Shown here piece by piece: positions 1 through 64,000 of a stretch of DNA of 64,000 nucleotides. The stretch is from NCBI RefSeq assembly GCF_011634835.1, contig NZ_SIRP01000001.1, forward strand, positions 1,378,216 to 1,442,215. Reading direction: 5' to 3'. The stretch's first letter is position 1; each line of letters begins with the position of its first letter. Made by a program: the position numbers and the translations under genes. The stretch comes from Isoptericola sp. BMS4. Lineage in GTDB: Bacteria > Actinomycetota > Actinomycetes > Actinomycetales > Cellulomonadaceae. Below the pieces are notes generated by a model. The model did not search any database. It was given only the letters and a program-made list of their open reading frames with translations, and was not told the DNA's origin.

Positions 1-326
1 AACAGGTCGTCCATGTGCTGGTGGAAGGCGGGGTCGGCGGCGAGCACGAGGGAGACCGGCGCGGCCTCGACCTTCGGCTTGTTCCCGTCGGCCATGTGCG
101 GAACCAAGCGGGACCTGCCCTCGTCGGACCGCACGACCAGCACGCGCAGCGGCAGCGTGTTCATCGCGGTCGGCCCGAACTTGGCGAGGTCCCAGGCGGC
201 GGCGAGCTGGGCGTCCGTGACCTCCTCGTCGGTCCACTGGAACGACGTGCGGGCGGTGCGGAAGAGTCGGTCGGCGACCGTGTCGTCGACGGCCAGGGGT
301 GCGGGGGCGAGCGTGGTCTCGGTCAT
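1..326 (-). CDS. Nitroreductase family protein, RutE/malonic semialdehyde reductase-like (partial, C-terminus outside window)
   Basis: The N-terminal ~108 residues are visible, starting at the ATG whose complement lies at 324-326. The segment 'LFRTARTSFQWTDEEV' followed by 'WDLAKFGPTAMNTLP' matches the FMN-binding N-terminal region of the RutE/HadB branch of nitroreductases, as does 'EAAPVSLVLAADPAFH'. Such enzymes are flavin-dependent NAD(P)H reductases; RutE reduces the toxic malonic semialdehyde made during uracil breakdown. No other rut genes are visible, so the substrate is unknown and a general nitroreductase role is equally possible. The gene runs off the left edge. Confidence 0.75.
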   Translation of the reverse strand, partial: MTETTLAPAPLAVDDTVADRLFRTARTSFQWTDEEVTDAQLAAAWDLAKFGPTAMNTLPLRVLVVRSDEGRSRLVPHMADGNKPKVEAAPVSLVLAADPAFHQHMDDL

Positions 327-415
327 GCTTGCCCGAACATATTGATGCATTCGGATGATTCCGTGCGGTGGCGTGATCTCGCGCACACCGCGACGAGAGC
401 GGCGGGAGGACCGCG

Positions 416-694
416 TCACCGTCGGCGCAGCGCCTCGATCTCGGCGCGGATCCGCGCTTCCGAGGGCGTCGGGGCGAAGACGTCCCACGCGTGGAAGGCC
501 AGGCCGATGCCCCAGCCGAGCATCGGGAAGACCGGCCAGAAGAAAGGGGCACCGGTCATCCACCAGATGACCACGAGGGCACCGTTGACCAGCACGTAGG
601 CCACCACGTGCGTCCACAGTCCGCGGCGGGCCTCCAGCCGCTTGATCGCCAGGGCTCGCAGGTCGGCCGACCCCGGCTCCGACGGCTCTTCCAT
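416..694 (-). CDS. 2TM domain-containing small membrane protein
   Basis: This 92-residue protein has a charged N-terminus, two hydrophobic helices (about residues 26-45 and 49-67) joined by a short turn, and a charged C-terminal helix 'SEARIRAEIEALRRR'. This layout matches the 2TM domain family of unknown function, sometimes found fused to signalling proteins. I chose the ATG at 694 because AAGGAG lies six bases upstream; a longer open frame reaches 835 but has no ribosome binding site and reads as low-complexity Arg/Gly sequence. It is divergent from the oxidoreductase at 981. Confidence 0.6.
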   Translation of the reverse strand: MEEPSEPGSADLRALAIKRLEARRGLWTHVVAYVLVNGALVVIWWMTGAPFFWPVFPMLGWGIGLAFHAWDVFAPTPSEARIRAEIEALRRR

Positions 695-778
695 GATCCG
701 CTCCTTCGTCCGTGCCCCCCACCGGGGGCGGCAGCCCTCCTGTGCCCTACCGTCGCCCCACTGGCCGCGGACCCACCA

Positions 779-813
779 GGGCCGTCGGACCCGGGTACGG
801 GGGCCGACGGCCC
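779..813. other. 10-bp inverted repeat in the divergent promoter region
   Basis: In the 286-base gap between the 2TM gene and the oxidoreductase gene, GGGCCGTCGG at 779-788 is complementary to CCGACGGCCC at 804-813, with a 15-base spacer. It could be an operator or a leader hairpin. Nothing else recognisable is in this gap. Confidence 0.3.
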
Positions 814-980
814 TGGCCCCGGCCCGGCGCCGCACGCGCGGGAGGTGCCGAACGTCCTACCGCCGGATGACCAACGCCTGTCGCGCGGGCGGCCGTGCCC
901 GGCGGACCGTGGACGCATGGCCGTGCGGGGGCCGCCCCGTCCCGGGTGGCCCCGACGGCCCCGTCGAAGGAGTCGTCCCC

Positions 981-2177
981 ATGCCCGCACGCATCCTCGT
1001 CCTCGGCGGCAGCTTCGCTGGACTCACCGCCGCCCTGTCCGTGCGTTCGCGCCTGCGGGCCGAGGCCGAGGTCACCGTGGTGGCCGCCTCAGACCGGTTC
1101 GTGTTCAACCCGTCCCTCATCTGGCTGCCGTTCGGACGGCGCGGCCGCACCGATGTCTCGTTCCGTCTCGCCCCGACCTTCGCCCGGCACGGCGTGCGCT
1201 TCGTGCACGCGGCGGCGACCTACGTCGACCCCGAGGCGCACCGGGTCGAGACGACCGCGGGCGAGCTCGAGTACGACTACCTCGTCATCGCCACCGGCTA
1301 CCGCAACGACCTCGACGTCGTCCCCGGCATGCACGACACCGCGACGATCACGACCCTCGCCGACGCCGAACGGACCGGGGACGCGTGGCGACGCTTCCTC
1401 GACGAGCCGGGCGACGTCGTCGTCGGCGCGACCCAGCGGGCGAGCTGCTTCGGCGCCGCCTACGAGTTCCTGTTCAACACCTCCTACCAGCTGCGCCGGG
1501 CGGGCCTGCACGGCAAGGTCCGGCTCACCTACGTCACCTCGGAGCCGTACGCGGGACACTTCGGCATCGACGGCATGCCCGGGGCGAAGGCGCTGATGGG
1601 GATGTTCGCTCGCAAGGAGGGCATCACGATCGAGACCAACCAGGCGATGCGCGAGATCCGCCCGGACGCCGTCGTCCTCGCCGACGGACGCGAGGTGCCG
1701 TACCGGTTCGCGATGGTCGTCCCGCCGTTCCACGGCCAGGACTTCCTCGCCAAGACGCCGGGACTGGTGGACGCCGGAGGCTACGTCCCCGTCCGCCCGA
1801 CGTACCAGTCCCTGCACTGGGACGACGTGTACGCGGTGGGGATCGCGTCCGCCGTCCCGGTCCCCTGGGTGACCCCCGTCCCGACCGGCGTGCCGAAGAC
1901 CGGCTTCCCGACGGAGCAGCAGGCGCACGTGGCCGCGAAGAACATCGTCGACCAGGTGCGCGGGGCGGAGCCGGGCACGCGCAAGGAGTTCGCGCGGATC
2001 CCGGCTCTCTGCGTGATGGACGCGGGGAACAACGGCGTCGCCATGCTCGCGGACCGGATGCTCCCACCACGCCGCGTCGCGATGATGGTCCCCGGGCCCC
2101 AGAACCACCTGGCCAAGGTCGCCTTCGAGAAGTACTCCCTGGCCAAGATGCGGCGCGGCCTGGTCCGCCTGCCCTGA
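981..2177 (+). CDS. NAD(P)/FAD-dependent oxidoreductase, sulfide:quinone reductase-like
   Basis: 398 residues. The N-terminal dinucleotide-binding motif is 'ILVLGGSFAGLTAAL', and a second FAD-binding ATG-type motif is 'YDYLVIATGYRNDLD'. The scaffold is that of the SQR/NDH-2 flavoprotein family. Two cysteines stand where sulfide:quinone reductases keep their redox pair: one near residue 156 in 'QRASCFGA' and one near residue 344 in 'ALCVMDAGNNG'. These enzymes pass electrons from sulfide to membrane quinone; this one could equally be a ferredoxin- or quinone-linked reductase of unknown donor. The start has GAAGGAG nine bases upstream. It stands alone and converges on the sensor gene at 2196. 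Confidence 0.75.
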   Translation: MPARILVLGGSFAGLTAALSVRSRLRAEAEVTVVAASDRFVFNPSLIWLPFGRRGRTDVSFRLAPTFARHGVRFVHAAATYVDPEAHRVETTAGELEYDYLVIATGYRNDLDVVPGMHDTATITTLADAERTGDAWRRFLDEPGDVVVGATQRASCFGAAYEFLFNTSYQLRRAGLHGKVRLTYVTSEPYAGHFGIDGMPGAKALMGMFARKEGITIETNQAMREIRPDAVVLADGREVPYRFAMVVPPFHGQDFLAKTPGLVDAGGYVPVRPTYQSLHWDDVYAVGIASAVPVPWVTPVPTGVPKTGFPTEQQAHVAAKNIVDQVRGAEPGTRKEFARIPALCVMDAGNNGVAMLADRMLPPRRVAMMVPGPQNHLAKVAFEKYSLAKMRRGLVRLP

Positions 2178-2195
2178 CCGTCCTGGCGTGCCGGG

Positions 2196-3269
2196 TCAAC
2201 GGTGGGGGCGCCGGTCGAGCTGCGCGAGCAGGTCGAAGTCGTACCCGTCCGCGCGCGCCAGGTACAGCCGGTGCTCGGCATGGTTGCCGCGGAACTGCAT
2301 GACGCCCCGCGGACCCTCGTAGACCAGCCCGTCCACCACGCGGTCGGTCGCGGCCACGTCGGCGCTGCCCGCCTGCTCGACGATCCGGCGCAGCGCGACG
2401 ACGCCCTCGTAGCAGGCCTCCGCGGCGGCGCCGACGGCCGGCGCGTGCGCGCCGTGGTGCGCGGCGTACCGCCCCACCAAATCGAGGGCGTCGCCGGTGG
2501 CTAGGCTGCGGAACCACCCGCCCGCCGAGTACAGGTTCGCCGTCGCGCCGGCGCCGGAGCCCATGAGCATGTTCTCCTCCATGAGGGTGCTCAGGCGCGC
2601 GACCCGCTCGTGCAGCCCGCGGCGGGCGAAGTGCCGGTTGAAGCGCACGCCGTTCTGGCCGACCATCAGCAGCAGGACGCCGTCCGCGCCCGACGTCTCG
2701 ACGGCGTCGAGCGTCTCGGAGAGGTCGGCGGGGCTCGCGCCGCGCTCGGGCAGGAACCGGGCGCCGACGAACGAGGCCCCGAGCGCGGCGAGCTGCGGCG
2801 CCAGCGCCTCGACGGTGCCCCGCGGCCACGCGTAGTCGTCGCCGACGACGAACCACCGGCGGGCGCCCGTGTCGGCGCGGAGGCGGTCGATCGCGGGGAA
2901 GAGCTGTGCCGAGGGGACCTCGCCGGTCACGTACAGCCCCGAGCGGTGCTCGGTCCCCTCGTACGCGGCGGGGTAGACGTACGGGACGCGGCGCTGGACC
3001 AGCGGCACGACGGCGTTGCGCACCGCGGAGGTGTGCCAGCCGGTGAGCGCGTCGATCCGGCGGTCGTCCAGCGCCCGCCGGAGCCGCTGGCCGAGGTCGG
3101 CCAGGGGCTCGCCGGCGTCGAACAGCTCGGCGCGCACGGGGCGCCCCAGGATGCCGCCGGTCGCGTTGATCTCGGCGACGGCGAGCTCGGTGACGGCCTG
3201 GCACGAGGGGCCGTAGATCCCGCCCGGCCCCCGGAAGTGCAGCAGGACGCCGACGACGAAGTCCGACAT
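2196..3269 (-). CDS. AmiC/UrtA-like ligand-binding protein without signal peptide (putative cytosolic amide or urea sensor)
   Basis: 357 residues of a type I periplasmic-binding fold, with family landmarks 'GIYGPSCQAVTELAVAEINATGG', split here as 'AVTELAVAEINATGG', then 'RVPYVYPAAYEGTEHRSG' and 'WFVVGDDYAWPRGT'. It resembles UrtA (13035-14330), but has no signal peptide or lipobox and begins directly with the first beta strand 'MSDFVVGVLLHF'. In that respect it resembles AmiC, the cytosolic ligand-sensing repressor of the Pseudomonas amidase operon. It is divergent from a MarR regulator gene 89 bases away and lies next to the urea operon, so a sensor role is plausible. No ANTAR antiterminator (AmiR) is nearby. 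Confidence 0.7.
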   Translation of the reverse strand: MSDFVVGVLLHFRGPGGIYGPSCQAVTELAVAEINATGGILGRPVRAELFDAGEPLADLGQRLRRALDDRRIDALTGWHTSAVRNAVVPLVQRRVPYVYPAAYEGTEHRSGLYVTGEVPSAQLFPAIDRLRADTGARRWFVVGDDYAWPRGTVEALAPQLAALGASFVGARFLPERGASPADLSETLDAVETSGADGVLLLMVGQNGVRFNRHFARRGLHERVARLSTLMEENMLMGSGAGATANLYSAGGWFRSLATGDALDLVGRYAAHHGAHAPAVGAAAEACYEGVVALRRIVEQAGSADVAATDRVVDGLVYEGPRGVMQFRGNHAEHRLYLARADGYDFDLLAQLDRRPHR

Positions 3270-3358
3270 CTCGTCCCGTCCACGCAGGGGGCCAACCGAT
3301 CGCGGGCCCCGGCCTGTGCTGGCGGGTAGTCTACGAGCGACGGGAGGGCGGGATCAGC

Positions 3359-3763
3359 ATGCGGACACCACAGGACGCGACACGTGGCACGGACGCCGTC
3401 GAGTCGACGCTGGCCGCCGCCGTCCTGCGCGAGTCCGTGGTGGGGGCGCGCCGTGCCGCACGCCGCGCCACCCGGGCGCTGCGGCAGGACGGGTTCGTGC
3501 TCGACGAGTGGCTCGTGCTCGACGCGCTCGCGGGGGCGGACGGCCTGACGATGTCCGAGCTGCGCGACGCCACCGTCATCGACAAGGCCACCCTCGGGCG
3601 CCGCGTCGACGCCCTGGTGACGCGCGCGCTGGTCTACCGCGAGGTCGACGCCCTGGACCGGCGGGTGATCCGGGTCCACCTGTCCTCGCGCGGGAACGAC
3701 GTGCTGTCAGGCCTGACGGCGCGGCTGGCGCACGGTGAGCAGGCCGACACCCCAGACCGCTAG
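3359..3763 (+). CDS. MarR-family winged-helix transcriptional regulator
   Basis: 134 residues. A winged helix-turn-helix is visible as 'GLTMSELRDATVIDKATLGRRVDAL' in two parts, helix 'MSELRDAT' and recognition helix 'DKATLGRRVDALV', then the wing 'VDALDRRVIRVHLSSRG'. It is a little shorter than typical MarR proteins, ending soon after the wing, so the C-terminal dimerisation helix is abbreviated. The ATG has GGGAGGG about ten bases upstream. The last 57 bases overlap, tail to tail, the end of the nickel permease gene. Being divergent from the AmiC-like gene suggests the two act together, but the ligand and targets are unknown. Confidence 0.75.
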   Translation: MRTPQDATRGTDAVESTLAAAVLRESVVGARRAARRATRALRQDGFVLDEWLVLDALAGADGLTMSELRDATVIDKATLGRRVDALVTRALVYREVDALDRRVIRVHLSSRGNDVLSGLTARLAHGEQADTPDR

Positions 3764-4705
3764 CAGCACCACCGTGAGGACGACGCCGAAGGAGCCGATG
3801 TCCGCCGTCGCGCCCGGCACCGACGCCAGGGCCGGGACGTGCTCCGCGCCCACCTGCACCAGCGTGACGGTGGCGATCGTCAGGGCGGCGAACGCCGAGA
3901 CGCCGGTGACGAGCACGTCGTAGCGGCGTCGGGGGCGCGCGTCACCGGCCCAGGAGTAGACGCGCCGCGCCACGGCTCCCTGCGACGAGTCCAGCAGGGA
4001 CATGCCGGCCGCGAACAGCAGGGCGAGCGGGACCGCCGCGTACCACGTGCCCTCGTTCAGGGAGACGACGGCCGTGGTGGCCAGCAGGCCGATCGAGGTG
4101 GCCGTGTCGAACCCGAGGCCGAACAGCAGCCCGACGCCGTACATCCGCCGTGGTCGGTCGGTGGCCCACTCGAACCGCCGCAGCACCCACGAGACCGGAC
4201 CGCCGGCCGGGCCACCCGCCACGCCGTCCGCCGCCCGGCCGGCCCGCAGCGTGCGGCGCAGCAGCATCAGGTTGACCGTCCCGACGAGCAGCAGGAACGT
4301 GGACGCGACCAGCGGCCCCCAGACACCGGTGACCCGGTGCAGCCATGACGCGTCGTCGTCGAGCAGGGGCGCGAGGGCTCGGACCCCCAGGGCCAGGAGC
4401 AGCGCGGCGGCGAGGACGACGGTCGAGTGCCCCAGGGAGAACCAGAGCCCGACGCCGTGCGCGTCCCGGCCGGTGCGCACGAGCCTGCGCGTCGTGTTGT
4501 CGATCGTCGCGATGTGGTCCGGGTCGAACGCGTGCCGCAGCCCGAGCCCGTAGGCCGTCAGCCCGACGGTGAGCAGCACGGCCGCCCCCTGCCCTGCCGA
4601 GGCCGCGACGAGCGCGAGACCGCCCGCCCCGGCGACGTGCAGGCCGGCCACGATCGGCACGGTGGGGCGGCGGCGTGACAGGGGCGCGGTCGTGATCGCG
4701 GTCAT
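3707..4705 (-). CDS. NiCoT-family nickel/cobalt permease
   Basis: 332 residues with about eight hydrophobic segments. The signature of this family, normally HX4DH, is present as 'RHAFDPDHIATIDN' in the second helix, and 'LFGLGFDTATSI' and 'FAAGMSLLDSSQG' are the later conserved motifs. HoxN/NixA-type permeases import Ni2+ with high affinity. The ATG overlaps the ureD stop by four bases (ATGA) and GGAGGAG precedes it, so it is the last gene of the urease operon and most likely supplies nickel for the urease active site. It is tail-to-tail with and overlaps the MarR gene. Confidence 0.9.
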   Translation of the reverse strand: MTAITTAPLSRRRPTVPIVAGLHVAGAGGLALVAASAGQGAAVLLTVGLTAYGLGLRHAFDPDHIATIDNTTRRLVRTGRDAHGVGLWFSLGHSTVVLAAALLLALGVRALAPLLDDDASWLHRVTGVWGPLVASTFLLLVGTVNLMLLRRTLRAGRAADGVAGGPAGGPVSWVLRRFEWATDRPRRMYGVGLLFGLGFDTATSIGLLATTAVVSLNEGTWYAAVPLALLFAAGMSLLDSSQGAVARRVYSWAGDARPRRRYDVLVTGVSAFAALTIATVTLVQVGAEHVPALASVPGATADIGSFGVVLTVVLLAVWGVGLLTVRQPRRQA

Positions 4706-5514
4706 CTCTCCTCCAGGAAGGGTGGTCCGGCGCCGAGCCGGCGCTCGATCGGGCTGAGGTGGGCGGCGTCCCCGAGCCAGCGGGTGACGGTGCCCCCGCA
4801 CTCGAGGTGCATCGTCGTGGCCCCCGCCGGGAGCGCGCCGGCGAGCGCCCCCGACGACCAGGACCGGTCGGAGCCGGCGCGCTCATCGGTGCCGTCGAGG
4901 ACGCTCAGGGTGTCGAGCACGCGGTGGCCGCCGAGCACGCCGGGCACCGGGGCGGCACCGCAGACGTCGACGTCCTCGACGAGGAGCGGCCCCGTGTCGT
5001 CGGACACCGCGCTGCGCACCACGACGCGGCCGCCGCGCTCGCCGTGGCGCCCCAGGACCACCGTCTCGCGCAGGACGAGTCCCGCCCGCGGCCCGAGGCG
5101 CGCGGTCGTGGACCGCGCCACGTCGGCGCCGTCGCACACGACGAACGGCATCCCGTACCACTCGAGCCGGGCGTCGTCGTCGAGCTCGATCTCGACGTCC
5201 CAGCGGCTCGGCACACCGTCGGCGTCGTAGGCGACCGTGCCGCCGACATCGGTGATCCGCAGGGCGCAGCCGGCGCCGACGCGGACGCGGACCACGACGT
5301 GGTCGCCGCCGAGGAGGACGGCGCCGGTCGCGACCAGCGCCACCTCGGCGCGGTCCGGCCCGCGGGACACGGTGCGCACGGCGAGCAGGCCGTCGGCCGA
5401 CGTAACCCGGACGGGGCCGCCCGGCGTTCCCGGCCGCGTCACCTCGACCGTGGTGGTCGTGGGCGCTGCCGTGCGGCCGGGGGCGGCGACGGTCGCCGCC
5501 CCCGGTTCAGCCAC
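4702..5514 (-). CDS. ureD: Urease accessory protein UreD
   Basis: 270 residues. Family features include '[18 protein letters not shown]', '[16 protein letters not shown]' and '[18 protein letters not shown]' (the conserved Arg-Glu region). UreD (UreH) binds apo-urease and with UreF and UreG forms the complex that delivers nickel. The start is taken as the GTG at 5514, which overlaps the end of ureG by eight bases; no good Shine-Dalgarno is visible, so the exact start is uncertain. The stop overlaps the permease start. Confidence 0.88.
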
Positions 5515-6307
5515 GCCCGGGCGCACGCGCGGGCTCGTGCTGCTCGTCGTGCGCGTGCTGCCCGTGGTGCTCGTGCGCCGTGTCCCCGTCGGCGTGGCTG
5601 TGCAGGATCCCGCCGTCCTCGTCGGCGTGGAAGTGCGGCGCCATCGGGCCGGGGTCGTGGGCGACGTGGGTCCCGGCGCGGTACTCCGCCAGGACGCCGA
5701 GCAGCCAGCCGCGCAGGGCCGCCACCGACGCGGGGTCGGTGCGGGACAGGGCGACGACGGCGCGGCCGTCGCGGGCGGTCGACGCGTCAGCCACCATGCG
5801 CTCCACGTCCACCCCGACGTGCGGCGCGAGGTCGGTCTTGTTGACGACGAGCAGGTCGGCGCGGCCGATCCCGGGGCCGCCCTTGCGGGCCACGTCCCCG
5901 CCTCCCGCGACGTCGAGCACGAAGATCTGCGCGTCGACGAGCGCGGGGGAGAACGTCGCGGTGAGGTTGTCGCCCCCCGACTCGATGACGACCAGGTCCA
6001 GCGGGGCGAAGTCCGCGGCGAGATCCTCCGCCGCGAGGAGGTTCGCGGTGACGTCGTCGCGGATGGCGGTGTGCGGGCAGGCCCCCGTCTCGACCGCACG
6101 GATGCGCTCGGGGTCGAGCACGCCGGCCGACCGCAGGAACCGCGCGTCCTCGTCGGTGTAGATGTCGTTGGTGATGACGCCGATCTCGAGCTCGTCGGCC
6201 AGAGCGCGGCACACGGTGGCGATGAGCGACGACTTGCCGACGCCGACGGGCCCGGCGACGCCGAGCCGCAGGGGGCGGGTGGTGGCGGGGGTCTGGGTCT
6301 CAGGCAC
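5507..6307 (-). CDS. ureG: Urease accessory GTPase UreG with histidine-rich C-terminal tail
   Basis: 266 residues, about 50 longer than usual. The SIMIBI GTPase motifs are all present: P-loop 'GPVGVGKSS', '[14 protein letters not shown]', the metal-binding '[13 protein letters not shown]', switch '[14 protein letters not shown]' and 'VVNKTDLA' for guanine. After the core (about residue 210) comes a tail with 12 histidines, for example '[18 protein letters not shown]'. UreG hydrolyses GTP to load nickel into urease. Histidine-rich segments in UreG are more usually N-terminal, and no ureE lies in the operon, so the tail may act as a nickel store. It overlaps ureF and ureD by eight bases each. 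Confidence 0.93.
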
Positions 6308-7028
6308 GGAACAACCTCTTCTCGTTCTCCAGGGCGTGGGCCTCCGCCCAGCCCTCGGTCTGCGGTGCCCCGGAGGCCGGGACGTCCTCCGGGGTGCGGC
6401 ACGCGGCGACGCGGTCCACGTGGGGTTCCGCGGCGGCGCACGCGTCGAGGACCCACCGCGCGGCGGTCAACGGGTCCGACGGTTCGAGCTTGAGCAGGGC
6501 CGACGCCGCCGTCTGGGCGTCGTCGTACACGGTGAGGCGGACGACGTCGGCGGGCGGCAGGCCGGTCGCGGCGGCCACCGCACCGAGCACGACGGCGCGG
6601 GGCGGGGCGTCGCGCACGCCTCGGCCGCCGGCGCCGGACAGCGCGGCCACGGCGGGGTGGTGCGGCCACAGGGTGCGCGCGACCCGCAGGTAGCCGCGCC
6701 CGAGGAGCCGGGCGGCGTCGCGCAGCGCACCGGACGGTGTCCGCGCCGACCACGCCCGCACGACGGCGTCGACCGCCCCGGGCGGCGGGCCGGCGGGGGC
6801 GCCGAGCAGCCGGGCGGCGACGACCGCCGTCCCCGCCTCCACGAGGCTGACGGTCGTCGCGCGGCCCACCATCCAGGCGGGCACCTGCGCGGCCGGGAGC
6901 CCGCCGAGCAGGGCCGGCTCGAGACCGGCGGAGTGGGCGTGGCCGCCGCCGGGCAGCCGTGCGTCCGCGAGCAGCATCGCGACGGTGGCCGGGGCGGGCG
7001 CCGCCGGGGCGCGCTGGGGGGTGGTCAC
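6300..7028 (-). CDS. ureF: Urease accessory protein UreF
   Basis: 242 residues, alpha-helical and Ala-rich. The conserved N-terminal '[19 protein letters not shown]' and later '[14 protein letters not shown]', '[12 protein letters not shown]' and '[20 protein letters not shown]' identify UreF, the adaptor that links UreG to the UreD-urease complex. It lies seven bases after ureC and overlaps the start of ureG by eight bases. Its C-terminal '[11 protein letters not shown]' extends past the core, as UreF tails that contact UreD do. Confidence 0.9.
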
Positions 7029-7035
7029 GGGAGCC

Positions 7036-8738
<1,703 letters not shown>

Positions 8739-8739
<1 letters not shown>

Positions 8740-9101
8740 CAGCGCACCTGCCCGTCGGCGTCGTCGAGCCGCCCGCCGCCGGCCTTGCCCCGCTGCACCC
8801 CGGGCACCCGCCGCGCCCCGCGCAGCGCCACGGCGTCGACCTCGCGGCTGACGCCGGGCTCGAACCGCTGCGACGTGCCCGCGGGGATGTCGAGCCGGAA
8901 GCCGTGGGCGGCGTCGCGGTCGAGCTCGAGCGCCGCGTTGGCGTCGGGGAGGTGCAGGTGCGACCCGATCTGGACGGGGCGGTCGCCGGCGTTGGTGACG
9001 ACGAGCCGGCGGCGCTCGGCGTCGGTGCGGTCGGCGTTGAGCTCGATCCGGCCGGGCGCGACGCGGATCGCGCCGGGACCGGTGGCGCTGGAGGTGGACA
9101 C
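8739..9101 (-). CDS. ureB: Urease subunit beta
   Basis: 120 residues. '[18 protein letters not shown]' and '[15 protein letters not shown]' are characteristic of the beta subunit, which forms the outer sheet of each urease protomer. The C-terminus is a charged tail. It lies eight bases after ureA, and its stop overlaps the ureC start by one base (TGATG), which suggests translational coupling. Confidence 0.96.
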
Positions 9102-9109
9102 GGGGGCTC

Positions 9110-9412
<303 letters not shown>

Positions 9413-9443
9413 GGGGCCTCCCGGCGCTCGCGGTCGGCGGGGT

Positions 9444-10980
<1,537 letters not shown>

Positions 10981-10984
<4 letters not shown>

Positions 10985-12138
10985 GGCTGTCTCCCCTGGG
11001 CGGTGCGGCCGGTGTGCGCGCCCGCCGGGACGGGCGACGGCGGTGCGGTGGTCTCGGGCTCTTCGGGAGCCGGCGCGGCGTCGCCGCGTCCCCGCCGTCG
11101 CCGCCGGCCGAGGAGCGACGCGAGACCGCCCGGCAGGAACGCGACGACCCCGACGAACAGGGCCCCCTGGAAGTAGATCCACCCGGAGGGGAACTGCTCC
11201 GAGATGCTGGTCTGGGCCCAGCTCACGGCGATCGCGCCGAGCACCGGGCCGAGCAGCGTGGCCCGCCCGCCGATGGCAACGCCCACCAGGAACCCGATCG
11301 AGGGCACCACGCCGACGTCGGCGGGTGAGACGATCCCGACGACCGGCACGAACAGCGCGCCGCCGACGGCCGCCATCACGGCGGCGACCACGTAGACCGT
11401 CGTCTTGGCGACCGCCGGGTCGTAGCCGAGGAAGCGCACCCGGTCCTCGGCGTCGCGCACGGCGACGAGCAGTTCCCCGAACCGGGAGACCATGAGCTGC
11501 CGGGCGACGAGCACCATGGCGAGGAGCACCCCGGCCGCCACCAGGTAGAGCATGCGCTGGTTGACGGGGTCGGCGAGGTCGTAGCCGAAGAAGGAGCGGA
11601 AGCCGTTGAGGCCGTTGGTCCCGCCGGTCGTCTGCTGCTGGCCGACGAGCAGGATCGCGAACGCCGCCGCCAGCGCCTGGGAGAGGATCGCGAAGTAGGC
11701 GCCGCGCACCCGGCGGGTGAACACGGCCCAGCCGAGGACCCCGGCGAGCAGCGCGGGGACCAGGATGACGAGCGCGACCGTGGCGACGGGCGAGCGCATC
11801 GGCTCCCACCACCAGGGCACCTCGCCGGTGCCGTAGAGGCTCATGAAGTCCGGCACCCCGCCCGGGCCGGCGTCGGCGAGCTTGAGGTGCATGGCCATGA
11901 CGTACGCGCCGAGGCCGAAGTAGACGCCCTGCCCCAGCGTCAGGAGGCCGCCGCGGCCCCAGGCGAGCCCGATGCCGACGGCGACCATGGCCAGGCACAG
12001 GAACTTGGCCAGCAGGCCCAGCCGGAAGGGGCTCAGGAGCACGGGGGCGACGGCGAACAGCACGACGGCCGCGAGCGCGAACCCCGCCAGGGCCCGTGTC
12101 CGGCCCGGGGCGAGCAGTGCGGTGAGTCTCTGCGTCAT
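10981..12138 (-). CDS. urtC: Urea ABC transporter permease UrtC
   Basis: 385 residues with about ten hydrophobic helices, a LivM-type permease. 'GRGGLLTLGQGVYFGLGAY' and 'ILSQALAAAFAILLVGQQQTTGGTNGL' (seen in two adjoining parts) are UrtC landmarks, and 'ERVRFLGYDP'-like 'DRVRFLGYDPAVAKT' is the cytoplasmic coupling segment. The last ~45 residues are a Pro/Ala/Arg-rich cytoplasmic tail. The ATG overlaps the urtB stop (ATGA). With UrtB it forms the membrane channel for urea. Confidence 0.92.
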
Positions 12139-13019
12139 GCCAGGCTCCTCGTCCGGACGGTGACCAGGCCCTGCGGGCGGACCTGGAGGAAGGCGATGAC
12201 GACGACGAACACGAGCACCTTCGCGACCGAGGCGGTCGTGGAGTACTCGAAGAACGCCTGCATGAGTCCCAGGGCGGTGGCCGCGACGACCGTGCCCTTG
12301 ATCTGCCCGATGCCGCCGGCGACCACGACCAGGAAGGCGTCGACGATGTAGTGGGTGCCGAGCGTCGGGCCGATCGACCCGAGCAGGGTGAGGGCGACGC
12401 CCGCGACGCCGGCCAGGCCGGACCCGATGAAGAACGTCATGCGGTCGGTGCCGCGTGAGCTGATGCCGGACGCCTCCGCGAGGTCGCGGTTCTGCACGAC
12501 GGCGCGGATCCGGCGCCCGAGCGGCGTGGCGCGCAGGGCGAACGCCAGCGCGGCGACGCAGACGACCGCGAGCGCGAGGATGAACAGGCGGGTCTTCGGC
12601 AGGGCGACGCCGGCGACGGTGACCGCGCCGGAGAGCCACCCGGGGGCGGCCACGTCGATGTTGGGGGCGCCGAAGACGTCGCGGGCCACCTGCTGGAGCA
12701 GCAGGGCGACGCCCCACGTGACCAGCAGGGTGTCCAGCGGGCGGTGGTACATGCGGTGGACGAGCGTCGCCTCGAGCACCAGGCCGAGGACTCCGCCGAC
12801 CACGAAGCCGAGCGGGAGCGCCACGAGCAGGCTCGCGCCGGGGTCGCCGAGCAGCCCCTGCACGACGAACGCCGTGTAGGCGCCCGCCATCATGAACTCG
12901 CCGTGCGCCATGTTGATGACGCCCATCTGGCCGAAGGTCAGCGCGAGCCCGAGCGCGGCCAGCAGCAGCACGGAGCCGAGACTCAGGCCCGCGAAGAGCT
13001 GGGGGAGGAGGGTGTCCAC
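12135..13019 (-). CDS. urtB: Urea ABC transporter permease UrtB
   Basis: 294 residues with about eight hydrophobic helices, a LivH-type permease. 'GLALTFGQMGVINMAHGEF' near the N-terminus and 'RAVVQNRDLAEASGISSRG' as the coupling segment match UrtB. 'DAFLVVVAGGIGQIKGTV' is also conserved in this subfamily. It follows urtA after a 15-base gap that has no visible terminator, so the abundant binding-protein gene and the permeases are probably co-transcribed. Confidence 0.92.
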   Translation of the reverse strand: MDTLLPQLFAGLSLGSVLLLAALGLALTFGQMGVINMAHGEFMMAGAYTAFVVQGLLGDPGASLLVALPLGFVVGGVLGLVLEATLVHRMYHRPLDTLLVTWGVALLLQQVARDVFGAPNIDVAAPGWLSGAVTVAGVALPKTRLFILALAVVCVAALAFALRATPLGRRIRAVVQNRDLAEASGISSRGTDRMTFFIGSGLAGVAGVALTLLGSIGPTLGTHYIVDAFLVVVAGGIGQIKGTVVAATALGLMQAFFEYSTTASVAKVLVFVVVIAFLQVRPQGLVTVRTRSLA

Positions 13020-13034
13020 GTGTCGTCCCGCCCG

Positions 13035-14330
13035 TCAGCCCAGATCCTCGGCCCAGTCGTAGCCCTCGAGGTACGGGTCGGGCTCGATGGGCTCCTCGGA
13101 GGTCCAGACGGGGTGGATCAGGCCGTCGTCGCCGATCTCGCCGACGAGCGACGTCTTGGAGATGTGGTGGTTGTCGCCGTCCACGACGACGGTGCCCTCC
13201 GGGGCGTCGTAGCTCACGCCGTCGGCGGCCGCGACCACGTCGTCCACGGCGAACGAGTCGGCCTTCTCCACCATCTGCTGCCACAGGTGCAGGGAGACGT
13301 AGGCGGCCTCCATCGGGTCGGAGGTGACGCGGTCGTCGCCGTACTCGGCCTGGAACGCCTCGACGAACGCGGCGTTCTCGGGGGTGTCGACGGTCTGGTA
13401 GTAGTTCCAGGCGGTGAGCTGACCCTCGACGTTCTGCACGCCGATGCCGCCCACCTCCTCCTCGGCGATCGAGACCGACAGCACGGGCATCTCGTCGGCG
13501 CCGAGGCCGGCGTTGGAGTACTCCTTGAAGAACGCCACGTTCGAGTCGCCGTTGAGGGTGTTGAAGACGGCGTCGGCGCCCGACGCCTTGACCTTGTTGA
13601 CGATGGTCGAGAAGTCGGTGTGGCCCAGCGGGGCGTACTCCTCGCCGACGATCTCGATGCCGTGCGCGCGGGCGTAGGCGTTGATGATCTTGTTGGCGGT
13701 GCGGGGGAAGACGTAGTCGGACCCGACGAGGAACAGGGACGTCGTGCCCTGCTCGGCGAGGTAGTCCAGCGCGGGGACGATCTGCTGGTTGGTGGTCGCG
13801 CCGGTGTAGAAGATGTTCGGCGACGACTCCAGGCCTTCGTACTGCACGGGGTAGAAGAGCAGGGCGTCCTGGGACTCGAAGACCGGCAGCATGGCCTTGC
13901 GCGAGGCGGACGTCCAGCCCCCGAACACCGCGGCCACGCAGTCGTCGGTGATGAGCTTGGTCGCCTTCTCGGCGAACACCGTGGGCTCGGACTGCCCGTC
14001 CTCGGTGACGATCTCGAGCTGCTTGCCAAGGACGCCGCCGTCCGCGTTGATCTCCTTCGCGGCGAGCTGCAGCGAGTCGTGCACGGTCTGCTCGGAGATC
14101 GCCATCGTGCCGGACAGCGAGTTGAGGAAGCCGATCTTCACGGTGTCGCCGGAGGTGTCGACGCAGTCGGCGTTCTCGGCGGACGACGACGCCGCGCCGG
14201 CCGAGCCGGCGGAGTCCACACGGGCGCCGCAGCCGCCCGCGGCGACGACGGCGAGCGCCGCGAGCGCGGCGGCGGCCAGGCGCGGGCCCCGGGTACGGGT
14301 GGGGAGCAGGGAGGGGGTCGATCGACGCAT
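13035..14330 (-). CDS. urtA: Urea ABC transporter substrate-binding lipoprotein UrtA
   Basis: 431 residues. The signal peptide has an Arg-rich n-region, a hydrophobic core and the lipobox 'VAAGGC' with the lipidated Cys at residue 34, followed by a Ser/Ala linker. The mature part begins '[19 protein letters not shown]' and contains '[16 protein letters not shown]' and '[18 protein letters not shown]', the signature of the UrtA/AmiC group. It captures urea outside the membrane for UrtBCDE. The ATG has GGAG seven bases upstream. It is the first gene of the urea operon. Confidence 0.94.
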
Positions 14331-14367
14331 GGTGCTCCGTTCGTCGGGCCCGCAGGCCGGTTCGATA

Positions 14368-14381
14368 GGTTCATATGAACC
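14368..14381. promoter_or_regulatory. Perfect 14-bp palindrome upstream of urtA (candidate operator)
   Basis: GGTTCATATGAACC is a perfect palindrome 38 bases before the urtA start, in the 180-base region shared with the divergent gene tsaD. Its AT-rich centre in very GC-rich DNA suggests a protein-binding site or the promoter core. The regulator is unknown; the MarR or AmiC-like proteins encoded at the other end of the operon are possible. Confidence 0.4.
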
Positions 14382-14405
14382 CAAATGCATGCACGTGTCG
14401 GGACG

Positions 14406-14432
14406 GTCAGGTCGGCGTAACCATCGTGTTTC
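14406..14432 (-). promoter_or_regulatory. Candidate GlnR-like nitrogen-control box upstream of urtA
   Basis: Read towards urtA, the sequence is GAAAC, six bases, GTTAC, six bases, CTGAC. Actinobacterial GlnR boxes alternate GTnAC and GaAAC half-sites at six-base spacing, and GlnR is known to control urea and urease genes in Streptomyces. Two half-sites fit well and the third is weak; the box lies about 75-100 bases before the urtA start. This is inference from a short motif. Confidence 0.3.
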
Positions 14433-14510
14433 CGCTGGTCGGGGCGTCGCCCCGCGGGTCGGTGGCGGACGGTGCGCCGACCGCCGGGACGACGGTGCGA
14501 TCATGGGGCC

Positions 14511-15569
14511 ATGGCTGAGGTGACCGGAGGCGACCCGCTGGTGCTGGGGATCGAGACGTCCTGCGACGAGACCGGGGTGGCCCTGGTCCGCGGGGACACG
14601 CTGCTCGTCGACGCGGTGGCGAGCTCCATGGACGCGCACGCGCGCTACGGCGGCATCATCCCGGAGGTGGCGAGCCGCGCCCACCTCGAGGCGATGGTGC
14701 CCACGATCACCAAGGCGCTCGGCGAGGCCGACGTCGACCTGTCGCAGGTGGACGCGATCGCCGTCACCGCGGGCCCCGGGCTGGTCGGCCCGCTGACGAT
14801 CGGCGCCTCGGCCGCGAAGGCGCTGTCGATCGGCCTCGGCAAGCCGCTGTACGGCGTCAACCACGTCATCGGGCACGCCGCGGTGAACCAGCTCGTGGAC
14901 GGCCCGTTCTCCGGGCGCACCATGGCGCTCGTCGTCTCCGGTGGCCACAGCTCGCTGATGCTCGTCGACGACGTCGCGACGTCGGTCACCGAGCTCGGGT
15001 CCACCCTCGACGACGCGGCCGGCGAGGCCTTCGACAAGGTCGGGCGGCTGCTCGGGCTGCCGTACCCGGGCGGCCCGCACGTGGACAGGCTGGCCCGCGA
15101 GGGCGACCCCGAGGCGATCCGCTTCCCCCGCGGGCTCACCGCGGCCAAGTTCCAGGAGAAGCACGCCGCCGACTTCTCGTTCTCCGGGCTGAAGACGGCG
15201 GTGGCGCGCTGGATCGAGGCATGCGTCGACGCCGGGCGCGAGGTCCCGGCCGCCGACGTCGCGGCGTCGTTCGCGGAGGCCGTGGCCGACGTGCTCACCG
15301 CCAAGACGATCGCGGCGTGCCGGCGGCACGACGTCGACACCCTCGTCATCGGCGGCGGGTTCTCCGCCAACAGCCAGCTGCGCGAGATGGCCGCGAAGCG
15401 GTGCGCCGAGGCCGGCATCGACCTGCGCATCCCGCCCATCCGCTACTGCACCGACAACGGGGCGATGATCGCCGCGCTCGGCTCCGCCGTCGTCCGCGCC
15501 GGGGTCGCGCCCTCGGACCTCGACATCCCCGTCGACTCGTCGATGCCGATGGCGACCATCACCGTCTGA
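14511..15569 (+). CDS. tsaD: tRNA N6-adenosine threonylcarbamoyltransferase TsaD
   Basis: 352 residues of the ASKHA fold. It starts '[17 protein letters not shown]', holds the metal-binding HxxxH as '[10 protein letters not shown]', and has '[16 protein letters not shown]', '[22 protein letters not shown]' (in two parts) and '[13 protein letters not shown]'. TsaD transfers threonylcarbamoyl to A37 of ANN-decoding tRNAs, an essential modification. Partner genes tsaB and tsaE are not next to it. The start is the ATG at 14511; another ATG eight bases upstream is out of frame. It is divergent from urtA. Confidence 0.95.
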
Positions 15570-15620
15570 CGGCCGGAAAAGGCCTCGGCGCGGCGGCGGG
15601 ACGTCGGTAGCGTCCCGTGC

Positions 15621-16283
15621 GTGGACCCCGACCGCCCCGCCATCTACCAGCACCCGCTCGCCTACCTCGTCGGGCTCGAGGGCGTGGCCCTGATGCGCGC
15701 GTTCGACGCCTCGCCCGACATGCTCGACATCGCGCGCGCCAAGGTCCCGGGTGCCCGGTTCGCGACGGCGGACCTGCACGACCTGCCGGTCCCCGACGCC
15801 TCTGCCGACCTGGTGCTCGTCACCCTCGCCCTGTGCCACGTGCGGGACCTCGGGCCGGTGTTCGCCGAGCTCGCGCGGGTGCTCAGGCCGGGGGGCAGGC
15901 TCGTCGTCTCGGACACGCGCGGCTACTACGTCGGTTCACCGCTGTACCCGCTCGTGGAGGGGGCCGACGGCGAGTTCGGGTACATCCCCAACTGGAGGCA
16001 CGCGACGAGCGAGTACCTGCGGGCGGCGCTGCCCGTGGGCCTGGCTCCGCGGTTCTGCCGCGAGTACGCCGGGGGCGGCGCCGACGACGTCGACGGCGGC
16101 CGCGAGTTCGCCGCGGCCGCGTCCTCCGGTGCCGGCGGGTTCGACCCCACCGCACCGACGGAGTTCCAGGACCCGTCGATGCCGCCGAACATCTGGGAGA
16201 TGATGCCCTGGGTCGAGGACGCGGGCCGTGCGGCGTACGCCGGCGCGCCCGTCCTCATCGTGTGGGACTTCGAGCGCGAGTAG
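15621..16283 (+). CDS. Class I SAM-dependent methyltransferase with apparent internal deletion of the SAM-binding motif
   Basis: 220 residues. Residues 1-28, ending '[17 protein letters not shown]', resemble the N-terminal helical cap of a group of actinobacterial methyltransferases. The next residues '[19 protein letters not shown]' are motif II of the Rossmann core, which normally follows about 90-100 residues later. Motif I (the glycine-rich SAM loop) is therefore missing, although the reading frame is intact and the rest, '[20 protein letters not shown]' onwards, is complete. It is probably an in-frame deletion product that cannot bind SAM normally. A leaderless start is suggested by TAGCGT seven bases before the GTG. 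Its stop abuts the converging ybdK-type gene. Confidence 0.65.
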
Positions 16284-17441
16284 CTAGGTCGGGGGCAGCG
16301 GGTGGCCTGCCCGCAGCTCGGCGACCAGGGAGGAGACGACGGCCTCGAGCCCGTCCGGGCCGCTGCCGTGCGCGGCGGCCACGGCGCGCTGGCGCTGGTA
16401 GGAGGCGCCGGTGGCCACGATGTCCGCCACGTCCCCCAGCTCGGCGGCGCACCCGAGGCGCTCGGCCACGGGGGCGAGCTCGCGCAGCAGCCGGGGGAGC
16501 GCGTCGGTGACCAGCTCCTCGTTGCCGTCCGCGTCGAGGATGATGATCGCGTCCAGGCCGTAGCGGGCGGCCCGCCACTTGTTCTCCTGCACGTACCAGG
16601 GCGGCATCGTCGGCAGCGGGCGGCCGTCGTCGAGCATCGTGGACAGGTGCTCGACCAGGCAGTGCACGAGCGCGGACAGCGCCGCGAGCTCGGTGACGTT
16701 GGAGGCGCCGTCGCAGATGCGCACCTCCACCGTGCCGAAGTGGGGTGCCGGGCGCACGTCCCAGCGCACCTCGGTGAAGTCGTCGATGACGCCGGTGCGC
16801 AGCATGTCGTCGACGTAGCGCTCCAGCTCGGACCAGGCCCGGAACTGGTACGGCAGCCCCGCGGTGGGCAGCTGCTGGAACAGCAGCGCGCGCATCGAGG
16901 CGTACCCGGTGTCGTCCGAGCCGAAGAACGGCGAGGACGCCGACAGGGCCTGCAGGTACGGCACGTACACGAGCAGCGCGTTGACGATCGGGAGGACCTT
17001 GTCGCGGTCCTCGACCCCGACGTGCATGTGGATCCCGTAGATGATCATCTGCCGGCCCCAGAGCTGGGTGCGGTCGACGACGGTCGTGTAGCGCTCCTTG
17101 TCGGTCACCTTCTGGCGCGACCAGTGGCCGAACGGGTGCGTGCCCGCCCCCATGAGCTCCACCCGCATGGGGTCGGTGACCTCGCGGATGGCGGCGATGC
17201 CGCGCTGCAGGTCGCCGACCGCCTCCGGGACGGTCCGCCGCACGTCGCTGATCACCTCGATGGTGTTGCGCAGGAACTCCGGCTTCACGTACCGGTGGCG
17301 GACGTCGTCCGAGAGCCGCTCGATGACGGCGGGGGCGACCTGGCGCAGCGTGCCGGAGTCGGCGTCGACGAGCGCGAGCTCCCACTCCAGCCCCACGCTC
17401 GACCGGGCCGAGGGGGCGAACTCCAGCGCCATGCGGACCAT
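16284..17441 (-). CDS. YbdK-type carboxylate-amine ligase / glutamate-cysteine ligase 2 family
   Basis: 385 residues. 'SVGLEWELALVDADSG' is the conserved N-terminal ATP-grasp-like strand of the GCS2 family, followed by 'MGAGTHPFGHWSRQKVT', 'YGIHMHVGVEDRD', 'SASSPFFGSDDTGYASMR' and 'VEVRICDGASNVTE'. Members ligate glutamate to an amine, with weak glutamate-cysteine ligase activity in E. coli YbdK; the actinobacterial EgtA enzyme is a relative. No ergothioneine genes are nearby, so the substrate is open. It follows the THUMP-like methyltransferase gene by 61 bases on the same strand. Confidence 0.85.
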   Translation of the reverse strand: MVRMALEFAPSARSSVGLEWELALVDADSGTLRQVAPAVIERLSDDVRHRYVKPEFLRNTIEVISDVRRTVPEAVGDLQRGIAAIREVTDPMRVELMGAGTHPFGHWSRQKVTDKERYTTVVDRTQLWGRQMIIYGIHMHVGVEDRDKVLPIVNALLVYVPYLQALSASSPFFGSDDTGYASMRALLFQQLPTAGLPYQFRAWSELERYVDDMLRTGVIDDFTEVRWDVRPAPHFGTVEVRICDGASNVTELAALSALVHCLVEHLSTMLDDGRPLPTMPPWYVQENKWRAARYGLDAIIILDADGNEELVTDALPRLLRELAPVAERLGCAAELGDVADIVATGASYQRQRAVAAAHGSGPDGLEAVVSSLVAELRAGHPLPPT

Positions 17442-17502
17442 CGTTCCACGCGCCCGACCACCGGTCTCGACGAGCGAGACGGATGGCCACGGCGGCGGTG
17501 CC

Positions 17503-18738
17503 TCAGCCGGACAGCGGCTCGACCACGAGGACGTGCTGCGCGCCCGCCACGCGCGTGAGGACCAGGGTGGCCTCGGCGTCGCCCTTGAGCGACAGCTGGG
17601 CGCGCAGCTGCTCGGGCGTGACGGCCGTGCCGCGCTTCTTGACGGTGAGGCGCCCGACGCCCCGCTCGCGCAGGTAGGCCTTGAGACGCTTGAGGTTGAA
17701 GCCCATGACGTCGAGCACGCGGTACCCCGTGGCGAGGGGCGCCGTGCCCGGTGCGGGCGGTTCCGCCGGGCGGTCCGTGGTGACGTACGCGATCGTCCGG
17801 TCCACGAGGCGCCCGCCGAGCTCCTGCGCGGCGTGGGCGACGAGGCCCGCGCGGACGACCGCGCCGTCCGGCTCGTACAGGTAGCCGCCGACGGCGCCGA
17901 CGTCGGGCACGGGCTCGTCGCCCTCGGCGGTGCGCAGGGTCCGCGACAGGGTCCCGCTCCCGTCGTCGCCCCGCCCGGTCGCCAGGACGAGGGCGGACCG
18001 GCCCGGGCCGTCGGGGGCGAGCGGCCCGAACCAGAGCCCGGCCTCGACGACGTCGCCGTCCACGGAGACCCACTGCGTCTCGGCGTCGCGCGGCAGCCCG
18101 TGGTGCGGGACGCCGGGGCCGATCTTGATGCCGAGCGCCGGCACCTGCTCGCGCAGCGCCCACACGGCGTCGAGCGGGGGAGCGTACGCGGCGGGGTCGA
18201 AGATCCGCTTGCCGCCGCGGGTGCGCCGGGCCGGGTCGGCGTAGACGCCGTCGACGCCCTCGGCCGCGAGGTCGAGCCCGAGCCCGTCGGCGTGCCGCAC
18301 CTCCGCCTCGGGGAAGTGCCGCAGGTTCACCGTGGCGATCGCGGCGGTCGCCTCGTCGACGTCCGTGGCGAGCACGTGCAGCCCGACGCCCGCGAACGCC
18401 AGGGAGTCCGCCCCGACCCCGCAGGTGAGGTCCGCGACCTTCGTGGCGCCGGCGGCGAGGTAGCGGCGGGCGTGCAGCGCGGCGACGGTGAGCCGCGTGG
18501 CCTGCTCCAGACCCGCGGGGGTGAACAGCATCCCGTCCGCGAAGTCGCCGAGCTTGGCGCGGGCCTTCGCCCGCAGCCGCGACTGCGTGAGCGCCGCCGC
18601 CGCGAGCTCCGGGTCGACGCCGTCGGCGCGCAGCCGTGTCGCCAGCGCCATCGCCTGCTTCTCGTCGTACGGCGGCAGGGAGTTGAGCAGGGCCCACCCC
18701 TCGGGGCTGAGCAGCTTGGTCAGGGCGGGGGCGTCCAT
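17503..18738 (-). CDS. THUMP-like domain class I SAM-dependent methyltransferase
   Basis: 411 residues. The N-terminal helical part is followed by a Rossmann methyltransferase core: motif I 'VADLTCGVGADSLAFAG', motif II 'VLATDVDEATAAIA' and motif IV 'GVYADPARRTRGGKRIFD', where the DPAR-type loop recalls nucleic-acid methyltransferases. The C-terminal region with 'LGGRLVDRTIAYVTTD' and 'NLKRLKAYLRERGVGRLTVKKRG' (seen in two parts) is the THUMP-like RNA-binding module. An RNA-modifying role is likely but the target is unknown. The start at 18738 is chosen because the longer frame upstream lacks family similarity. Confidence 0.78.
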   Translation of the reverse strand: MDAPALTKLLSPEGWALLNSLPPYDEKQAMALATRLRADGVDPELAAAALTQSRLRAKARAKLGDFADGMLFTPAGLEQATRLTVAALHARRYLAAGATKVADLTCGVGADSLAFAGVGLHVLATDVDEATAAIATVNLRHFPEAEVRHADGLGLDLAAEGVDGVYADPARRTRGGKRIFDPAAYAPPLDAVWALREQVPALGIKIGPGVPHHGLPRDAETQWVSVDGDVVEAGLWFGPLAPDGPGRSALVLATGRGDDGSGTLSRTLRTAEGDEPVPDVGAVGGYLYEPDGAVVRAGLVAHAAQELGGRLVDRTIAYVTTDRPAEPPAPGTAPLATGYRVLDVMGFNLKRLKAYLRERGVGRLTVKKRGTAVTPEQLRAQLSLKGDAEATLVLTRVAGAQHVLVVEPLSG

Positions 18739-18848
18739 GGCCTCATGGTCCCAGACGACGGTGGGTCCCGACGTCCGCGGGACGGCCTCCCGGAGCTCCC
18801 GGGCGGTGGCCCGCGGGGCGACGTCCGGGTGACGCCCTCGGCGAACCT

Positions 18849-18875
18849 TTGGCACTCGACTTGTCAGAGTGCTAA
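18849..18875. promoter_or_regulatory. CIRCE operator (HrcA-binding inverted repeat) upstream of groES
   Basis: TTGGCACTC, nine bases, GAGTGCTAA matches the CIRCE consensus (TTAGCACTC-N9-GAGTGCTAA) with one mismatch. HrcA binds this element and represses chaperonin genes until heat shock. The groES promoter overlaps it. Confidence 0.9.
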
Positions 18876-18889
18876 CGCCTGCCTAGATT
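18861..18889 (+). promoter_or_regulatory. groES promoter (-35 TTGTCA, -10 TAGATT, 17-base spacer)
   Basis: TTGTCA at 18861-18866 lies inside CIRCE and TAGATT at 18884-18889 follows at the ideal 17-base spacing, so HrcA bound at CIRCE would block RNA polymerase. The leader to the groES start is then about 95 bases. Confidence 0.7.
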
Positions 18890-18989
18890 TGTGGTCAGCG
18901 ACCGCAGGCTGTTCCGGCACCCGCGACGACGGCCAGCCGCCGGGCGCGACCGCAGTCCATCCATGCACAGCGAATCAAGGAGGTCCGAC

Positions 18990-19286
18990 GTGTCGGTCCC
19001 CATCAAGCCGCTCGAGGACCGGATCGTCGTCAAGGCCATCGAGGCCGAGACCACGACCGCTTCCGGCCTGGTCATCCCGGACACCGCCAAGGAGAAGCCC
19101 CAGGAGGGCGAGGTCCTGGCCGTGGGCGACGGGCGTTTCGACGACAAGGGCAACCGTGTCCCCGTCGACGTCAAGGTCGGTGACAAGGTCATCTACAGCA
19201 AGTACGGCGGCACCGAGGTCAAGTACGCGGGCGAGGAGTACCTGGTGCTCTCCGCGCGCGACATCCTCGCGGTGGTCGTCGGCTGA
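18990..19286 (+). CDS. groES: Co-chaperonin GroES (Cpn10)
   Basis: 98 residues, the normal size. It starts '[20 protein letters not shown]' and contains the mobile loop '[19 protein letters not shown]' and '[21 protein letters not shown]'. GroES caps the GroEL folding chamber in the cytosol. I use the GTG at 18990 because AAGGAGG lies seven bases upstream; an in-frame ATG at 18963 would add nine unconserved residues. No groEL follows, as is common in actinobacteria where one groEL copy sits elsewhere. A strong hairpin after the gene makes it monocistronic. Confidence 0.95.
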
Positions 19287-19300
19287 GCCCGACCGACCCC

Positions 19301-19342
19301 GCACGAGGGCCCCGCACCGGTCTCGGTGCGGGGCCCTCGTGC
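19301..19342 (+). terminator. Terminator-like hairpin after groES (18-bp perfect stem)
   Basis: Bases 19301-19318 and 19325-19342 are exactly complementary around a six-base loop, starting 14 bases after the groES stop. There is no T-run, as is usual for hairpin terminators in high-GC actinobacteria. It also lies between the convergent groES and whiB genes and could act for both. Confidence 0.8.
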
Positions 19343-19392
19343 GTGCGACCGGACTGTGCCTGGGGGTGTGCCGGTCGTGCGTCGGCTGGGTC

Positions 19393-19683
19393 TCAGCCGG
19401 TCTTGCGGGCGGAGCCCGCGAGGATGGCGGACCGCTCGTCCTCGCTCAGGCCGCCCCACACTCCGTAGGGCTCGCGCACCCGGAGGGACTGCTCCCGGCA
19501 CTGCATCATGACCGGGCAGCTGCGGCAGATGGCCTTGGCGGCCTCCGCCCGTCGTCGGCGGGTGGAGCCCCGCTCACCCTCGGGGTGGAAGAACAACGTG
19601 TCGTCGGCGTCGCGGCAGGACCCCTGGTACTGCCACTCCCACAGCTCCATCACCGGCCCGGGCAACCTCGAGATCTCCGTCAT
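19393..19683 (-). CDS. WhiB-family iron-sulfur transcriptional regulator (WhiB3/WblA-like)
   Basis: 96 residues with the four Fe-S cysteines at positions 23, 53, 56 and 62 (C-X29-C-X2-C-X5-C), followed by the beta-turn motif 'YGVWGGLSEDER' and a basic tail. The 'DDTLFFHPEGERG' segment before the CxxC is closest to the WhiB3 group. WhiB proteins bind sigma factor region 4 and tune transcription in response to redox or NO. The start at 19683 fits a leaderless mRNA: a -35/-10 pair ends seven bases before the ATG. A longer in-frame extension starting 'MNNFCTTC' is therefore unlikely. It is divergent from the MerR gene. Confidence 0.88.
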   Translation of the reverse strand: MTEISRLPGPVMELWEWQYQGSCRDADDTLFFHPEGERGSTRRRRAEAAKAICRSCPVMMQCREQSLRVREPYGVWGGLSEDERSAILAGSARKTG

Positions 19684-19690
19684 GGCGAAC

Positions 19691-19719
19691 AACCTACAAG
19701 TTGTGCAGAAGTTGTTCAA
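19691..19719 (-). promoter_or_regulatory. whiB promoter (-35 TTGAAC, -10 TAGGTT, 17-base spacer)
   Basis: On the minus strand TTGAAC (19719-19714), 17 bases, TAGGTT (19696-19691), then seven bases to the ATG at 19683, indicating a leaderless transcript. The -35 lies in the ten-base word GTTGTTCAAC (plus-strand reading), which recurs at 19749-19758 on the far side of a 14-bp palindrome CCCCTGGCCAGGGG (19722-19735). Confidence 0.65.
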
Positions 19720-19884
19720 CCCCCCTGGCCAGGGGAAACGACTTGTTCGTTGTTCAACTTTTTCGGATCGAACGAACCACTTCGGCCACGATGTGAACCA
19801 CTTCTGGCCGGCATTCGGCCCCGGATCGCGGCACGCGCCGTGGCGCAGTGGCGACCCGGGTGACCTCTCGGCACAATCGAGCGC

Positions 19885-21051
19885 ATGACCTCATCCCGAC
19901 CCGTCCCCCACGGGGACGGGTCTCGCACGTCGAGCCCGGGCCTCGCCGTCGCCGCCGTCGCCCGACGCCTGGGTGTCGCACCGGCGACGCTGCGCACCTG
20001 GGACCGTCGCTACGGCCTGGCGCCGTCGGCTCGGACCGCGGGATCCCATCGTCGCTACACACCCGAGGACGTGGCGCGCCTGCTCGTCATGCGCCGGCTC
20101 ACCCTCGAGGGCGTCGCGCCCGTCGACGCGGCGCAGGCGGCGCTCAAGGCCGGGGTCGACGAGCTGGAGGCGGCCGAGCGGGACGCGGCCCCCGGTGAGG
20201 GGGGCGACCGGTCCGCCGACGACACCGACCCGGAGAGTCGCGCCGAGCCCGGTGCCGCGCCCGCGGAAGGGCAGGGCGACCCCGACGACCGGCCCGCACG
20301 TGCCCACCTGCGGGCGCTGCCCGGCGGCGGCTCCAACGCCGTCCGTGCGCCGTCCGGGGCGCCAGGGGCCGCGCCCGGCGTCCCGGCCGGGGGCGGAAAC
20401 GCTTCCGCACGGGTCTCCTCCGTCGTCGACGCGACCCTCGCCTACGACCAGGCGCGCTGCGACGAGCTGCTGCGCATCCCGGCGCACGGCGACCCGGCCG
20501 CCTGGTGGACCCAGGTCGTGGAGCCGGCGTGGGAGCGCGTCGCCCAGCGCACCGTCCTGGCGGGGCCGGGCGCCGTGCCCGAGGTCGTCCTCGCGACGGC
20601 GGTCCTGCACGCGCTGCGCGACTTCACCGGGTCCTTCGAGCAGGCGCGGGTCGCCGCGGGCGCGCCCCCCGCGAACCACCCGAGCCGGATGCGCAACATC
20701 GTGCTGATCTTCGCGGCGCCCGACGAGGTCGTGCCGCTGTCGGCGCACGCGCTCGCGGCCGCGCTGACCGCCAAGGGCGCGACCGTGCGCATCGTGACGG
20801 GCCCGGCGAGCGCGCACCGGTCGATCGAGCTGGTGACGATGGTCCGGCCGTCGGCCCTGGTCCTCGCGACGACGCAGCGCCGCCCGGACCTCGACGTCGT
20901 GCACGCCGTGCACGAGGGGTTCCCCGAGCTGCCGATCATCGTCGGCCTGCGCCGGGACGAGGCGGCGGGGGAGCTGCCGCTGTCCGCCACGGTGCAGCGG
21001 GTGCGCTCGTTCACCGCGATGCTGCACGAGGTGCTCGCCGTCGTCGGGTAG
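19885..21051 (+). CDS. MerR-family regulator with C-terminal B12-binding-like region lacking the canonical cobalamin motifs
   Basis: 388 residues. Residues 18-90 form a MerR helix-turn-helix: 'LAVAAVARRLGVAPATLRTWDRRYGLAPS' (in two parts) and 'GSHRRYTPEDVARLLVM'. A Gly/Ala/Asp-rich linker (about 100-185) follows. The remaining ~200 residues resemble CarH/LitR-type proteins: a helical bundle 'WTQVVEPAWERVAQRT' and a Rossmann half 'LAAALTAKGATVRIVTGPAS'. In CarH the bundle carries W-x9-EH and the Rossmann part E/DxH for adenosylcobalamin; here I see neither 'EH' nor the DxH. The signal may therefore be something else or partner binding. It is divergent from whiB and followed by guaB, which has its own promoter. 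Confidence 0.75.
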   Translation: MTSSRPVPHGDGSRTSSPGLAVAAVARRLGVAPATLRTWDRRYGLAPSARTAGSHRRYTPEDVARLLVMRRLTLEGVAPVDAAQAALKAGVDELEAAERDAAPGEGGDRSADDTDPESRAEPGAAPAEGQGDPDDRPARAHLRALPGGGSNAVRAPSGAPGAAPGVPAGGGNASARVSSVVDATLAYDQARCDELLRIPAHGDPAAWWTQVVEPAWERVAQRTVLAGPGAVPEVVLATAVLHALRDFTGSFEQARVAAGAPPANHPSRMRNIVLIFAAPDEVVPLSAHALAAALTAKGATVRIVTGPASAHRSIELVTMVRPSALVLATTQRRPDLDVVHAVHEGFPELPIIVGLRRDEAAGELPLSATVQRVRSFTAMLHEVLAVVG

Positions 21052-21144
21052 GCATGCCGGACGAGCCGGCCGCGACCCCGTGAGGTCCGCCACCCGGCCC
21101 CGGTCCGGGGCCCGGACGCGGGAATACCCGCGCCGCCGGGAACG

Positions 21145-22674
<1,530 letters not shown>

Positions 22675-22698
22675 CGGGCGGGCGCGCGGGCCGCGTCC

Positions 22699-23454
22699 CT
22701 ACGCCGTCCGGGCCCGGGCGGCCGCCGGCGGCTCGGCGGGCCACGCGGTGCCCGCCGGTCCCGGCCCGTCGGGGTCCGCGGCCCGCTCCGCGTTGACGCG
22801 CTCCGCCCAGGCGCGGTGCGCCCCCGCCTGCGCGGCGTGCAGCGCGTCGAGCGCGGCGCCGCGCAGGCGGGGGTGGCGCACGAGCTGGGCGTCGAGCACG
22901 TCCAGGGTGGCCAGCACGTCGACGTCGGCGGTGTGCAGCGGCCCCGTGCCCGCGACGCCGTACAGCGCGCAGAGGTCGCAGAGGCGACGCTTGCCCTCGC
23001 GGTCGCCGTCGAGCCAGCGGTCCAGGACGAGCGGGTCGAGCACGGGGAAGACCGGGCGCCCCAGCCGTTCGGGCAGGGTGGGCAGCCCGTGGCGGGCGAG
23101 CTCCGCGTCCAGCAGGGACAGGTCGAACGTCGCGTTGTAGGCCACCAGGGGGACGCCCGCGCGCTGGTGCGCGGCGAGCAGCCCGGCGATCTCGTCCAGC
23201 GCCGTGGCCGGCGCGCAGCCGCCCGAGCGGGCCCGCGCCGTCGACACGCCGTGGATCGCCGTGGCCTCCGCGGGGATCTCGACGCCGGGGTCGATCAGCC
23301 ACGTCCGGACCTCGGCGGCCCGGCCCGGCGCCCGCAGCACCACGGCCGCCGTGACGATGCGGTCGTGAGCCACGTCCAGGCCCGTCGTCTCGGTGTCGAG
23401 GCCCACGAGCGGGCCGTGGGCCCAGCCGGCGCCGTCGGTGCGCTCGCCGCCCAT
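22699..23454 (-). CDS. 3'-5' exonuclease, DnaQ-like (DEDDh)
   Basis: 251 residues. The DEDDh motifs are visible in order: Exo I 'VGLDTETTGLD' (about residue 18), Exo II 'LVAYNATFDLSLLDAEL' and Exo III 'LHTADVDVLATLDV' with His and Asp. It also has 'IHGVSTARARSGG', common in DNA polymerase III epsilon relatives. These proteins remove nucleotides from DNA or RNA 3' ends; as a free-standing gene with a ~60-residue C-terminal extension it is probably a repair or RNA-processing exonuclease rather than the replicative proofreader. GGGGAGG precedes the ATG. It is divergent from guaB3. Confidence 0.87.
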   Translation of the reverse strand: MGGERTDGAGWAHGPLVGLDTETTGLDVAHDRIVTAAVVLRAPGRAAEVRTWLIDPGVEIPAEATAIHGVSTARARSGGCAPATALDEIAGLLAAHQRAGVPLVAYNATFDLSLLDAELARHGLPTLPERLGRPVFPVLDPLVLDRWLDGDREGKRRLCDLCALYGVAGTGPLHTADVDVLATLDVLDAQLVRHPRLRGAALDALHAAQAGAHRAWAERVNAERAADPDGPGPAGTAWPAEPPAAARARTA

Positions 23455-23569
23455 CGCCGGCCTCCCCTCGCCGTCCTCGCTCGTGCCGTGTCGTCGCTGG
23501 CAGGGACTGTGCCACCCGCCACCGACACGGGTGCGCGCCCCTCGGGCGCACGCCGGTACGCTGGTCGGC

Positions 23570-24694
23570 GTGAGCAACGAGATCGAGATCGGCCGTGGCA
23601 AGCGCGGACGTCGCGCGTACTCCTTCGACGACATCGCGGTGGTGCCCTCGCGACGCACCCGCGACCCGAAGGACGTCTCGACCGAGTGGCAGATCGACGC
23701 CTACCACTTCGACCTGCCGATCATGGCGGCGCCGATGGACTCGGTGATGAGCCCCGACGTCGCGGTCGCGCTGGGCCGCCTGGGCGGTCTCGGCGTGCTC
23801 GACCTCGAGGGGCTGTGGACGCGCTACGAGTCGCCCGAGGCGCTGCTCGCCGAGATCCGCGAGCTGCCCGCCGAGCAGGCCACCGCCCGCATGCAGGAGA
23901 TCTACGCCGAGCCGATCAAGCCCGAGCTCATCACCCAGCGGCTCAAGGAGGTCCGCGCCGCCGGGGTCACCGTCGCCGGGGCCCTCTCGCCGCAGCGCAC
24001 GCAGGAGCACTACCAGACCGTCGTGGACGCCGGGGTGGACCTCTTCGTCATCCGCGGCACCACGGTCTCCGCGGAGCACGTCTCCGGCAACGCCGAGCCG
24101 CTCAACCTCAAGCGGTTCATCTACGAGCTCGACGTCCCGGTCGTCGTCGGCGGGGCGGCCACCTACACGGCCGCGCTGCACCTCATGCGCACGGGCGCGG
24201 CCGGCGTGCTGGTGGGCTTCGGCGGCGGTGCCGCGCACACCACCCGGGTCGGGCTCGGCATCCACGCGCCGATGGCGACGGCGGTCTCGGACGTCGCCGC
24301 CGCGCGGCGCGACTACCTCGACGAGTCCGGCGGCCGGTACGTGCACGTCATCGCCGACGGCGGCGTCGGCCACTCGGGCGACATCGTCAAGGCCGTGGCC
24401 TGCGGCGCCGACGCCGTGATGCTCGGGGCCGCCCTGGCCCGCGCGTCCGAGGCGCCCGGGCGGGGATGGCACTGGGGGGCCGAGGCCCACCACGCCGAGC
24501 TCCCGCGCGGCGAGCGGATGGCGGTCGGCAGCGCCGGCCCGCTGGAGCGGATCCTCTTCGGGCCCAGCGACGTCGCGGACGGCACGCTCAACCTGGTCGG
24601 CGCGCTGCGCCGGGCGATGGCGACCACCGGCTACTCCGACCTCAAGGAGTTCCAGCGGGTGGAGGTCGTCGTCTCTCCCTACCAGCCGCGATGA
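23570..24694 (+). CDS. guaB3: GuaB3-family IMP dehydrogenase-related protein
   Basis: 374 residues of the IMPDH barrel fold, without CBS domains. 'GRRAYSFDDIAVVPSRRTRD', 'LPIMAAPMDSVMSPDVA' and 'HVIADGGVGHSGDIVKAVAC' are conserved, but the catalytic loop that reads GPGSICTTR in GuaB is 'GFGGGAAHTTRVGL' here, so the nucleophilic Cys is absent. This is normal for actinobacterial GuaB3, which almost always accompanies guaB; its exact reaction is not something I can deduce. TACGCT seven bases before the GTG suggests a leaderless mRNA. Its stop overlaps the GNAT gene start by four bases (ATGA). Confidence 0.9.
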   Translation: MSNEIEIGRGKRGRRAYSFDDIAVVPSRRTRDPKDVSTEWQIDAYHFDLPIMAAPMDSVMSPDVAVALGRLGGLGVLDLEGLWTRYESPEALLAEIRELPAEQATARMQEIYAEPIKPELITQRLKEVRAAGVTVAGALSPQRTQEHYQTVVDAGVDLFVIRGTTVSAEHVSGNAEPLNLKRFIYELDVPVVVGGAATYTAALHLMRTGAAGVLVGFGGGAAHTTRVGLGIHAPMATAVSDVAAARRDYLDESGGRYVHVIADGGVGHSGDIVKAVACGADAVMLGAALARASEAPGRGWHWGAEAHHAELPRGERMAVGSAGPLERILFGPSDVADGTLNLVGALRRAMATTGYSDLKEFQRVEVVVSPYQPR

Positions 24695-25140
24695 CCGGCG
24701 GGCCGTCGGTCGAGGCCGCCGCCCGGGTCCGGGAGATCGCGGACGACGACGTCGAGCGGGTCGTCGCGCTGTGGCACGCGTGCGGGCTGACCCGGCCGTG
24801 GAACGACCCGCACGCCGACATCGCCGCCGCGCGGGCGACCCCGGTGTCGACCGTGCTGGTCGCGCACGACGGGGATGACGTCGTCGGCTCCGTGCTGGCC
24901 GGGTACGAGGGTCACCGGGGGTGGCTGTACTACGTGGCCGTGGACCCGTCGCGGCAGGGCACCGGCCTGGGCAGGGCGCTGGTGACGGCGGCGGAGGAGT
25001 GGCTGCGCGAGGCCGGCGCCGCCAAGGTCATGCTCATGGTGCGCTCGACGAACGAGCAGGTCACGGCCTTCTACGGGCGCCTGGGGTACGCCGTGGAGGA
25101 CGTCGCCGTGCTGAGCCGCTGGGTCGACGGGTCGCGCTGA
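24691..25140 (+). CDS. GNAT-family acetyltransferase (YpeA-like)
   Basis: 149 residues. 'LYYVAVDPSRQGTGLGRALV' is the acetyl-CoA pyrophosphate loop (R/QxxGxG/A), and 'VMLMVRSTNEQVTAFYGRLGY' closes the fold. The sequence pattern 'VVALWHACGLTRPWNDP' near the N-terminus matches the YpeA group, whose substrate is unknown. Its ATG overlaps the guaB3 stop, so it is translated from the guaB3 transcript; whether it acts on a purine-pathway protein is speculation. Confidence 0.85.
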   Translation: MTGGPSVEAAARVREIADDDVERVVALWHACGLTRPWNDPHADIAAARATPVSTVLVAHDGDDVVGSVLAGYEGHRGWLYYVAVDPSRQGTGLGRALVTAAEEWLREAGAAKVMLMVRSTNEQVTAFYGRLGYAVEDVAVLSRWVDGSR

Positions 25141-25198
25141 GAGCGAACCCGCAGGTGACCGTCCGGACGCGTCCGTGGGGGCGCGTAGGGTGGCGGCC

Positions 25199-26821
25199 AT
25201 GTCCACCGCGCACGAGAGCGACGGAGCTCTGGGTGATCTGATCGACCCCGAGCTGCCGTCCGCCACCTACGTCCTGGAGCCCGGCGTCGTCGCCCCGTTG
25301 GTCGAGCGGATCGCCACCTCGCAGTCCGCGGGCACGCACCGGTCCACGCTCCCGTTCACCGGGGCCCCGCTCGCGTCGTTCCCCCTGTCGTCCGCCGACG
25401 ACGTCCGGGCCGCGACCGAGCGGGCGCGGTCCGCCCAGCCAGCCTGGGCCGACCGACCGCTGCGCGAGCGCACCGACGTGCTCGACCGGCTCGGGGAGAT
25501 CGTCCTGCGGCGCCAGTCGGAGATCCTCGACATGGTCCAGCTGGAGTCGGGCAAGGCCCGGCGCAGCGCGTTCGAGGAGGTCGCCGACGTCGCGCAGGTG
25601 TGCCGGCACTTCGCGGTGCGCGGCCCCGACTACCTGGCCGACCGGCGCGAGCCGGGCCTGCTGCCGGTGCTCACCGGCGTGCGGGTGCACCGCCGCCCCG
25701 TCGGCGTCGTCGGCGTGATCGTGCCGTGGAACTACCCGCTGACGCTGGTGCTCTCGGAGGCCGTGCCCGCCCTGCTCGCCGGCAACGCCGTCGTCGTGAA
25801 GCCCGACCCGCAGACCACCCTGTCGGCGCTGTGGGTCGCGGAGGCGGTCGAGGAGGCCGGCCTGCCCGCCGACCTGTTCACCGTGGTCACGGGCGGTGCC
25901 GACGTCGGCGCCGCGCTGGTCGACCACGTGGACCACGTGGCGTTCACCGGGTCGACGGAGGTCGGGCGCAAGGTCGCGGCCCGGGCGGGCGAGCGGCTCG
26001 TCGGGGCCACGCTGGAGCTCGGCGGCAAGAACCCCCTGTACGTCGCGGCCGACGCGGACCTCGCCTCGGCGGTGCCGGGGGCCGTGCGCGCGTGCTTCGC
26101 CAACTCCGGGCAGCTGTGCATGTCGATCGAGCGCCTGGTGGTGCACGAGGACGTCGCCGACGAGTTCCTCGCGCGGTTCGTCGAGGCGGTCCGTGACCTG
26201 CGTCTCGGCACGGGCCTGGACTACACCGCGGACGTCGGCTCGCTGGTCTCCGCGGCCCAGCTGGAACGGGTCTCCGAGCACGTCGACGACGCCCTCGCGA
26301 AGGGCGCCCGCGCCCTGGTCGGCGGCGTCCACCGCTCCGACGTCGGGCCGTACTTCTACGCGCCGACGGTGCTCGACGGCGTGCCGGACGACGCGCGCTG
26401 CGCCACCGAGGAGACGTTCGGCCCGGTCGTGTCGGTGACACGGGTCGCCTCCGACGACGAGGCGGTGCGCGTCATGAACGCCTCCGACCTCGGCCTGAAC
26501 GCGAGCGTGTGGTCCGCGGACGTCGCGCACGCCCGGCGCCTCGCCGCGCGGATCGAGGCGGGGACCGTCAACGTCAACGACGGCTACACCTCCGCCTGGG
26601 GCTCGCCCGGCGCACCCATGGGCGGCTTCAAGGCCTCCGGGCTGGGGCGTCGGCACGGCCGCGAGTCGGTCGAGGCGATGACCGAGGCGCAGACGGTCGC
26701 CGTGCAGCGCGCCGCCCGCTTCGGCGCCTCGCTCGACTCCCTCTACGCCCTCGGCGGGGACACCCCGAGCCGGGTGCTCACCGCCGCGCTGCAGGTCATG
26801 CGCCGCCTCCGCCTGCCGTGA
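25199..26821 (+). CDS. gabD2: Succinate-semialdehyde dehydrogenase, GabD2 type (aldehyde dehydrogenase family)
   Basis: 540 residues. Aldehyde dehydrogenase motifs are intact: 'GVVGVIVPWNYPLTL' (cofactor side), 'AFTGSTEVGRKVAARAG', the catalytic Glu in 'LELGGKNPLYV' and the catalytic Cys in 'NSGQLCMSIERL'. The overall pattern follows mycobacterial GabD2, which oxidises succinic semialdehyde to succinate with NADP+. No gabT or other 4-aminobutyrate gene is adjacent, so another aldehyde substrate is possible. TAGGGT seven bases before the ATG suggests a leaderless mRNA. A 14-base tandem duplication covers the stop codon. Confidence 0.85.
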   Translation: MSTAHESDGALGDLIDPELPSATYVLEPGVVAPLVERIATSQSAGTHRSTLPFTGAPLASFPLSSADDVRAATERARSAQPAWADRPLRERTDVLDRLGEIVLRRQSEILDMVQLESGKARRSAFEEVADVAQVCRHFAVRGPDYLADRREPGLLPVLTGVRVHRRPVGVVGVIVPWNYPLTLVLSEAVPALLAGNAVVVKPDPQTTLSALWVAEAVEEAGLPADLFTVVTGGADVGAALVDHVDHVAFTGSTEVGRKVAARAGERLVGATLELGGKNPLYVAADADLASAVPGAVRACFANSGQLCMSIERLVVHEDVADEFLARFVEAVRDLRLGTGLDYTADVGSLVSAAQLERVSEHVDDALAKGARALVGGVHRSDVGPYFYAPTVLDGVPDDARCATEETFGPVVSVTRVASDDEAVRVMNASDLGLNASVWSADVAHARRLAARIEAGTVNVNDGYTSAWGSPGAPMGGFKASGLGRRHGRESVEAMTEAQTVAVQRAARFGASLDSLYALGGDTPSRVLTAALQVMRRLRLP

Positions 26822-26845
26822 GCCCGACGACGTGAGCCCGACGAC
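26818..26845. repeat. 14-base perfect tandem duplication across the gabD2 stop codon
   Basis: GTGAGCCCGACGAC occurs twice head to tail; the first copy contains the gabD2 stop TGA. It looks like a recent slippage event in the intergenic spacer. Confidence 0.85.
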
Positions 26846-26859
26846 GCGAGGGAGACGCC

Positions 26860-27096
26860 ATGCCTGAGGGGAGGCCCGGCGGGCCGGCAGGTCGGTGGAG
26901 CCTCCCGAAGGTCGTCCTGGCGGTGTTCGCGGTCCTCGCCGTGATCCCGTTCCCGGCCGTGGCGATCACGATCGCCGTGGTGGTGGCGATCCTCGGGCGT
27001 CGCCGGCGGGGCGTGGTCCTGCTCATGGGCGCCGTCGTGGTGTTCGGGCTCTGGGCGCTCTTCTTCCTCGACCGGCCGCCGGTCGCGGGCGGGTAG
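26860..27096 (+). CDS. Small hypothetical membrane protein with two predicted helices
   Basis: 78 residues. Two hydrophobic segments (about residues 16-43, with a proline kink, and 48-69) are separated by the basic turn 'GRRRRG', and the short N- and C-termini are Gly/Pro-rich. GAGGGAG stands seven bases before the ATG, and the gene follows gabD2 by 38 bases, so it may be on the same transcript. I do not recognise a family. Confidence 0.6.
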   Translation: MPEGRPGGPAGRWSLPKVVLAVFAVLAVIPFPAVAITIAVVVAILGRRRRGVVLLMGAVVVFGLWALFFLDRPPVAGG

Positions 27097-27117
27097 AGGG
27101 CGAGCCGCGCGGGGCGT

Positions 27118-28062
27118 TCAGTCGGTGGCCGCCAGGCCCGCCAGCTCGGCCCGCAGGTTGTGCGCGGCCGCGTCCGCCCAGCGGTCGCGACCGGGCGCGG
27201 TGCGGAAGAGCGCGGGCGCGTCCAGCAGACCGGTGAGGACGGCGGCGCGCCCGGCGCGGAAGTCCGGGTCCGGCACGTGGCCGTACTCGGCGCGGACCTG
27301 GGCGACGTACCGGGCGTAGGTGCGCGGGCCGGCGCCCAGGACGGCCAGGTCGGCGTCGCTGACCAGCGCCCCGGTGGCGTCGTGGGGGGCGGGGTCGTGC
27401 CCGGCGGTGAGCCGCACGAGCCGCGCGACCTCGGCGACGTCACCGTCCGCGAGCGGCCCACCGCCGGCCGTGCGCGCGCGGCCGGCGAGCGGTCCGAGCA
27501 GGTCGTCCACGAGGGCGGCGGAACGCTCCTCGTCGCGGCCGGCCTCGCCGTCGTGCACCGCGTCGTGGAACCACAGGGCGACGGCGGCGTGCCACGGGGA
27601 CCCGGGCGCGCCGCTGCCGGTGAGGTCGTCGAGCGCATCGAGGGCGTGGGCCAGGTGCAGCCGCGAGTGGTACGTCCGGTGCGGTTCGCGCCACCGGTCG
27701 ACGAGGTCCTGCCCGGCGGCGTCGAGCGCGCCCCGCGTGGCGGTGGCGGGGCGCCAGAGCGACGCCCAGCGCTGGTGCAGCGCAGCCTGCGACGCGCGGC
27801 GGCGCTCCCACCCCGGGACTCGCAGCACGCTCCCGCCGAGGCGCCGTGCCAGCTCGCCGCCGTCCACGGGGACGGCACCTGCTGCGACGAGGTCGTCGTA
27901 CCGGGCGTCGGGGACGTCGTAGTGGTCGTGGTCGAAGGCCCGGTCGCGGATGTCGTGGGCCCGGGCGAAGACGCGCAGCTCGTGCAGCGAGGTGTCCGAG
28001 ACGAGGTGCGACCACAGGCGGCCGTGCGCGGGCCACCGGGGCGGGTCGACGAGGATCGTCAC
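27118..28062 (-). CDS. DUF4031 domain fused to an HD-type metal-dependent phosphohydrolase-like domain
   Basis: 314 residues. Residues 1-80, 'TILVDPPRWPAHGRLWSHLV' and 'FDHDHYDVPDARYDDLVAAG', form DUF4031, usually a stand-alone ~85-residue protein. Residues 95-314 form a predicted HD hydrolase with 'YHSRLHLAHALDAL', the HD motif 'ALWFHDAVHDGEAGRDEERSA' (read as two overlapping parts) and 'LVRLTAGHDP' plus 'VSDADLAVLG'. Nucleotide or phosphomonoester substrates are typical of HD proteins but this one's is unknown. The GTG at 28062 overlaps the GntR stop by four bases (GTGA), so the two genes are coupled. Confidence 0.78.
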   Translation of the reverse strand: MTILVDPPRWPAHGRLWSHLVSDTSLHELRVFARAHDIRDRAFDHDHYDVPDARYDDLVAAGAVPVDGGELARRLGGSVLRVPGWERRRASQAALHQRWASLWRPATATRGALDAAGQDLVDRWREPHRTYHSRLHLAHALDALDDLTGSGAPGSPWHAAVALWFHDAVHDGEAGRDEERSAALVDDLLGPLAGRARTAGGGPLADGDVAEVARLVRLTAGHDPAPHDATGALVSDADLAVLGAGPRTYARYVAQVRAEYGHVPDPDFRAGRAAVLTGLLDAPALFRTAPGRDRWADAAAHNLRAELAGLAATD

Positions 28063-28751
28063 GAGAGCCCCGCGATGGTGCGGCGCACCTCGCCGACGAT
28101 CTGCGCCATCGCCGCCTCCGCCGCCTCCGGGTCGTGCGCGGCGACGGCGCGGGCCACCGCCTCGTGCTGGTCGAGCGCCTCCGGTACCGGGGAGGCGGGC
28201 ATGAGCCCCAGGTGGGTGCGGCCCGTGAGCACCTCGGCGACGACGTCCGCGAGCGGGCCGAACATCTCGTTGCCGCTCGACCGCAGGAGGAGCTCGTGCA
28301 TCCGGACGTCGAGCTCGAGGAAGGTCTCGAGGTCGCCGGCCTCTCCGGTGGTGCGCATGCGCCGCGCGAGGTCCAGCAGCTCGCCGCACACCTGCGGGCT
28401 CGCGTGGCGGGCGGCACCGGCGGCCGCGAGCGGCTCGACGGCATGCCGTAGCTCGGTGAGGCTGCGCAGCTGGGCGTCGCGGCCCGGTCCGGCCAGCCGC
28501 CAGCGGATGACGCGCCGGTCGAGCACGTTCCAGTGCTCGATCCCCAGGACGACCAGGCCGACCCGCCGCCGGGAGCGGACCATGCCGAGGCCCTCGAGCA
28601 GGCGCATGACCTCGCGCGCGACGGTGCGCGAGACCCCGTGGTCCGCGCCGATGCCCTCCAGGGTCAGCGGGGTCCCCGGCTCGATCTCGCCGCCGGCGAT
28701 GGCGCGCCCGAGCGCGTCGAGCACGGCGGTGTGCAGGGAGGTCGCGGGCAT
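28059..28751 (-). CDS. GntR-family regulator, FadR/FCD subgroup (putative gluconate regulator)
   Basis: 230 residues. The N-terminal winged helix has 'LTLEGIGADHGVSRTVAREVMRLLEGLGMV' (two adjoining parts), and the C-terminal FCD ligand domain carries the metal-binding-type helices 'LRHAVEPLAAAGAARHA' and 'LDVRMHELLLRSSGNE' plus 'DQHEAVARAVAAHDPEAA'. Members bind small carboxylates, often sugar acids. It is divergent from the gluconate kinase gene, so it most likely represses gntK-gntP until gluconate is present. The HD fusion gene downstream is translationally coupled. Confidence 0.85.
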   Translation of the reverse strand: MPATSLHTAVLDALGRAIAGGEIEPGTPLTLEGIGADHGVSRTVAREVMRLLEGLGMVRSRRRVGLVVLGIEHWNVLDRRVIRWRLAGPGRDAQLRSLTELRHAVEPLAAAGAARHASPQVCGELLDLARRMRTTGEAGDLETFLELDVRMHELLLRSSGNEMFGPLADVVAEVLTGRTHLGLMPASPVPEALDQHEAVARAVAAHDPEAAEAAMAQIVGEVRRTIAGLS

Positions 28752-28784
28752 GGGCCGAGCCTAACGGTCGGCCCGCCGACCCGT

Positions 28785-28825
28785 AATGGTCACACCCCAT
28801 CTTGCAATGGTGCTATCAATGGTGC
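28785..28825. promoter_or_regulatory. Candidate operator region with repeated AATGGT words between gntR and gntK
   Basis: In the 131-base divergent gap, CAATGGTGC occurs at 28805-28813 and again at 28817-28825, and AATGGT also at 28785-28790. The DNA is AT-rich compared with the surroundings. It is a likely site for the GntR protein and for the two promoters; the exact boxes cannot be assigned by eye. Confidence 0.45.
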
Positions 28826-28882
28826 ATCCTCGGACGACCGGCGACGCGGCAGTCGCCGGAGTTCGATAGACAGGAAGTCGAG

Positions 28883-29461
28883 ATGGACACCGTCGTCAGC
28901 AACGCACCACCCGTCCACGTGCGAGGGGAGACCACGTCGCGCCTGCCCGTCACCGACCACGTCGTCGTGATGGGGGTCGCCGGCTCGGGCAAGACCACCG
29001 TCGCCGCGCTCCTCGCCGAGCGCCTGGGCCTCGACGTCGCGGAGGCGGACGAGTTCCACCCGCGGGCCAACATCGAGAAGATGAGCGCCGGGACCCCGCT
29101 CACCGACGAGGACCGCTGGCCGTGGCTGCGCGCGATCCGTGAGTGGCTGGAGAGCGAGTCCGACGCGGGCCGCTCCGCGGTCGTGACCTGCTCGGCGCTC
29201 AAGCGCTCCTACCGCGACGAGCTGCGCCGGGCGCGCGGGCGGGTGCGGTTCGTGCACCTGGCCGGTAGCCGCGACCTGCTCGCCGAGCGCATGGCCGGCC
29301 GCAGCGGGCACTTCATGCCGCTGTCGCTGCTCGACTCCCAGCTCGCGACCCTCGAACCGCTCGAGGCGGACGAGGACGGCCTCGTCGTCGACGTGACGAC
29401 GCCGGTGCGCGACGTCGTCGCCGCCGTCGCCGCCTGGCTCCACGCCCCCTCGGCCTCCTGA
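28883..29461 (+). CDS. gntK: Gluconokinase
   Basis: 192 residues. It phosphorylates gluconate to 6-phosphogluconate with ATP. The P-loop is 'VVMGVAGSGKTTVAALLAE', followed by 'EADEFHPRANIEKMSAGTPL', 'DEDRWPWLRAI', 'VVTCSALKRSYRDELR' and 'GHFMPLSLLDSQLATLE', the standard bacterial gluconokinase pattern. About 28 residues before the P-loop strand are unconserved; the ATG at 28883 is preferred because AGGAA precedes it. It is followed by the permease gene 49 bases later. Confidence 0.95.
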   Translation: MDTVVSNAPPVHVRGETTSRLPVTDHVVVMGVAGSGKTTVAALLAERLGLDVAEADEFHPRANIEKMSAGTPLTDEDRWPWLRAIREWLESESDAGRSAVVTCSALKRSYRDELRRARGRVRFVHLAGSRDLLAERMAGRSGHFMPLSLLDSQLATLEPLEADEDGLVVDVTTPVRDVVAAVAAWLHAPSAS

Positions 29462-29510
29462 CGCCGCACCGACCCCACCCACCCGTACCACCGTCGACGA
29501 GGACACCCCT

Positions 29511-30893
29511 ATGCCCCCCGAGGACTGGACCCAGACCCTGACCGCGGGCCCGCTGCTGGCGATCGCCGCCGCCGCGGTCGCCCTCCTGCTCTTCCTCATC
29601 ATCAAGGTCCGCCTGCACGCGTTCCTGTCCCTGATCCTGGTCAGCCTGCTGACCGCGGTCGCCACCGGCCTGCCGAGCGGCGGCATCGTCGACGTTCTCC
29701 TGGACGGCTTCGGCTCCACGCTCGCCTCCGTGGCGCTGCTCGTCGGCATCGGCGTGATGCTGGGGCGCCTCGTCGAGACGAGCGGCGGCGCCCAGGTCCT
29801 CACGGACGTCCTGATCGCGCGGTTCGGCGAGCGGCGCGCGCCGCTCGCGCTCGGCGTCGCGTCGCTGCTGTTCGGCTTCCCGATCTTCTTCGACGCGGGC
29901 CTCGTGGTGATGCTGCCGATCGTGTTCGCCGTCGCGCGGCGCCTCGGTGGCTCCCTGCTGCTCTACGGGCTCCCGGTGGCCGGAGCGTTCTCCGTGATGC
30001 ACATCTACGTGCCGCCGCACCCCGGCCCCGTCGCCGCGTCGGAGTTCCTCGGGGCGGACGTCGGCACCGTGCTGCTGATCGGGCTCGTCGCGGCGATCCC
30101 CACCTGGTACGTGACCGCCTACCTGTTCGGCCGGCTCGCGGGCCGCCGGTTCGTGCTTCCCGTGCCGGAGATCCTGGGCCACGCCGATGCCGCGCAGACC
30201 GCGAACCCGCCGCGGTTCGGCACGGTCGTGGGCGTCCTGCTGCTCCCGCTCGTCCTCATCTTCGCCAACACCGGGCTGCAGACGGCCGCGTCGGCCGGCT
30301 GGGTCGACGCCGACAGCGCGCTGGTCTCGTGGGCCGGGATGGTCGGCTCGACGCCGGTCGCCCTGCTGATCACCGTGCTCGTCGCCGCGTGGGTGCTCGG
30401 CCGCCGCCGCGGCGTCGAGGGCACCGCGCTGGAGAAGATGCTCGACTCCGCGCTCGGGCCTGTCGCCTCGGTCATCCTCATCACCGGTGCCGGCGGCATG
30501 TTCGGCGGCGTGCTGCGGGCGTCCGGCATCGGCGACGCGCTGGCCGACGTCCTCGGCGACCTGGGGCTGCCGGTCGTCGTGGCCGGGTTCGTCATCGCCG
30601 CCGTGCTGCGCGTGGCGCAGGGCTCCGCGACGGTCGCGCTGACGACCGCGGCCGGGCTCATCGCCCCCGCCGTGGCCGCGGGTGGGTTCAACGGCGTCGA
30701 GACGGCGTCCGTGGTCGTCGCCGTCGCCGCCGGCTCCGTGGTGCTCAGCCACGTCAACGACTCCGGCTTCTGGCTGGTCGGCCGGTTCTTCGACATGGAC
30801 GTCAAGACGACGCTGCGCACCTGGACCGTCATGGAGACCCTCATCGGCGTGATGGGCTTCGCGATCGCGGGTGCCGTGTTCGCCATCGCCTGA
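29511..30893 (+). CDS. gntP: Gluconate:H+ symporter, GntP family
   Basis: 460 residues with about 12-14 hydrophobic helices. Typical GntP motifs are 'KVRLHAFLSLILVSLLTAV', 'LLFGFPIFFDAGLVVMLPIV', 'HIYVPPHPGPVAASEFLGAD', 'VLRVAQGSATVALTTAAG' and 'LSHVNDSGFWLVGRFFDMD'. It imports gluconate or a related sugar acid with protons. With gntK it forms a two-gene catabolic unit feeding 6-phosphogluconate into the pentose phosphate pathway. It ends 17 bases before a very long palindrome shared with the converging ackA gene. Confidence 0.95.
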   Translation: MPPEDWTQTLTAGPLLAIAAAAVALLLFLIIKVRLHAFLSLILVSLLTAVATGLPSGGIVDVLLDGFGSTLASVALLVGIGVMLGRLVETSGGAQVLTDVLIARFGERRAPLALGVASLLFGFPIFFDAGLVVMLPIVFAVARRLGGSLLLYGLPVAGAFSVMHIYVPPHPGPVAASEFLGADVGTVLLIGLVAAIPTWYVTAYLFGRLAGRRFVLPVPEILGHADAAQTANPPRFGTVVGVLLLPLVLIFANTGLQTAASAGWVDADSALVSWAGMVGSTPVALLITVLVAAWVLGRRRGVEGTALEKMLDSALGPVASVILITGAGGMFGGVLRASGIGDALADVLGDLGLPVVVAGFVIAAVLRVAQGSATVALTTAAGLIAPAVAAGGFNGVETASVVVAVAAGSVVLSHVNDSGFWLVGRFFDMDVKTTLRTWTVMETLIGVMGFAIAGAVFAIA

Positions 30894-30910
30894 TGACCTG
30901 AGCCCGTCCC

Positions 30911-30980
30911 GGGTGTTGTGGGTACGCAGTTGGCGTGGTTCCGGACCCGGAACCACGCCAACTGCGTACCCACAACACCC
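30911..30980. repeat. 70-bp near-perfect palindrome (34-bp arms, 2-base loop) between gntP and ackA; member of a dispersed palindromic repeat family
   Basis: Bases 30911-30944 are the exact reverse complement of 30947-30980, with only AC between them. It sits 17 bases after the gntP stop and 14 bases before the ackA stop, so it may terminate transcription from both sides. Its core words TGTGGGTACGCAG and TGGCGTGG recur in the palindrome at 49703-49826. Confidence 0.95.
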
Positions 30981-30994
30981 CAGGGGTGGTGCGT

Positions 30995-32275
30995 TCAGCC
31001 GGACGTGACCGCCGAGGCGGGGCTCAGGTGCTCGACGGCCTCGACGCACTGGCGGGCGATGGCGAGCTCCTCCATCGTCGGGACGACCATGACGAGCGTC
31101 GACGTCCAGTCGGGGGAGACGATCCGCTCGCCGCCCCGGGCGGCGTTGCGCTCGGGGTCGACGGCGATGCCCAGGCCCTCGAGGCCCTCGCAGACGGCGG
31201 CCCGCACGGCGGCGTCGTTCTCGCCGACGCCCGCGGTGAACGCGACGACGTCGACCCGGCCGAGCAGGGCCGCGTACGCGCCGACGTACTTCTTGAGCCG
31301 GTGCACGTAGACGTCGAACGCGAGCGCGGCGTCCTCGTCGCCGTCGTCGATGAGCCGACGCAGCTCGCGGAAGTCGTTGACGCCGGAGAGCCCGAGCACG
31401 CCGGACCGCTTGTTGAGCAGCGTGTCGAGCTCGTCGATGTCCATGCCGGCGTTGCGGGCGAGGTGGAAGACGACGGCCGGGTCGACGTCCCCGGACCGGG
31501 TGCCCATGACGAGCCCCTCGAGCGGGGTGAGGCCCATCGAGGTGTCGATCGGGACGCCGCCCTTGACGGCGGACGCGGACGCGCCGTTGCCCAGGTGCAG
31601 CACGATCGTGTGGAGGTCCTGCACGCGCCGGCCCAGCACGCGGGCCACCTTCCCCGCGACGTACTGGTGGCTGGTGCCGTGGAACCCGTACCGCCGCACG
31701 TCGTGGGCGGCGGCGACCTCGCGGTCGATGGCGTAGGTGTAGGCCTCGGCGGGCAGCGCCTGGAAGAACGCGGTGTCGAAGACGGCGACGTGCGGGACGT
31801 CGCCCAGGAGCTCGCGCGCCACCCGGATGCCCTGCACGTTGGCGGGGTTGTGCAGCGGGGCGAGCGGCACGAGGGACTCGATGCGGTCGACGACGTCGTC
31901 GTCCACCACCACGGGCCCGGAGAACTCGGCGCCGCCGTGCACGACGCGGTGGCCGACGGCGTAGATGCCGGCGTCTGAGAGCCGCGGGCCGATCTCGTCG
32001 AACAGGCCGAGTGCGATCCGCAGCGCCTCGCCGTGGTCGGGCACGTCGGCCTCGCGGCGGGTCCGGTTGCCGCCGTAGGTGTGCGTGACGATGCCCTTCG
32101 CGTCGCCGGCCTCGCCGATGCGCTCGATGGTGCCGGCCGCGATCGCCTCGCCGCCCACCGGGTTGACCAGCTGGTACTTCAACGACGACGACCCCGAGTT
32201 CAGCACCAGCACCGACCCGTGCGCCCCGTACGCGCTGTACGGGTTCGGGCGCTCGGACTCGGGGACGATGCTCAT
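30995..32275 (-). CDS. ackA: Acetate kinase
   Basis: 426 residues. It converts acetyl phosphate and ADP to acetate and ATP. Motifs: '[16 protein letters not shown]', '[18 protein letters not shown]', '[12 protein letters not shown]', '[13 protein letters not shown]', '[18 protein letters not shown]', '[15 protein letters not shown]', '[20 protein letters not shown]' and '[13 protein letters not shown]'. About 26 extra residues at the N-terminus precede the fold. The ATG overlaps the pta stop (ATGA). It is the last gene of the xfp-pta-ackA group and gives the ATP-yielding step. Confidence 0.97.
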
Positions 32276-34392
32276 GCGGTCTCCTCCTGTGCCGCGCCGG
32301 GGCTCGGCGCCTGGGCCTGGATGGCGGTGATGGTGACGGTGCTGACGATGTCGGCGACGAGCGCGCCGCGGGACAGGTCGTTCACCGGCTTGTTCAGCCC
32401 CTGCAGCACCGGCCCGATCGCGACGGCCCCGGCCGACCTCTGCACCGCCTTGTAGGTGTTGTTGCCGGTGTTGAGGTCGGGGAAGATGAACACGGTGGCC
32501 CGGCCCGCGACGGACGACTCGGGCAGCTTGGACGCCGCGACGGACGCGTCGACGGCGGCGTCGTACTGGATCGGGCCCTCGACGGACAGGTCGGCGCGGC
32601 GCTCGCGCACCAGCTCGGTGGCGGTGCGCACCTTGTCGACGTCCGCGCCGGAGCCGGACGCGCCCGTGGAGTACGACAGCATCGCCACCCGCGGGTCCAC
32701 CCCGAACTGCGCGGCGGTGGCCGCCGACGAGATCGCGATGTCGGCGAGCTGCTCCGCCGTCGGGTCCGGGACGACGGCGCAGTCGCCGTACACCAGCACC
32801 CGGTCGGGCAGGCACATGAGGAACACCGACGACACGACGGAGACGCCGGGTGCCGTCCGGACGATCTCGAACGACGGCCGGATGGTGTGCGCCGTGGTGT
32901 GCGCGGCGCCGGAGACCATGCCGTCCGCCAGGCCCAGGTGCACCATCATCGTGCCGAAGTACGACACGTCCGTGACGATCTCCCGCGCCCGCTCGAGCGT
33001 CATCCCCTTGTGCGCCCGCAGCCGGGCGTACTCGGCGGCGAAGTTCTCGACGTGCTCCGGGTCGGTGGGAGACAGGACGGTCGCGGCGTCGATGTCGAGA
33101 CCGAGCTCGGCCGCCCGGGCGCGGATCGTGGCCTCGTCGCCGAGGATCACCAGGTCGGCGATGCCGCGGGCCAGGACGGTGGACGCCGCCCGCAGGATCC
33201 GGTCGTCGTCGCCCTCGGGCAGCACCACGCGCTTGCGGTCGGCGCGGGCCCGCTCGATGAGCCCGTACTCGAACATCAGCGGCGTCACCACGGGCGTGCG
33301 GGGAACGTCGAGGCGCGCGAGCAGCGCCTCGCCGTCGACGTGCTGCTCGAACAGGGCGCGGGCGACGTCGATCTTGCGGGTCGCGCCCACCGTGACGTAG
33401 CCGTGCGTCTCGGCGGCGCGCCGCGCGGCGGTGAACGTGTCGAGACGTGTGGCCACCACCGGCACCCGCGGGCCGAGCGCCGACAGGAGCTGCGCGATGA
33501 CGCCGCGCGGCACGTACCCGCCGGTCAGCACGATGCCGGCCAGCGACGGGAACGTCGCCGCCGCGTGCGCGGACAGCAGCCCGAGGAGGACGTCGGCGCG
33601 GTCGCCGGGCGTGATCACGACGGCGCCGTCGGCCAGGTGGTCGAGCACGTGCTCGAACGACATCGCGCCCACGATGACGTCCAGCACCTCGCGAGCCATG
33701 AGGTCGGGGTCGCCCAGCATGAGGGAACCCTCGACGGCCTCGGTGAGCCGGGCCACCGTGGGTGCGTGCAGGAACGGCTCCTCCGGGATCGTCCAGACCG
33801 GCAGCCCGTCCTCCGACATCCGCGCCGCCCCGGCGAGCACACCCGGGCCGCTGCGGTTCACCACCACCCCGACCGGCTGGGCGTGGTTGGCGCGCAGCTC
33901 GCCGACGGCGAGGCGGTTGAGGGCGCGGACCTCGTCGAGGCTGCGGTCGCGGCCCGACGTCACGAGGAGCACGGGGGCGCCGAGGTTCGCCGCCACGCGC
34001 GCGTTGAACGCGAGCTCCGTCGCCCCGGTGACGTCGGTGTAGTCGGTGCCCACCACGACGACCGCGTCGCAGCGCTCGGCGACCGCGTGGTACCGGTCCA
34101 CGATCCGCGACAGCGCCGACTCCGGGTCGGCGTGCACGTCGTCGTAGGTGACGCCGACCGCGTCCTCGTACGCCAGGTCGACGCCGTCGTGCGCCAGCAG
34201 CATCTCCAGCACGTGGTCGCGCGGGGCGTCGACGCCGGCGTCCGACGACGGGGGGTCGGGCACCCGGGACACCGCGCGGAACACGCCGACCCGCCGCACC
34301 TGTCGCACCAGGAGGTCGAGCACCCCCAGGGTCACGGTCGACTTGCCGGTCTCGCCCTCGGGCGAGGCGATGTAGATGCTGCGTGTGCTCAC
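32272..34392 (-). CDS. pta: Phosphate acetyltransferase (long, three-domain form)
   Basis: 706 residues. The N-terminal BioD-like P-loop domain has '[20 protein letters not shown]'; a DRTGG domain (about 220-330) includes '[18 protein letters not shown]' and '[17 protein letters not shown]'; the C-terminal catalytic domain holds '[19 protein letters not shown]', '[14 protein letters not shown]', '[17 protein letters not shown]' and '[16 protein letters not shown]'. It interconverts acetyl-CoA and acetyl phosphate, and the N-terminal part is regulatory in the family. The GTG at 34392 directly precedes the P-loop strand but has only a weak Shine-Dalgarno; an in-frame ATG at 34434 is an alternative start. 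Confidence 0.94.
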
Positions 34393-34506
34393 GGCCTGCC
34401 TGTTCGGTCGCGTCGGTGAGGTGGTGCTCCCCATTCCATCGCATCGCACCCGGCGGTGCACCGGGGAGGCGGCGTCGCGTTCGTCACGCGACGCCGCCCG
34501 GCCGCA

Positions 34507-37005
34507 CTACTCGTTGTCGCCGCCCGTCGCGGCCGCCGCGTCGTACTGCGGGCCGCCGGTGCGCAGCGCGGTGTCGCCGGCGTCCGGCCACACCCAGTCG
34601 CGCACCTCGGGGATGTCCTCGCCGTGCTCGCGCGTGTACTGGCGCGCCGCGAGGCGGGCGTCCACCATCCGCTGCCGCAGCCCCGCGTACCGCGACCGCA
34701 GCGACGGCACCCGGTCGATGACGTCGATCACCAGGTGGTAGCGGTCGATGTCGTTGAGCATCGCCATGTCGAACGGCGTCGTGGTGGTGCCCTCCTCCTT
34801 GTAGCCGCGCACGTGGATGTTGGCGTGGTTCGTGCGGCGGTACGTGAGCCGGTGGATGAGCCACGGGTAGCCGTGGTAGTTGAAGATCACCGGGCGGTCG
34901 GCGGTGAACAGGGTGTCGAAGTCCGAGTCGGACAGGCCGTGCGGGTGCTCCTTCTCGTCCTGCAGGCGCATGAGGTCCACGACGTTGACCACCCGCACCG
35001 TGAGGTCGGGCAGCTCGTGGCGCAGGATGTCGGCCGCGGCCAGCACCTCCAGCGTCGGCACGTCGCCGGCGCAGCCGAGCACGACGTCCGGGTCGGTGCC
35101 CTCCACCTCGGTGCCCGCCCAGTCCCAGATGCCTAGGCCGCGCGTGCAGTGCGCGATCGCGGCGTCCATCGACAGGAACTGCGGCGCGGGCTGCTTGCCC
35201 GCCACCACGACGTTCACGTACTGGCGGCCCCGCAGACAGTGGTCGTACGTGCTGAGCAGGGTGTTCGCGTCCGGCGGCAGGTACACCCGCACGATCTCCG
35301 CCTTCTTGTTGACCACGTGGTCGATGAAGCCCGGGTCCTGGTGGGAGAACCCGTTGTGGTCCTGGCGCCACACGTGGCTCGACAGCAGGTAGTTCAGCGA
35401 CGCGATCGGACGGCGCCACGGGATGTGGTTGGTGACCTTCAGCCACTTGGCGTGCTGGTTGAACATCGAGTCGACGATGTGGATGAAGGCCTCGTAGCTG
35501 GTGAACAGGCCGTGCCGCCCCGTGAGCAGGTAGCCCTCCAGCCAGCCCTGGCACTGGTGCTCGCTCAGCATCTCCATGACGCGCCCCGCCCGCGCCAGGT
35601 GCTCGTCGACGTCCGGGCCGAAGAAGTCCGCGTTCCACTGCTTGTCGGTGACGTCGTAGACCGCCTGCAGCCGGTTCGACGCCGTCTCGTCCGGCCCGAA
35701 GATGCGGAAGTTGTCCGGGTTGAGCCGCACCACCTCGGTGAGCCAGCGCCCCAGCACGCGCGTGGCCTCCGCGACGGTGCCCCCGGGCGCGGAGACGTCC
35801 ACGGCGAAGTCCCGGAAGTCGGGCAGGCGCAGGTCGCGCAGCAGCTGCCCGCCGTTCGCGTGCGGGTTCGCGCTCATCCGCAGCTCGCCCTCCGGGGCCA
35901 GCGCCGCGACGTCGTCCACCAGCCGGCCGCCTGAGTCGAACAGCTCCTCCGCCCGGTACGACTCCATCCAGTCCTTCAGCACCTGCAGGTGCTCCGGGGT
36001 GTCACGGGCGCTCGACAGCGGCACCTGGTGCGCGCGCCACGAGTCCTCCGTCGTGTGCCCGTCGATCACCGGCGGGCAGGTCCACCCCTTGGGGGTGCGG
36101 AAGACGATCATCGGCCACGCCGGCCGCTCGTCCTCGCCCGCCGCCGCGTCCGCCTTGATCCGCGCGATGTGGTCCAGCACCTCGTCCAGCAGCGCGGCGA
36201 AGCGCCGGTGCGCCGCGGCGTGGTCCTCGCCGTCGAACCCGCCGGTGAAGAAGTACGGCGTGTGGCCGTAGCCGACCATGAGGTCGCGCAGCTCGTCGTC
36301 GCTGATCCGCGCCAGGACCGTCGGGTTGGCGATCTTGTAGCCGTTGAGGTGCAGGATCGGCAGCACGACGCCGTCCGTGCGCGCGTTCACGAACTTGTTC
36401 GAGTGCCAGCTCGTGGCCAGCGGTCCCGTCTCGGCCTCGCCGTCGCCGACCACCGCCGCGACCAGCAGGTCCGGGTTGTCGAACGCCGCCCCGTAGGCGT
36501 GGGAGAGCGCGTAGCCGAGCTCGCCGCCCTCGTGGATCGACCCGGGCGTCTCCGGGGCCACGTGGCTCGGGATGCCGCCGGGGAAGGAGAACTGCCGGAA
36601 CAGCCGGCGCATGCCCTCCGTGTCCTGGGTGACGTCCGAGTAGGTCTGCGAGTACGTGCCCTCCAGGTAGGCGTTCGCGACCAGGCCGGGCCCGCCGTGC
36701 CCCGGCCCGGCCACGTAGACCGTCGACTGGTGGCGCTCGCGGATCGCGCGGTTGAGGTGCGCGTACAGGAAGTTCAGGCCGGGTGTGGTGCCCCAGTGCC
36801 CGAGCAGCCGCGGCTTGACGTCGTCGCGGGTCAGCGGCTGGCGCAGCAGGGGGTTGTCCAGCAGGTAGATCTGCCCGACGGACAGGTAGTTCGCGGCCCG
36901 CCACCACCGGTCGATCCGCTCGAGCGTCTCGTCGGAGACGCCGCCGGTCTCGGCGGTGCGCCACGCGGCGGGGCTGCTGGTCGGTGTGGTCGTGGTGGTG
37001 CTCAT
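34507..37005 (-). CDS. xfp: Phosphoketolase family protein (xylulose/fructose-6-phosphate phosphoketolase)
   Basis: 832 residues, the usual length. It splits xylulose 5-phosphate or fructose 6-phosphate to acetyl phosphate and an aldose phosphate using thiamine diphosphate. Motifs: '[20 protein letters not shown]', '[20 protein letters not shown]', '[18 protein letters not shown]', '[19 protein letters not shown]' (diphosphate binding), '[14 protein letters not shown]' and '[19 protein letters not shown]'. GGGAG lies six bases before the ATG. The pta gene follows after 114 bases with no clear terminator, so acetyl phosphate produced here can go straight to acetate kinase. Confidence 0.97.
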
Positions 37006-37204
37006 CACACGCTCCCTGGTCTCGGGGTCGATGCCCGGTGGGTGAGGGTGGTCCGCCCGGTCTCATTCCACCCCAGACCTCCGCGCATCGCAGCCCGACC
37101 AGGCCCGACGGGGGAGGTCGTGGCGGTGACGTGGACCCGACGCCGTGTCAGGTCCCGCGGCCGGCCGGACGCCGCGTGATTCCGGCCGGCGCGCCGGGGC
37201 CGTC

Positions 37205-37210
37205 TACGGT
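37205..37210 (+). promoter_or_regulatory. -10 box of a leaderless SURF1 promoter
   Basis: TACGGT lies six bases before the GTG at 37217, in the 211-base gap divergent from xfp. No Shine-Dalgarno is visible for this gene. Confidence 0.5.
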
Positions 37211-37216
37211 GGTCCT

Positions 37217-38128
37217 GTGCCCACTCCGCCCCCGCGTCGACGGTCGTTCTGGGCGGTCGCCCGCCAGCCGCGCATGATCGGCATCCTCCTGGCGCTCCTG
37301 CTCGCCGCGGCCGTGTGCGCACGGCTCGGGGTGTGGCAGCTCGACCGGGCGTACCAGCGGGCCGAGCTCGCCGCCGAGCAGGAGGCGGCGGAGGCCGCGG
37401 CGGCCGCGCCGGAGGGGCTCGGCGAGCTGCTGCCGCCGCAGACGACGTTCCCCGGCCAGCTCGTGGGCCGCGAGGCCTGGGTGAGCGGCACCTACGAGCC
37501 CGACGGACAGGAGCTGGTGGTGGGCCGGTCCCTGGACGGTCGCACCGGGTACCTGGTGCTGACCCCGCTGCGAGTGACCGACGACGGCACGGGCGGGGCG
37601 TCGTGGGCGGACCTGTCCGGGCCGCCCGTCGTGCCCGTCGTGCGCGGCTGGGTCGACTCGCCGACGCCCGGCCCCGACGCCCTGGACGTGCCCGACGGCG
37701 AGGTGCGGGTCACCGGCTGGTTGCAGGCCTCCGAGTCGACGCAGGAGGGCGCCGAGCCGCTGCCCGACAACCCCGGCGGCCCGCCGCTGACCCGCTCGAT
37801 CGCCACCGGCGCGCTCGTCAACGACTGGGGCGGGCCGATCTACTCCGGGTACCTCGTGCTCACGTCCGCCGACCCGGCCCAGCCGGCGGCCGCGGACGGC
37901 GGCCCCGCCGCGCTGCCCCGCCCCGTCATCGAGGGCGGGACCGGCGTCAACCTGCAGAACGTCTTCTACGCGCTGCAGTGGTGGGTGTTCGGGGTCTTCG
38001 CCGTCGCGCTGTGGCTGCGGCTGGTGCGCGACGAGATGGTCGGCGGGCGCCGCGAGCGGCCGCACCGCCGCGGCGACGAGCCCGACGACGACCCCGTGGG
38101 CCGGGGCATCGCCGGCCTGCCCGGCTAG
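37217..38128 (+). CDS. SURF1 family cytochrome oxidase biogenesis protein
   Basis: 303 residues. A first transmembrane helix (about 22-40) reads 'MIGILLALLLAAAVCARLGVWQLDRA' in two adjoining parts, where 'GVWQLDRA' is the SURF1 signature; a second helix near residue 255 is 'YALQWWVFGVFAVALWLRL'. Between them is an extracytoplasmic domain with 'VSGTYEPDGQELVVGRSLDG' and 'PVVRGWVDSPTPG'. SURF1 proteins help insert haem a into cytochrome c oxidase. The C-terminal tail is charged and disordered. It has no oxidase gene next to it. Confidence 0.9.
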   Translation: MPTPPPRRRSFWAVARQPRMIGILLALLLAAAVCARLGVWQLDRAYQRAELAAEQEAAEAAAAAPEGLGELLPPQTTFPGQLVGREAWVSGTYEPDGQELVVGRSLDGRTGYLVLTPLRVTDDGTGGASWADLSGPPVVPVVRGWVDSPTPGPDALDVPDGEVRVTGWLQASESTQEGAEPLPDNPGGPPLTRSIATGALVNDWGGPIYSGYLVLTSADPAQPAAADGGPAALPRPVIEGGTGVNLQNVFYALQWWVFGVFAVALWLRLVRDEMVGGRRERPHRRGDEPDDDPVGRGIAGLPG

Positions 38129-38163
38129 GAGATCGCGCGTCCCTGCCGGTCACGCCCGCGGGG

Positions 38164-38841
38164 TCACGCCCCCGCGCGCTCGGCGACGCGCTCGCGCAGC
38201 TCCCGGGCCGCCCGCTCGGGGTCCGGCGCCCGCGTGATCGCACGCACGACGACGACCCGCTCCGCCCCGGCGTCGAGCACGGCGTCCAGCCGTTCCGCGT
38301 CGATGCCGCCGATCGCGAACCAGGGCGTCGTGGGCCGGGTGCCGGCGACCTCCCGCAGCAGGTCGAGGCCCACCGCGGCGCGCCCCGGCTTGGTCGGCGT
38401 GGCCCACAGCGGGCCCACGCAGAAGTAGTCGACGCCCGGGTCGGCCTCGGCCGCGGCCGCCTGCTCGCGCGAGTGGGTGGACCGGCCCAGCGCGGGGCCG
38501 TCACCGAGCAGCGTGCGCACCGCCGTCGTCGGCAGGTCGTCCTGCCCCATGTGCACCACCGGGGCGCCCGCCAGCGAGGCGACGTCGGCCCGGTCGTTCA
38601 CCGCCCACAGGGCGCCGTGCTCGGCCGCCACCCGCGCGACCGTGGCCTGCAGCTCCAGCTCGCGCGCGACGTCGAGGGTCTTGTCGCGCAGCTGCACGAC
38701 GTCGACACCGCCGGCGAGCGCCGCGTGCAGGAAGTCGGTGAGGTCGCCGGCCTCCTCGCGGGCGTCGGTGCACAGGTACAGGCGGGCGTCGGCGAGGCGG
38801 GCACGGACGACGGCGCCGTCGTCGGGGGAGCGTGTGGTCAC
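38164..38841 (-). CDS. thiE: Thiamine phosphate synthase
   Basis: 225 residues of a TIM barrel. It joins the pyrimidine and thiazole moieties to give thiamine phosphate. Motifs: '[19 protein letters not shown]', '[14 protein letters not shown]', '[20 protein letters not shown]', 'GQDDLP', '[14 protein letters not shown]', '[18 protein letters not shown]' and '[20 protein letters not shown]'. I prefer the GTG at 38841 because TACCCT stands seven bases upstream on the same strand, suggesting a leaderless mRNA; a GTG at 38859 would add six residues. It is divergent from the riboswitch-controlled thiO operon. Confidence 0.93.
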
Positions 38842-38882
38842 GCGGGCCAGGGTAACCACGGCTCGGGTTACAGTGGCCGCGC

Positions 38883-38960
38883 ACGGGAGCCCCGCCGGGG
38901 CTGAGAGGGCGTCGGAGCCGACCGTCGAACCTGATCTGGATCATGCCAGCGAAGGGAGCA
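38883..38960 (+). ncRNA. TPP riboswitch (THI element) in the thiOSG leader
   Basis: The conserved THI-box words are present in order: GGGAGCCCC with its hairpin, GCTGAGAG, GACCGTCGAACCTGATCTGG and CAGCGAAGGGAG. The last word contains the Shine-Dalgarno of thiO (AAGGGAG, eight bases before the ATG), so bound thiamine diphosphate should hide the ribosome binding site and shut off translation of thiO, thiS and thiG. Confidence 0.95.
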
Positions 38961-38965
38961 TCGTC

Positions 38966-40176
38966 ATGAGCGACCCCCAGCCCGACCTCGTCGTGGTCGG
39001 CGCCGGCATCGTCGGCGCCGCCGTCGCGTGGCGCGCCGCCCGCGAGCAGCTGCGCGTCGTCCTGCTCGACCCCGCGCCCGGCGACGGCGCGACCCGCGCG
39101 GCGGCGGGCATGCTCGCGCCCGTCGCCGAGTCGTGGTTCGGCGAGGAGCCCGCCGCCCGCCTGGGCGTGGCCGGCGCGGCCCGGTGGCCCGCCTTCGCGC
39201 GCGACCTCGCCGACGCGACCGGTCTCGACGTCGGCCTGCGCGCGGTCGGCACCCTCGTGACCGCGTACGACGGCGACGACCTCGGCGAGCTGCGCCGCAC
39301 CGTCGCCCTGCACCGCACCTGGGGGCTCGACTCGACCGAGCTGACCCACGCCGATGCGCGCCGCCTCGAGCCGCTGCTCGGCCCCCGGGTGCGCGGCGCC
39401 GTCCACGCGCCGTCGGACCACGTCGCCGACCCGCGCGCCGCCCACGACGCGCTCCTGGCCGCCCTCGGCGCCGCGCCCCGTGCCACGGTCGTGCGGCAGC
39501 GTGCCCGGCGGCTGCGCACCGACGCCACCGGTGCCGTCGTCGGCGTGGAGGACGCGGCGGGCACCACCCACCGCGCGCCCGCCGTCGTCGTCGCGACGGG
39601 CTGGCAGGCCGGCGACCTGCTCGACGGCCTGCCCGTGAGCGTGCCCGTGCGGCCGGTGCGCGGGCAGACGCTGCGCCTGGACGCCGGGCCCGGCGCCGCG
39701 CCGCGGCAGGTGGTGCGCGGGCTCGTGCAGGGCCGGCCCGTGTACGTGGTGCCGCGCGACGCCGGTACGGGGACGGGCCCGGGCACGACGCCGGAGCACC
39801 GCGAGGTGGTCGTCGGCGCGACCAGCGAGGAGGGCCCCGACGACCGGCGCGCCACCGCGGGCGGCGTCTTCGCCCTGCTGCGCGACGCGCGCGCCCTGCT
39901 GCCCGGCCTGGACGAGGCCGCGCTGGTCGAGGCGACCCCGCGCGCCCGCCCCGGCACCCCGGACAACCTCCCCCTCATCGGGCCGACCGGTGTCCCCGGC
40001 CTGCACCTCGCGACCGGCCACTACCGCAACGGCGTGCTGCTCGCGCCGCTCACCGCCGATGCCGTGGTCGCCGGCCTCCTGGGGCGCGACCCCGACGTGC
40101 CCGCGCTCGCCGCCGCCGACGCCGGGCGCTTTACCACCGGCAACCTCACCACCGCCCCCAACCGAGGAGCCCACCG

Positions 40177-40180
<4 letters not shown>
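38966..40180 (+). CDS. thiO: Glycine oxidase ThiO
   Basis: 404 residues. It oxidises glycine to the imine used for thiazole synthesis. The FAD-binding loop is 'LVVVGAGIVGAAVAWRAA', followed by 'GDGATRAAAGMLAPVAE', 'RRLEPLLGPRVRGAVHAP', 'PVRPVRGQTLRLD' and the C-terminal 'ATPRARPGTPDNLPLIGPTG' and 'HLATGHYRNGVLLAPLTAD' characteristic of ThiO. It directly follows the TPP riboswitch and its stop overlaps thiS (ATGA). Confidence 0.95.
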
Positions 40181-41251
<1,071 letters not shown>

Positions 41252-41259
41252 ACGCTGGG

Positions 41260-41361
41260 GCGTGTCGGTTCGGGTTGGTCCGCGCGGTCGCGTTCACGCG
41301 CCCTGGCGGCGCTCCACTTCGGGAGGGATACGACCGCGCGGACCAACCCGAACCGACACGC
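41260..41361. repeat. 102-bp element with 31-bp perfect terminal inverted repeats, downstream of thiG
   Basis: Bases 41260-41290 are the exact reverse complement of 41331-41361, separated by 40 unpaired bases. It starts nine bases after the thiG stop. It may be a terminator with a large loop or a small non-autonomous mobile element; no flanking target duplication is evident. Its sequence is unrelated to the palindromes at 30911 and 49703. Confidence 0.9.
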
Positions 41362-41420
41362 TCTTCGGGGGCTGTGGATGGCGTCGGCCGGAGGTCGCGC
41401 GCCTCTGGTGAGGTACGGGG

Positions 41421-42248
41421 ATGGCCCGACCATCCCAGCCCGTGCCGTCGTCGTTGCTGCAGGTGGCCCGGCGCCAGGCGGGCCTGGTGAACCTCCGGCA
41501 GTGCCACGCGTCCGGGCTGACGAGTCGGCAGGTGGCGCGACGGGTCGACCGCGGGGAGTGGCGTCGGCTCGCCAGGGGTGTCTTCGACACGACGACGGTG
41601 AAGCCGGAGTCCGACTCGGCGAGGTACGACCTGCGCCGTCGACCCACCGCGTTCCTCGGGCCGCTCTCCCTGCCGGGCTCCATCCTGGTCGGGCTCGGTG
41701 CGCTGGTGCTGCATGGGGTCAAGGGGGTGCCGCCCAGCTACCGGCCCGAGGTGACCCTCCCGGACGCGACCTCGCGGGAGAGGACCGGGCCGGTGCGGGT
41801 GCGCCGGCTCCTGGTCGCGACGCCCGTCGTGATCGACGGCGTCCGGTGCGCACCCCTGGCCGAAGCCCTCGCCCAGGCCGTCCCCACGCTCGGCCGGCTC
41901 GACGCCGTCGCCGTGCTCGACTCCGCTCGCCACCAGGGACTGCTCACCGACCCCGAATGCGCCAGGTCCTTGACCGCGCGACGCCGGGGAGCCCGGCGTT
42001 GCTGGGGATGGTGGGACGACGCCGACGCCCGGGCGGAGTCGCCCGCCGAGTCGTGGGCGCGCGCGACGTGCCAGGACCGAGGATTCCCGCCGGACGCCGT
42101 CCAGCTGTGGGTGGTGGGGCGTGGCTGGCGGTCCCGGGTGGACCTCGCCTGGGTGCTGCCCGACGGATCCGTGCTGCTCGTCGAGGTCGACGGGCGGGAC
42201 GTCCACGCGACCCCGGACGCGCTCTACGACGACCGGCACCGGCCTTGA
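41421..42248 (+). CDS. AbiEi-antitoxin-like N-terminal domain with DUF559-type nuclease-like C-terminal domain, C-terminally truncated
   Basis: 275 residues. The N-terminal helix-turn-helix 'NLRQCHASGLTSRQVARRVD' followed by 'GEWRRLARGVFDTT' resembles type IV toxin-antitoxin AbiEi domains. The C-terminal 'GWRSRVDLAWVLPDGSVLLV' and 'EVDGRDVHA' is the start of a DUF559/Vsr-like restriction fold, but the protein ends at 'ALYDDRHRP', about 40 residues before such domains usually close (the Arg/Asn-rich helix and final strands are missing). An inverted repeat begins two bases after the stop. No AbiEii toxin is near. Function unknown; it is possibly a decaying gene. Confidence 0.6.
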   Translation: MARPSQPVPSSLLQVARRQAGLVNLRQCHASGLTSRQVARRVDRGEWRRLARGVFDTTTVKPESDSARYDLRRRPTAFLGPLSLPGSILVGLGALVLHGVKGVPPSYRPEVTLPDATSRERTGPVRVRRLLVATPVVIDGVRCAPLAEALAQAVPTLGRLDAVAVLDSARHQGLLTDPECARSLTARRRGARRCWGWWDDADARAESPAESWARATCQDRGFPPDAVQLWVVGRGWRSRVDLAWVLPDGSVLLVEVDGRDVHATPDALYDDRHRP

Positions 42249-42250
42249 CA

Positions 42251-42309
42251 TCGAGCGTCCCGCTTGGGTCCCCATTCCAGCCGGATGAGGTCCCGATCGG
42301 GACGCTCGA
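42251..42309. repeat. Inverted repeat (12-bp arms, 35-base spacer) after the truncated AbiEi-like gene
   Basis: TCGAGCGTCCCG at 42251-42262 is complementary to CGGGACGCTCGA at 42298-42309. It starts two bases after the stop codon and lies between convergent genes, so it may be a terminator, or a small inserted element that cut off the end of the upstream gene. Confidence 0.65.
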
Positions 42310-42325
42310 ACTCAGTAGTCCGGGC

Positions 42326-43546
42326 TCAGTACATCGGGACCGAGGGGTCGACGTCGCGGGACCAGGCGAGGATGCCGCCGTCGACCACCCGGGCGGGCAC
42401 CCCCGACGCGCGCAGGAAGTCCGCCGCGCGGGCGGCCCGGCCGCCCATCTTGCACAGCACGTGCACCGGCCGGCCCGCGGTCCGCTCGCTCACCCGGGCG
42501 ACGACGGCGTCGCCGTCGGGACCGAGCAGGTCGCCCAGAGGGACGACGTCCGCGCCGGGCAGGGACGCGATCTCGACCTCCCACGGCTCACGCACGTCCA
42601 GCACGTACGGCTCGGAGCCGTCGCCGGAGCGCAGGGCCGCGAGCTCCGCCGGGGCGACGAGCCCGTCGTCCTCCGCCGCCGTGCCGGACGCCGCGGGGAG
42701 CCCGCAGAACGTCGCGTACGCCGCGTCGTCCGGCAGGGAGGTCACCGGCTCGCGCGAGGGGTCCGCGGACACCGTGAGCCGTCGCCACGTGAGCTCCGCG
42801 GCGTCGTACACCGCGACCCGGCCCAGCAGGGTGCGGCCGACGCCGGTGACCAGCTTGATCGCCTCCGTCGCCATCACCGACCCGACGGTGCCGCACAGCG
42901 CGCCCAGCACCCCGCCGGTCGCGCAGTCCGGGGCCAGCGCGGGCGGGGGCGGCGACGGGAAGACGTCGCGGTACGTCACGCCCTCGACGCCGGCGGTCGG
43001 CGCGGCCCAGAACGTCGCGACCTGCCCCGTGAACCGGTAGATGCCGCCCCACACGACCGGGACCCCGGCGAGCTCCGCCGCGTCGGAGACGAGGTAGCGC
43101 GTCGCGAAGTTGTCCGACCCGTCCAGCACCAGGTCGTAGCCGCGCAGCAGGCCCACCGCGTTCGCGGACGTGAGACGCTCGCGGTGCTCGACCACGCGCG
43201 TGCCCGGGTTCACCCGCGCCAGGGACCGCGCGGCCGACGCGGTCTTCGGCGCGCCCACGTCGTCGACGCCGTGCACCACCTGTCGCTGCAGGTTCGAGGC
43301 GTCCACGACGTCGTCGTCGACGACGCCGAGCGTCCCGACGCCGGCCGCCGCCAGGTACAGCAGGGCGGGGCTGCCGAGCCCGCCGGCCCCGATCACCAGC
43401 ACCCGTGCGGCCGCGAGGCGGCGCTGGCCCTCGACGCCCACGCCCGGCAGGGACAGGTGGCGGGCGTAGCGGGCGAGGTCCTCGGGGCTCAGCTCCGGCC
43501 CCGGGGCGACGAGCGGCGGCAGGGCGGGGGTGTCGTCGGTGCTCAC
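42326..43546 (-). CDS. MoeB/ThiF-type adenylyltransferase with C-terminal rhodanese domain (MoeZ-like)
   Basis: 406 residues. The E1-like domain has the ATP loop 'VLVIGAGGLGSPALLYLAAA', 'DDDVVDASNLQRQVVHG', 'VLDGSDNFATRYLV' and 'DCATGGVLGALCGTVGS'. The rhodanese domain (about 310-406) contains 'YVLDVREPWEVEIASLPGAD' and the active-site loop 'HVLCKMGGRAARA' with its Cys. Such proteins adenylate the C-terminal glycine of sulfur carriers (ThiS, MoaD, CysO) and pass sulfur to them. Its location near thiS suggests it serves thiazole synthesis. The usual paired CxxC zinc motifs of MoeB are not seen. Confidence 0.9.
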   Translation of the reverse strand: MSTDDTPALPPLVAPGPELSPEDLARYARHLSLPGVGVEGQRRLAAARVLVIGAGGLGSPALLYLAAAGVGTLGVVDDDVVDASNLQRQVVHGVDDVGAPKTASAARSLARVNPGTRVVEHRERLTSANAVGLLRGYDLVLDGSDNFATRYLVSDAAELAGVPVVWGGIYRFTGQVATFWAAPTAGVEGVTYRDVFPSPPPPALAPDCATGGVLGALCGTVGSVMATEAIKLVTGVGRTLLGRVAVYDAAELTWRRLTVSADPSREPVTSLPDDAAYATFCGLPAASGTAAEDDGLVAPAELAALRSGDGSEPYVLDVREPWEVEIASLPGADVVPLGDLLGPDGDAVVARVSERTAGRPVHVLCKMGGRAARAADFLRASGVPARVVDGGILAWSRDVDPSVPMY

Positions 43547-43616
43547 CCCCCGAGGATAGGTCGGCGCCGGGGTCGGGCGGACGACCGGCTGTCGGTGCCG
43601 GGTGTGACGCTGGGGC

Positions 43617-44228
43617 ATGGCCACCGTGGACCTCAAGCGCACGTACCGCGACCACTACACCGCGCACACCGCGCCGTCGCTCGTCACCGTGCCACCGCGG
43701 CCGCACCTCATGATCGACGGCGCCGGGGACCCGAACACCGCGCCCGCCTACACCGACGCCGTGACGACGCTCTACCCGCTGGCCTACGCGCTGCGCGCCG
43801 CGGTCAAGGAGGCCACCGGCGACGCGTACACCGTCATGCCGCTCGAGGGCCTGTGGTGGTCCGACGACCTGAGCACCTTCAGCGTCCACGCCAAGGACGA
43901 GTGGCGCTGGACCATGATGATCAGCCTGCCCGACGCCGTCGACGACCTCGACGCCCCCGCGCTGCTCGACCGGGTCACGCGGGCCAACGACCTGCCGGCC
44001 GGCGACCGCGTGCGCCTGGAGCGGTTCGGCGACGGCCGGGCCGCGCAGGTGCTGCATGTCGGCCCGTTCTCCACGGAGCCCGCGACCGTCGCGGGCCTGC
44101 ACGCGTTCATCGCCGAGCAGGGCCTCGCGCTCGCGGGCACGCATCATGAGATCTACCTCACCGACCCCCGGCGGTCGGCCCCCGAGCGTTGGCGCACGAT
44201 CGTCCGCCAGCCCGTCGCCGCACCCTGA
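43617..44228 (+). CDS. GyrI-like small-molecule-binding domain protein
   Basis: 203 residues. It starts 'MATVDLKRTYRDHYTAHTAP' and contains 'HLMIDGAGDPNTAPAYTDAV', 'LYPLAYALRAAVKEATG', 'YTVMPLEGLWWSDD' and 'WTMMISLPDAV', a pattern seen in stand-alone GyrI-like proteins of the SOUL/AraC-effector fold. Relatives bind or hydrolyse small hydrophobic compounds; the ligand here is unknown. It is divergent from the moeZ-like gene by 70 bases and converges on the ABC exporter behind a short hairpin. Confidence 0.75.
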   Translation: MATVDLKRTYRDHYTAHTAPSLVTVPPRPHLMIDGAGDPNTAPAYTDAVTTLYPLAYALRAAVKEATGDAYTVMPLEGLWWSDDLSTFSVHAKDEWRWTMMISLPDAVDDLDAPALLDRVTRANDLPAGDRVRLERFGDGRAAQVLHVGPFSTEPATVAGLHAFIAEQGLALAGTHHEIYLTDPRRSAPERWRTIVRQPVAAP

Positions 44229-44230
44229 GA

Positions 44231-44259
44231 CGTGGTGGGCGCCTGGGGCGCCCACCACG
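44231..44259. terminator. Bidirectional terminator-like hairpin (13-bp perfect stem, 3-base loop)
   Basis: CGTGGTGGGCGCC at 44231-44243 pairs with GGCGCCCACCACG at 44247-44259. It starts two bases after the GyrI-like stop and ends 11 bases before the stop of the converging exporter gene, so it can end transcripts from both directions. No T-run is present. Confidence 0.75.
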
Positions 44260-44270
44260 GTCGGCCGGGG

Positions 44271-46019
44271 CTACTCGTGCTGCCAGCTCCGCCACAGCCG
44301 GGCGTACTCACCGCCGGCGGCGACCAGCTCGTCGTGCGGACCGATCTCGCTGATCCGCCCGCCGTCGACGACGGCGACGCGGTCGGCGTCGTGCGCCGTG
44401 TGCAGGCGGTGCGCGATCGCGACGACCGTCCGCCCGGTGAGCACCGCGTTGAGCGAGCGCTCCAGGTGGCGGGCGGCCCGGGGGTCGAGCAGCGACGTGG
44501 CCTCGTCCAGCACCAGGGTGTGCGGGTCGAGCAGCACCAGCCGGGCGAGGGCCACCTGCTGGGCCTGCGCCGGGCTGAGCGCGTGGCCGCCGGACCCGAC
44601 CTCCGTCGCGAGTCCGTCCGGCAGCGCCGCCGCCCAGTCCCGGGCGTCGACCGCGCCGAGGGCCTCCCACAACCGGTCGTCGTCGGCCACGGTGTCCGCC
44701 AGCCGCAGGTTCTCGGCGAGCGAGCCGACGAACACGTGGTGCTCCTGCGTCACCAGCGCGACGTGCCGGCGCAGGTCCTCCAGCGGCAGCTCCACCAGCG
44801 GCACCCCGCCGACCATCACCGACCCGCCCGTGGGCGGGTGGATGCCCGCGAGCATCCGGCCCAGCGTCGACTTGCCCGCTCCCGACGGGCCGACGACGGC
44901 CAGCCGCTCGCCGGGGGCCAGGTCCAGGTCGATGCCGTGCAGCACGTCGTGGCCCTCGCGGTAGGCGTACCGCACCTGGTGGGCGCGCACCTCCTCCGAG
45001 GCCGGGACGGCGGTGCCCGCCACCCGGTCCGGGCCCACCAGGCCGACGCCGACCACCCGCGCCAGCGCCACCGCCGCGACCTGCAGCTCGTCCAGCCAGA
45101 AGACGAGGTCGAACACGGGGCCGCCCATCTGGTGCGCGTACATCGCGATCGTCGCCACGGTGCCGACGGTCGTGACGTCCTGCGACACCAGCCACGCGCC
45201 CCACAGCACGACGGCGATGGGCGCGATCGACACGGCGCTGTCCAGCGACGGGATGAGTCGCAGCCGCAGGCCGAGGGTGTAGCGCTCGGCGGCGAACGCC
45301 TCGCGCAGGTCCGCGTCGATCCGCCGGCGGACCCGCGCGCCCAGGTGCAGCGCGTCGGTGGTGCGGGCCCCCTCGACGGCCTCCGTGATCGTCCCGTTGA
45401 GGGTCGCGTACGCCGCGGACTCACGCAGGTAGCCCGGCGTCGCGCGCTTGAGGTACCACCGCGTGGCGACGACGATGAGCGGCACCCCGAGCAGCAGCCC
45501 GAGGGCGACGAGCGGGTCGGCGAGGAACGACGCGACCGTCGTCAGTCCGATCGTCACGACGCACACCAGCACGCGCGGCACGCCGAAGCGCACCGCGTGC
45601 TGCAGCTTGTTGACGTCGTTGGTGGTGCGGGCGACGAGGTCGCCGGTGCCGGCCTTCTCCACCGTGGACAGCGGGAGGCGCGTCGCCGTGCGCATGAACT
45701 CCTCGCGCAGCTCGGCGAACACGCGCTCGCCGAAGACCATCGACAGGCGTTGCGCGTAGCGCGTCACGACCGCCTGCGCGACGACGGCGCCGAGGACGAC
45801 GAGGGCGAGCCGGTCGACGCGGTCCAGCGTGGTGCCGCCCGTGACCTCGTCGATGACCCGGCCCAGGAGGAACGGACCGACGAGCCCGGCGACGGCCGCC
45901 ACCGTGTGCAGGACGGCGACCGCCGCGAGCTGCCCGCGGTGGTGGCGGAACAGCCGGCCGACGGTGCGGTTCACCTCGGCGCGGTCCGCGATCGGCAGCT
46001 GGTTCGCCGTGGTGCTCAT
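44271..46019 (-). CDS. ABC exporter subunit B: intact Walker A, degenerate signature motif
   Basis: 582 residues: six-helix exporter domain (about 1-310) then a nucleotide-binding domain. Walker A 'AVVGPSGAGKSTLGRML', Q-loop 'VALVTQEHHVFVGSLAENL', Walker B 'LVLDEATSLLDPRAA' and H-loop 'VAIAHRLHTA' are normal, but the LSGGQ signature reads 'LSPAQAQQVALARL'. In a dimer, the ATP site built from the partner's Walker A and this signature would be non-canonical. It is translationally coupled to the upstream half-transporter (ATGA overlap) and forms a heterodimer with it. Substrate unknown; multidrug or peptide export is typical. Confidence 0.9.
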   Translation of the reverse strand: MSTTANQLPIADRAEVNRTVGRLFRHHRGQLAAVAVLHTVAAVAGLVGPFLLGRVIDEVTGGTTLDRVDRLALVVLGAVVAQAVVTRYAQRLSMVFGERVFAELREEFMRTATRLPLSTVEKAGTGDLVARTTNDVNKLQHAVRFGVPRVLVCVVTIGLTTVASFLADPLVALGLLLGVPLIVVATRWYLKRATPGYLRESAAYATLNGTITEAVEGARTTDALHLGARVRRRIDADLREAFAAERYTLGLRLRLIPSLDSAVSIAPIAVVLWGAWLVSQDVTTVGTVATIAMYAHQMGGPVFDLVFWLDELQVAAVALARVVGVGLVGPDRVAGTAVPASEEVRAHQVRYAYREGHDVLHGIDLDLAPGERLAVVGPSGAGKSTLGRMLAGIHPPTGGSVMVGGVPLVELPLEDLRRHVALVTQEHHVFVGSLAENLRLADTVADDDRLWEALGAVDARDWAAALPDGLATEVGSGGHALSPAQAQQVALARLVLLDPHTLVLDEATSLLDPRAARHLERSLNAVLTGRTVVAIAHRLHTAHDADRVAVVDGGRISEIGPHDELVAAGGEYARLWRSWQHE

Positions 46020-47815
46020 CGGACCGCTCCTTCCATGTCGTCGGTGCTGACGTCCGTCGCGGGCGGGCCGTCCTCGGCCATGCTGCGCCCGACGACGGCG
46101 CGGTAGCGGGCCCCGTCGTCGCCGGTGCGCGCGAGCAGCTCGGCGTGCGTGCCCGCGGTCGTGACCCGGCCGTCGTCGAGCAGCAGCACCTCGTCGAGGT
46201 GGTCGAGGACCAGCGGGCTGGCGGTCACCACGAGCGTGGTGCGCCCGCGCCGGGCCTCGGCCACGCGCTCCGCGATGCGCGCCTCCGTGTGGGCGTCCAC
46301 CGCGCTGGTGGGCTCCACGAGGACGAGGATCTCCGGCTCGGTGAGCAGCGCGCGGGCCAGCGCGACCCGCTGGCGCTGCCCGCCCGAGAGCGACCGGCCC
46401 TTCTCGGGCAGCTCGCCGGCGAGGCCGCCGGGCACGCTGTCCAGCACGTCGCGCGCGTCCGCGGTGAGCACCGCCGCCATCAGCTCGGCCTCGGTGGCGC
46501 GCCCGCGGGAGTCCAGCTCCTCGCCGAGCACCCCGGAGAACAGGTGCGGTGTCGCCTCCGCGACGACGACCCGGTGGCGCAGCGCCTCCTTGTCCAGGTC
46601 GGCGAGCAGCACGCCCCCGAGCCGCACGGGCGTGTCCGCCTCCACCGCGTCGTCGAGCCGCCCGAGGCGCACCGCGACCCGCGCCGCGGCGTCCGGGTCG
46701 GCGCTCACCAGCCCGACGACGCGCCCGGGGCGCAGCACGAGGCCGCTGGCCTCGTCGACCAGCTCGGCGCCGGCCGGCGGTGCGTCGACCGGGCGCGCGG
46801 GCTGCGGCGTCGCCTCGTCCACGCGCAGGACGTCGAGGATCTTGCGCGCCGAGACGACGGCACGGATGGTCGTGTGCGTCATCTGGGTGGCGATCATCAC
46901 GGGCCAGGACAGGAAGGCGGCGTAGCCGTAGAACGTGACGAGCTGGCCGCCGGTGATCTCGCCGTGCACGACCGCCCGCGCCCCGAGCCACAGCACGGCG
47001 GCGGCGAGCAGGCCGGGCAGGAGCACCTGCAGCCCGTCGAGCACGGACTGCAGCCCGGCGACCCGCACGCCCTGGCGGCGCACCTCCTGCGACTGGCGGG
47101 CGTACCGGCCCGAGAAGACGTCCTCGCCGCCGATGCCGCGCAGGATCCGCAGCCCCGAGACCGTGTCGGCGCCGAGGGCGGTGAGGCGGCCCGTGGCCTC
47201 GCGGTGCGCGTTCTGCCGGGAGGTGAGCGGCTTGACGAGCAGCCCGAGCACGCCCGCGACCACCGGGATGCCCACGACGATGACGAGCCCGAGGGGCAGG
47301 TGCTCCGTGAGCACCACGGCGGCGCCGGCCACGTAGGCGAGCACCGCGCCGGCGAACCGGCCCGCGACCGAGTACATGTCGCCCACCCGCAGCGCGTCGT
47401 TCGCGACGGCGGTCACGACCTCGCCGGTGGGCAGCTTCCGCGTGACCGCCTGGCCCGCGCGGGTCGCCTTGTACCCGACGAGCTGGGAGAACGCGAAGGA
47501 CGCGCGCATCCAGTTCTCGACGTCCCACGTGTGCGCGAACACGCCGCTGCCGACGATCACCGCCGCGGCGAGCGCCATGAGGCCGCACCACACGAGCAGG
47601 TCGGTGCCGAAGCCCTGCGCCAGCCCCTCGTCGATGGCCCGGCCGAGCAGCAGCGGCGCGGCGGCCTCGGCGAGCATCGCGATCATGCCGACGGCGACCG
47701 AGGCGCCGAGCACGCCCCGCTGCCGCCCCGCCTGCCACCACAGCAGACGCGCGGACGAGGAGAGCGGAGGAGTGCCCACGTCGGGCACGGGGAGGGGGCG
47801 CACGATCAACCACAC
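46016..47815 (-). CDS. ABC exporter subunit A: degenerate Walker A and B, intact signature motif
   Basis: 599 residues: six-helix exporter domain (about 20-320) then a nucleotide-binding domain. The Walker A position reads 'VVGLVSADPDAAARVAV', lacking the GxxGxGKS/T loop, and Walker B reads 'ILVLVEPTSAVDAHT' with Val in place of the Mg-binding Asp. The signature 'SLSGGQRQRVALARALL' is perfect, and the H-loop position has 'VVTASPLVLDHLD' with no His after the strand. It should not hydrolyse ATP alone but can complete the active site of subunit B. The start (GTG at 47815, or GTG at 47803 behind a TAGTGT box) is uncertain. Confidence 0.9.
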   Translation of the reverse strand: MWLIVRPLPVPDVGTPPLSSSARLLWWQAGRQRGVLGASVAVGMIAMLAEAAAPLLLGRAIDEGLAQGFGTDLLVWCGLMALAAAVIVGSGVFAHTWDVENWMRASFAFSQLVGYKATRAGQAVTRKLPTGEVVTAVANDALRVGDMYSVAGRFAGAVLAYVAGAAVVLTEHLPLGLVIVVGIPVVAGVLGLLVKPLTSRQNAHREATGRLTALGADTVSGLRILRGIGGEDVFSGRYARQSQEVRRQGVRVAGLQSVLDGLQVLLPGLLAAAVLWLGARAVVHGEITGGQLVTFYGYAAFLSWPVMIATQMTHTTIRAVVSARKILDVLRVDEATPQPARPVDAPPAGAELVDEASGLVLRPGRVVGLVSADPDAAARVAVRLGRLDDAVEADTPVRLGGVLLADLDKEALRHRVVVAEATPHLFSGVLGEELDSRGRATEAELMAAVLTADARDVLDSVPGGLAGELPEKGRSLSGGQRQRVALARALLTEPEILVLVEPTSAVDAHTEARIAERVAEARRGRTTLVVTASPLVLDHLDEVLLLDDGRVTTAGTHAELLARTGDDGARYRAVVGRSMAEDGPPATDVSTDDMEGAVR

Positions 47816-47856
47816 TAGGCACGGCCACCGACGGTCGGCACCGCATTTTCCTCGCC

Positions 47857-47862
47857 TACGAT
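47857..47862 (+). promoter_or_regulatory. -10 box of a leaderless promoter for the DUF3817 gene
   Basis: TACGAT lies six bases before the GTG at 47869; no Shine-Dalgarno is present. Confidence 0.5.
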
Positions 47863-47868
47863 GGCCGG

Positions 47869-48291
47869 GTGAGCACCCCGGACCAGCACCCCGCCACCAC
47901 CGACGCCGCGGGCGCCCAGGCCAGCCCCGAGCAGGCCGCGACCGCGATCCGCAAGGCGCGCGGCGCGCTGTCGCGCTACCGGTTCATGGCGATCCTCACC
48001 GGTGTGATGCTGCTGATCCTGTGCGTGGAGATGTTCTTCAAGTACGTGGTCCCCGTCGACGTGGTGGTGGACTACATGGGCTGGGTGCCCTTCGCGCACG
48101 GGTGGATCTACGTGGTCTACCTCGTCACCGTGCTGGACCTGTGGGCCAAGATGCGCTGGGGCTTCGGCCGCCTCGCCACGATGGTGTTCGCCGGTGTCGT
48201 GCCGGTGATGTCCTTCATCCTCGAGAAGCGCGTCCACGCCGACGCCGACGCCAAGCTGACCGCGCTCGCCGAGCGCTACGACGTGCGCTGA
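47869..48291 (+). CDS. DUF3817 integral membrane protein
   Basis: 140 residues. After a 35-residue polar N-terminus come three hydrophobic helices: 'FMAILTGVMLLILCVEMFFK', 'HGWIYVVYLVTVLDLWAKM' and 'ATMVFAGVVPVMSFILEKRV'. The words 'GWVPFAHGWIYVVYL' and 'SFILEKRV' are conserved in DUF3817. Function unknown. In actinobacteria this gene is commonly found near guaA, as here (1.5 kb upstream), which hints at a link to guanine nucleotide supply or just conserved order. Confidence 0.82.
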   Translation: MSTPDQHPATTDAAGAQASPEQAATAIRKARGALSRYRFMAILTGVMLLILCVEMFFKYVVPVDVVVDYMGWVPFAHGWIYVVYLVTVLDLWAKMRWGFGRLATMVFAGVVPVMSFILEKRVHADADAKLTALAERYDVR

Positions 48292-48325
48292 ACCCTGTCG
48301 TCCGCCCCCACCACCGAGGAGCACC

Positions 48326-49021
48326 GTGTTCGCACGCGCCCGTCTTGCCACCGCTGTCCGACTGCCTGCCGCGATCGCGGTGACCGGCGTGCTCGCCGCC
48401 GGCTGCACCGGCGGGGAGCAGGACGACGGGCAGGGCGGTGACGCCACCCAGAGCACCCAGAGCACCGGGAGCGCGCCGGCCGCGGACGCGGACCCGGCGG
48501 TCGGCACGGCCGACGCGGGTGACGGCGAGATGGCCACCAGGTCCACCGCGACACCGCACGGCTCCGGGGACGCGTGGGGCGGCGAGGTCACCACGACGCT
48601 GCGCTCCGTCGAGGTCGCCGACGGCACGATGACGGTCCGGTGGGCGCTGCGCTGGGACGACGACGAGGCGCCCGCGGACGCCGGCGCGAGCTACTACGAC
48701 ATGGGCCTTGAGCCCGTCACGACCGTGACCGACCGGGAGAGCCTCACCCTTTACCGGCCGTTCTGCACCGACGGGGCGTGGCAGCCTGAGACCGAGCGGG
48801 CCTCGGACGCCGGCCTCGAGCAGCTGCGGTGCCGGGAGTCGATGCTCGTGTCGCCGCTCGAGAAGATCCAGTTCGCGTTCCCGAACCACGGCACGGTCGA
48901 GTCCTGGGCGGTGCTGCCCGCGCCGGAGGGCAACCCGGAGAAGGTCGACGTCGCCCCGGTCGAGGGCCTGCCGATGTTCACCGACGCCACCGTCACCTAC
49001 GCCGACGGGGGTGCCGAGTGA
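48326..49021 (+). CDS. Putative lipoprotein of unknown function
   Basis: 231 residues. The signal peptide ends in the lipobox 'VLAAGC' with the lipidated Cys at residue 27, then a Gly/Asp/Thr-rich linker to about residue 70. The folded part contains 'TTLRSVEVADGTMTVRWALR' and 'LTLYRPFCTDGAWQPETERA', with two further Cys near residues 149 and 170 that may form a disulfide. GAGGAG precedes the GTG. Its stop overlaps the OmpA-like gene by four bases (GTGA), so the two surface proteins are coupled. The family is not recognised. Confidence 0.75.
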   Translation: MFARARLATAVRLPAAIAVTGVLAAGCTGGEQDDGQGGDATQSTQSTGSAPAADADPAVGTADAGDGEMATRSTATPHGSGDAWGGEVTTTLRSVEVADGTMTVRWALRWDDDEAPADAGASYYDMGLEPVTTVTDRESLTLYRPFCTDGAWQPETERASDAGLEQLRCRESMLVSPLEKIQFAFPNHGTVESWAVLPAPEGNPEKVDVAPVEGLPMFTDATVTYADGGAE

Positions 49022-49692
49022 GCGTGACCCGCCGCCGCGCGGTTCCGCTCGGGGTGGCGCTCGCCCTCGTCGCGGCCGGGGTCCCGGGCGCCACCGCGGC
49101 GGCCTCGACCCCGGACCCGTCGCCTGCAGGGTCGTCGGCGGCCGCCGAGCCGGACCCGGAGCTCGTCGCGGAGGCGGAGGAAGACCTCGCCGAGGATCGC
49201 GAGCGCGTCGAGAGCGTCGCGACGACCCCCGAGATGGCCGCCGACGCCACGATCGACCTGCGGATCGCCGACGCCACGTTCGCCCTGCACCCGGAGGACT
49301 CGACGACGGCCCTGGAGCGAGAGCGGGAGGAGGCCGACGACACCGTCGTCACGCTGACCTCCGACCTGCTGTTCGACTTCGGCTCGGCGAAGCTCTCCGC
49401 CGAGGCGAAACGAGCGGTGGAGGACCTGGCGGGCGACATCCCGCAGGGCGCGGCAGTCCACGTGGACGGGTACACCGACGCGGTGGGCGAGGAAGCGTTC
49501 AATCAGCGGCTGTCGACGAAGCGTGCGGACGCCGTCGCTGACGTGCTGTCGGGTGTGCGCGACGACCTCACGCTGAAGGTCGCGGGGCACGGCGAGTCGG
49601 ACCCGGTCGCGGCCAACGAGGTGGGCGGCGAGGACAACCCCGCCGGTCGCGCGCTGAACCGCCGCGTCGAGGTGACCTACCCGACGCAGTAG
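49018..49692 (+). CDS. Secreted OmpA/MotB-domain protein
   Basis: 224 residues. A Sec-type signal peptide (about 1-28, 'PLGVALALVAAGVPGATAAA') is followed by a Pro/Ser/Glu-rich region and a C-terminal OmpA domain (about 115-224): 'TSDLLFDFGSAKLSAEAKRA', 'VHVDGYTDAVGEEAFNQRLS' and 'GRALNRRVEVTYP'. OmpA domains bind peptidoglycan. With the lipoprotein gene it overlaps, it may form a cell-wall-anchored complex, a pairing seen in other actinobacteria. A 124-bp palindrome begins ten bases after its stop. Confidence 0.85.
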   Translation: MSVTRRRAVPLGVALALVAAGVPGATAAASTPDPSPAGSSAAAEPDPELVAEAEEDLAEDRERVESVATTPEMAADATIDLRIADATFALHPEDSTTALEREREEADDTVVTLTSDLLFDFGSAKLSAEAKRAVEDLAGDIPQGAAVHVDGYTDAVGEEAFNQRLSTKRADAVADVLSGVRDDLTLKVAGHGESDPVAANEVGGEDNPAGRALNRRVEVTYPTQ

Positions 49693-49702
49693 CCCACTCT
49701 GC

Positions 49703-49826
49703 CGTGCTGTGGGTACGCAGATGGCGTGGAATCCGGCCGGATTCCACGCCATCTGCGTACCCACGTGGGTACGCAGATGGCGTGGAATCCGGCCGGATTC
49801 CACGCCATCTGCGTACCCACAGCACG
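49703..49826. repeat. 124-bp perfect palindrome: two tandem copies of a 56-bp palindrome within 6-bp complementary flanks
   Basis: The first unit is 49709-49764 and the second 49765-49820; they are identical and each is its own reverse complement, with CCGGCCGG at the centre. CGTGCT (49703-49708) and AGCACG (49821-49826) extend the symmetry, so the whole block is one uninterrupted palindrome. It shares its sequence with the element at 30911-30980. It lies between the OmpA-like stop and the guaA start. Confidence 0.95.
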
Positions 49827-49839
49827 AGGGGGTGGCGGA

Positions 49840-49845
49840 TAGGAT
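49840..49845 (+). promoter_or_regulatory. -10 box of a leaderless guaA promoter
   Basis: TAGGAT lies six bases before the guaA GTG. The -35 region would fall on the right edge of the 124-bp palindrome, so folding of that palindrome could affect this promoter. Confidence 0.55.
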
Positions 49846-49851
49846 GACCCG

Positions 49852-51444
49852 GTGACGTCTCCCGCCACCGCACCTGCCCCAGATTCTCCCCGCCCGGTCC
49901 TCGTCGTCGACTTCGGCGCCCAGTACGCCCAGCTCATCGCGCGCCGCGTGCGCGAGGCGAAGGTCTACTCCGAGATCGTGCCGCACACGCTCACCACGGA
50001 GCAGATGCTCGCCAAGGACCCGGCGGCGATCATCCTCTCCGGGGGGCCGGCGTCGGTGTACGCCACGGGTGCGCCCTTCGTCGACCCGAAGCTGTTCGAG
50101 GCCGGCGTCCCCGTCCTCGGCATCTGCTACGGCTTCCAGGCGATGGCGCAGGCCCTCGGCGGCACGGTGGCGCAGACGGGCACGCGCGAGTACGGCGGCA
50201 CCGAGGTCGAGGTGTGCGCGGCCGGCATGCTCCTGGAGGGCACCCCCGCGAACCAGACCACGTGGATGAGCCACGGCGACTCCGTGCACGCGGCCCCCGA
50301 GGGCTTCGAGGTGCTCGCGACGTCGTCCGGCTCGCCGGTCGCCGCGTTCGAGGACGCCGGCCGCCGCCTCTACGGCGTGCAGTGGCACCCCGAGGTGAAG
50401 CACTCCGCGCACGGCCAGACCGTCCTCGAGCACTTCCTGTACACCGGCGCCGGCCTGGCGGCCGACTGGACGCCCGACAACGTCATCGCGGACCAGGTCG
50501 AGGCGATCCGCGCGCAGGTCGGCGACGCCCGCGTCATCTGCGCCCTGTCCGGCGGCGTCGACTCCGCCGTGGCCGCGGCGCTCGTGCAGAAGGCCGTGGG
50601 CGACCAGCTCACCTGCGTGCACGTCGACCACGGGCTGCTGCGCGCCGGCGAGGTCGAGCAGATCGAGCGCGACTTCGTCGCCGCCACCGGCGTGAACCTC
50701 GTCATCCGCGACGAGAAGGAGCGGTTCCTCGGCGCGCTCGCCGGCGTCAGCGACCCGGAGACCAAGCGCAAGATCATCGGCCGAGAGTTCATCCGCGTCT
50801 TCGAGGACGCGCAGCGCGACATCGTCGCCGACGCCGGTGCGCACGGCGAGGAGGTCCGCTTCCTCGTCCAGGGCACGCTGTACCCCGACGTCGTCGAGTC
50901 CGGCGGTGGCGAGGGCGCGGCCAACATCAAGTCCCACCACAACGTCGGCGGCCTGCCCGACGACCTCACGTTCGAGCTCGTCGAGCCGCTGCGCACGCTG
51001 TTCAAGGACGAGGTCCGCGCCGTCGGCCGCGAGCTCGGCGTGCCCGAGGAGATCGTCTCCCGCCAGCCGTTCCCCGGCCCCGGCCTCGGGATCCGCATCG
51101 TCGGCGAGGTGACCGCCGACCGCCTGGAGACCCTGCGCAAGGCGGACGCCATCGCGCGCGAGGAGCTCACCCGGGCCGGCCTCGACGGCGAGATCTGGCA
51201 GTGCCCCGTCGTGCTGCTCGCCGACGTCCGCTCCGTCGGGGTGCAGGGCGACGGCCGCACCTACGGCCACCCCGTCGTGCTGCGCCCGGTGTCCTCCGAG
51301 GACGCCATGACGGCCGACTGGACGCGCCTGCCCTACGACGTGCTCTCGGTGATCTCCACGCGCATCACCAACGAGGTGCCCGAGGTCAACCGCGTCGTTC
51401 TCGACGTGACGAGCAAGCCGCCGGGCACGATCGAGTGGGAATGA
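49852..51444 (+). CDS. guaA: GMP synthase (glutamine-hydrolysing)
   Basis: 530 residues. It aminates XMP to GMP, completing the branch begun by guaB. The class I glutaminase domain has '[18 protein letters not shown]', the nucleophile loop '[17 protein letters not shown]' and '[13 protein letters not shown]'. The synthase domain has the PP-loop '[16 protein letters not shown]' and the C-terminal dimerisation part has '[17 protein letters not shown]', '[17 protein letters not shown]' and '[20 protein letters not shown]'. All catalytic elements are present. Probably leaderless. It converges on the glycosyltransferase gene 25 bases downstream. Confidence 0.98.
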
Positions 51445-51468
51445 GCGGGCAGTGAGCTCGCCAGGGGC

Positions 51469-52638
51469 CTACTGGAGCGCAGCGGCGCGCCGGTAGGCCT
51501 CTTCCGTGTCCGCGAGGACGCGGGGCCAGGAGGTCGCGAGCTCGGCCGTGCGGTTGTGAGCGATGATCCGGTCCAGCAGGTCGGGGTCGTCGGCGAGGCG
51601 CACGAGGGCGTCGGCCATCGCCGCGTCGTCGTCGACCAGGAGGGCGTCCCGGCCGTCGACGAGGCGTTCGGCGACGCCGGACTGCGACCGGCTCACCACC
51701 GCCAGGCCCGCGGCCTGGGCCTCGAGGGCGGCGATGCCGAAGGCGTCCTGCACGGCGGGGGCGACGAACACGTCCGCCCGCACGTAGAGCCGCATCAGCT
51801 CCGTCGTGGACAACCGGCCGACCAGGCGCACGACGTCGGCCAGGCCGCGCTCGCGCACGAAGCGGCGGGCCTCGTCGAGCTGGGGCCCGTCGCCGCCGAT
51901 CGTCGCGACGAGGCGCCCGGGCGCGCGCTCGACGGCGGCCGCGAGCGCCTCCAGCATCGGCAGCACCCGCTTGCGGGGCGCGAAGCGGCTCGCGGAGACG
52001 ACGTGCACCTCGCGTCCCTCGGCCCGGTCGGCGCGCTCGGTGCGCGGCAGCCGCCATGCGTCCACGTCGATGCCGTTGCCGAGCACCGACACGCGGTCGG
52101 CCGCCGTCTCGGCGCCCAGCCTGCGGCCCACGACGCGGCGCAGCGGGGCGGCGGTCATCGCGCTCACGGCCGACCACTGCACCGGCCACGCCGACCAGCC
52201 GGCCACCCGGTCGAGCGCCGCGAACGCGCGCTCCCAGCCGCCCCACACCGAGTGCACGGTGAGCAGCGCCGGCAGTCCGAGGCGGGTCACCGGGCGCAGC
52301 GCGAGCTCCACCGTGGGGGCGAGCACGCCCATGTGCAGGTGGACGACGTCGGGACGCCGCCCGGCGGCCGTCCGTTCCCGCAGCCGCGCCAGCACGTGCG
52401 CCGTCGAGCGGGGGTGCACCGGGTATCCGCCGGGTACCCGGGCCGCGACGCGGTGCACGGTGACGCCGTCCTGACCCTGCTCCGTCGTGACGCCGTGCGC
52501 ATGCCGGCGCGGCGGCGTCGTCGTGATCACCTCGACCTCGTGCCCGGCCTCCGCCTGGCGGCGCGCGAGCCGGGCGACCTGCGTCTCGATGCCCCCGAGG
52601 AGGGGCAGGTAGGAGTCCGACACGTGGGTGATGCGCAC
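51469..52638 (-). CDS. Glycosyltransferase family 4 (GT-B fold)
   Basis: 389 residues. The N-terminal domain begins 'RITHVSDSYLPLLGGIETQV' and holds 'DVVHLHMGVLAPTVELAL' and 'PALLTVHSVWGGWER'. The C-terminal domain has 'VSVLGNGIDVDAWR', 'SASRFAPRKRVLPMLEALA', 'VATIGGDGPQLDEARRFV' and the E-x7-E-type nucleotide-sugar motif 'DAFGIAALEAQAAGLAVVSR'. It transfers a sugar to a lipid or glycan acceptor in the cytoplasm or at the membrane face. The acceptor is unknown; no other cell-wall sugar gene is adjacent. Confidence 0.9.
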   Translation of the reverse strand: MRITHVSDSYLPLLGGIETQVARLARRQAEAGHEVEVITTTPPRRHAHGVTTEQGQDGVTVHRVAARVPGGYPVHPRSTAHVLARLRERTAAGRRPDVVHLHMGVLAPTVELALRPVTRLGLPALLTVHSVWGGWERAFAALDRVAGWSAWPVQWSAVSAMTAAPLRRVVGRRLGAETAADRVSVLGNGIDVDAWRLPRTERADRAEGREVHVVSASRFAPRKRVLPMLEALAAAVERAPGRLVATIGGDGPQLDEARRFVRERGLADVVRLVGRLSTTELMRLYVRADVFVAPAVQDAFGIAALEAQAAGLAVVSRSQSGVAERLVDGRDALLVDDDAAMADALVRLADDPDLLDRIIAHNRTAELATSWPRVLADTEEAYRRAAALQ

Positions 52639-52733
52639 CGGTTCATCCTGCCATCGCCTGCGTGCCGGGCTACGTTGGCAGGAGAGGTACCGCGCCAGTC
52701 GTCCCAGGCAGCGTCCACGAGAGAGGTGCCGTC

Positions 52734-53438
52734 ATGTCCAGCGTGTCGTCGAGCCGGGTGACCATCGGGCCCGTCAAGGGGGTCCGCGGCATCGGGATGG
52801 TCACGATCGTCGCCGGCGTCGTCATGGTGCTCGCCGGGCTCGGCGTGTGGATCCTCGTGTCCATGACGCTCGCCGACGAGAACATCACCGTCTCCGACGA
52901 CGCCCGCATGTTCGCGGGCCAGCAGGTCGCCGGCCCCTTCACGGCGTACGCGCAGGCGGAGGTCATCGACAAGCACGCCACCGAGATGGCCGACGGGCAG
53001 ACGTACGCAGAGCTGCCGCAGGACGACCCGCTGCGCGACACCGTCATGAACGCGTCGTTCCTGCGCGCCTCCCTGTTCACGTCCGTCGTCGCGTTCGGCG
53101 TCTGCGCGCTGGTCGTGGGCCTGGGGATCCTGTTCGTCCTGCTGGGCGGGGCGCTGCGCCGGCTCGCGGGCGGCCCGCAGGTCGCCGTCGAGACGCCGGG
53201 GCTCTCCTCGCACGGCGACCTGTCGGCGTCGGGCCGCCATGCGGACGAGCCGCCGACGTCGCCGCTGCCGCCGACGCCGCCCGGCCCGCCGCCGACGCGG
53301 TCGTCGTCACGCCCCGCACCCGACGCGCCGACGCCGGGTTCCTCGGACCGGCCGCCTGCCGCACCGCCGGTCGCGGGGCCGGAGACCGGCCCGGGCACGC
53401 CGAGGCCCTCGGACCCGGGGGACGGTCCGAGGGCCTGA
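52734..53438 (+). CDS. Hypothetical membrane protein with two helices and a long Pro-rich cytoplasmic tail
   Basis: 234 residues. Helices at about 19-42 ('IGMVTIVAGVVMVLAGLGVW') and 118-141 ('VVAFGVCALVVGLGILFVLL') enclose an extracytoplasmic loop of about 75 residues with 'VSDDARMFAGQQVAGPFTAY' and 'MADGQTYAELPQDDPLRDTV'. The last ~85 residues are rich in Pro, Ser and Thr. GAGAGG precedes the ATG, which lies about 50 bases after a TACGTT -10-like box. A hairpin overlaps the stop codon. Similar proteins are common in Micrococcales, but no function is known to me. Confidence 0.7.
   Translation: MSSVSSSRVTIGPVKGVRGIGMVTIVAGVVMVLAGLGVWILVSMTLADENITVSDDARMFAGQQVAGPFTAYAQAEVIDKHATEMADGQTYAELPQDDPLRDTVMNASFLRASLFTSVVAFGVCALVVGLGILFVLLGGALRRLAGGPQVAVETPGLSSHGDLSASGRHADEPPTSPLPPTPPGPPPTRSSSRPAPDAPTPGSSDRPPAAPPVAGPETGPGTPRPSDPGDGPRA
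53404..53435 (+). terminator. Terminator-like hairpin ending at the stop codon (12-bp stem, 8-base loop)
   Basis: GGCCCTCGGACC at 53404-53415 pairs with GGTCCGAGGGCC at 53424-53435, immediately before the TGA at 53436. The hairpin is thus encoded within the last codons of the Pro-rich tail, between convergent genes. Confidence 0.65.
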
Positions 53439-53474
53439 CGGGCGGGGCGGGCGGAGCCGCCCGGCACGACGACG

Positions 53475-54083
53475 TCAGCCTGACGTCGGCCGGCGTCGGC
53501 GGCGTACCGCCGCGGCGACCGACCCGACCACCAGCAGGAAACCGGCGGCGGCGAGCAGCACGATCGAGATGAGGCCGACGTCGAGCCGGGCGCCCGCCCC
53601 CGTCGCGACGAGCCCCACGCCGAACGCCACGACCAGCACGCCCCACACGATGGTGCTGGCGCGCGGGCCCGAGGGGGGCGCGGGTTCCGTGCTCGCGACA
53701 GGGCCGGCGGGCCCGACGGGGTAGGGCGTCGGTGCGGCCGGGAGCGGGTCGGGCTGCGGGGTCGGAGCGGGCCCCGCCGGCTCGGGGGCCGCCCGCGGGG
53801 GGTCGGGCTGGTCGAACACCGACAGCGGGTCGTCGGGCCCGGCGGCGGGCAGGGGCCGCGTCTCCTCGGGCGCGGGGAGCACCTGGGTGTCGTCGGTCGC
53901 CGGCAGCGCCTGGGTGTCCTCGGCGGCGGGCAGCGCCTGCGTCTCCTCGGGCGCGGGGAGCGCCTGCGTCTCCTCGGGCGCGGGGAGCGCCTGGGTGTCG
54001 TCGGTCGCCGGCAGCGCCTGCGTCTCGTCCGTCGCCGGCCGAGCGTCGTCGGGCGTGGGCGGGGTGGTCCTGTCGTCGCTCAT
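53475..54083 (-). CDS. Membrane protein with seven nine-residue acidic TQALPA repeats
   Basis: 202 residues. Residues about 20-82 consist of seven nine-residue units of the form (D/E)(D/E)TQALPA(T/P/A), a 27-base repeat in DNA with some drift ('TQVLPA', 'TRPLPA'). A Pro-rich stretch follows, then two hydrophobic helices (about 147-165, 'STIVWGVLVVAFGVGLVATG', and 172-192, 'LISIVLLAAAGFLLVVGSVA') and a basic tail. The repeats are probably cytoplasmic and may present threonines for phosphorylation or protein binding; this is inference. Its ATG overlaps the stop of the upstream PspC gene. Confidence 0.75.
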   Translation of the reverse strand: MSDDRTTPPTPDDARPATDETQALPATDDTQALPAPEETQALPAPEETQALPAAEDTQALPATDDTQVLPAPEETRPLPAAGPDDPLSVFDQPDPPRAAPEPAGPAPTPQPDPLPAAPTPYPVGPAGPVASTEPAPPSGPRASTIVWGVLVVAFGVGLVATGAGARLDVGLISIVLLAAAGFLLVVGSVAAAVRRRRRPTSG

Positions 54084-55678
54084 CGCGAGCCCTCCTCGAT
54101 GGTCAGGTCGCCGGCGCGCACGTCGACGTCGAGCACCAGCCGTGCGCTGTCCGGGCCGGTGACCTCGGGCGTGGTGAACCGGACGGGGTTCTCGGTGTAG
54201 GTGTTCACCGAGCGGGAGCTGCCGTCCACCCGCCAGGTCAGGTTGCCGGCGATGACCTCGGCCTGCGCCTCGACGGCGGTGTTCTCGGGGATGACGACCA
54301 GGGTGCTGCCGGCGGTCATGGAGATGGGGACGACGGCCTGCTCGCCGGGGTCGAGGCTGTCGAGGTCGAGCTCGGTGAGGTCGACGACGGCGCTGCCGAA
54401 GCGGACGTGGACGCCGTCCTCGGCCTCCTCGATGGTGCGCGGCGTCAGGTTGCCCTCGCTGATGACGGCGGCGGGGCCGGGGCGCGGGTCGTCGTCCCAG
54501 AAGTCCCAGCTGTCCTGGTCGCCCGCGAACGGCCACGTGATGATCCCCGCCACGAGCGCGAGCGCGGCCAGCCAGCTCAGGCCGCCGCCGCGCCTGCCGC
54601 GCAGCCCGCACACCACCAGGCCGAGGCCGAGCACGACGATCGAGGCGCCGAGCCAGGTCGGGCCGAGCGGGACGCCCAGGTCGCCGACCCGGTCCGCGAC
54701 CAGCAGCAGTGCGCCGATGATCAGCACGAGGCCCGTCACGATGCCGACCGTCCCGGCGCCGGGTCCACGCCGTCGTGGCTTCGGCGGCCTGGGGGGCTGC
54801 GGGGGCGCCGGCGCAGGGGCGGACGCCGCGGGCGGGGCAGCGGCGTAGACCGGGCGGGACTCCGCGACGGGCGGCTGTGGCTGCTGCGTGCGGGAGGGCG
54901 CCGGCGGCGCGGGCGTGAAGTGCGCCGCGGGCTCCGGCCCGTCACCCCGGCCGGCGACCGGTGAGCCGGGTGCGTCCGGGGCGGGCGTGATCGGCACACC
55001 GGCGGCCGGGGCGTACGGCGCGGGGGAGCCGGCCGGGGGCGCGGACGGCCCGGGACCGGTGGGGCCACCGGGAGCGCCGGGGCCTCCAGGCCCCGTGGGC
55101 CGGCCCGGTGCCCCCGGCCCGCCCGACGAGGGGTCGCGGCGGGCCCGGCGGTCGCGGACGAGCTTGACGATCAGCCAAATGACCGCCACCCAGACGGCGA
55201 CCCACAGCACGCCGCCCACCCAGTCGAAGAGCCCGAAGCCCCACGACCAGAGGCCGTCGTTCCAGGCGACGCCGACGACGAAGGCGATGACGGCGCCGAG
55301 CAGCGCGACGTCGAAGTCGCCGCGGACGGCTTGCTGCAGGTGGATCCGCCCGTCACGACGCTCGGGCAGCAGGGCCCACGCGATCGCGTAGATGACGATG
55401 CCGGCGCCGGTGAGGAAGAAGCTGAGGATGAGCAGACCGCGGACCAGCAGGGGGTCGAGGCCGAACCTCTCCGCGACGCCGCCCGCCACGCCGCCGACCC
55501 AGCGCTCGTCGGAGCGGGCGATCCCCATCCGGCGGATCGAGTCGAAGAACCCGTCGCCGGCGGGTCGGCGGGGCGGGGGAGCGCCCTCGGGCGGGGCGTC
55601 GCCCGTGCCGGGCGGCGTGCCGGGTGCGGCGCCGCCGCCGGGCTGCGGCCCGGGCTGGGAGTGGTCGTCGGTGCTCAT
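54080..55678 (-). CDS. PspC domain membrane protein with low-complexity linkers and C-terminal adhesin-like sheet region
   Basis: 532 residues. Residues about 45-115 hold the PspC domain: 'RWVGGVAGGVAERFGLDPLL' and 'AGIVIYAIAWALLPE', with further helices around 125-170. A Gly/Pro-rich collagen-like linker ('GPGGPGAPGGPTGPG') and Pro/Ala stretches follow to about 305, then four more helices, and a final domain (about 390-532) with repeated beta strands ('GNLTPRTIEEAEDGVHVRFG', 'MTAGSTLVVIPENTAVEAQA') of the kind seen next to LiaF/DUF2154 stress proteins. It is divergent from a PspC-domain kinase, implying one envelope-sensing unit. Confidence 0.8.
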   Translation of the reverse strand: MSTDDHSQPGPQPGGGAAPGTPPGTGDAPPEGAPPPRRPAGDGFFDSIRRMGIARSDERWVGGVAGGVAERFGLDPLLVRGLLILSFFLTGAGIVIYAIAWALLPERRDGRIHLQQAVRGDFDVALLGAVIAFVVGVAWNDGLWSWGFGLFDWVGGVLWVAVWVAVIWLIVKLVRDRRARRDPSSGGPGAPGRPTGPGGPGAPGGPTGPGPSAPPAGSPAPYAPAAGVPITPAPDAPGSPVAGRGDGPEPAAHFTPAPPAPSRTQQPQPPVAESRPVYAAAPPAASAPAPAPPQPPRPPKPRRRGPGAGTVGIVTGLVLIIGALLLVADRVGDLGVPLGPTWLGASIVVLGLGLVVCGLRGRRGGGLSWLAALALVAGIITWPFAGDQDSWDFWDDDPRPGPAAVISEGNLTPRTIEEAEDGVHVRFGSAVVDLTELDLDSLDPGEQAVVPISMTAGSTLVVIPENTAVEAQAEVIAGNLTWRVDGSSRSVNTYTENPVRFTTPEVTGPDSARLVLDVDVRAGDLTIEEGSR

Positions 55679-55733
55679 GGGTCCATCCTGACGACCCGGC
55701 GGCGCGCGCGGCATCGGGAGCTGCCCTGACCGG

Positions 55734-55766
55734 ACCCTGAAACGCCCGGGAGCCGCACCCTGAAAC
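55734..55766. promoter_or_regulatory. Direct repeat ACCCTGAAAC (two copies, 23 bases apart) in the divergent PspC/kinase promoter
   Basis: ACCCTGAAAC occurs at 55734-55743 and 55757-55766, in the 137-base gap between the PspC membrane protein gene and the kinase gene. Spacing of about two helical turns and position make it a good candidate binding site for the response regulator encoded at 57150. Confidence 0.5.
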
Positions 55767-55815
55767 TTGTGCCCCCGTGCCTCGGGACGCCACCTGACGT
55801 GCCAGGATCAGGAAC

Positions 55816-57153
55816 GTGACCACGACCGACCGCCCCGCGCGCCTCCCGCTGCGCCGGCCCCCGCAGGGCCGGTGGCTCGGCGGCGTGTGCGCGGGGCTGG
55901 CCCTGCACCTGCGCCTTCCGGTCGCGGTCGTGCGGGTCGCGTTCGCCCTGCTGGCGCTCGCCGGTGGGGCCGGCCTCGTCGTGTACGTCTTCTGGTGGGT
56001 GACCGTCCCTGCTGGGGACCCGCGGCTGGCCGCGGCCGCGACACCATCGTCGCTGCAGCGGCTCGCTCCCCGGCTGCGGATGCAGGGGCCGGTGTCGGCG
56101 CTGCCGTTGCGCGACGTCGTGATCGGCGCCGCGCTCCTCGGGGGCGCCGGGCTGCTCGTCGCCGCCCGGACGGGGTGGGACATCGGGTCGTCGTGGCTGC
56201 TGCCGGTGCTCATCGCCGTCGGCGGCCTGGCGCTGGCGTGGAGCCAGCTCGACGCCGCGCAGCGCGGCCGGTGGCGCGACGACGGCGGCGGGCGCGGCAC
56301 CTTCGTGCTCCGACTGGCCGGCGGCGTCATCCTCGTGATGTCCGGCGTGCTGCTCCTGCTCTATCAGGGCACGTCGCCGCGGCTGCTGGTCCAGGTCGCG
56401 GCAGCCTGCCTCGCGGTGCTGATCGGTGTCGCGCTGATGCTGGCGCCCTGGTGGCTGCGGCTCGTCCGCGAGCTGGGCGACGAGCGCGCCGCCCGCGCCC
56501 GCGAGGCGGAACGTGCCGACATCGCCGCCCACCTGCACGACTCCGTGCTGCAGACGCTCGCCCTCATCCGTTCGCGCGCCGACGACCCCGAGACGGTGGC
56601 GCGCATGGCACGTGCCCAGGAGCGGGAGCTGCGCGAGTGGCTCTACACGGACCGCACCGCGCCGGGCACGTCGCTGGCCGCGGAGCTGCGCGCGCTGGTC
56701 GGCGAGGTGGAGGACGGACGCGCCGTCGAGATCGAGACCGTCGTCGTCGGCGACTGCGTGCCCACGGAGGAGACGACGGCGGTGCTGCAGGCCACCCGGG
56801 AGGCGCTCGTCAACGCGGTCGCGCACGGGAGCCCGCCGGTGACCGTCTACCTCGAGATCACCGACGCCGCGGTCGAGGTGTTCGTGCGCGACCGCGGCGA
56901 CGGCTTCGACATGGACGACATCGCGCCGGACCGGTTCGGCGTGCGGGAGTCCATCCTGGGGCGGGTGCACCGCCGGGGCGGCACCGCCGACGTGACCAGC
57001 CGCCCGGGGTGGGGCACCGAGGTGCGGCTGCGCATGCCGCGCGAGCCCGACGCGGCGCCCGCCCCGGAGCCCGAGCCCGACACCCGGCCCGACACCGAGC
57101 CGTCCCCGCAGGACGCGACCGAGCCCGTCCCCGACGAAGGAGCCCGTCAGTGA
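55816..57153 (+). CDS. Sensor histidine kinase with N-terminal PspC domain (NarL/LiaS-type)
   Basis: 445 residues. The PspC domain (about 15-70) has 'RWLGGVCAGLALHLRLPVAV' and 'GLVVYVFWWVTVPAGDPR'. Further helices follow (about 95-215). The HisKA_3 dimerisation box 'ADIAAHLHDSVLQTLALI' carries the phosphorylated His, and the ATPase domain has 'QATREALVNAVAHG', 'FVRDRGDGFDMDDI' and 'GWGTEVRLRMP'. The tail is Pro/Glu-rich. PspC-kinases of this kind sense envelope stress in actinobacteria. The stop overlaps the regulator gene (GTGA). A CAGGAT seven bases before the GTG may be a leaderless -10. Confidence 0.9.
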   Translation: MTTTDRPARLPLRRPPQGRWLGGVCAGLALHLRLPVAVVRVAFALLALAGGAGLVVYVFWWVTVPAGDPRLAAAATPSSLQRLAPRLRMQGPVSALPLRDVVIGAALLGGAGLLVAARTGWDIGSSWLLPVLIAVGGLALAWSQLDAAQRGRWRDDGGGRGTFVLRLAGGVILVMSGVLLLLYQGTSPRLLVQVAAACLAVLIGVALMLAPWWLRLVRELGDERAARAREAERADIAAHLHDSVLQTLALIRSRADDPETVARMARAQERELREWLYTDRTAPGTSLAAELRALVGEVEDGRAVEIETVVVGDCVPTEETTAVLQATREALVNAVAHGSPPVTVYLEITDAAVEVFVRDRGDGFDMDDIAPDRFGVRESILGRVHRRGGTADVTSRPGWGTEVRLRMPREPDAAPAPEPEPDTRPDTEPSPQDATEPVPDEGARQ

Positions 57154-57848
57154 CCACGGACCCGAACCACGACGGCGCCGCCGCCGACACGGTGCCCACC
57201 CCCGTCCCCGTCGTCCTCGTCGACGACCACCACATGTTCCGCACCGGCGTCCGCGCGAGCCTCGACGAGCGGGTGCGCGTGGTGGGGGAGGCCGCCGACG
57301 TCGACCAGGCGGTCGCCGCGGTGCACGAGCACCGCCCGCCCGTCGTCCTGCTCGACGTGCACCTGCCCGGCGGCAACGGCGGCGGGGGTGCCGAGGTGGT
57401 GTCGCGCTGCGCCGACCTGCTGGGCGGCACCCGCTTCCTCGCGCTGTCCGTGTCCGACGCCGCCGAGGACGTCGTCGCCGTCATCCGGGCCGGCGCGCGC
57501 GGGTACGTCACCAAGAACATCTCCGCGAACGAGCTCTCCGGAGCGGTCGTCCGCGTGGCCGGGGGAGACGCCGTCTTCTCCCCGCGGCTCGCCGGGTTCG
57601 TGCTCGACGCCTTCGGCACCGCCGCCGGCGACGTCGCCGTGGCTGACGACGAGCTCGACCGCCTGTCCAAGCGCGAGCAGGAGGTGATGCGCCTCATCGC
57701 CCGCGGCTACTCCTACCGCGAGGTCGCGAGCGAGCTGTTCATCTCCATCAAGACCGTCGAGACGCACGTGTCCGCGGTGCTGCGCAAGCTGCAGCTCTCC
57801 AGCCGCTACGAGCTCACCCGGTGGGCGGCCGCGCGCCGGCTGCTCTGA
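57150..57848 (+). CDS. LuxR/NarL-family response regulator
   Basis: 232 residues. The receiver domain contains 'PVVLVDDHHMFRTGVRASLD' with the acidic pair and 'VVLLDVHLPGGNG' with the phosphoacceptor Asp, and ends with 'GARGYVTKNISANEL' (conserved Lys). The C-terminal LuxR helix-turn-helix is 'RLSKREQEVMRLIARGYSYR' plus 'IKTVETHVSAVLRKLQL'. It is translationally coupled to the kinase, with GAAGGAG upstream, and probably binds the direct repeat at 55734-55766 to control both divergent transcripts. Confidence 0.93.
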   Translation: MTTDPNHDGAAADTVPTPVPVVLVDDHHMFRTGVRASLDERVRVVGEAADVDQAVAAVHEHRPPVVLLDVHLPGGNGGGGAEVVSRCADLLGGTRFLALSVSDAAEDVVAVIRAGARGYVTKNISANELSGAVVRVAGGDAVFSPRLAGFVLDAFGTAAGDVAVADDELDRLSKREQEVMRLIARGYSYREVASELFISIKTVETHVSAVLRKLQLSSRYELTRWAAARRLL

Positions 57849-57870
57849 TCGACGTACCTGACCCGCGGGC

Positions 57871-58617
57871 TCAGGCCGCCGCGTCGCCGGGCGGGGCGTC
57901 GCGGTAGCGGTCCACGACGACGTCGACCAGCTCGTCGGGCGCCTCCTCGCCGGCGACGAGCAGCGGCGCCGACGTGACGTCGCCGCCCGCGTTCGCGGCG
58001 AGGTCGGCGAAGAAGCCCGGGGCCAGCAGGTAGGTGGCGACGACGACGCGGCCCGCGGCGCCCTTGCCGCGGGCGTCGGACACGACGTCCGCGAGCCGCG
58101 GTGTGGCGTTGGCGAGGTAACCCACGGTCACGGTGCGCCCGATCCGCGCCGAGAGCCGCTGCGCCGTGGTCTCGCAGTCGGCGACCGCGCGCGCGTCGCT
58201 CGACCCGGCAGCGGCGAGCACGACGACGTCGTCGTCCCGCAGGCCGGTCGGCAGCGACTCGGCGAGGCGCCGCTCCAGCAGGTCCACGAGCCGGTCGTCC
58301 GGACCCAGCGCGTCGCCGAGCGTCACCCGCTGCCCGGAGGCGACGGCCTTCTCGACGTCCTCGCGCAGGTCGACGTGCACGTGGTACCCGGCCGAGAGCA
58401 GCAGGGGCACGACGACCGTCGCCTCGACGGGGGCCTCGCGCAGGCCCGCCAGGCAGGTCGGCACGTCCGGAGTCTGCACGTCGACGAAGCCCGCGTGCAC
58501 GGGCACCTCCTGTGCCGCGAGCCGGTGGGCCACGGCGTCGACCAAGGTCGCGACTGCGCCCGCGCCCGTGGGCGAGTCGGTGCCGTGGGAGATGGCGAGC
58601 AGCGCGGGAGGCGTCAT
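57871..58617 (-). CDS. Sirohydrochlorin chelatase (CbiX/SirB family)
   Basis: 248 residues, the two-domain long form. 'LLAISHGTDSPTGAGAVATL' carries the first metal-binding His, and 'LLLSAGYHVHVDLREDV' the second pair; the second half repeats the fold with 'VVLAAAGSSDARAVADCETT' and 'VATYLLAPGFFADLAA'. It inserts Fe2+ (siroheme) or Co2+ (cobalamin) into sirohydrochlorin. Next to cysG, cysH and the sulfite reductase, ferrochelatase activity for siroheme is the more likely role. It follows cysG by 56 bases on the same strand. Confidence 0.88.
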   Translation of the reverse strand: MTPPALLAISHGTDSPTGAGAVATLVDAVAHRLAAQEVPVHAGFVDVQTPDVPTCLAGLREAPVEATVVVPLLLSAGYHVHVDLREDVEKAVASGQRVTLGDALGPDDRLVDLLERRLAESLPTGLRDDDVVVLAAAGSSDARAVADCETTAQRLSARIGRTVTVGYLANATPRLADVVSDARGKGAAGRVVVATYLLAPGFFADLAANAGGDVTSAPLLVAGEEAPDELVDVVVDRYRDAPPGDAAA

Positions 58618-58673
58618 GGCCGGGACACTACCGCCGTCGCCGGTCCCGGTGGTTGCCGGCGGGTGAACCGCGG

Positions 58674-59984
58674 TCACGACGTCCTCACGACGGACGCCGG
58701 TGAGGTGTGAGCGGAGCCGCGGGCGACGTCGTCCCCGGCCCACGCCGGGCTGAGGCGCACCACGTCCCCGACGACCGTCACGGCCGGCGCCCGCACCCCG
58801 ACCTCCGCGGCCCTCGCGGCGATGTCCGCGAGGGTGCCGACGGTGGTGCGCTGGCGAGGGCCGTACCCGTCCTCGACCACGGCGACGGGGGTCTCGGCGG
58901 GCCGCCCGGCAGCGACGAGCGCCCGCGCGGAGTCGGCCAGCCGGGTGACGCCCATGAGGAGCACCAGGGTGTGGTCGGTGCCGCCGGGCACCTCCCGGAC
59001 GGCGTCGTGGCCGGTGAGCACGCTGAAGCCGTGCGCCACGCCCCGGTGCGTCACGGGGATCCCGGCCGCGGCGGGCACCGACACGGCGGACGTCACGCCG
59101 GGCACGACCTCCACCTCGATGCCGTGCGCGCGGCAGGCGGCGAGCTCCTCGCCGCCGCGGCCGAACACGTACGGGTCGCCGCCCTTGAGGCGCACCACGT
59201 CCCGCCCGGCCAGGGCGTGGGAGACCAGCAGGGCGCAGATCTCGTCCTGCGGCACCGGGTGGTGGCCGGGCGTCTTGCCGACGTCGACGACCTCCACGTC
59301 GGCGGCCAGACCGGCCAGCAGCGCCCGGGGGGCGAGCCGGTCCACCACGACGACGTCCGCCGTGGCCAGCAGCCGTCGCCCGCGGGCCGTGATCAGGCCC
59401 GCTGCGCCCGGGCCGCCGCCGACCAGCGCGACCCGCCCCGGACGCCCGGCCTCGGCGTCGTCGGTCGGGCGGACGCGCCGCAGCGGCAGCGTCCCGTCGT
59501 CCAGGCCGGCCGCGACGGCGTCGCGCACCCGTACCGCGCGGCGCGGGTCGCGTCCGGCGGTCACGGCGACCGTCACCTCGCGGCCCACGCCGTCGGCCGG
59601 GACGTCGTCCACGCGCGTGCGGGCCACGGCGGGCACCCAGGCGCTGGCGCGTGCGGCGTCGCCGGCGGTGACGCAGAACGTGCGGGCGAGCTCGGCGTCC
59701 GCGGCCACGCGCGCGTCGACCCGCGGGTCGCCGGTGGCGGTGTGCACCAGCCATGCGCCCTCGAGGTCGCCCTCGCAGTAGCCGCGCGTCAGGTGCTGGA
59801 CGGCGCCGCGCGCGACGAGCGCGGCGAGCTCGGGGACGACGTCGGGCGCGATGACGCGCACGCGCGCGCCGGCGGCGAGCAGGCCGCCGACCCGGCGCAG
59901 CGCCACCGGCCCGCCGCCGACGACGATCACCAGCCGGCCGTCGAGGCGCAGCCCCAGCGGGTAGGTCTCGTGCGTCGCGCGCAT
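58674..59984 (-). CDS. cysG: Siroheme synthase: precorrin-2 dehydrogenase fused to uroporphyrinogen-III C-methyltransferase
   Basis: 436 residues. The N-terminal domain (about 1-170) has 'LVIVVGGGPVALRRVGGLLA', the NAD-binding loop of precorrin-2 dehydrogenase. The methyltransferase domain (about 185-425) has '[18 protein letters not shown]', 'VDVGKTPGHHPVPQDEICAL', 'VVRLKGGDPYVFGRGGEEL', 'VPGVTSAVSVPAAAGIPVTH' and 'LLMGVTRLADSARAL'. It turns uroporphyrinogen III into sirohydrochlorin, the substrate of the next gene's chelatase, for the sulfite reductase cofactor. AGGAGG stands seven bases before the ATG. It lies 20 bases after cysH. Confidence 0.94.
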   Translation of the reverse strand: MRATHETYPLGLRLDGRLVIVVGGGPVALRRVGGLLAAGARVRVIAPDVVPELAALVARGAVQHLTRGYCEGDLEGAWLVHTATGDPRVDARVAADAELARTFCVTAGDAARASAWVPAVARTRVDDVPADGVGREVTVAVTAGRDPRRAVRVRDAVAAGLDDGTLPLRRVRPTDDAEAGRPGRVALVGGGPGAAGLITARGRRLLATADVVVVDRLAPRALLAGLAADVEVVDVGKTPGHHPVPQDEICALLVSHALAGRDVVRLKGGDPYVFGRGGEELAACRAHGIEVEVVPGVTSAVSVPAAAGIPVTHRGVAHGFSVLTGHDAVREVPGGTDHTLVLLMGVTRLADSARALVAAGRPAETPVAVVEDGYGPRQRTTVGTLADIAARAAEVGVRAPAVTVVGDVVRLSPAWAGDDVARGSAHTSPASVVRTS

Positions 59985-60004
59985 CGCCGCCTCCTTCCGT
60001 CCGC

Positions 60005-60862
60005 TCATCCGTGCAGACCGCACTCGGTCTTGTCCAGCCCTGCCCATCGTCCCGCGCGGGCGTCCTCGCCGGGTGCCACGCGCTGGGTGCAGGGGGCGCA
60101 GCCGACCGACGGGTAGCCGTCGGCCAGCAGCGGGTTGACCACCAGGCCGTGGCGCTCGGCGTAGTCCGCCACGTCGTCGTCCGTCCAGGCGGCGAGCGGG
60201 TTGAGCTTGACCACGCCGTTGCGCTCGTCCCACGACACGAGCGGGGCGTTCGCCCGGGCGGCGGTCTCCGCGCGGCGCACGCCCGTGGCCCAGGCCTCGT
60301 ACCCCTGCAGGGCCGCCCGCATCGGGGCGACCTTGCGCATCGCGCAGCAGGCCTCGGGGTCGCGGTCGTGCAGCTTCGGCCCGTACCGCTCGTCCTGCTC
60401 GGCGACGGTGAGCTCGGGGCGCACGTCCACGACGTCGACGTCCATCTCGATCTCGACGGCGCCGCGCGTGCCGAGCGTCTCCCCGAAGTGGTAGCCGGTG
60501 TCGCCGAAGAGCACGTCCACGAACGGGAGCTGCCGGGAGACGAGGTGCGCGAGCACCGTGTCCTGCATCGAGGAGGCGACGGCGAGCCACGGGCCGAACT
60601 CGCGCACGGCCCAGGCGATGACCTCCTCGGCGGTCGCCTCGGGGCTGTCGCCGTCGCCGTGCAGCTGGGCCTGGCCCCGCTCGACGACGTGGCGCAGGTC
60701 GTCGGTCGAGCGGCGGTGGCGCGACGCGCGGGCGGCGCGGCGCTGCTCGCGGACCTCGTCCCGGGCGGCCGCGCGGGCGCGGACCCGGGCGAGCCGGTCG
60801 CCGCCGCCGGGGGTGAGGGAGGACACGGGGGAGGAGGGGTCGGACAGCTCGACGGCCGTCAT
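60005..60862 (-). CDS. cysH: Adenylyl-sulfate (APS) reductase, Fe-S type
   Basis: 285 residues. The PAPS-reductase fold has 'WLAVASSMQDTVLAHLVSRQ' and 'LPFVDVLFGDTGYHFGETL'. Two cysteine pairs, 'DPEACCAMRKV' and 'VGCAPCTQRV', bind the 4Fe-4S cluster that distinguishes APS from PAPS reductases, and 'KTECGLHG' at the C-terminus has the catalytic Cys. 'WATGVRRAETAARANA' is also conserved. It reduces APS to sulfite for the next enzyme. The ATG overlaps the sir stop (ATGA). The ~60-residue N-terminal region is Arg-rich and unconserved. Confidence 0.94.
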   Translation of the reverse strand: MTAVELSDPSSPVSSLTPGGGDRLARVRARAAARDEVREQRRAARASRHRRSTDDLRHVVERGQAQLHGDGDSPEATAEEVIAWAVREFGPWLAVASSMQDTVLAHLVSRQLPFVDVLFGDTGYHFGETLGTRGAVEIEMDVDVVDVRPELTVAEQDERYGPKLHDRDPEACCAMRKVAPMRAALQGYEAWATGVRRAETAARANAPLVSWDERNGVVKLNPLAAWTDDDVADYAERHGLVVNPLLADGYPSVGCAPCTQRVAPGEDARAGRWAGLDKTECGLHG

Positions 60863-62574
60863 CCCAGGGCCTCCTCGTCGGCGCGGTGCGCCCACTGCGC
60901 GAACGTCTCGTCGCCGGTGCGGTCGGCCTCGTACCGGCGCACGACGCGCTCCACGTAGTCCCCGACCTGGGAGGCCGGGACCTTGAGCCCGCGCACCGTG
61001 CGGCCCAGGCCGCCCTCGTCGCGCCCCTCGCCGACCAGCCCGCCGCCCAGGTGCACCTGGAAGCCCGGCATCTGCTCGCCGTCGACCGTGATGATCTGGC
61101 CCTTGAGCCCGATGTCCGCGGTCTGGATCCGGGCGCAGGAGTTGGGGCAGCCGTTGACGTTGAGCTCGATGGGGCGACCGAGGCGCTCGTGGACGTCGGC
61201 CAGGCGCTCCTCCAGCTCGCCGATGACGCGGGCGGCGGTGTCCTTGGTGTCGACGATGGCCAGCTTGCAGTACTCGATGCCGGTGCACGCGATGGTGGAG
61301 CGGCGGAACAGGCTCGGGCGGGCGGTGAGGCCGAGCGGCTCCAGCCCCGCGACGAGGTCGTCGACCCGGTCGGCGGGCACGCCGAGGATCACGACCTTCT
61401 GGTGCGCGGTCAGGCGGGCCGACTCGGCGCCGACCGACTCGATGAGGTCGGCGAGCCCGCTCAGGGTGTTGCCGCCGACGCGGCCCACGACCGGGGCGGC
61501 GCCGACGTAGAAGCGCCCGTCCTTCTGCTCGTGGACGCCCACGTGGTCGCCGGGGCGGGTCGCGGGGGCGGGCGCCGGTCCGTCGGGCAGCTCGTAGCCG
61601 AGGTACTCGTCCTGCAGCACCTGCCGGAACTTCTCCGTGCCCCAGTCCTTGAGCAGGAACTTCAGGCGCGCCTTGTTGCGCAGCCGGCGGTAGCCGTAGT
61701 CGCGGAAGACGCGGATGACGCCGTGCCAGACGTCGGGCGCCTGGTCCTCGGTGACGAACGCGCCGAGGCGCTCGCCGAGGCGCGGCGCCGTCGACAGCCC
61801 GCCGCCGACCCACAGGTCGTAGCCGGGGCCGAGCTCGGGGTGCACCACCCCGACGAGCGAGATGTCGTTGATCTCGTGGACGACGTCGAGGCTCGGGTGA
61901 CCGGTGATCGCCGTCTTGAACTTGCGGGGCAGGTTCGCCAGCTCCGGGTCGCCGATGTAGCGCCGTTTGATCTCGAGGATCACCGGGGTGGGGTCGATGA
62001 TCTCGTCGGCGGCGATCCCCGCCACCGGGCTGCCGAGGAAGCCGCGCGGCGAGTCGCCGCACGCCGTCGTCGTCTCGAGGCCGACGGTGTCGAGGCGGCG
62101 CCAGATCTCCGGCATGCTCTCGATCTCGATCCAGTGGTACTGGATGTTCTGCCGGTCGGTGATGTCGGCCGACCCGCGCCCGAAGTCCGCGGAGATGCCG
62201 CCGAGCACCCGCAGGGCGGCGGGGGAGAGGGCCTGGCCGTCGGAGCGGACGCGGAGCATGAAGTACCGGTCCTCGAGCTCGTGCGGCTCGAGGGTCGCGG
62301 TGCGGCCGCCGTCGATCCCGGGCTTGCGCTGGGTGTACAGGCCCCACCAGCGGAACCGTCCGTGCAGGTCGTCGCCGGGGATCGAGTCGAAGCCCTCGCG
62401 GGCGTAGGTGTCCTCGATGCGGCCGCGGACGTTGAGGCTGTTGTCCTCGGCCTTGAACTCCTCGTTGTGGTTCAGGGGTGTGGTGCCGTCGATCTTCCAC
62501 TGCCCGTTCGGGCGGGAGGGGCGCGGCGGCCGGACCGTGCTGGCGGCGGAGGGTGCGGTGGTCTGCGTCGTCAT
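60859..62574 (-). CDS. sir: Ferredoxin-dependent sulfite reductase (siroheme, 4Fe-4S)
   Basis: 571 residues. Two repeated nitrite/sulfite reductase halves are visible. Cluster and siroheme ligands are in 'IACTGIEYCKLAIVDTKD' and 'NVNGCPNSCARIQTADIGL'. 'RWWGLYTQRKPGIDGGR' and 'ETTTACGDSPRGFLGSPVAG' match the Tyr and Cys that are cross-linked beside the siroheme in the Mycobacterium enzyme. 'DITDRQNIQYHWIEIE' is also diagnostic. It reduces sulfite to sulfide. Its leader, about 230 bases long, contains a cysteine-rich small open reading frame (62710-62808). It heads the sir-cysH-cysG-cbiX operon. Confidence 0.94.
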   Translation of the reverse strand: MTTQTTAPSAASTVRPPRPSRPNGQWKIDGTTPLNHNEEFKAEDNSLNVRGRIEDTYAREGFDSIPGDDLHGRFRWWGLYTQRKPGIDGGRTATLEPHELEDRYFMLRVRSDGQALSPAALRVLGGISADFGRGSADITDRQNIQYHWIEIESMPEIWRRLDTVGLETTTACGDSPRGFLGSPVAGIAADEIIDPTPVILEIKRRYIGDPELANLPRKFKTAITGHPSLDVVHEINDISLVGVVHPELGPGYDLWVGGGLSTAPRLGERLGAFVTEDQAPDVWHGVIRVFRDYGYRRLRNKARLKFLLKDWGTEKFRQVLQDEYLGYELPDGPAPAPATRPGDHVGVHEQKDGRFYVGAAPVVGRVGGNTLSGLADLIESVGAESARLTAHQKVVILGVPADRVDDLVAGLEPLGLTARPSLFRRSTIACTGIEYCKLAIVDTKDTAARVIGELEERLADVHERLGRPIELNVNGCPNSCARIQTADIGLKGQIITVDGEQMPGFQVHLGGGLVGEGRDEGGLGRTVRGLKVPASQVGDYVERVVRRYEADRTGDETFAQWAHRADEEALG

Positions 62575-62709
62575 CGGGGGGTTCTTCCTCGGGTCCTCGT
62601 GGTCGGGACGCGCGACGACGAACGACTCAGCTCCGGGTGGCCGAGGACCGACGGCGCGCGCCGATGCTCAGGGGCCGCGGGGTGCGGCGGGGGCTGAGGG
62701 AAGGCGCGA

Positions 62710-62808
62710 TCAGCGACAGCAGCACAGACAGCTGCGCATGCTGCGGCGGGCGCACGCCGGCATCTCGTGACGGGAGGTCACGAGGAGGCGGTGCGCTGCC
62801 GTGGTCAT
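62710..62808 (-). CDS. Cysteine-rich leader peptide upstream of sulfite reductase (putative cysteine-responsive attenuator)
   Basis: A 32-codon open reading frame, too short for usual gene calling, starts at the ATG complement 62806-62808 and ends '...MRSCLCCCR' with TGA at 62710-62712: four of the last six codons are Cys. TACCGT seven bases before the ATG suggests it is translated from the first base of the transcript. Cysteine-rich leader peptides before sulfur-assimilation genes are known in mycobacteria, where slow translation of the Cys codons under cysteine shortage raises expression of the genes behind. It lies 135 bases before sir. Confidence 0.75.
   Translation of the reverse strand: MTTAAHRLLVTSRHEMPACARRSMRSCLCCCR
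62764..62784. promoter_or_regulatory. 8-bp hairpin within the cysteine leader
   Basis: CTCGTGAC (62764-62771) and GTCACGAG (62777-62784) pair around five bases, inside the first half of the leader reading frame. Its formation could depend on ribosome position in the leader. Confidence 0.45.
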
Positions 62809-62948
62809 GGCGACGACGGTAGCCGCTCGGCGGGAGATCGCGCGAGCGGCGGTCCACATGGTGGGACCACATCGTGGGACCAGCATGTGGACAGCGGTCC
62901 CGGAACGGGATGACGACGGCGGTGTCAGAACCCTGCCCGTGCGGGGAA

Positions 62949-62954
62949 TAGGCT
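62949..62954 (+). promoter_or_regulatory. -10 box of a leaderless promoter
   Basis: TAGGCT lies six bases before the ATG at 62961 and there is no Shine-Dalgarno, indicating a leaderless transcript. Confidence 0.5.
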
Positions 62955-62960
62955 GGTCGC

Positions 62961-63332
62961 ATGGACTTCCTGTACAACGTCTTCGCCGTGCTGCACTTCG
63001 TCGGCTGGGCGATCGTGCTCGGCGGCTACATCGCCTCGATCAAGGGCTCCGGCCTGTACCGCGGCGTCTTCCACGGCGCGGCGACGGCGCTGGTCGCGGG
63101 CGTGCTGATGGTCGGCACGGCCGAGATGAGCGGGATGTGGGACGACGGCGGCCCGAGCATGGCCAAGATCGGCGTCAAGCTCGTGATCGCCCTGGTCATC
63201 GCCGTGCTGGCGTTCCTCGCCAAGCGGCAGGGCGCCAAGGGCGACAACGGCACCGGGCCGGTCTCGCCGGGCCTCAAGCACACGATCGGCGCCCTGACGC
63301 TGGTCAACATCGTGGTCGCCGTCTTCTGGTGA
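62961..63332 (+). CDS. Conserved small integral membrane protein
   Basis: 123 residues with four hydrophobic helices: about 5-24 'YNVFAVLHFVGWAIVLGGYI', 38-54 'GAATALVAGVLMVGTAE', 68-86 'IGVKLVIALVIAVLAFLAK' and 105-122 'TIGALTLVNIVVAVFW'. Histidines in the first and second helices ('VLHFVGW', 'VFHGAATA') are spaced as in small haem- or copper-binding membrane proteins, but this is only suggestive. Function unknown. The DUF456 gene follows after 43 bases. Confidence 0.75.
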   Translation: MDFLYNVFAVLHFVGWAIVLGGYIASIKGSGLYRGVFHGAATALVAGVLMVGTAEMSGMWDDGGPSMAKIGVKLVIALVIAVLAFLAKRQGAKGDNGTGPVSPGLKHTIGALTLVNIVVAVFW

Positions 63333-63375
63333 TCTTCGTCACGCCGTTGGTTCGCCGGGCCTCGGGCGGGAAGGC

Positions 63376-63858
63376 ATGAGCGTCCTCGGCGAGGTGCTCG
63401 TCGGCCTCGCGATCGCCGTCGGGCTGGTCGGCATCGTCGTGCAGATCCTGCCCGGCAACGCGCTGGTCCTCGGGTCCGTGCTCGTGTGGGCGTGGGTCAC
63501 CGGCGGCACGACCGCGTGGGTCTGCTTCGCCATGGCGGCGCTCGTCATCGTCCTGGCGGAGCTGGGCCAGTGGCTGCTCGCCGGGCGGCACATGCGCCGC
63601 GCCGACGTGCCCTGGTCGACCCTCGCGCTCGGCGGGGTCGCCGGGATCGTCGGGTTCTTCGTCGTCCCCGTCGTCGGCCTCTTCCTGTTCTTCGCGGGAG
63701 CCGTCTTCCTCGCCGAGCTCGCGCGACGGCGCGACCGCCGGGTGGCCTGGCGCGCGACGGTCGTGGCGCTGCAGGCGACGGCCATCACCATCGGCATCCA
63801 GCTCGCCGGCGGCCTGGTGGCGACCGTCACGTGGGTCGTGGGCCTGGTTCTCACCTGA
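63376..63858 (+). CDS. DUF456 domain-containing membrane protein
   Basis: 160 residues, almost entirely hydrophobic, with four to six helices. 'GLVGIVVQILPGNALVLGSV' near the N-terminus (the LPG motif), 'GGVAGIVGFFVVPVVGLFLF' and 'AVFLAELARRRDRRVAWRAT' match the DUF456 family of unknown function, which contains an inverted glycine-zipper-like repeat. GGGAAGG precedes the ATG, so unlike its upstream neighbour it has a normal ribosome binding site and is probably read from the same transcript. Confidence 0.82.
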   Translation: MSVLGEVLVGLAIAVGLVGIVVQILPGNALVLGSVLVWAWVTGGTTAWVCFAMAALVIVLAELGQWLLAGRHMRRADVPWSTLALGGVAGIVGFFVVPVVGLFLFFAGAVFLAELARRRDRRVAWRATVVALQATAITIGIQLAGGLVATVTWVVGLVLT

Positions 63859-63887
63859 CCCGCGCGACGCCGTGTGAGCATGAGCCG

Positions 63888-64000
63888 GTGCAGATCATCA
63901 CCGCCCCGCTGGACGAGCTCGACCCCCGCACCGCCTTCGACGTCTGCCGCCTGCGCCAGGACGTCTTCGTCGTCGAGCAGCGGTGCGCCTACCCGGACCT
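63888..64000 (+). CDS. ElaA-like GNAT acetyltransferase (partial, cut by window end)
   Basis: The 37 visible residues, including 'FDVCRLRQDVFVVEQRCAYP', match the N-terminal region of ElaA-type GNAT proteins, in which 'LR..VFVVEQ.C.Y' is diagnostic. The start is taken as the GTG at 63888, 30 bases after the DUF456 stop; an ATG eight bases earlier is in another frame. The acetyl-CoA-binding part lies beyond the window. Confidence 0.7.
   Translation, partial: MQIITAPLDELDPRTAFDVCRLRQDVFVVEQRCAYPD

What the first reader, a model, noticed from the sequence alone, without database searches (positions are those of the whole stretch)
49703..49826. 124-bp uninterrupted perfect palindrome built from two tandem 56-bp palindromic units
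The block 49703-49826 equals its own reverse complement over all 124 bases, with no loop. It consists of two identical 56-bp palindromes (49709-49764, 49765-49820) inside 6-bp complementary flanks, as if a 68-bp palindrome had duplicated its core. Perfect palindromes of this size are usually unstable in bacteria, so its survival suggests selection, very recent formation, or an assembly error. It sits ten bases after a stop codon and its right edge is where the -35 of the guaA promoter should be, so cruciform formation could link supercoiling or termination to GMP synthase expression.
Basis: seen in the sequence. Interest (0 to 1): 0.85.

Follow-up and report, generated by a model that had tools for sequence, protein, structure and literature searches.

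The report
Doubled hairpin: assembly artefact, real family
The giant 124-base palindrome is most likely a genome-assembly error that doubled one shorter hairpin, but that hairpin belongs to a real family of fixed-length hairpins found near the ends of genes in Isoptericola and related bacteria.

Summary
The 124-bp loop-free palindrome is in the sequence as described, but its doubling is very probably an assembly artefact. Among the family members examined in this draft, four have a true loop-free palindrome over 62 bp (64, 66, 68, 76). All four are broken at exactly 62 bases per side: three are doubled to exactly 124 bp with periods 56, 60 and 48, one is split by 100 N. Both 62-bp ones are intact. 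A de Bruijn assembly with k=63 would give this. In the complete genome of Isoptericola sp. AK164, five such palindromes of 64-70 bp are all single. The real object should be one 68-bp palindrome: a 62-nt element plus three extra pairs per side. About 48 loci here carry such elements: ends GYTGTGGG...CCCACARC, lineage-specific stems, variable tips, 60-62 nt, usually within 50 bp of a stop codon. Orthologous copies show compensatory change. The family occurs in Isoptericola, Promicromonospora, Cellulosimicrobium and Antribacter, and in 1 of 361 sampled genomes of other families of the order. It resembles REPINs, but no RAYT was found in genomes that carry it. Likely role, inferred: bidirectional 3'-end hairpin.

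The parts
49703..49826 (.). 124-bp perfect palindrome as assembled; doubling judged an assembly artefact
49706..49823 (.). Outer limits of the family element in the doubled draft: left end GCTGTGGG at 49706-49713, right end CCCACAGC at 49816-49823; on one unit these ends bound a 62-nt element
   Evidence: pairs beyond these ends are near chance level
49709..49764 (.). First 56-bp palindromic unit; RNA hairpin -54.9 kcal/mol, z -12.8
49765..49820 (.). Second identical 56-bp unit, probably not in the chromosome
48997..49692 (+). OmpA-like gene (start uncertain) that ends ten bases before the block
49840..49845 (+). TAGGAT, -10-like TANNNT hexamer 6 nt before the guaA GTG; suggests a leaderless guaA mRNA
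49852..51444 (+). guaA, glutamine-hydrolysing GMP synthase
   Evidence: NF000848, 759 bits, cut-off 400

Best explanation
Two layers. (1) The 124-bp object is a short-read assembly artefact. In a de Bruijn graph with k=63, a loop-free perfect palindrome of 64 bp or more ends each contig exactly k-1=62 bases inside it; the two contig ends were then abutted (here and at two other sites) or left as a gap (one site). The chromosome should carry one 68-bp palindrome, so the draft would be 56 bp too long here. (2) That palindrome is one of about 48 loci in this genome of a dispersed family: 60-62-nt hairpins with ends GYTGTGGG/CCCACARC, lineage-specific stems and variable, often self-complementary tips, usually just after a stop codon. 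Shown: architecture, position, taxonomic range in the genomes searched, same positions in close relatives, compensatory change. Inferred: the hairpin forms in RNA and ends or protects transcripts arriving from either side, and some unidentified protein reads the conserved ends and length.
For: Artefact: three doubled sites have different periods (56, 60, 48) but the same 124-bp total, and the N-gapped site has left tail = reverse complement of right head over exactly 62 bases; members with 62 bp (L024, L280) are intact, and five loop-free palindromes of 64-70 bp in the complete AK164 genome are single. Family: 44 exact-end places in the own genome against 0 for the reversed pattern; 18 of 221 genomes of the family have 10 or more places with at most 1 control match each. 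Hairpin: 13 of 26 pairs changed on both sides over 20 own copies, 96.9% of cells paired, 0 of 500 shuffles as high on either measure; 43 both-side changes that keep pairing in 15 orthologous pairs. Position: 41 of 47 own elements within 50 bp of a predicted stop, 23 convergent, 1 divergent; AK164 34 of 50 convergent, 2 divergent.
Against: No reads were seen and the assembler is unknown. No U-tract follows the hairpin and the terminator scan found nothing. Fixed length and conserved ends are more than a plain terminator needs. In the 15 orthologous pairs 36 changed base pairs are unpaired in at least one genome, and some AK164 tips do not pair fully (L254). Two AK164 elements fall inside predicted ORFs.
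Confidence: 0.7

Rival explanations
1. The family is a REPIN-like set of small non-autonomous mobile elements whose conserved ends are read by a mobilising enzyme other than a RAYT; position at gene ends reflects where insertions are tolerated.
For: Conserved ends, fixed length and a variable pairing middle are just what was described for REPINs (PMC3116915, passages read). Several stem types with the same ends coexist in the own genome. Copy number is patchy, 0 to 88. The copy at guaA is absent from the 16 relatives read.
Against: Y1/RAYT profile PF01797 was found in 2 of 221 genomes, neither of which has elements; the E. coli control rang. 12 of 13 sampled I. sediminis elements keep their place in AK164. 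Genes near a cluster of elements in AK164 look ordinary from their reading frames, though they were not run against a family library.
Confidence: 0.3
2. The ends and outer stem are a double-stranded DNA site for a protein (chromosome organisation, or a marker of the organism's own DNA) whose dialect changes by lineage.
For: Near-constant ends and 60-62-nt length with lineage-specific stems; own and AK164 share at least five places although the stems differ.
Against: Pairing of the tips is kept by compensatory change, which a DNA site of this kind would not need. Enrichment between convergent genes points to a role in transcripts. No candidate protein was looked for.
Confidence: 0.15
3. The 124-bp palindrome is real: recent tandem duplication of the core in the living chromosome.
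For: It stands in the assembly without N.
Against: Three independent duplications would have to be exactly centred and give exactly 124 bp each, only at sites longer than 62 bp, with a fourth such site at a gap with the same 62-base limit. None of the five comparable palindromes in complete AK164 is doubled.
Confidence: 0.04

Closest known systems
REPINs (inverted REP doublets mobilised by RAYT; Pseudomonas and others)
   Same: Two conserved inverted ends, a middle constrained in length and pairing, compensatory changes, extragenic, many copies (PMC3116915, passages).
   Different: No Y1/RAYT gene found in the element-bearing genomes; shorter (60-62 nt); a consistent REP-like mini-hairpin inside each half was not seen by eye and was not tested statistically.
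GTAG- and CGTC-tagged REP superfamilies
   Same: Palindromic repeats next to 3' ends of ORFs, mostly between convergent or tandem genes; the CGTC kind also lacks a dedicated transposase (PMC3733652, passages).
   Different: Tag is GYTGTGGG and is part of the paired stem; the word Actinobacter does not occur in that paper's main text.
Intrinsic bidirectional transcription terminators
   Same: Strong hairpin directly after stop codons, often between convergent genes.
   Different: No U-tract; near-constant length and ends.
Integron attC sites (features recalled, from no call)
   Same: Palindromic sites of about 60 nt after stop codons.
   Different: Recalled attC end consensus does not fit these ends; integrases were not searched.

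Membership tests
REPIN / REP-RAYT system | RAYT (Y1 tyrosine transposase) gene in the genome | tested here: not met
   PF01797 in 2 of 221 genomes; own genome and AK164 none; E. coli control positive; the two positives have 0 elements
REPIN / REP-RAYT system | Inverted conserved ends with a middle of kept length and pairing | tested here: met
REPIN / REP-RAYT system | Short hairpin with unpaired GTAG or CGTC tag in each half | tested here: inconclusive
   GTGG occurs in the ends; no internal hairpin in a constant register seen by eye in the arms; no statistic was run
REPIN / REP-RAYT system | Evidence of movement | tested here: inconclusive
   guaA copy absent from 16 relatives, but 12 of 13 I. 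sediminis copies keep their place in AK164
Intrinsic terminator | GC-rich hairpin shortly after a stop codon | tested here: met
Intrinsic terminator | U-tract after the hairpin | tested here: not met
   0 sites in 49600-49900; only this locus was scanned
Intrinsic terminator | Transcripts end there | not testable with these tools
   no RNA data
Assembly artefact (k-mer collapse of a palindrome) | Breaks at a constant length at every palindrome over that length, none below | tested here: met
   four of four over 62 bp broken at 62; two of two at 62 bp intact, among the own family members fetched
Assembly artefact (k-mer collapse of a palindrome) | Reads show a single unit | not testable with these tools
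   no reads held

The most novel reading that the evidence does not exclude
A new class of dispersed palindromic element in Isoptericola, Promicromonospora and related genera: conserved 8-bp ends, 60-62-nt length and lineage-specific stem dialects, kept at the same gene ends while the stem is rewritten in a compensated way, maintained by a trans-acting factor that is not a RAYT. It would be an actinobacterial counterpart of REPINs, or of uptake-sequence dialects, that also serves as a bidirectional 3'-end signal.
Probability: 0.35. Interest if true: 0.75.

Novelty: new variant of a known kind. Interest (0 to 1): 0.45.

Why it matters
It suggests a warning: perfect palindromes just longer than an assembler's k can be doubled in drafts with a telltale total of 2(k-1), so giant palindromes in drafts should be checked for that. 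Beneath the artefact lies a family with natural replicates, tens of loci in each of several species, in which hairpins can be watched evolving in place while ends and length stay nearly fixed. Which factor reads such repeats, and how a stem dialect spreads through a genome, becomes testable in genomes where no RAYT was found.

Tried and rejected
Real tandem duplication: rejected on the constant 124-bp total and the 62-base limit. RAYT-driven REPIN: not supported. Phage origin: the pattern gave four contigs in viral contigs, and the matched stretches lack a paired stem beyond the pattern's ends by eye. Early signs of a one-species family were misleading: an exact pattern of the window's stem gave 0 in genome contigs, where the own genome may be left out, and BLAST hit 1 of 18 genomes of the genus; the covariance model and the end pattern showed the wider family. 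Weak model hits also include ordinary GC-rich hairpins without the ends. Copying of host flanks into the palindrome: pairs beyond the element ends are near chance (own p 0.26 over 42 elements, AK164 p 0.03 over 50), so not claimed. Sharing of positions between genera: same-end matches did not clearly exceed opposite-end matches (by eye), so not claimed. One search read ten minus-strand guaA loci in the wrong orientation; its guaA results are void and one search replaces them. In one search the guaA start of L035 was misplaced, and G016 (L046) lacks the region. Literature: searches listed no paper that I recognised from title or abstract start as describing these elements (one search held 77 papers, 15 listed); this is not proof of absence.

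Full report
What is there. Window 49703-49826 is a perfect 124-bp palindrome made of two identical 56-bp palindromes inside 6-bp complementary flanks. It lies between an OmpA-like gene, stop at 49690-49692, and guaA, 49852-51444. The window is bases 1378216-1442215 of contig C1 (4.32 Mb) of a 47-contig, 4.43-Mb draft. The genus is Isoptericola, inferred because contigs of same-genus genomes match named Isoptericola records in length; G006, for example, equals Isoptericola sp. AK164, NZ_CP119106.1.

The doubling. BLAST of the block against its own genome gave 44 alignments at 22 places. Two other places (L010, L011) are doubled in the same way. Their periods are 60 and 48, against 56 here, yet each total is exactly 124 bp, two arms of 62. 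Taking off one unit leaves true palindromes of 68 (window), 64 and 76 bp. A fourth place, L020, is cut by 100 N; its left tail equals the reverse complement of its right head over exactly 62 bases, and its palindrome is 66 bp by my count on the sequence printed there. Two members with loop-free palindromes of exactly 62 bp (L024, L280) are intact. A palindrome of 64 bp or more contains whole 63-mers shared by both approaches, so a de Bruijn graph with k=63 ends each contig 62 bases inside, and abutting two such ends gives 124 bp. The assembler is not known; this is inference from the fingerprint. Control: among 50 elements fetched from the complete AK164 genome, 7 have loop-free palindromes with arms of 20 or more; five of these are 64-70 bp and all are single.

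The family. The pattern GYTGTGGGN{38,48}CCCACARC matches the own genome at 44 places, 0 for the reversed control. One doubled locus is counted twice, so these are 43 loci; five more known loci lack the exact ends or are doubled or gapped (window, L011, L013, L020, L025), which makes about 48. Several stem types coexist: the window's (TACG..GATGGCG), a 60-61-nt type (CGYGAGTTTGGCGC), and one with GAGACACGCC. In 221 genomes of the taxonomic family 51 have a match; the reversed control gives 0-3 per genome, so one or two matches are no evidence, but 18 genomes have 10 or more with at most 1 control match (my count of the rows). The highest are Promicromonospora soli (88) and P. panici (82), with AK164 56 and I. 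sediminis 28. A stricter pattern over 396 genomes of the order hit 8: seven Isoptericola and one genome of another family with two places (G427), i.e. 1 of 361 genomes outside the family; one other genome had a control match. That sample held no Promicromonospora hit genomes. Named hits are Isoptericola, Promicromonospora, Cellulosimicrobium and Antribacter (the list was cut at its limit).

Structure and evolution. On 20 own copies 13 of 26 pairs changed on both sides and 96.9% of cells pair, 0 of 500 shuffles as high on either; the count of further pair types was reached by 2 of 500. Lengths, with 54-64 nt allowed, are 61 (13) or 62 (37) in AK164 and 60-62 in the own loci fetched. Lengths of the Promicromonospora sample were fixed by the search pattern and count for nothing. 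Of 13 distinct I. sediminis elements sampled, 12 lie at the same gene end in AK164, some judged on one flanking gene only; of 5 I. chiayiensis elements 3 lie at the same place. In these 15 pairs 43 base pairs changed on both sides and stayed paired, 14 changed on one side and stayed paired, and 36 changed with pairing lost in at least one genome; both-side changes are 54 in all against 28 in shuffles, maximum 39 of 2000. The three innermost pairs were left out. Own against AK164 (47 own elements, 50 of the 56 AK164 ones): six own elements have a same-end partner, one of them weak at 55% identity, three with both flanking genes matched, although the stems are of different types. Two opposite-end matches were also seen, one next to a same-end pair. 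About 0.8 would be expected if 3300 gene ends were equally likely, which is an assumption; P of 5 or more 0.0014.

Position. In the own genome 41 of 47 elements examined are within 50 bp of a predicted stop codon; 23 are convergent, 22 tandem, 1 divergent, 1 without a left gene. In AK164 43 of 50 are within 50 bp by my count; 34 convergent, 12 tandem, 2 divergent, 2 inside predicted ORFs. Convergent against divergent gaps with and without elements: p 2e-10 in AK164, 3e-5 in the own loci, on loci picked because they hold elements. Genes were predicted by a simple script of mine, so some distances are wrong.

The guaA locus. Neither GYTGTGGG nor CCCACARC lies in the 200 bp read before guaA in 16 relatives, one of which had a misplaced start. 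In eight relatives the OmpA-like gene stands next to guaA (seven by BLAST, L032 by eye) without an element between, so this copy looks specific to this lineage. A TANNNT hexamer stands 6 nt before the GTG in the 15 relatives with a placed start (by eye), consistent with a leaderless guaA mRNA; the element's right end lies where a -35 would be.

Mechanism. Position, hairpin strength (56-nt core -54.9 kcal/mol, z -12.8) and compensatory change argue for a hairpin that works in RNA, for both genes where genes converge. The missing U-tract argues against the textbook intrinsic terminator, so 3'-end protection or factor-assisted termination is as likely. Near-constant length and ends suggest that a protein reads the element. 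It works much like a REPIN (PMC3116915 and PMC3733652, passages read), but the defining RAYT was not found, so it is not filed as one.

Verdict. The reported object is an assembly artefact with probability about 0.95. The family beneath it is real (about 0.97), and the literature searches made here did not show it described. A bidirectional 3'-end role is the best guess (about 0.55).

Noticed in passing
window 30915-30976: A second member of the same family in this window, 62 nt with ends GTTGTGGG/CCCACAAC and an imperfect centre, 19 bp after a predicted stop codon.
   Followed up: partly
window 38873-38974: TPP riboswitch aptamer at Rfam gathering level, 57 bits.
   Followed up: no
window 49840-49854: guaA seems to be transcribed without a leader: TANNNT 6 nt before the GTG, also in 15 relatives with a placed start.
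   Followed up: partly
L020:2001-2220 (G000:C1:1316056-1316275): A 100-N scaffold gap sits exactly at a family member; the two contig ends are reverse complements over 62 bases.
   Followed up: yes
L302 (G000:C1:3850808-3851909) and L272 (G006:C1:2850259-2851480): A neighbouring pair of elements about 1.1 kb apart occurs at the corresponding genes in the own genome and in AK164, with different stem types; I. sediminis L142 has such a pair too.
   Followed up: partly
G427:C1:890930-890991 and 4439088-4439149: Two elements of the same architecture in a genome of another family of the order: an older origin or transfer.
   Followed up: no
L136, L162, L177, L184: Methylobacter MAGs carry REP-like inverted repeats that also begin with TGTGGG (GCGCGAATTTATTCGCGC type); resemblance to known REPs is recalled, not tested.
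   Followed up: no
window 29827-29848: 22-bp loop-free palindrome, the next longest in the window.
   Followed up: no
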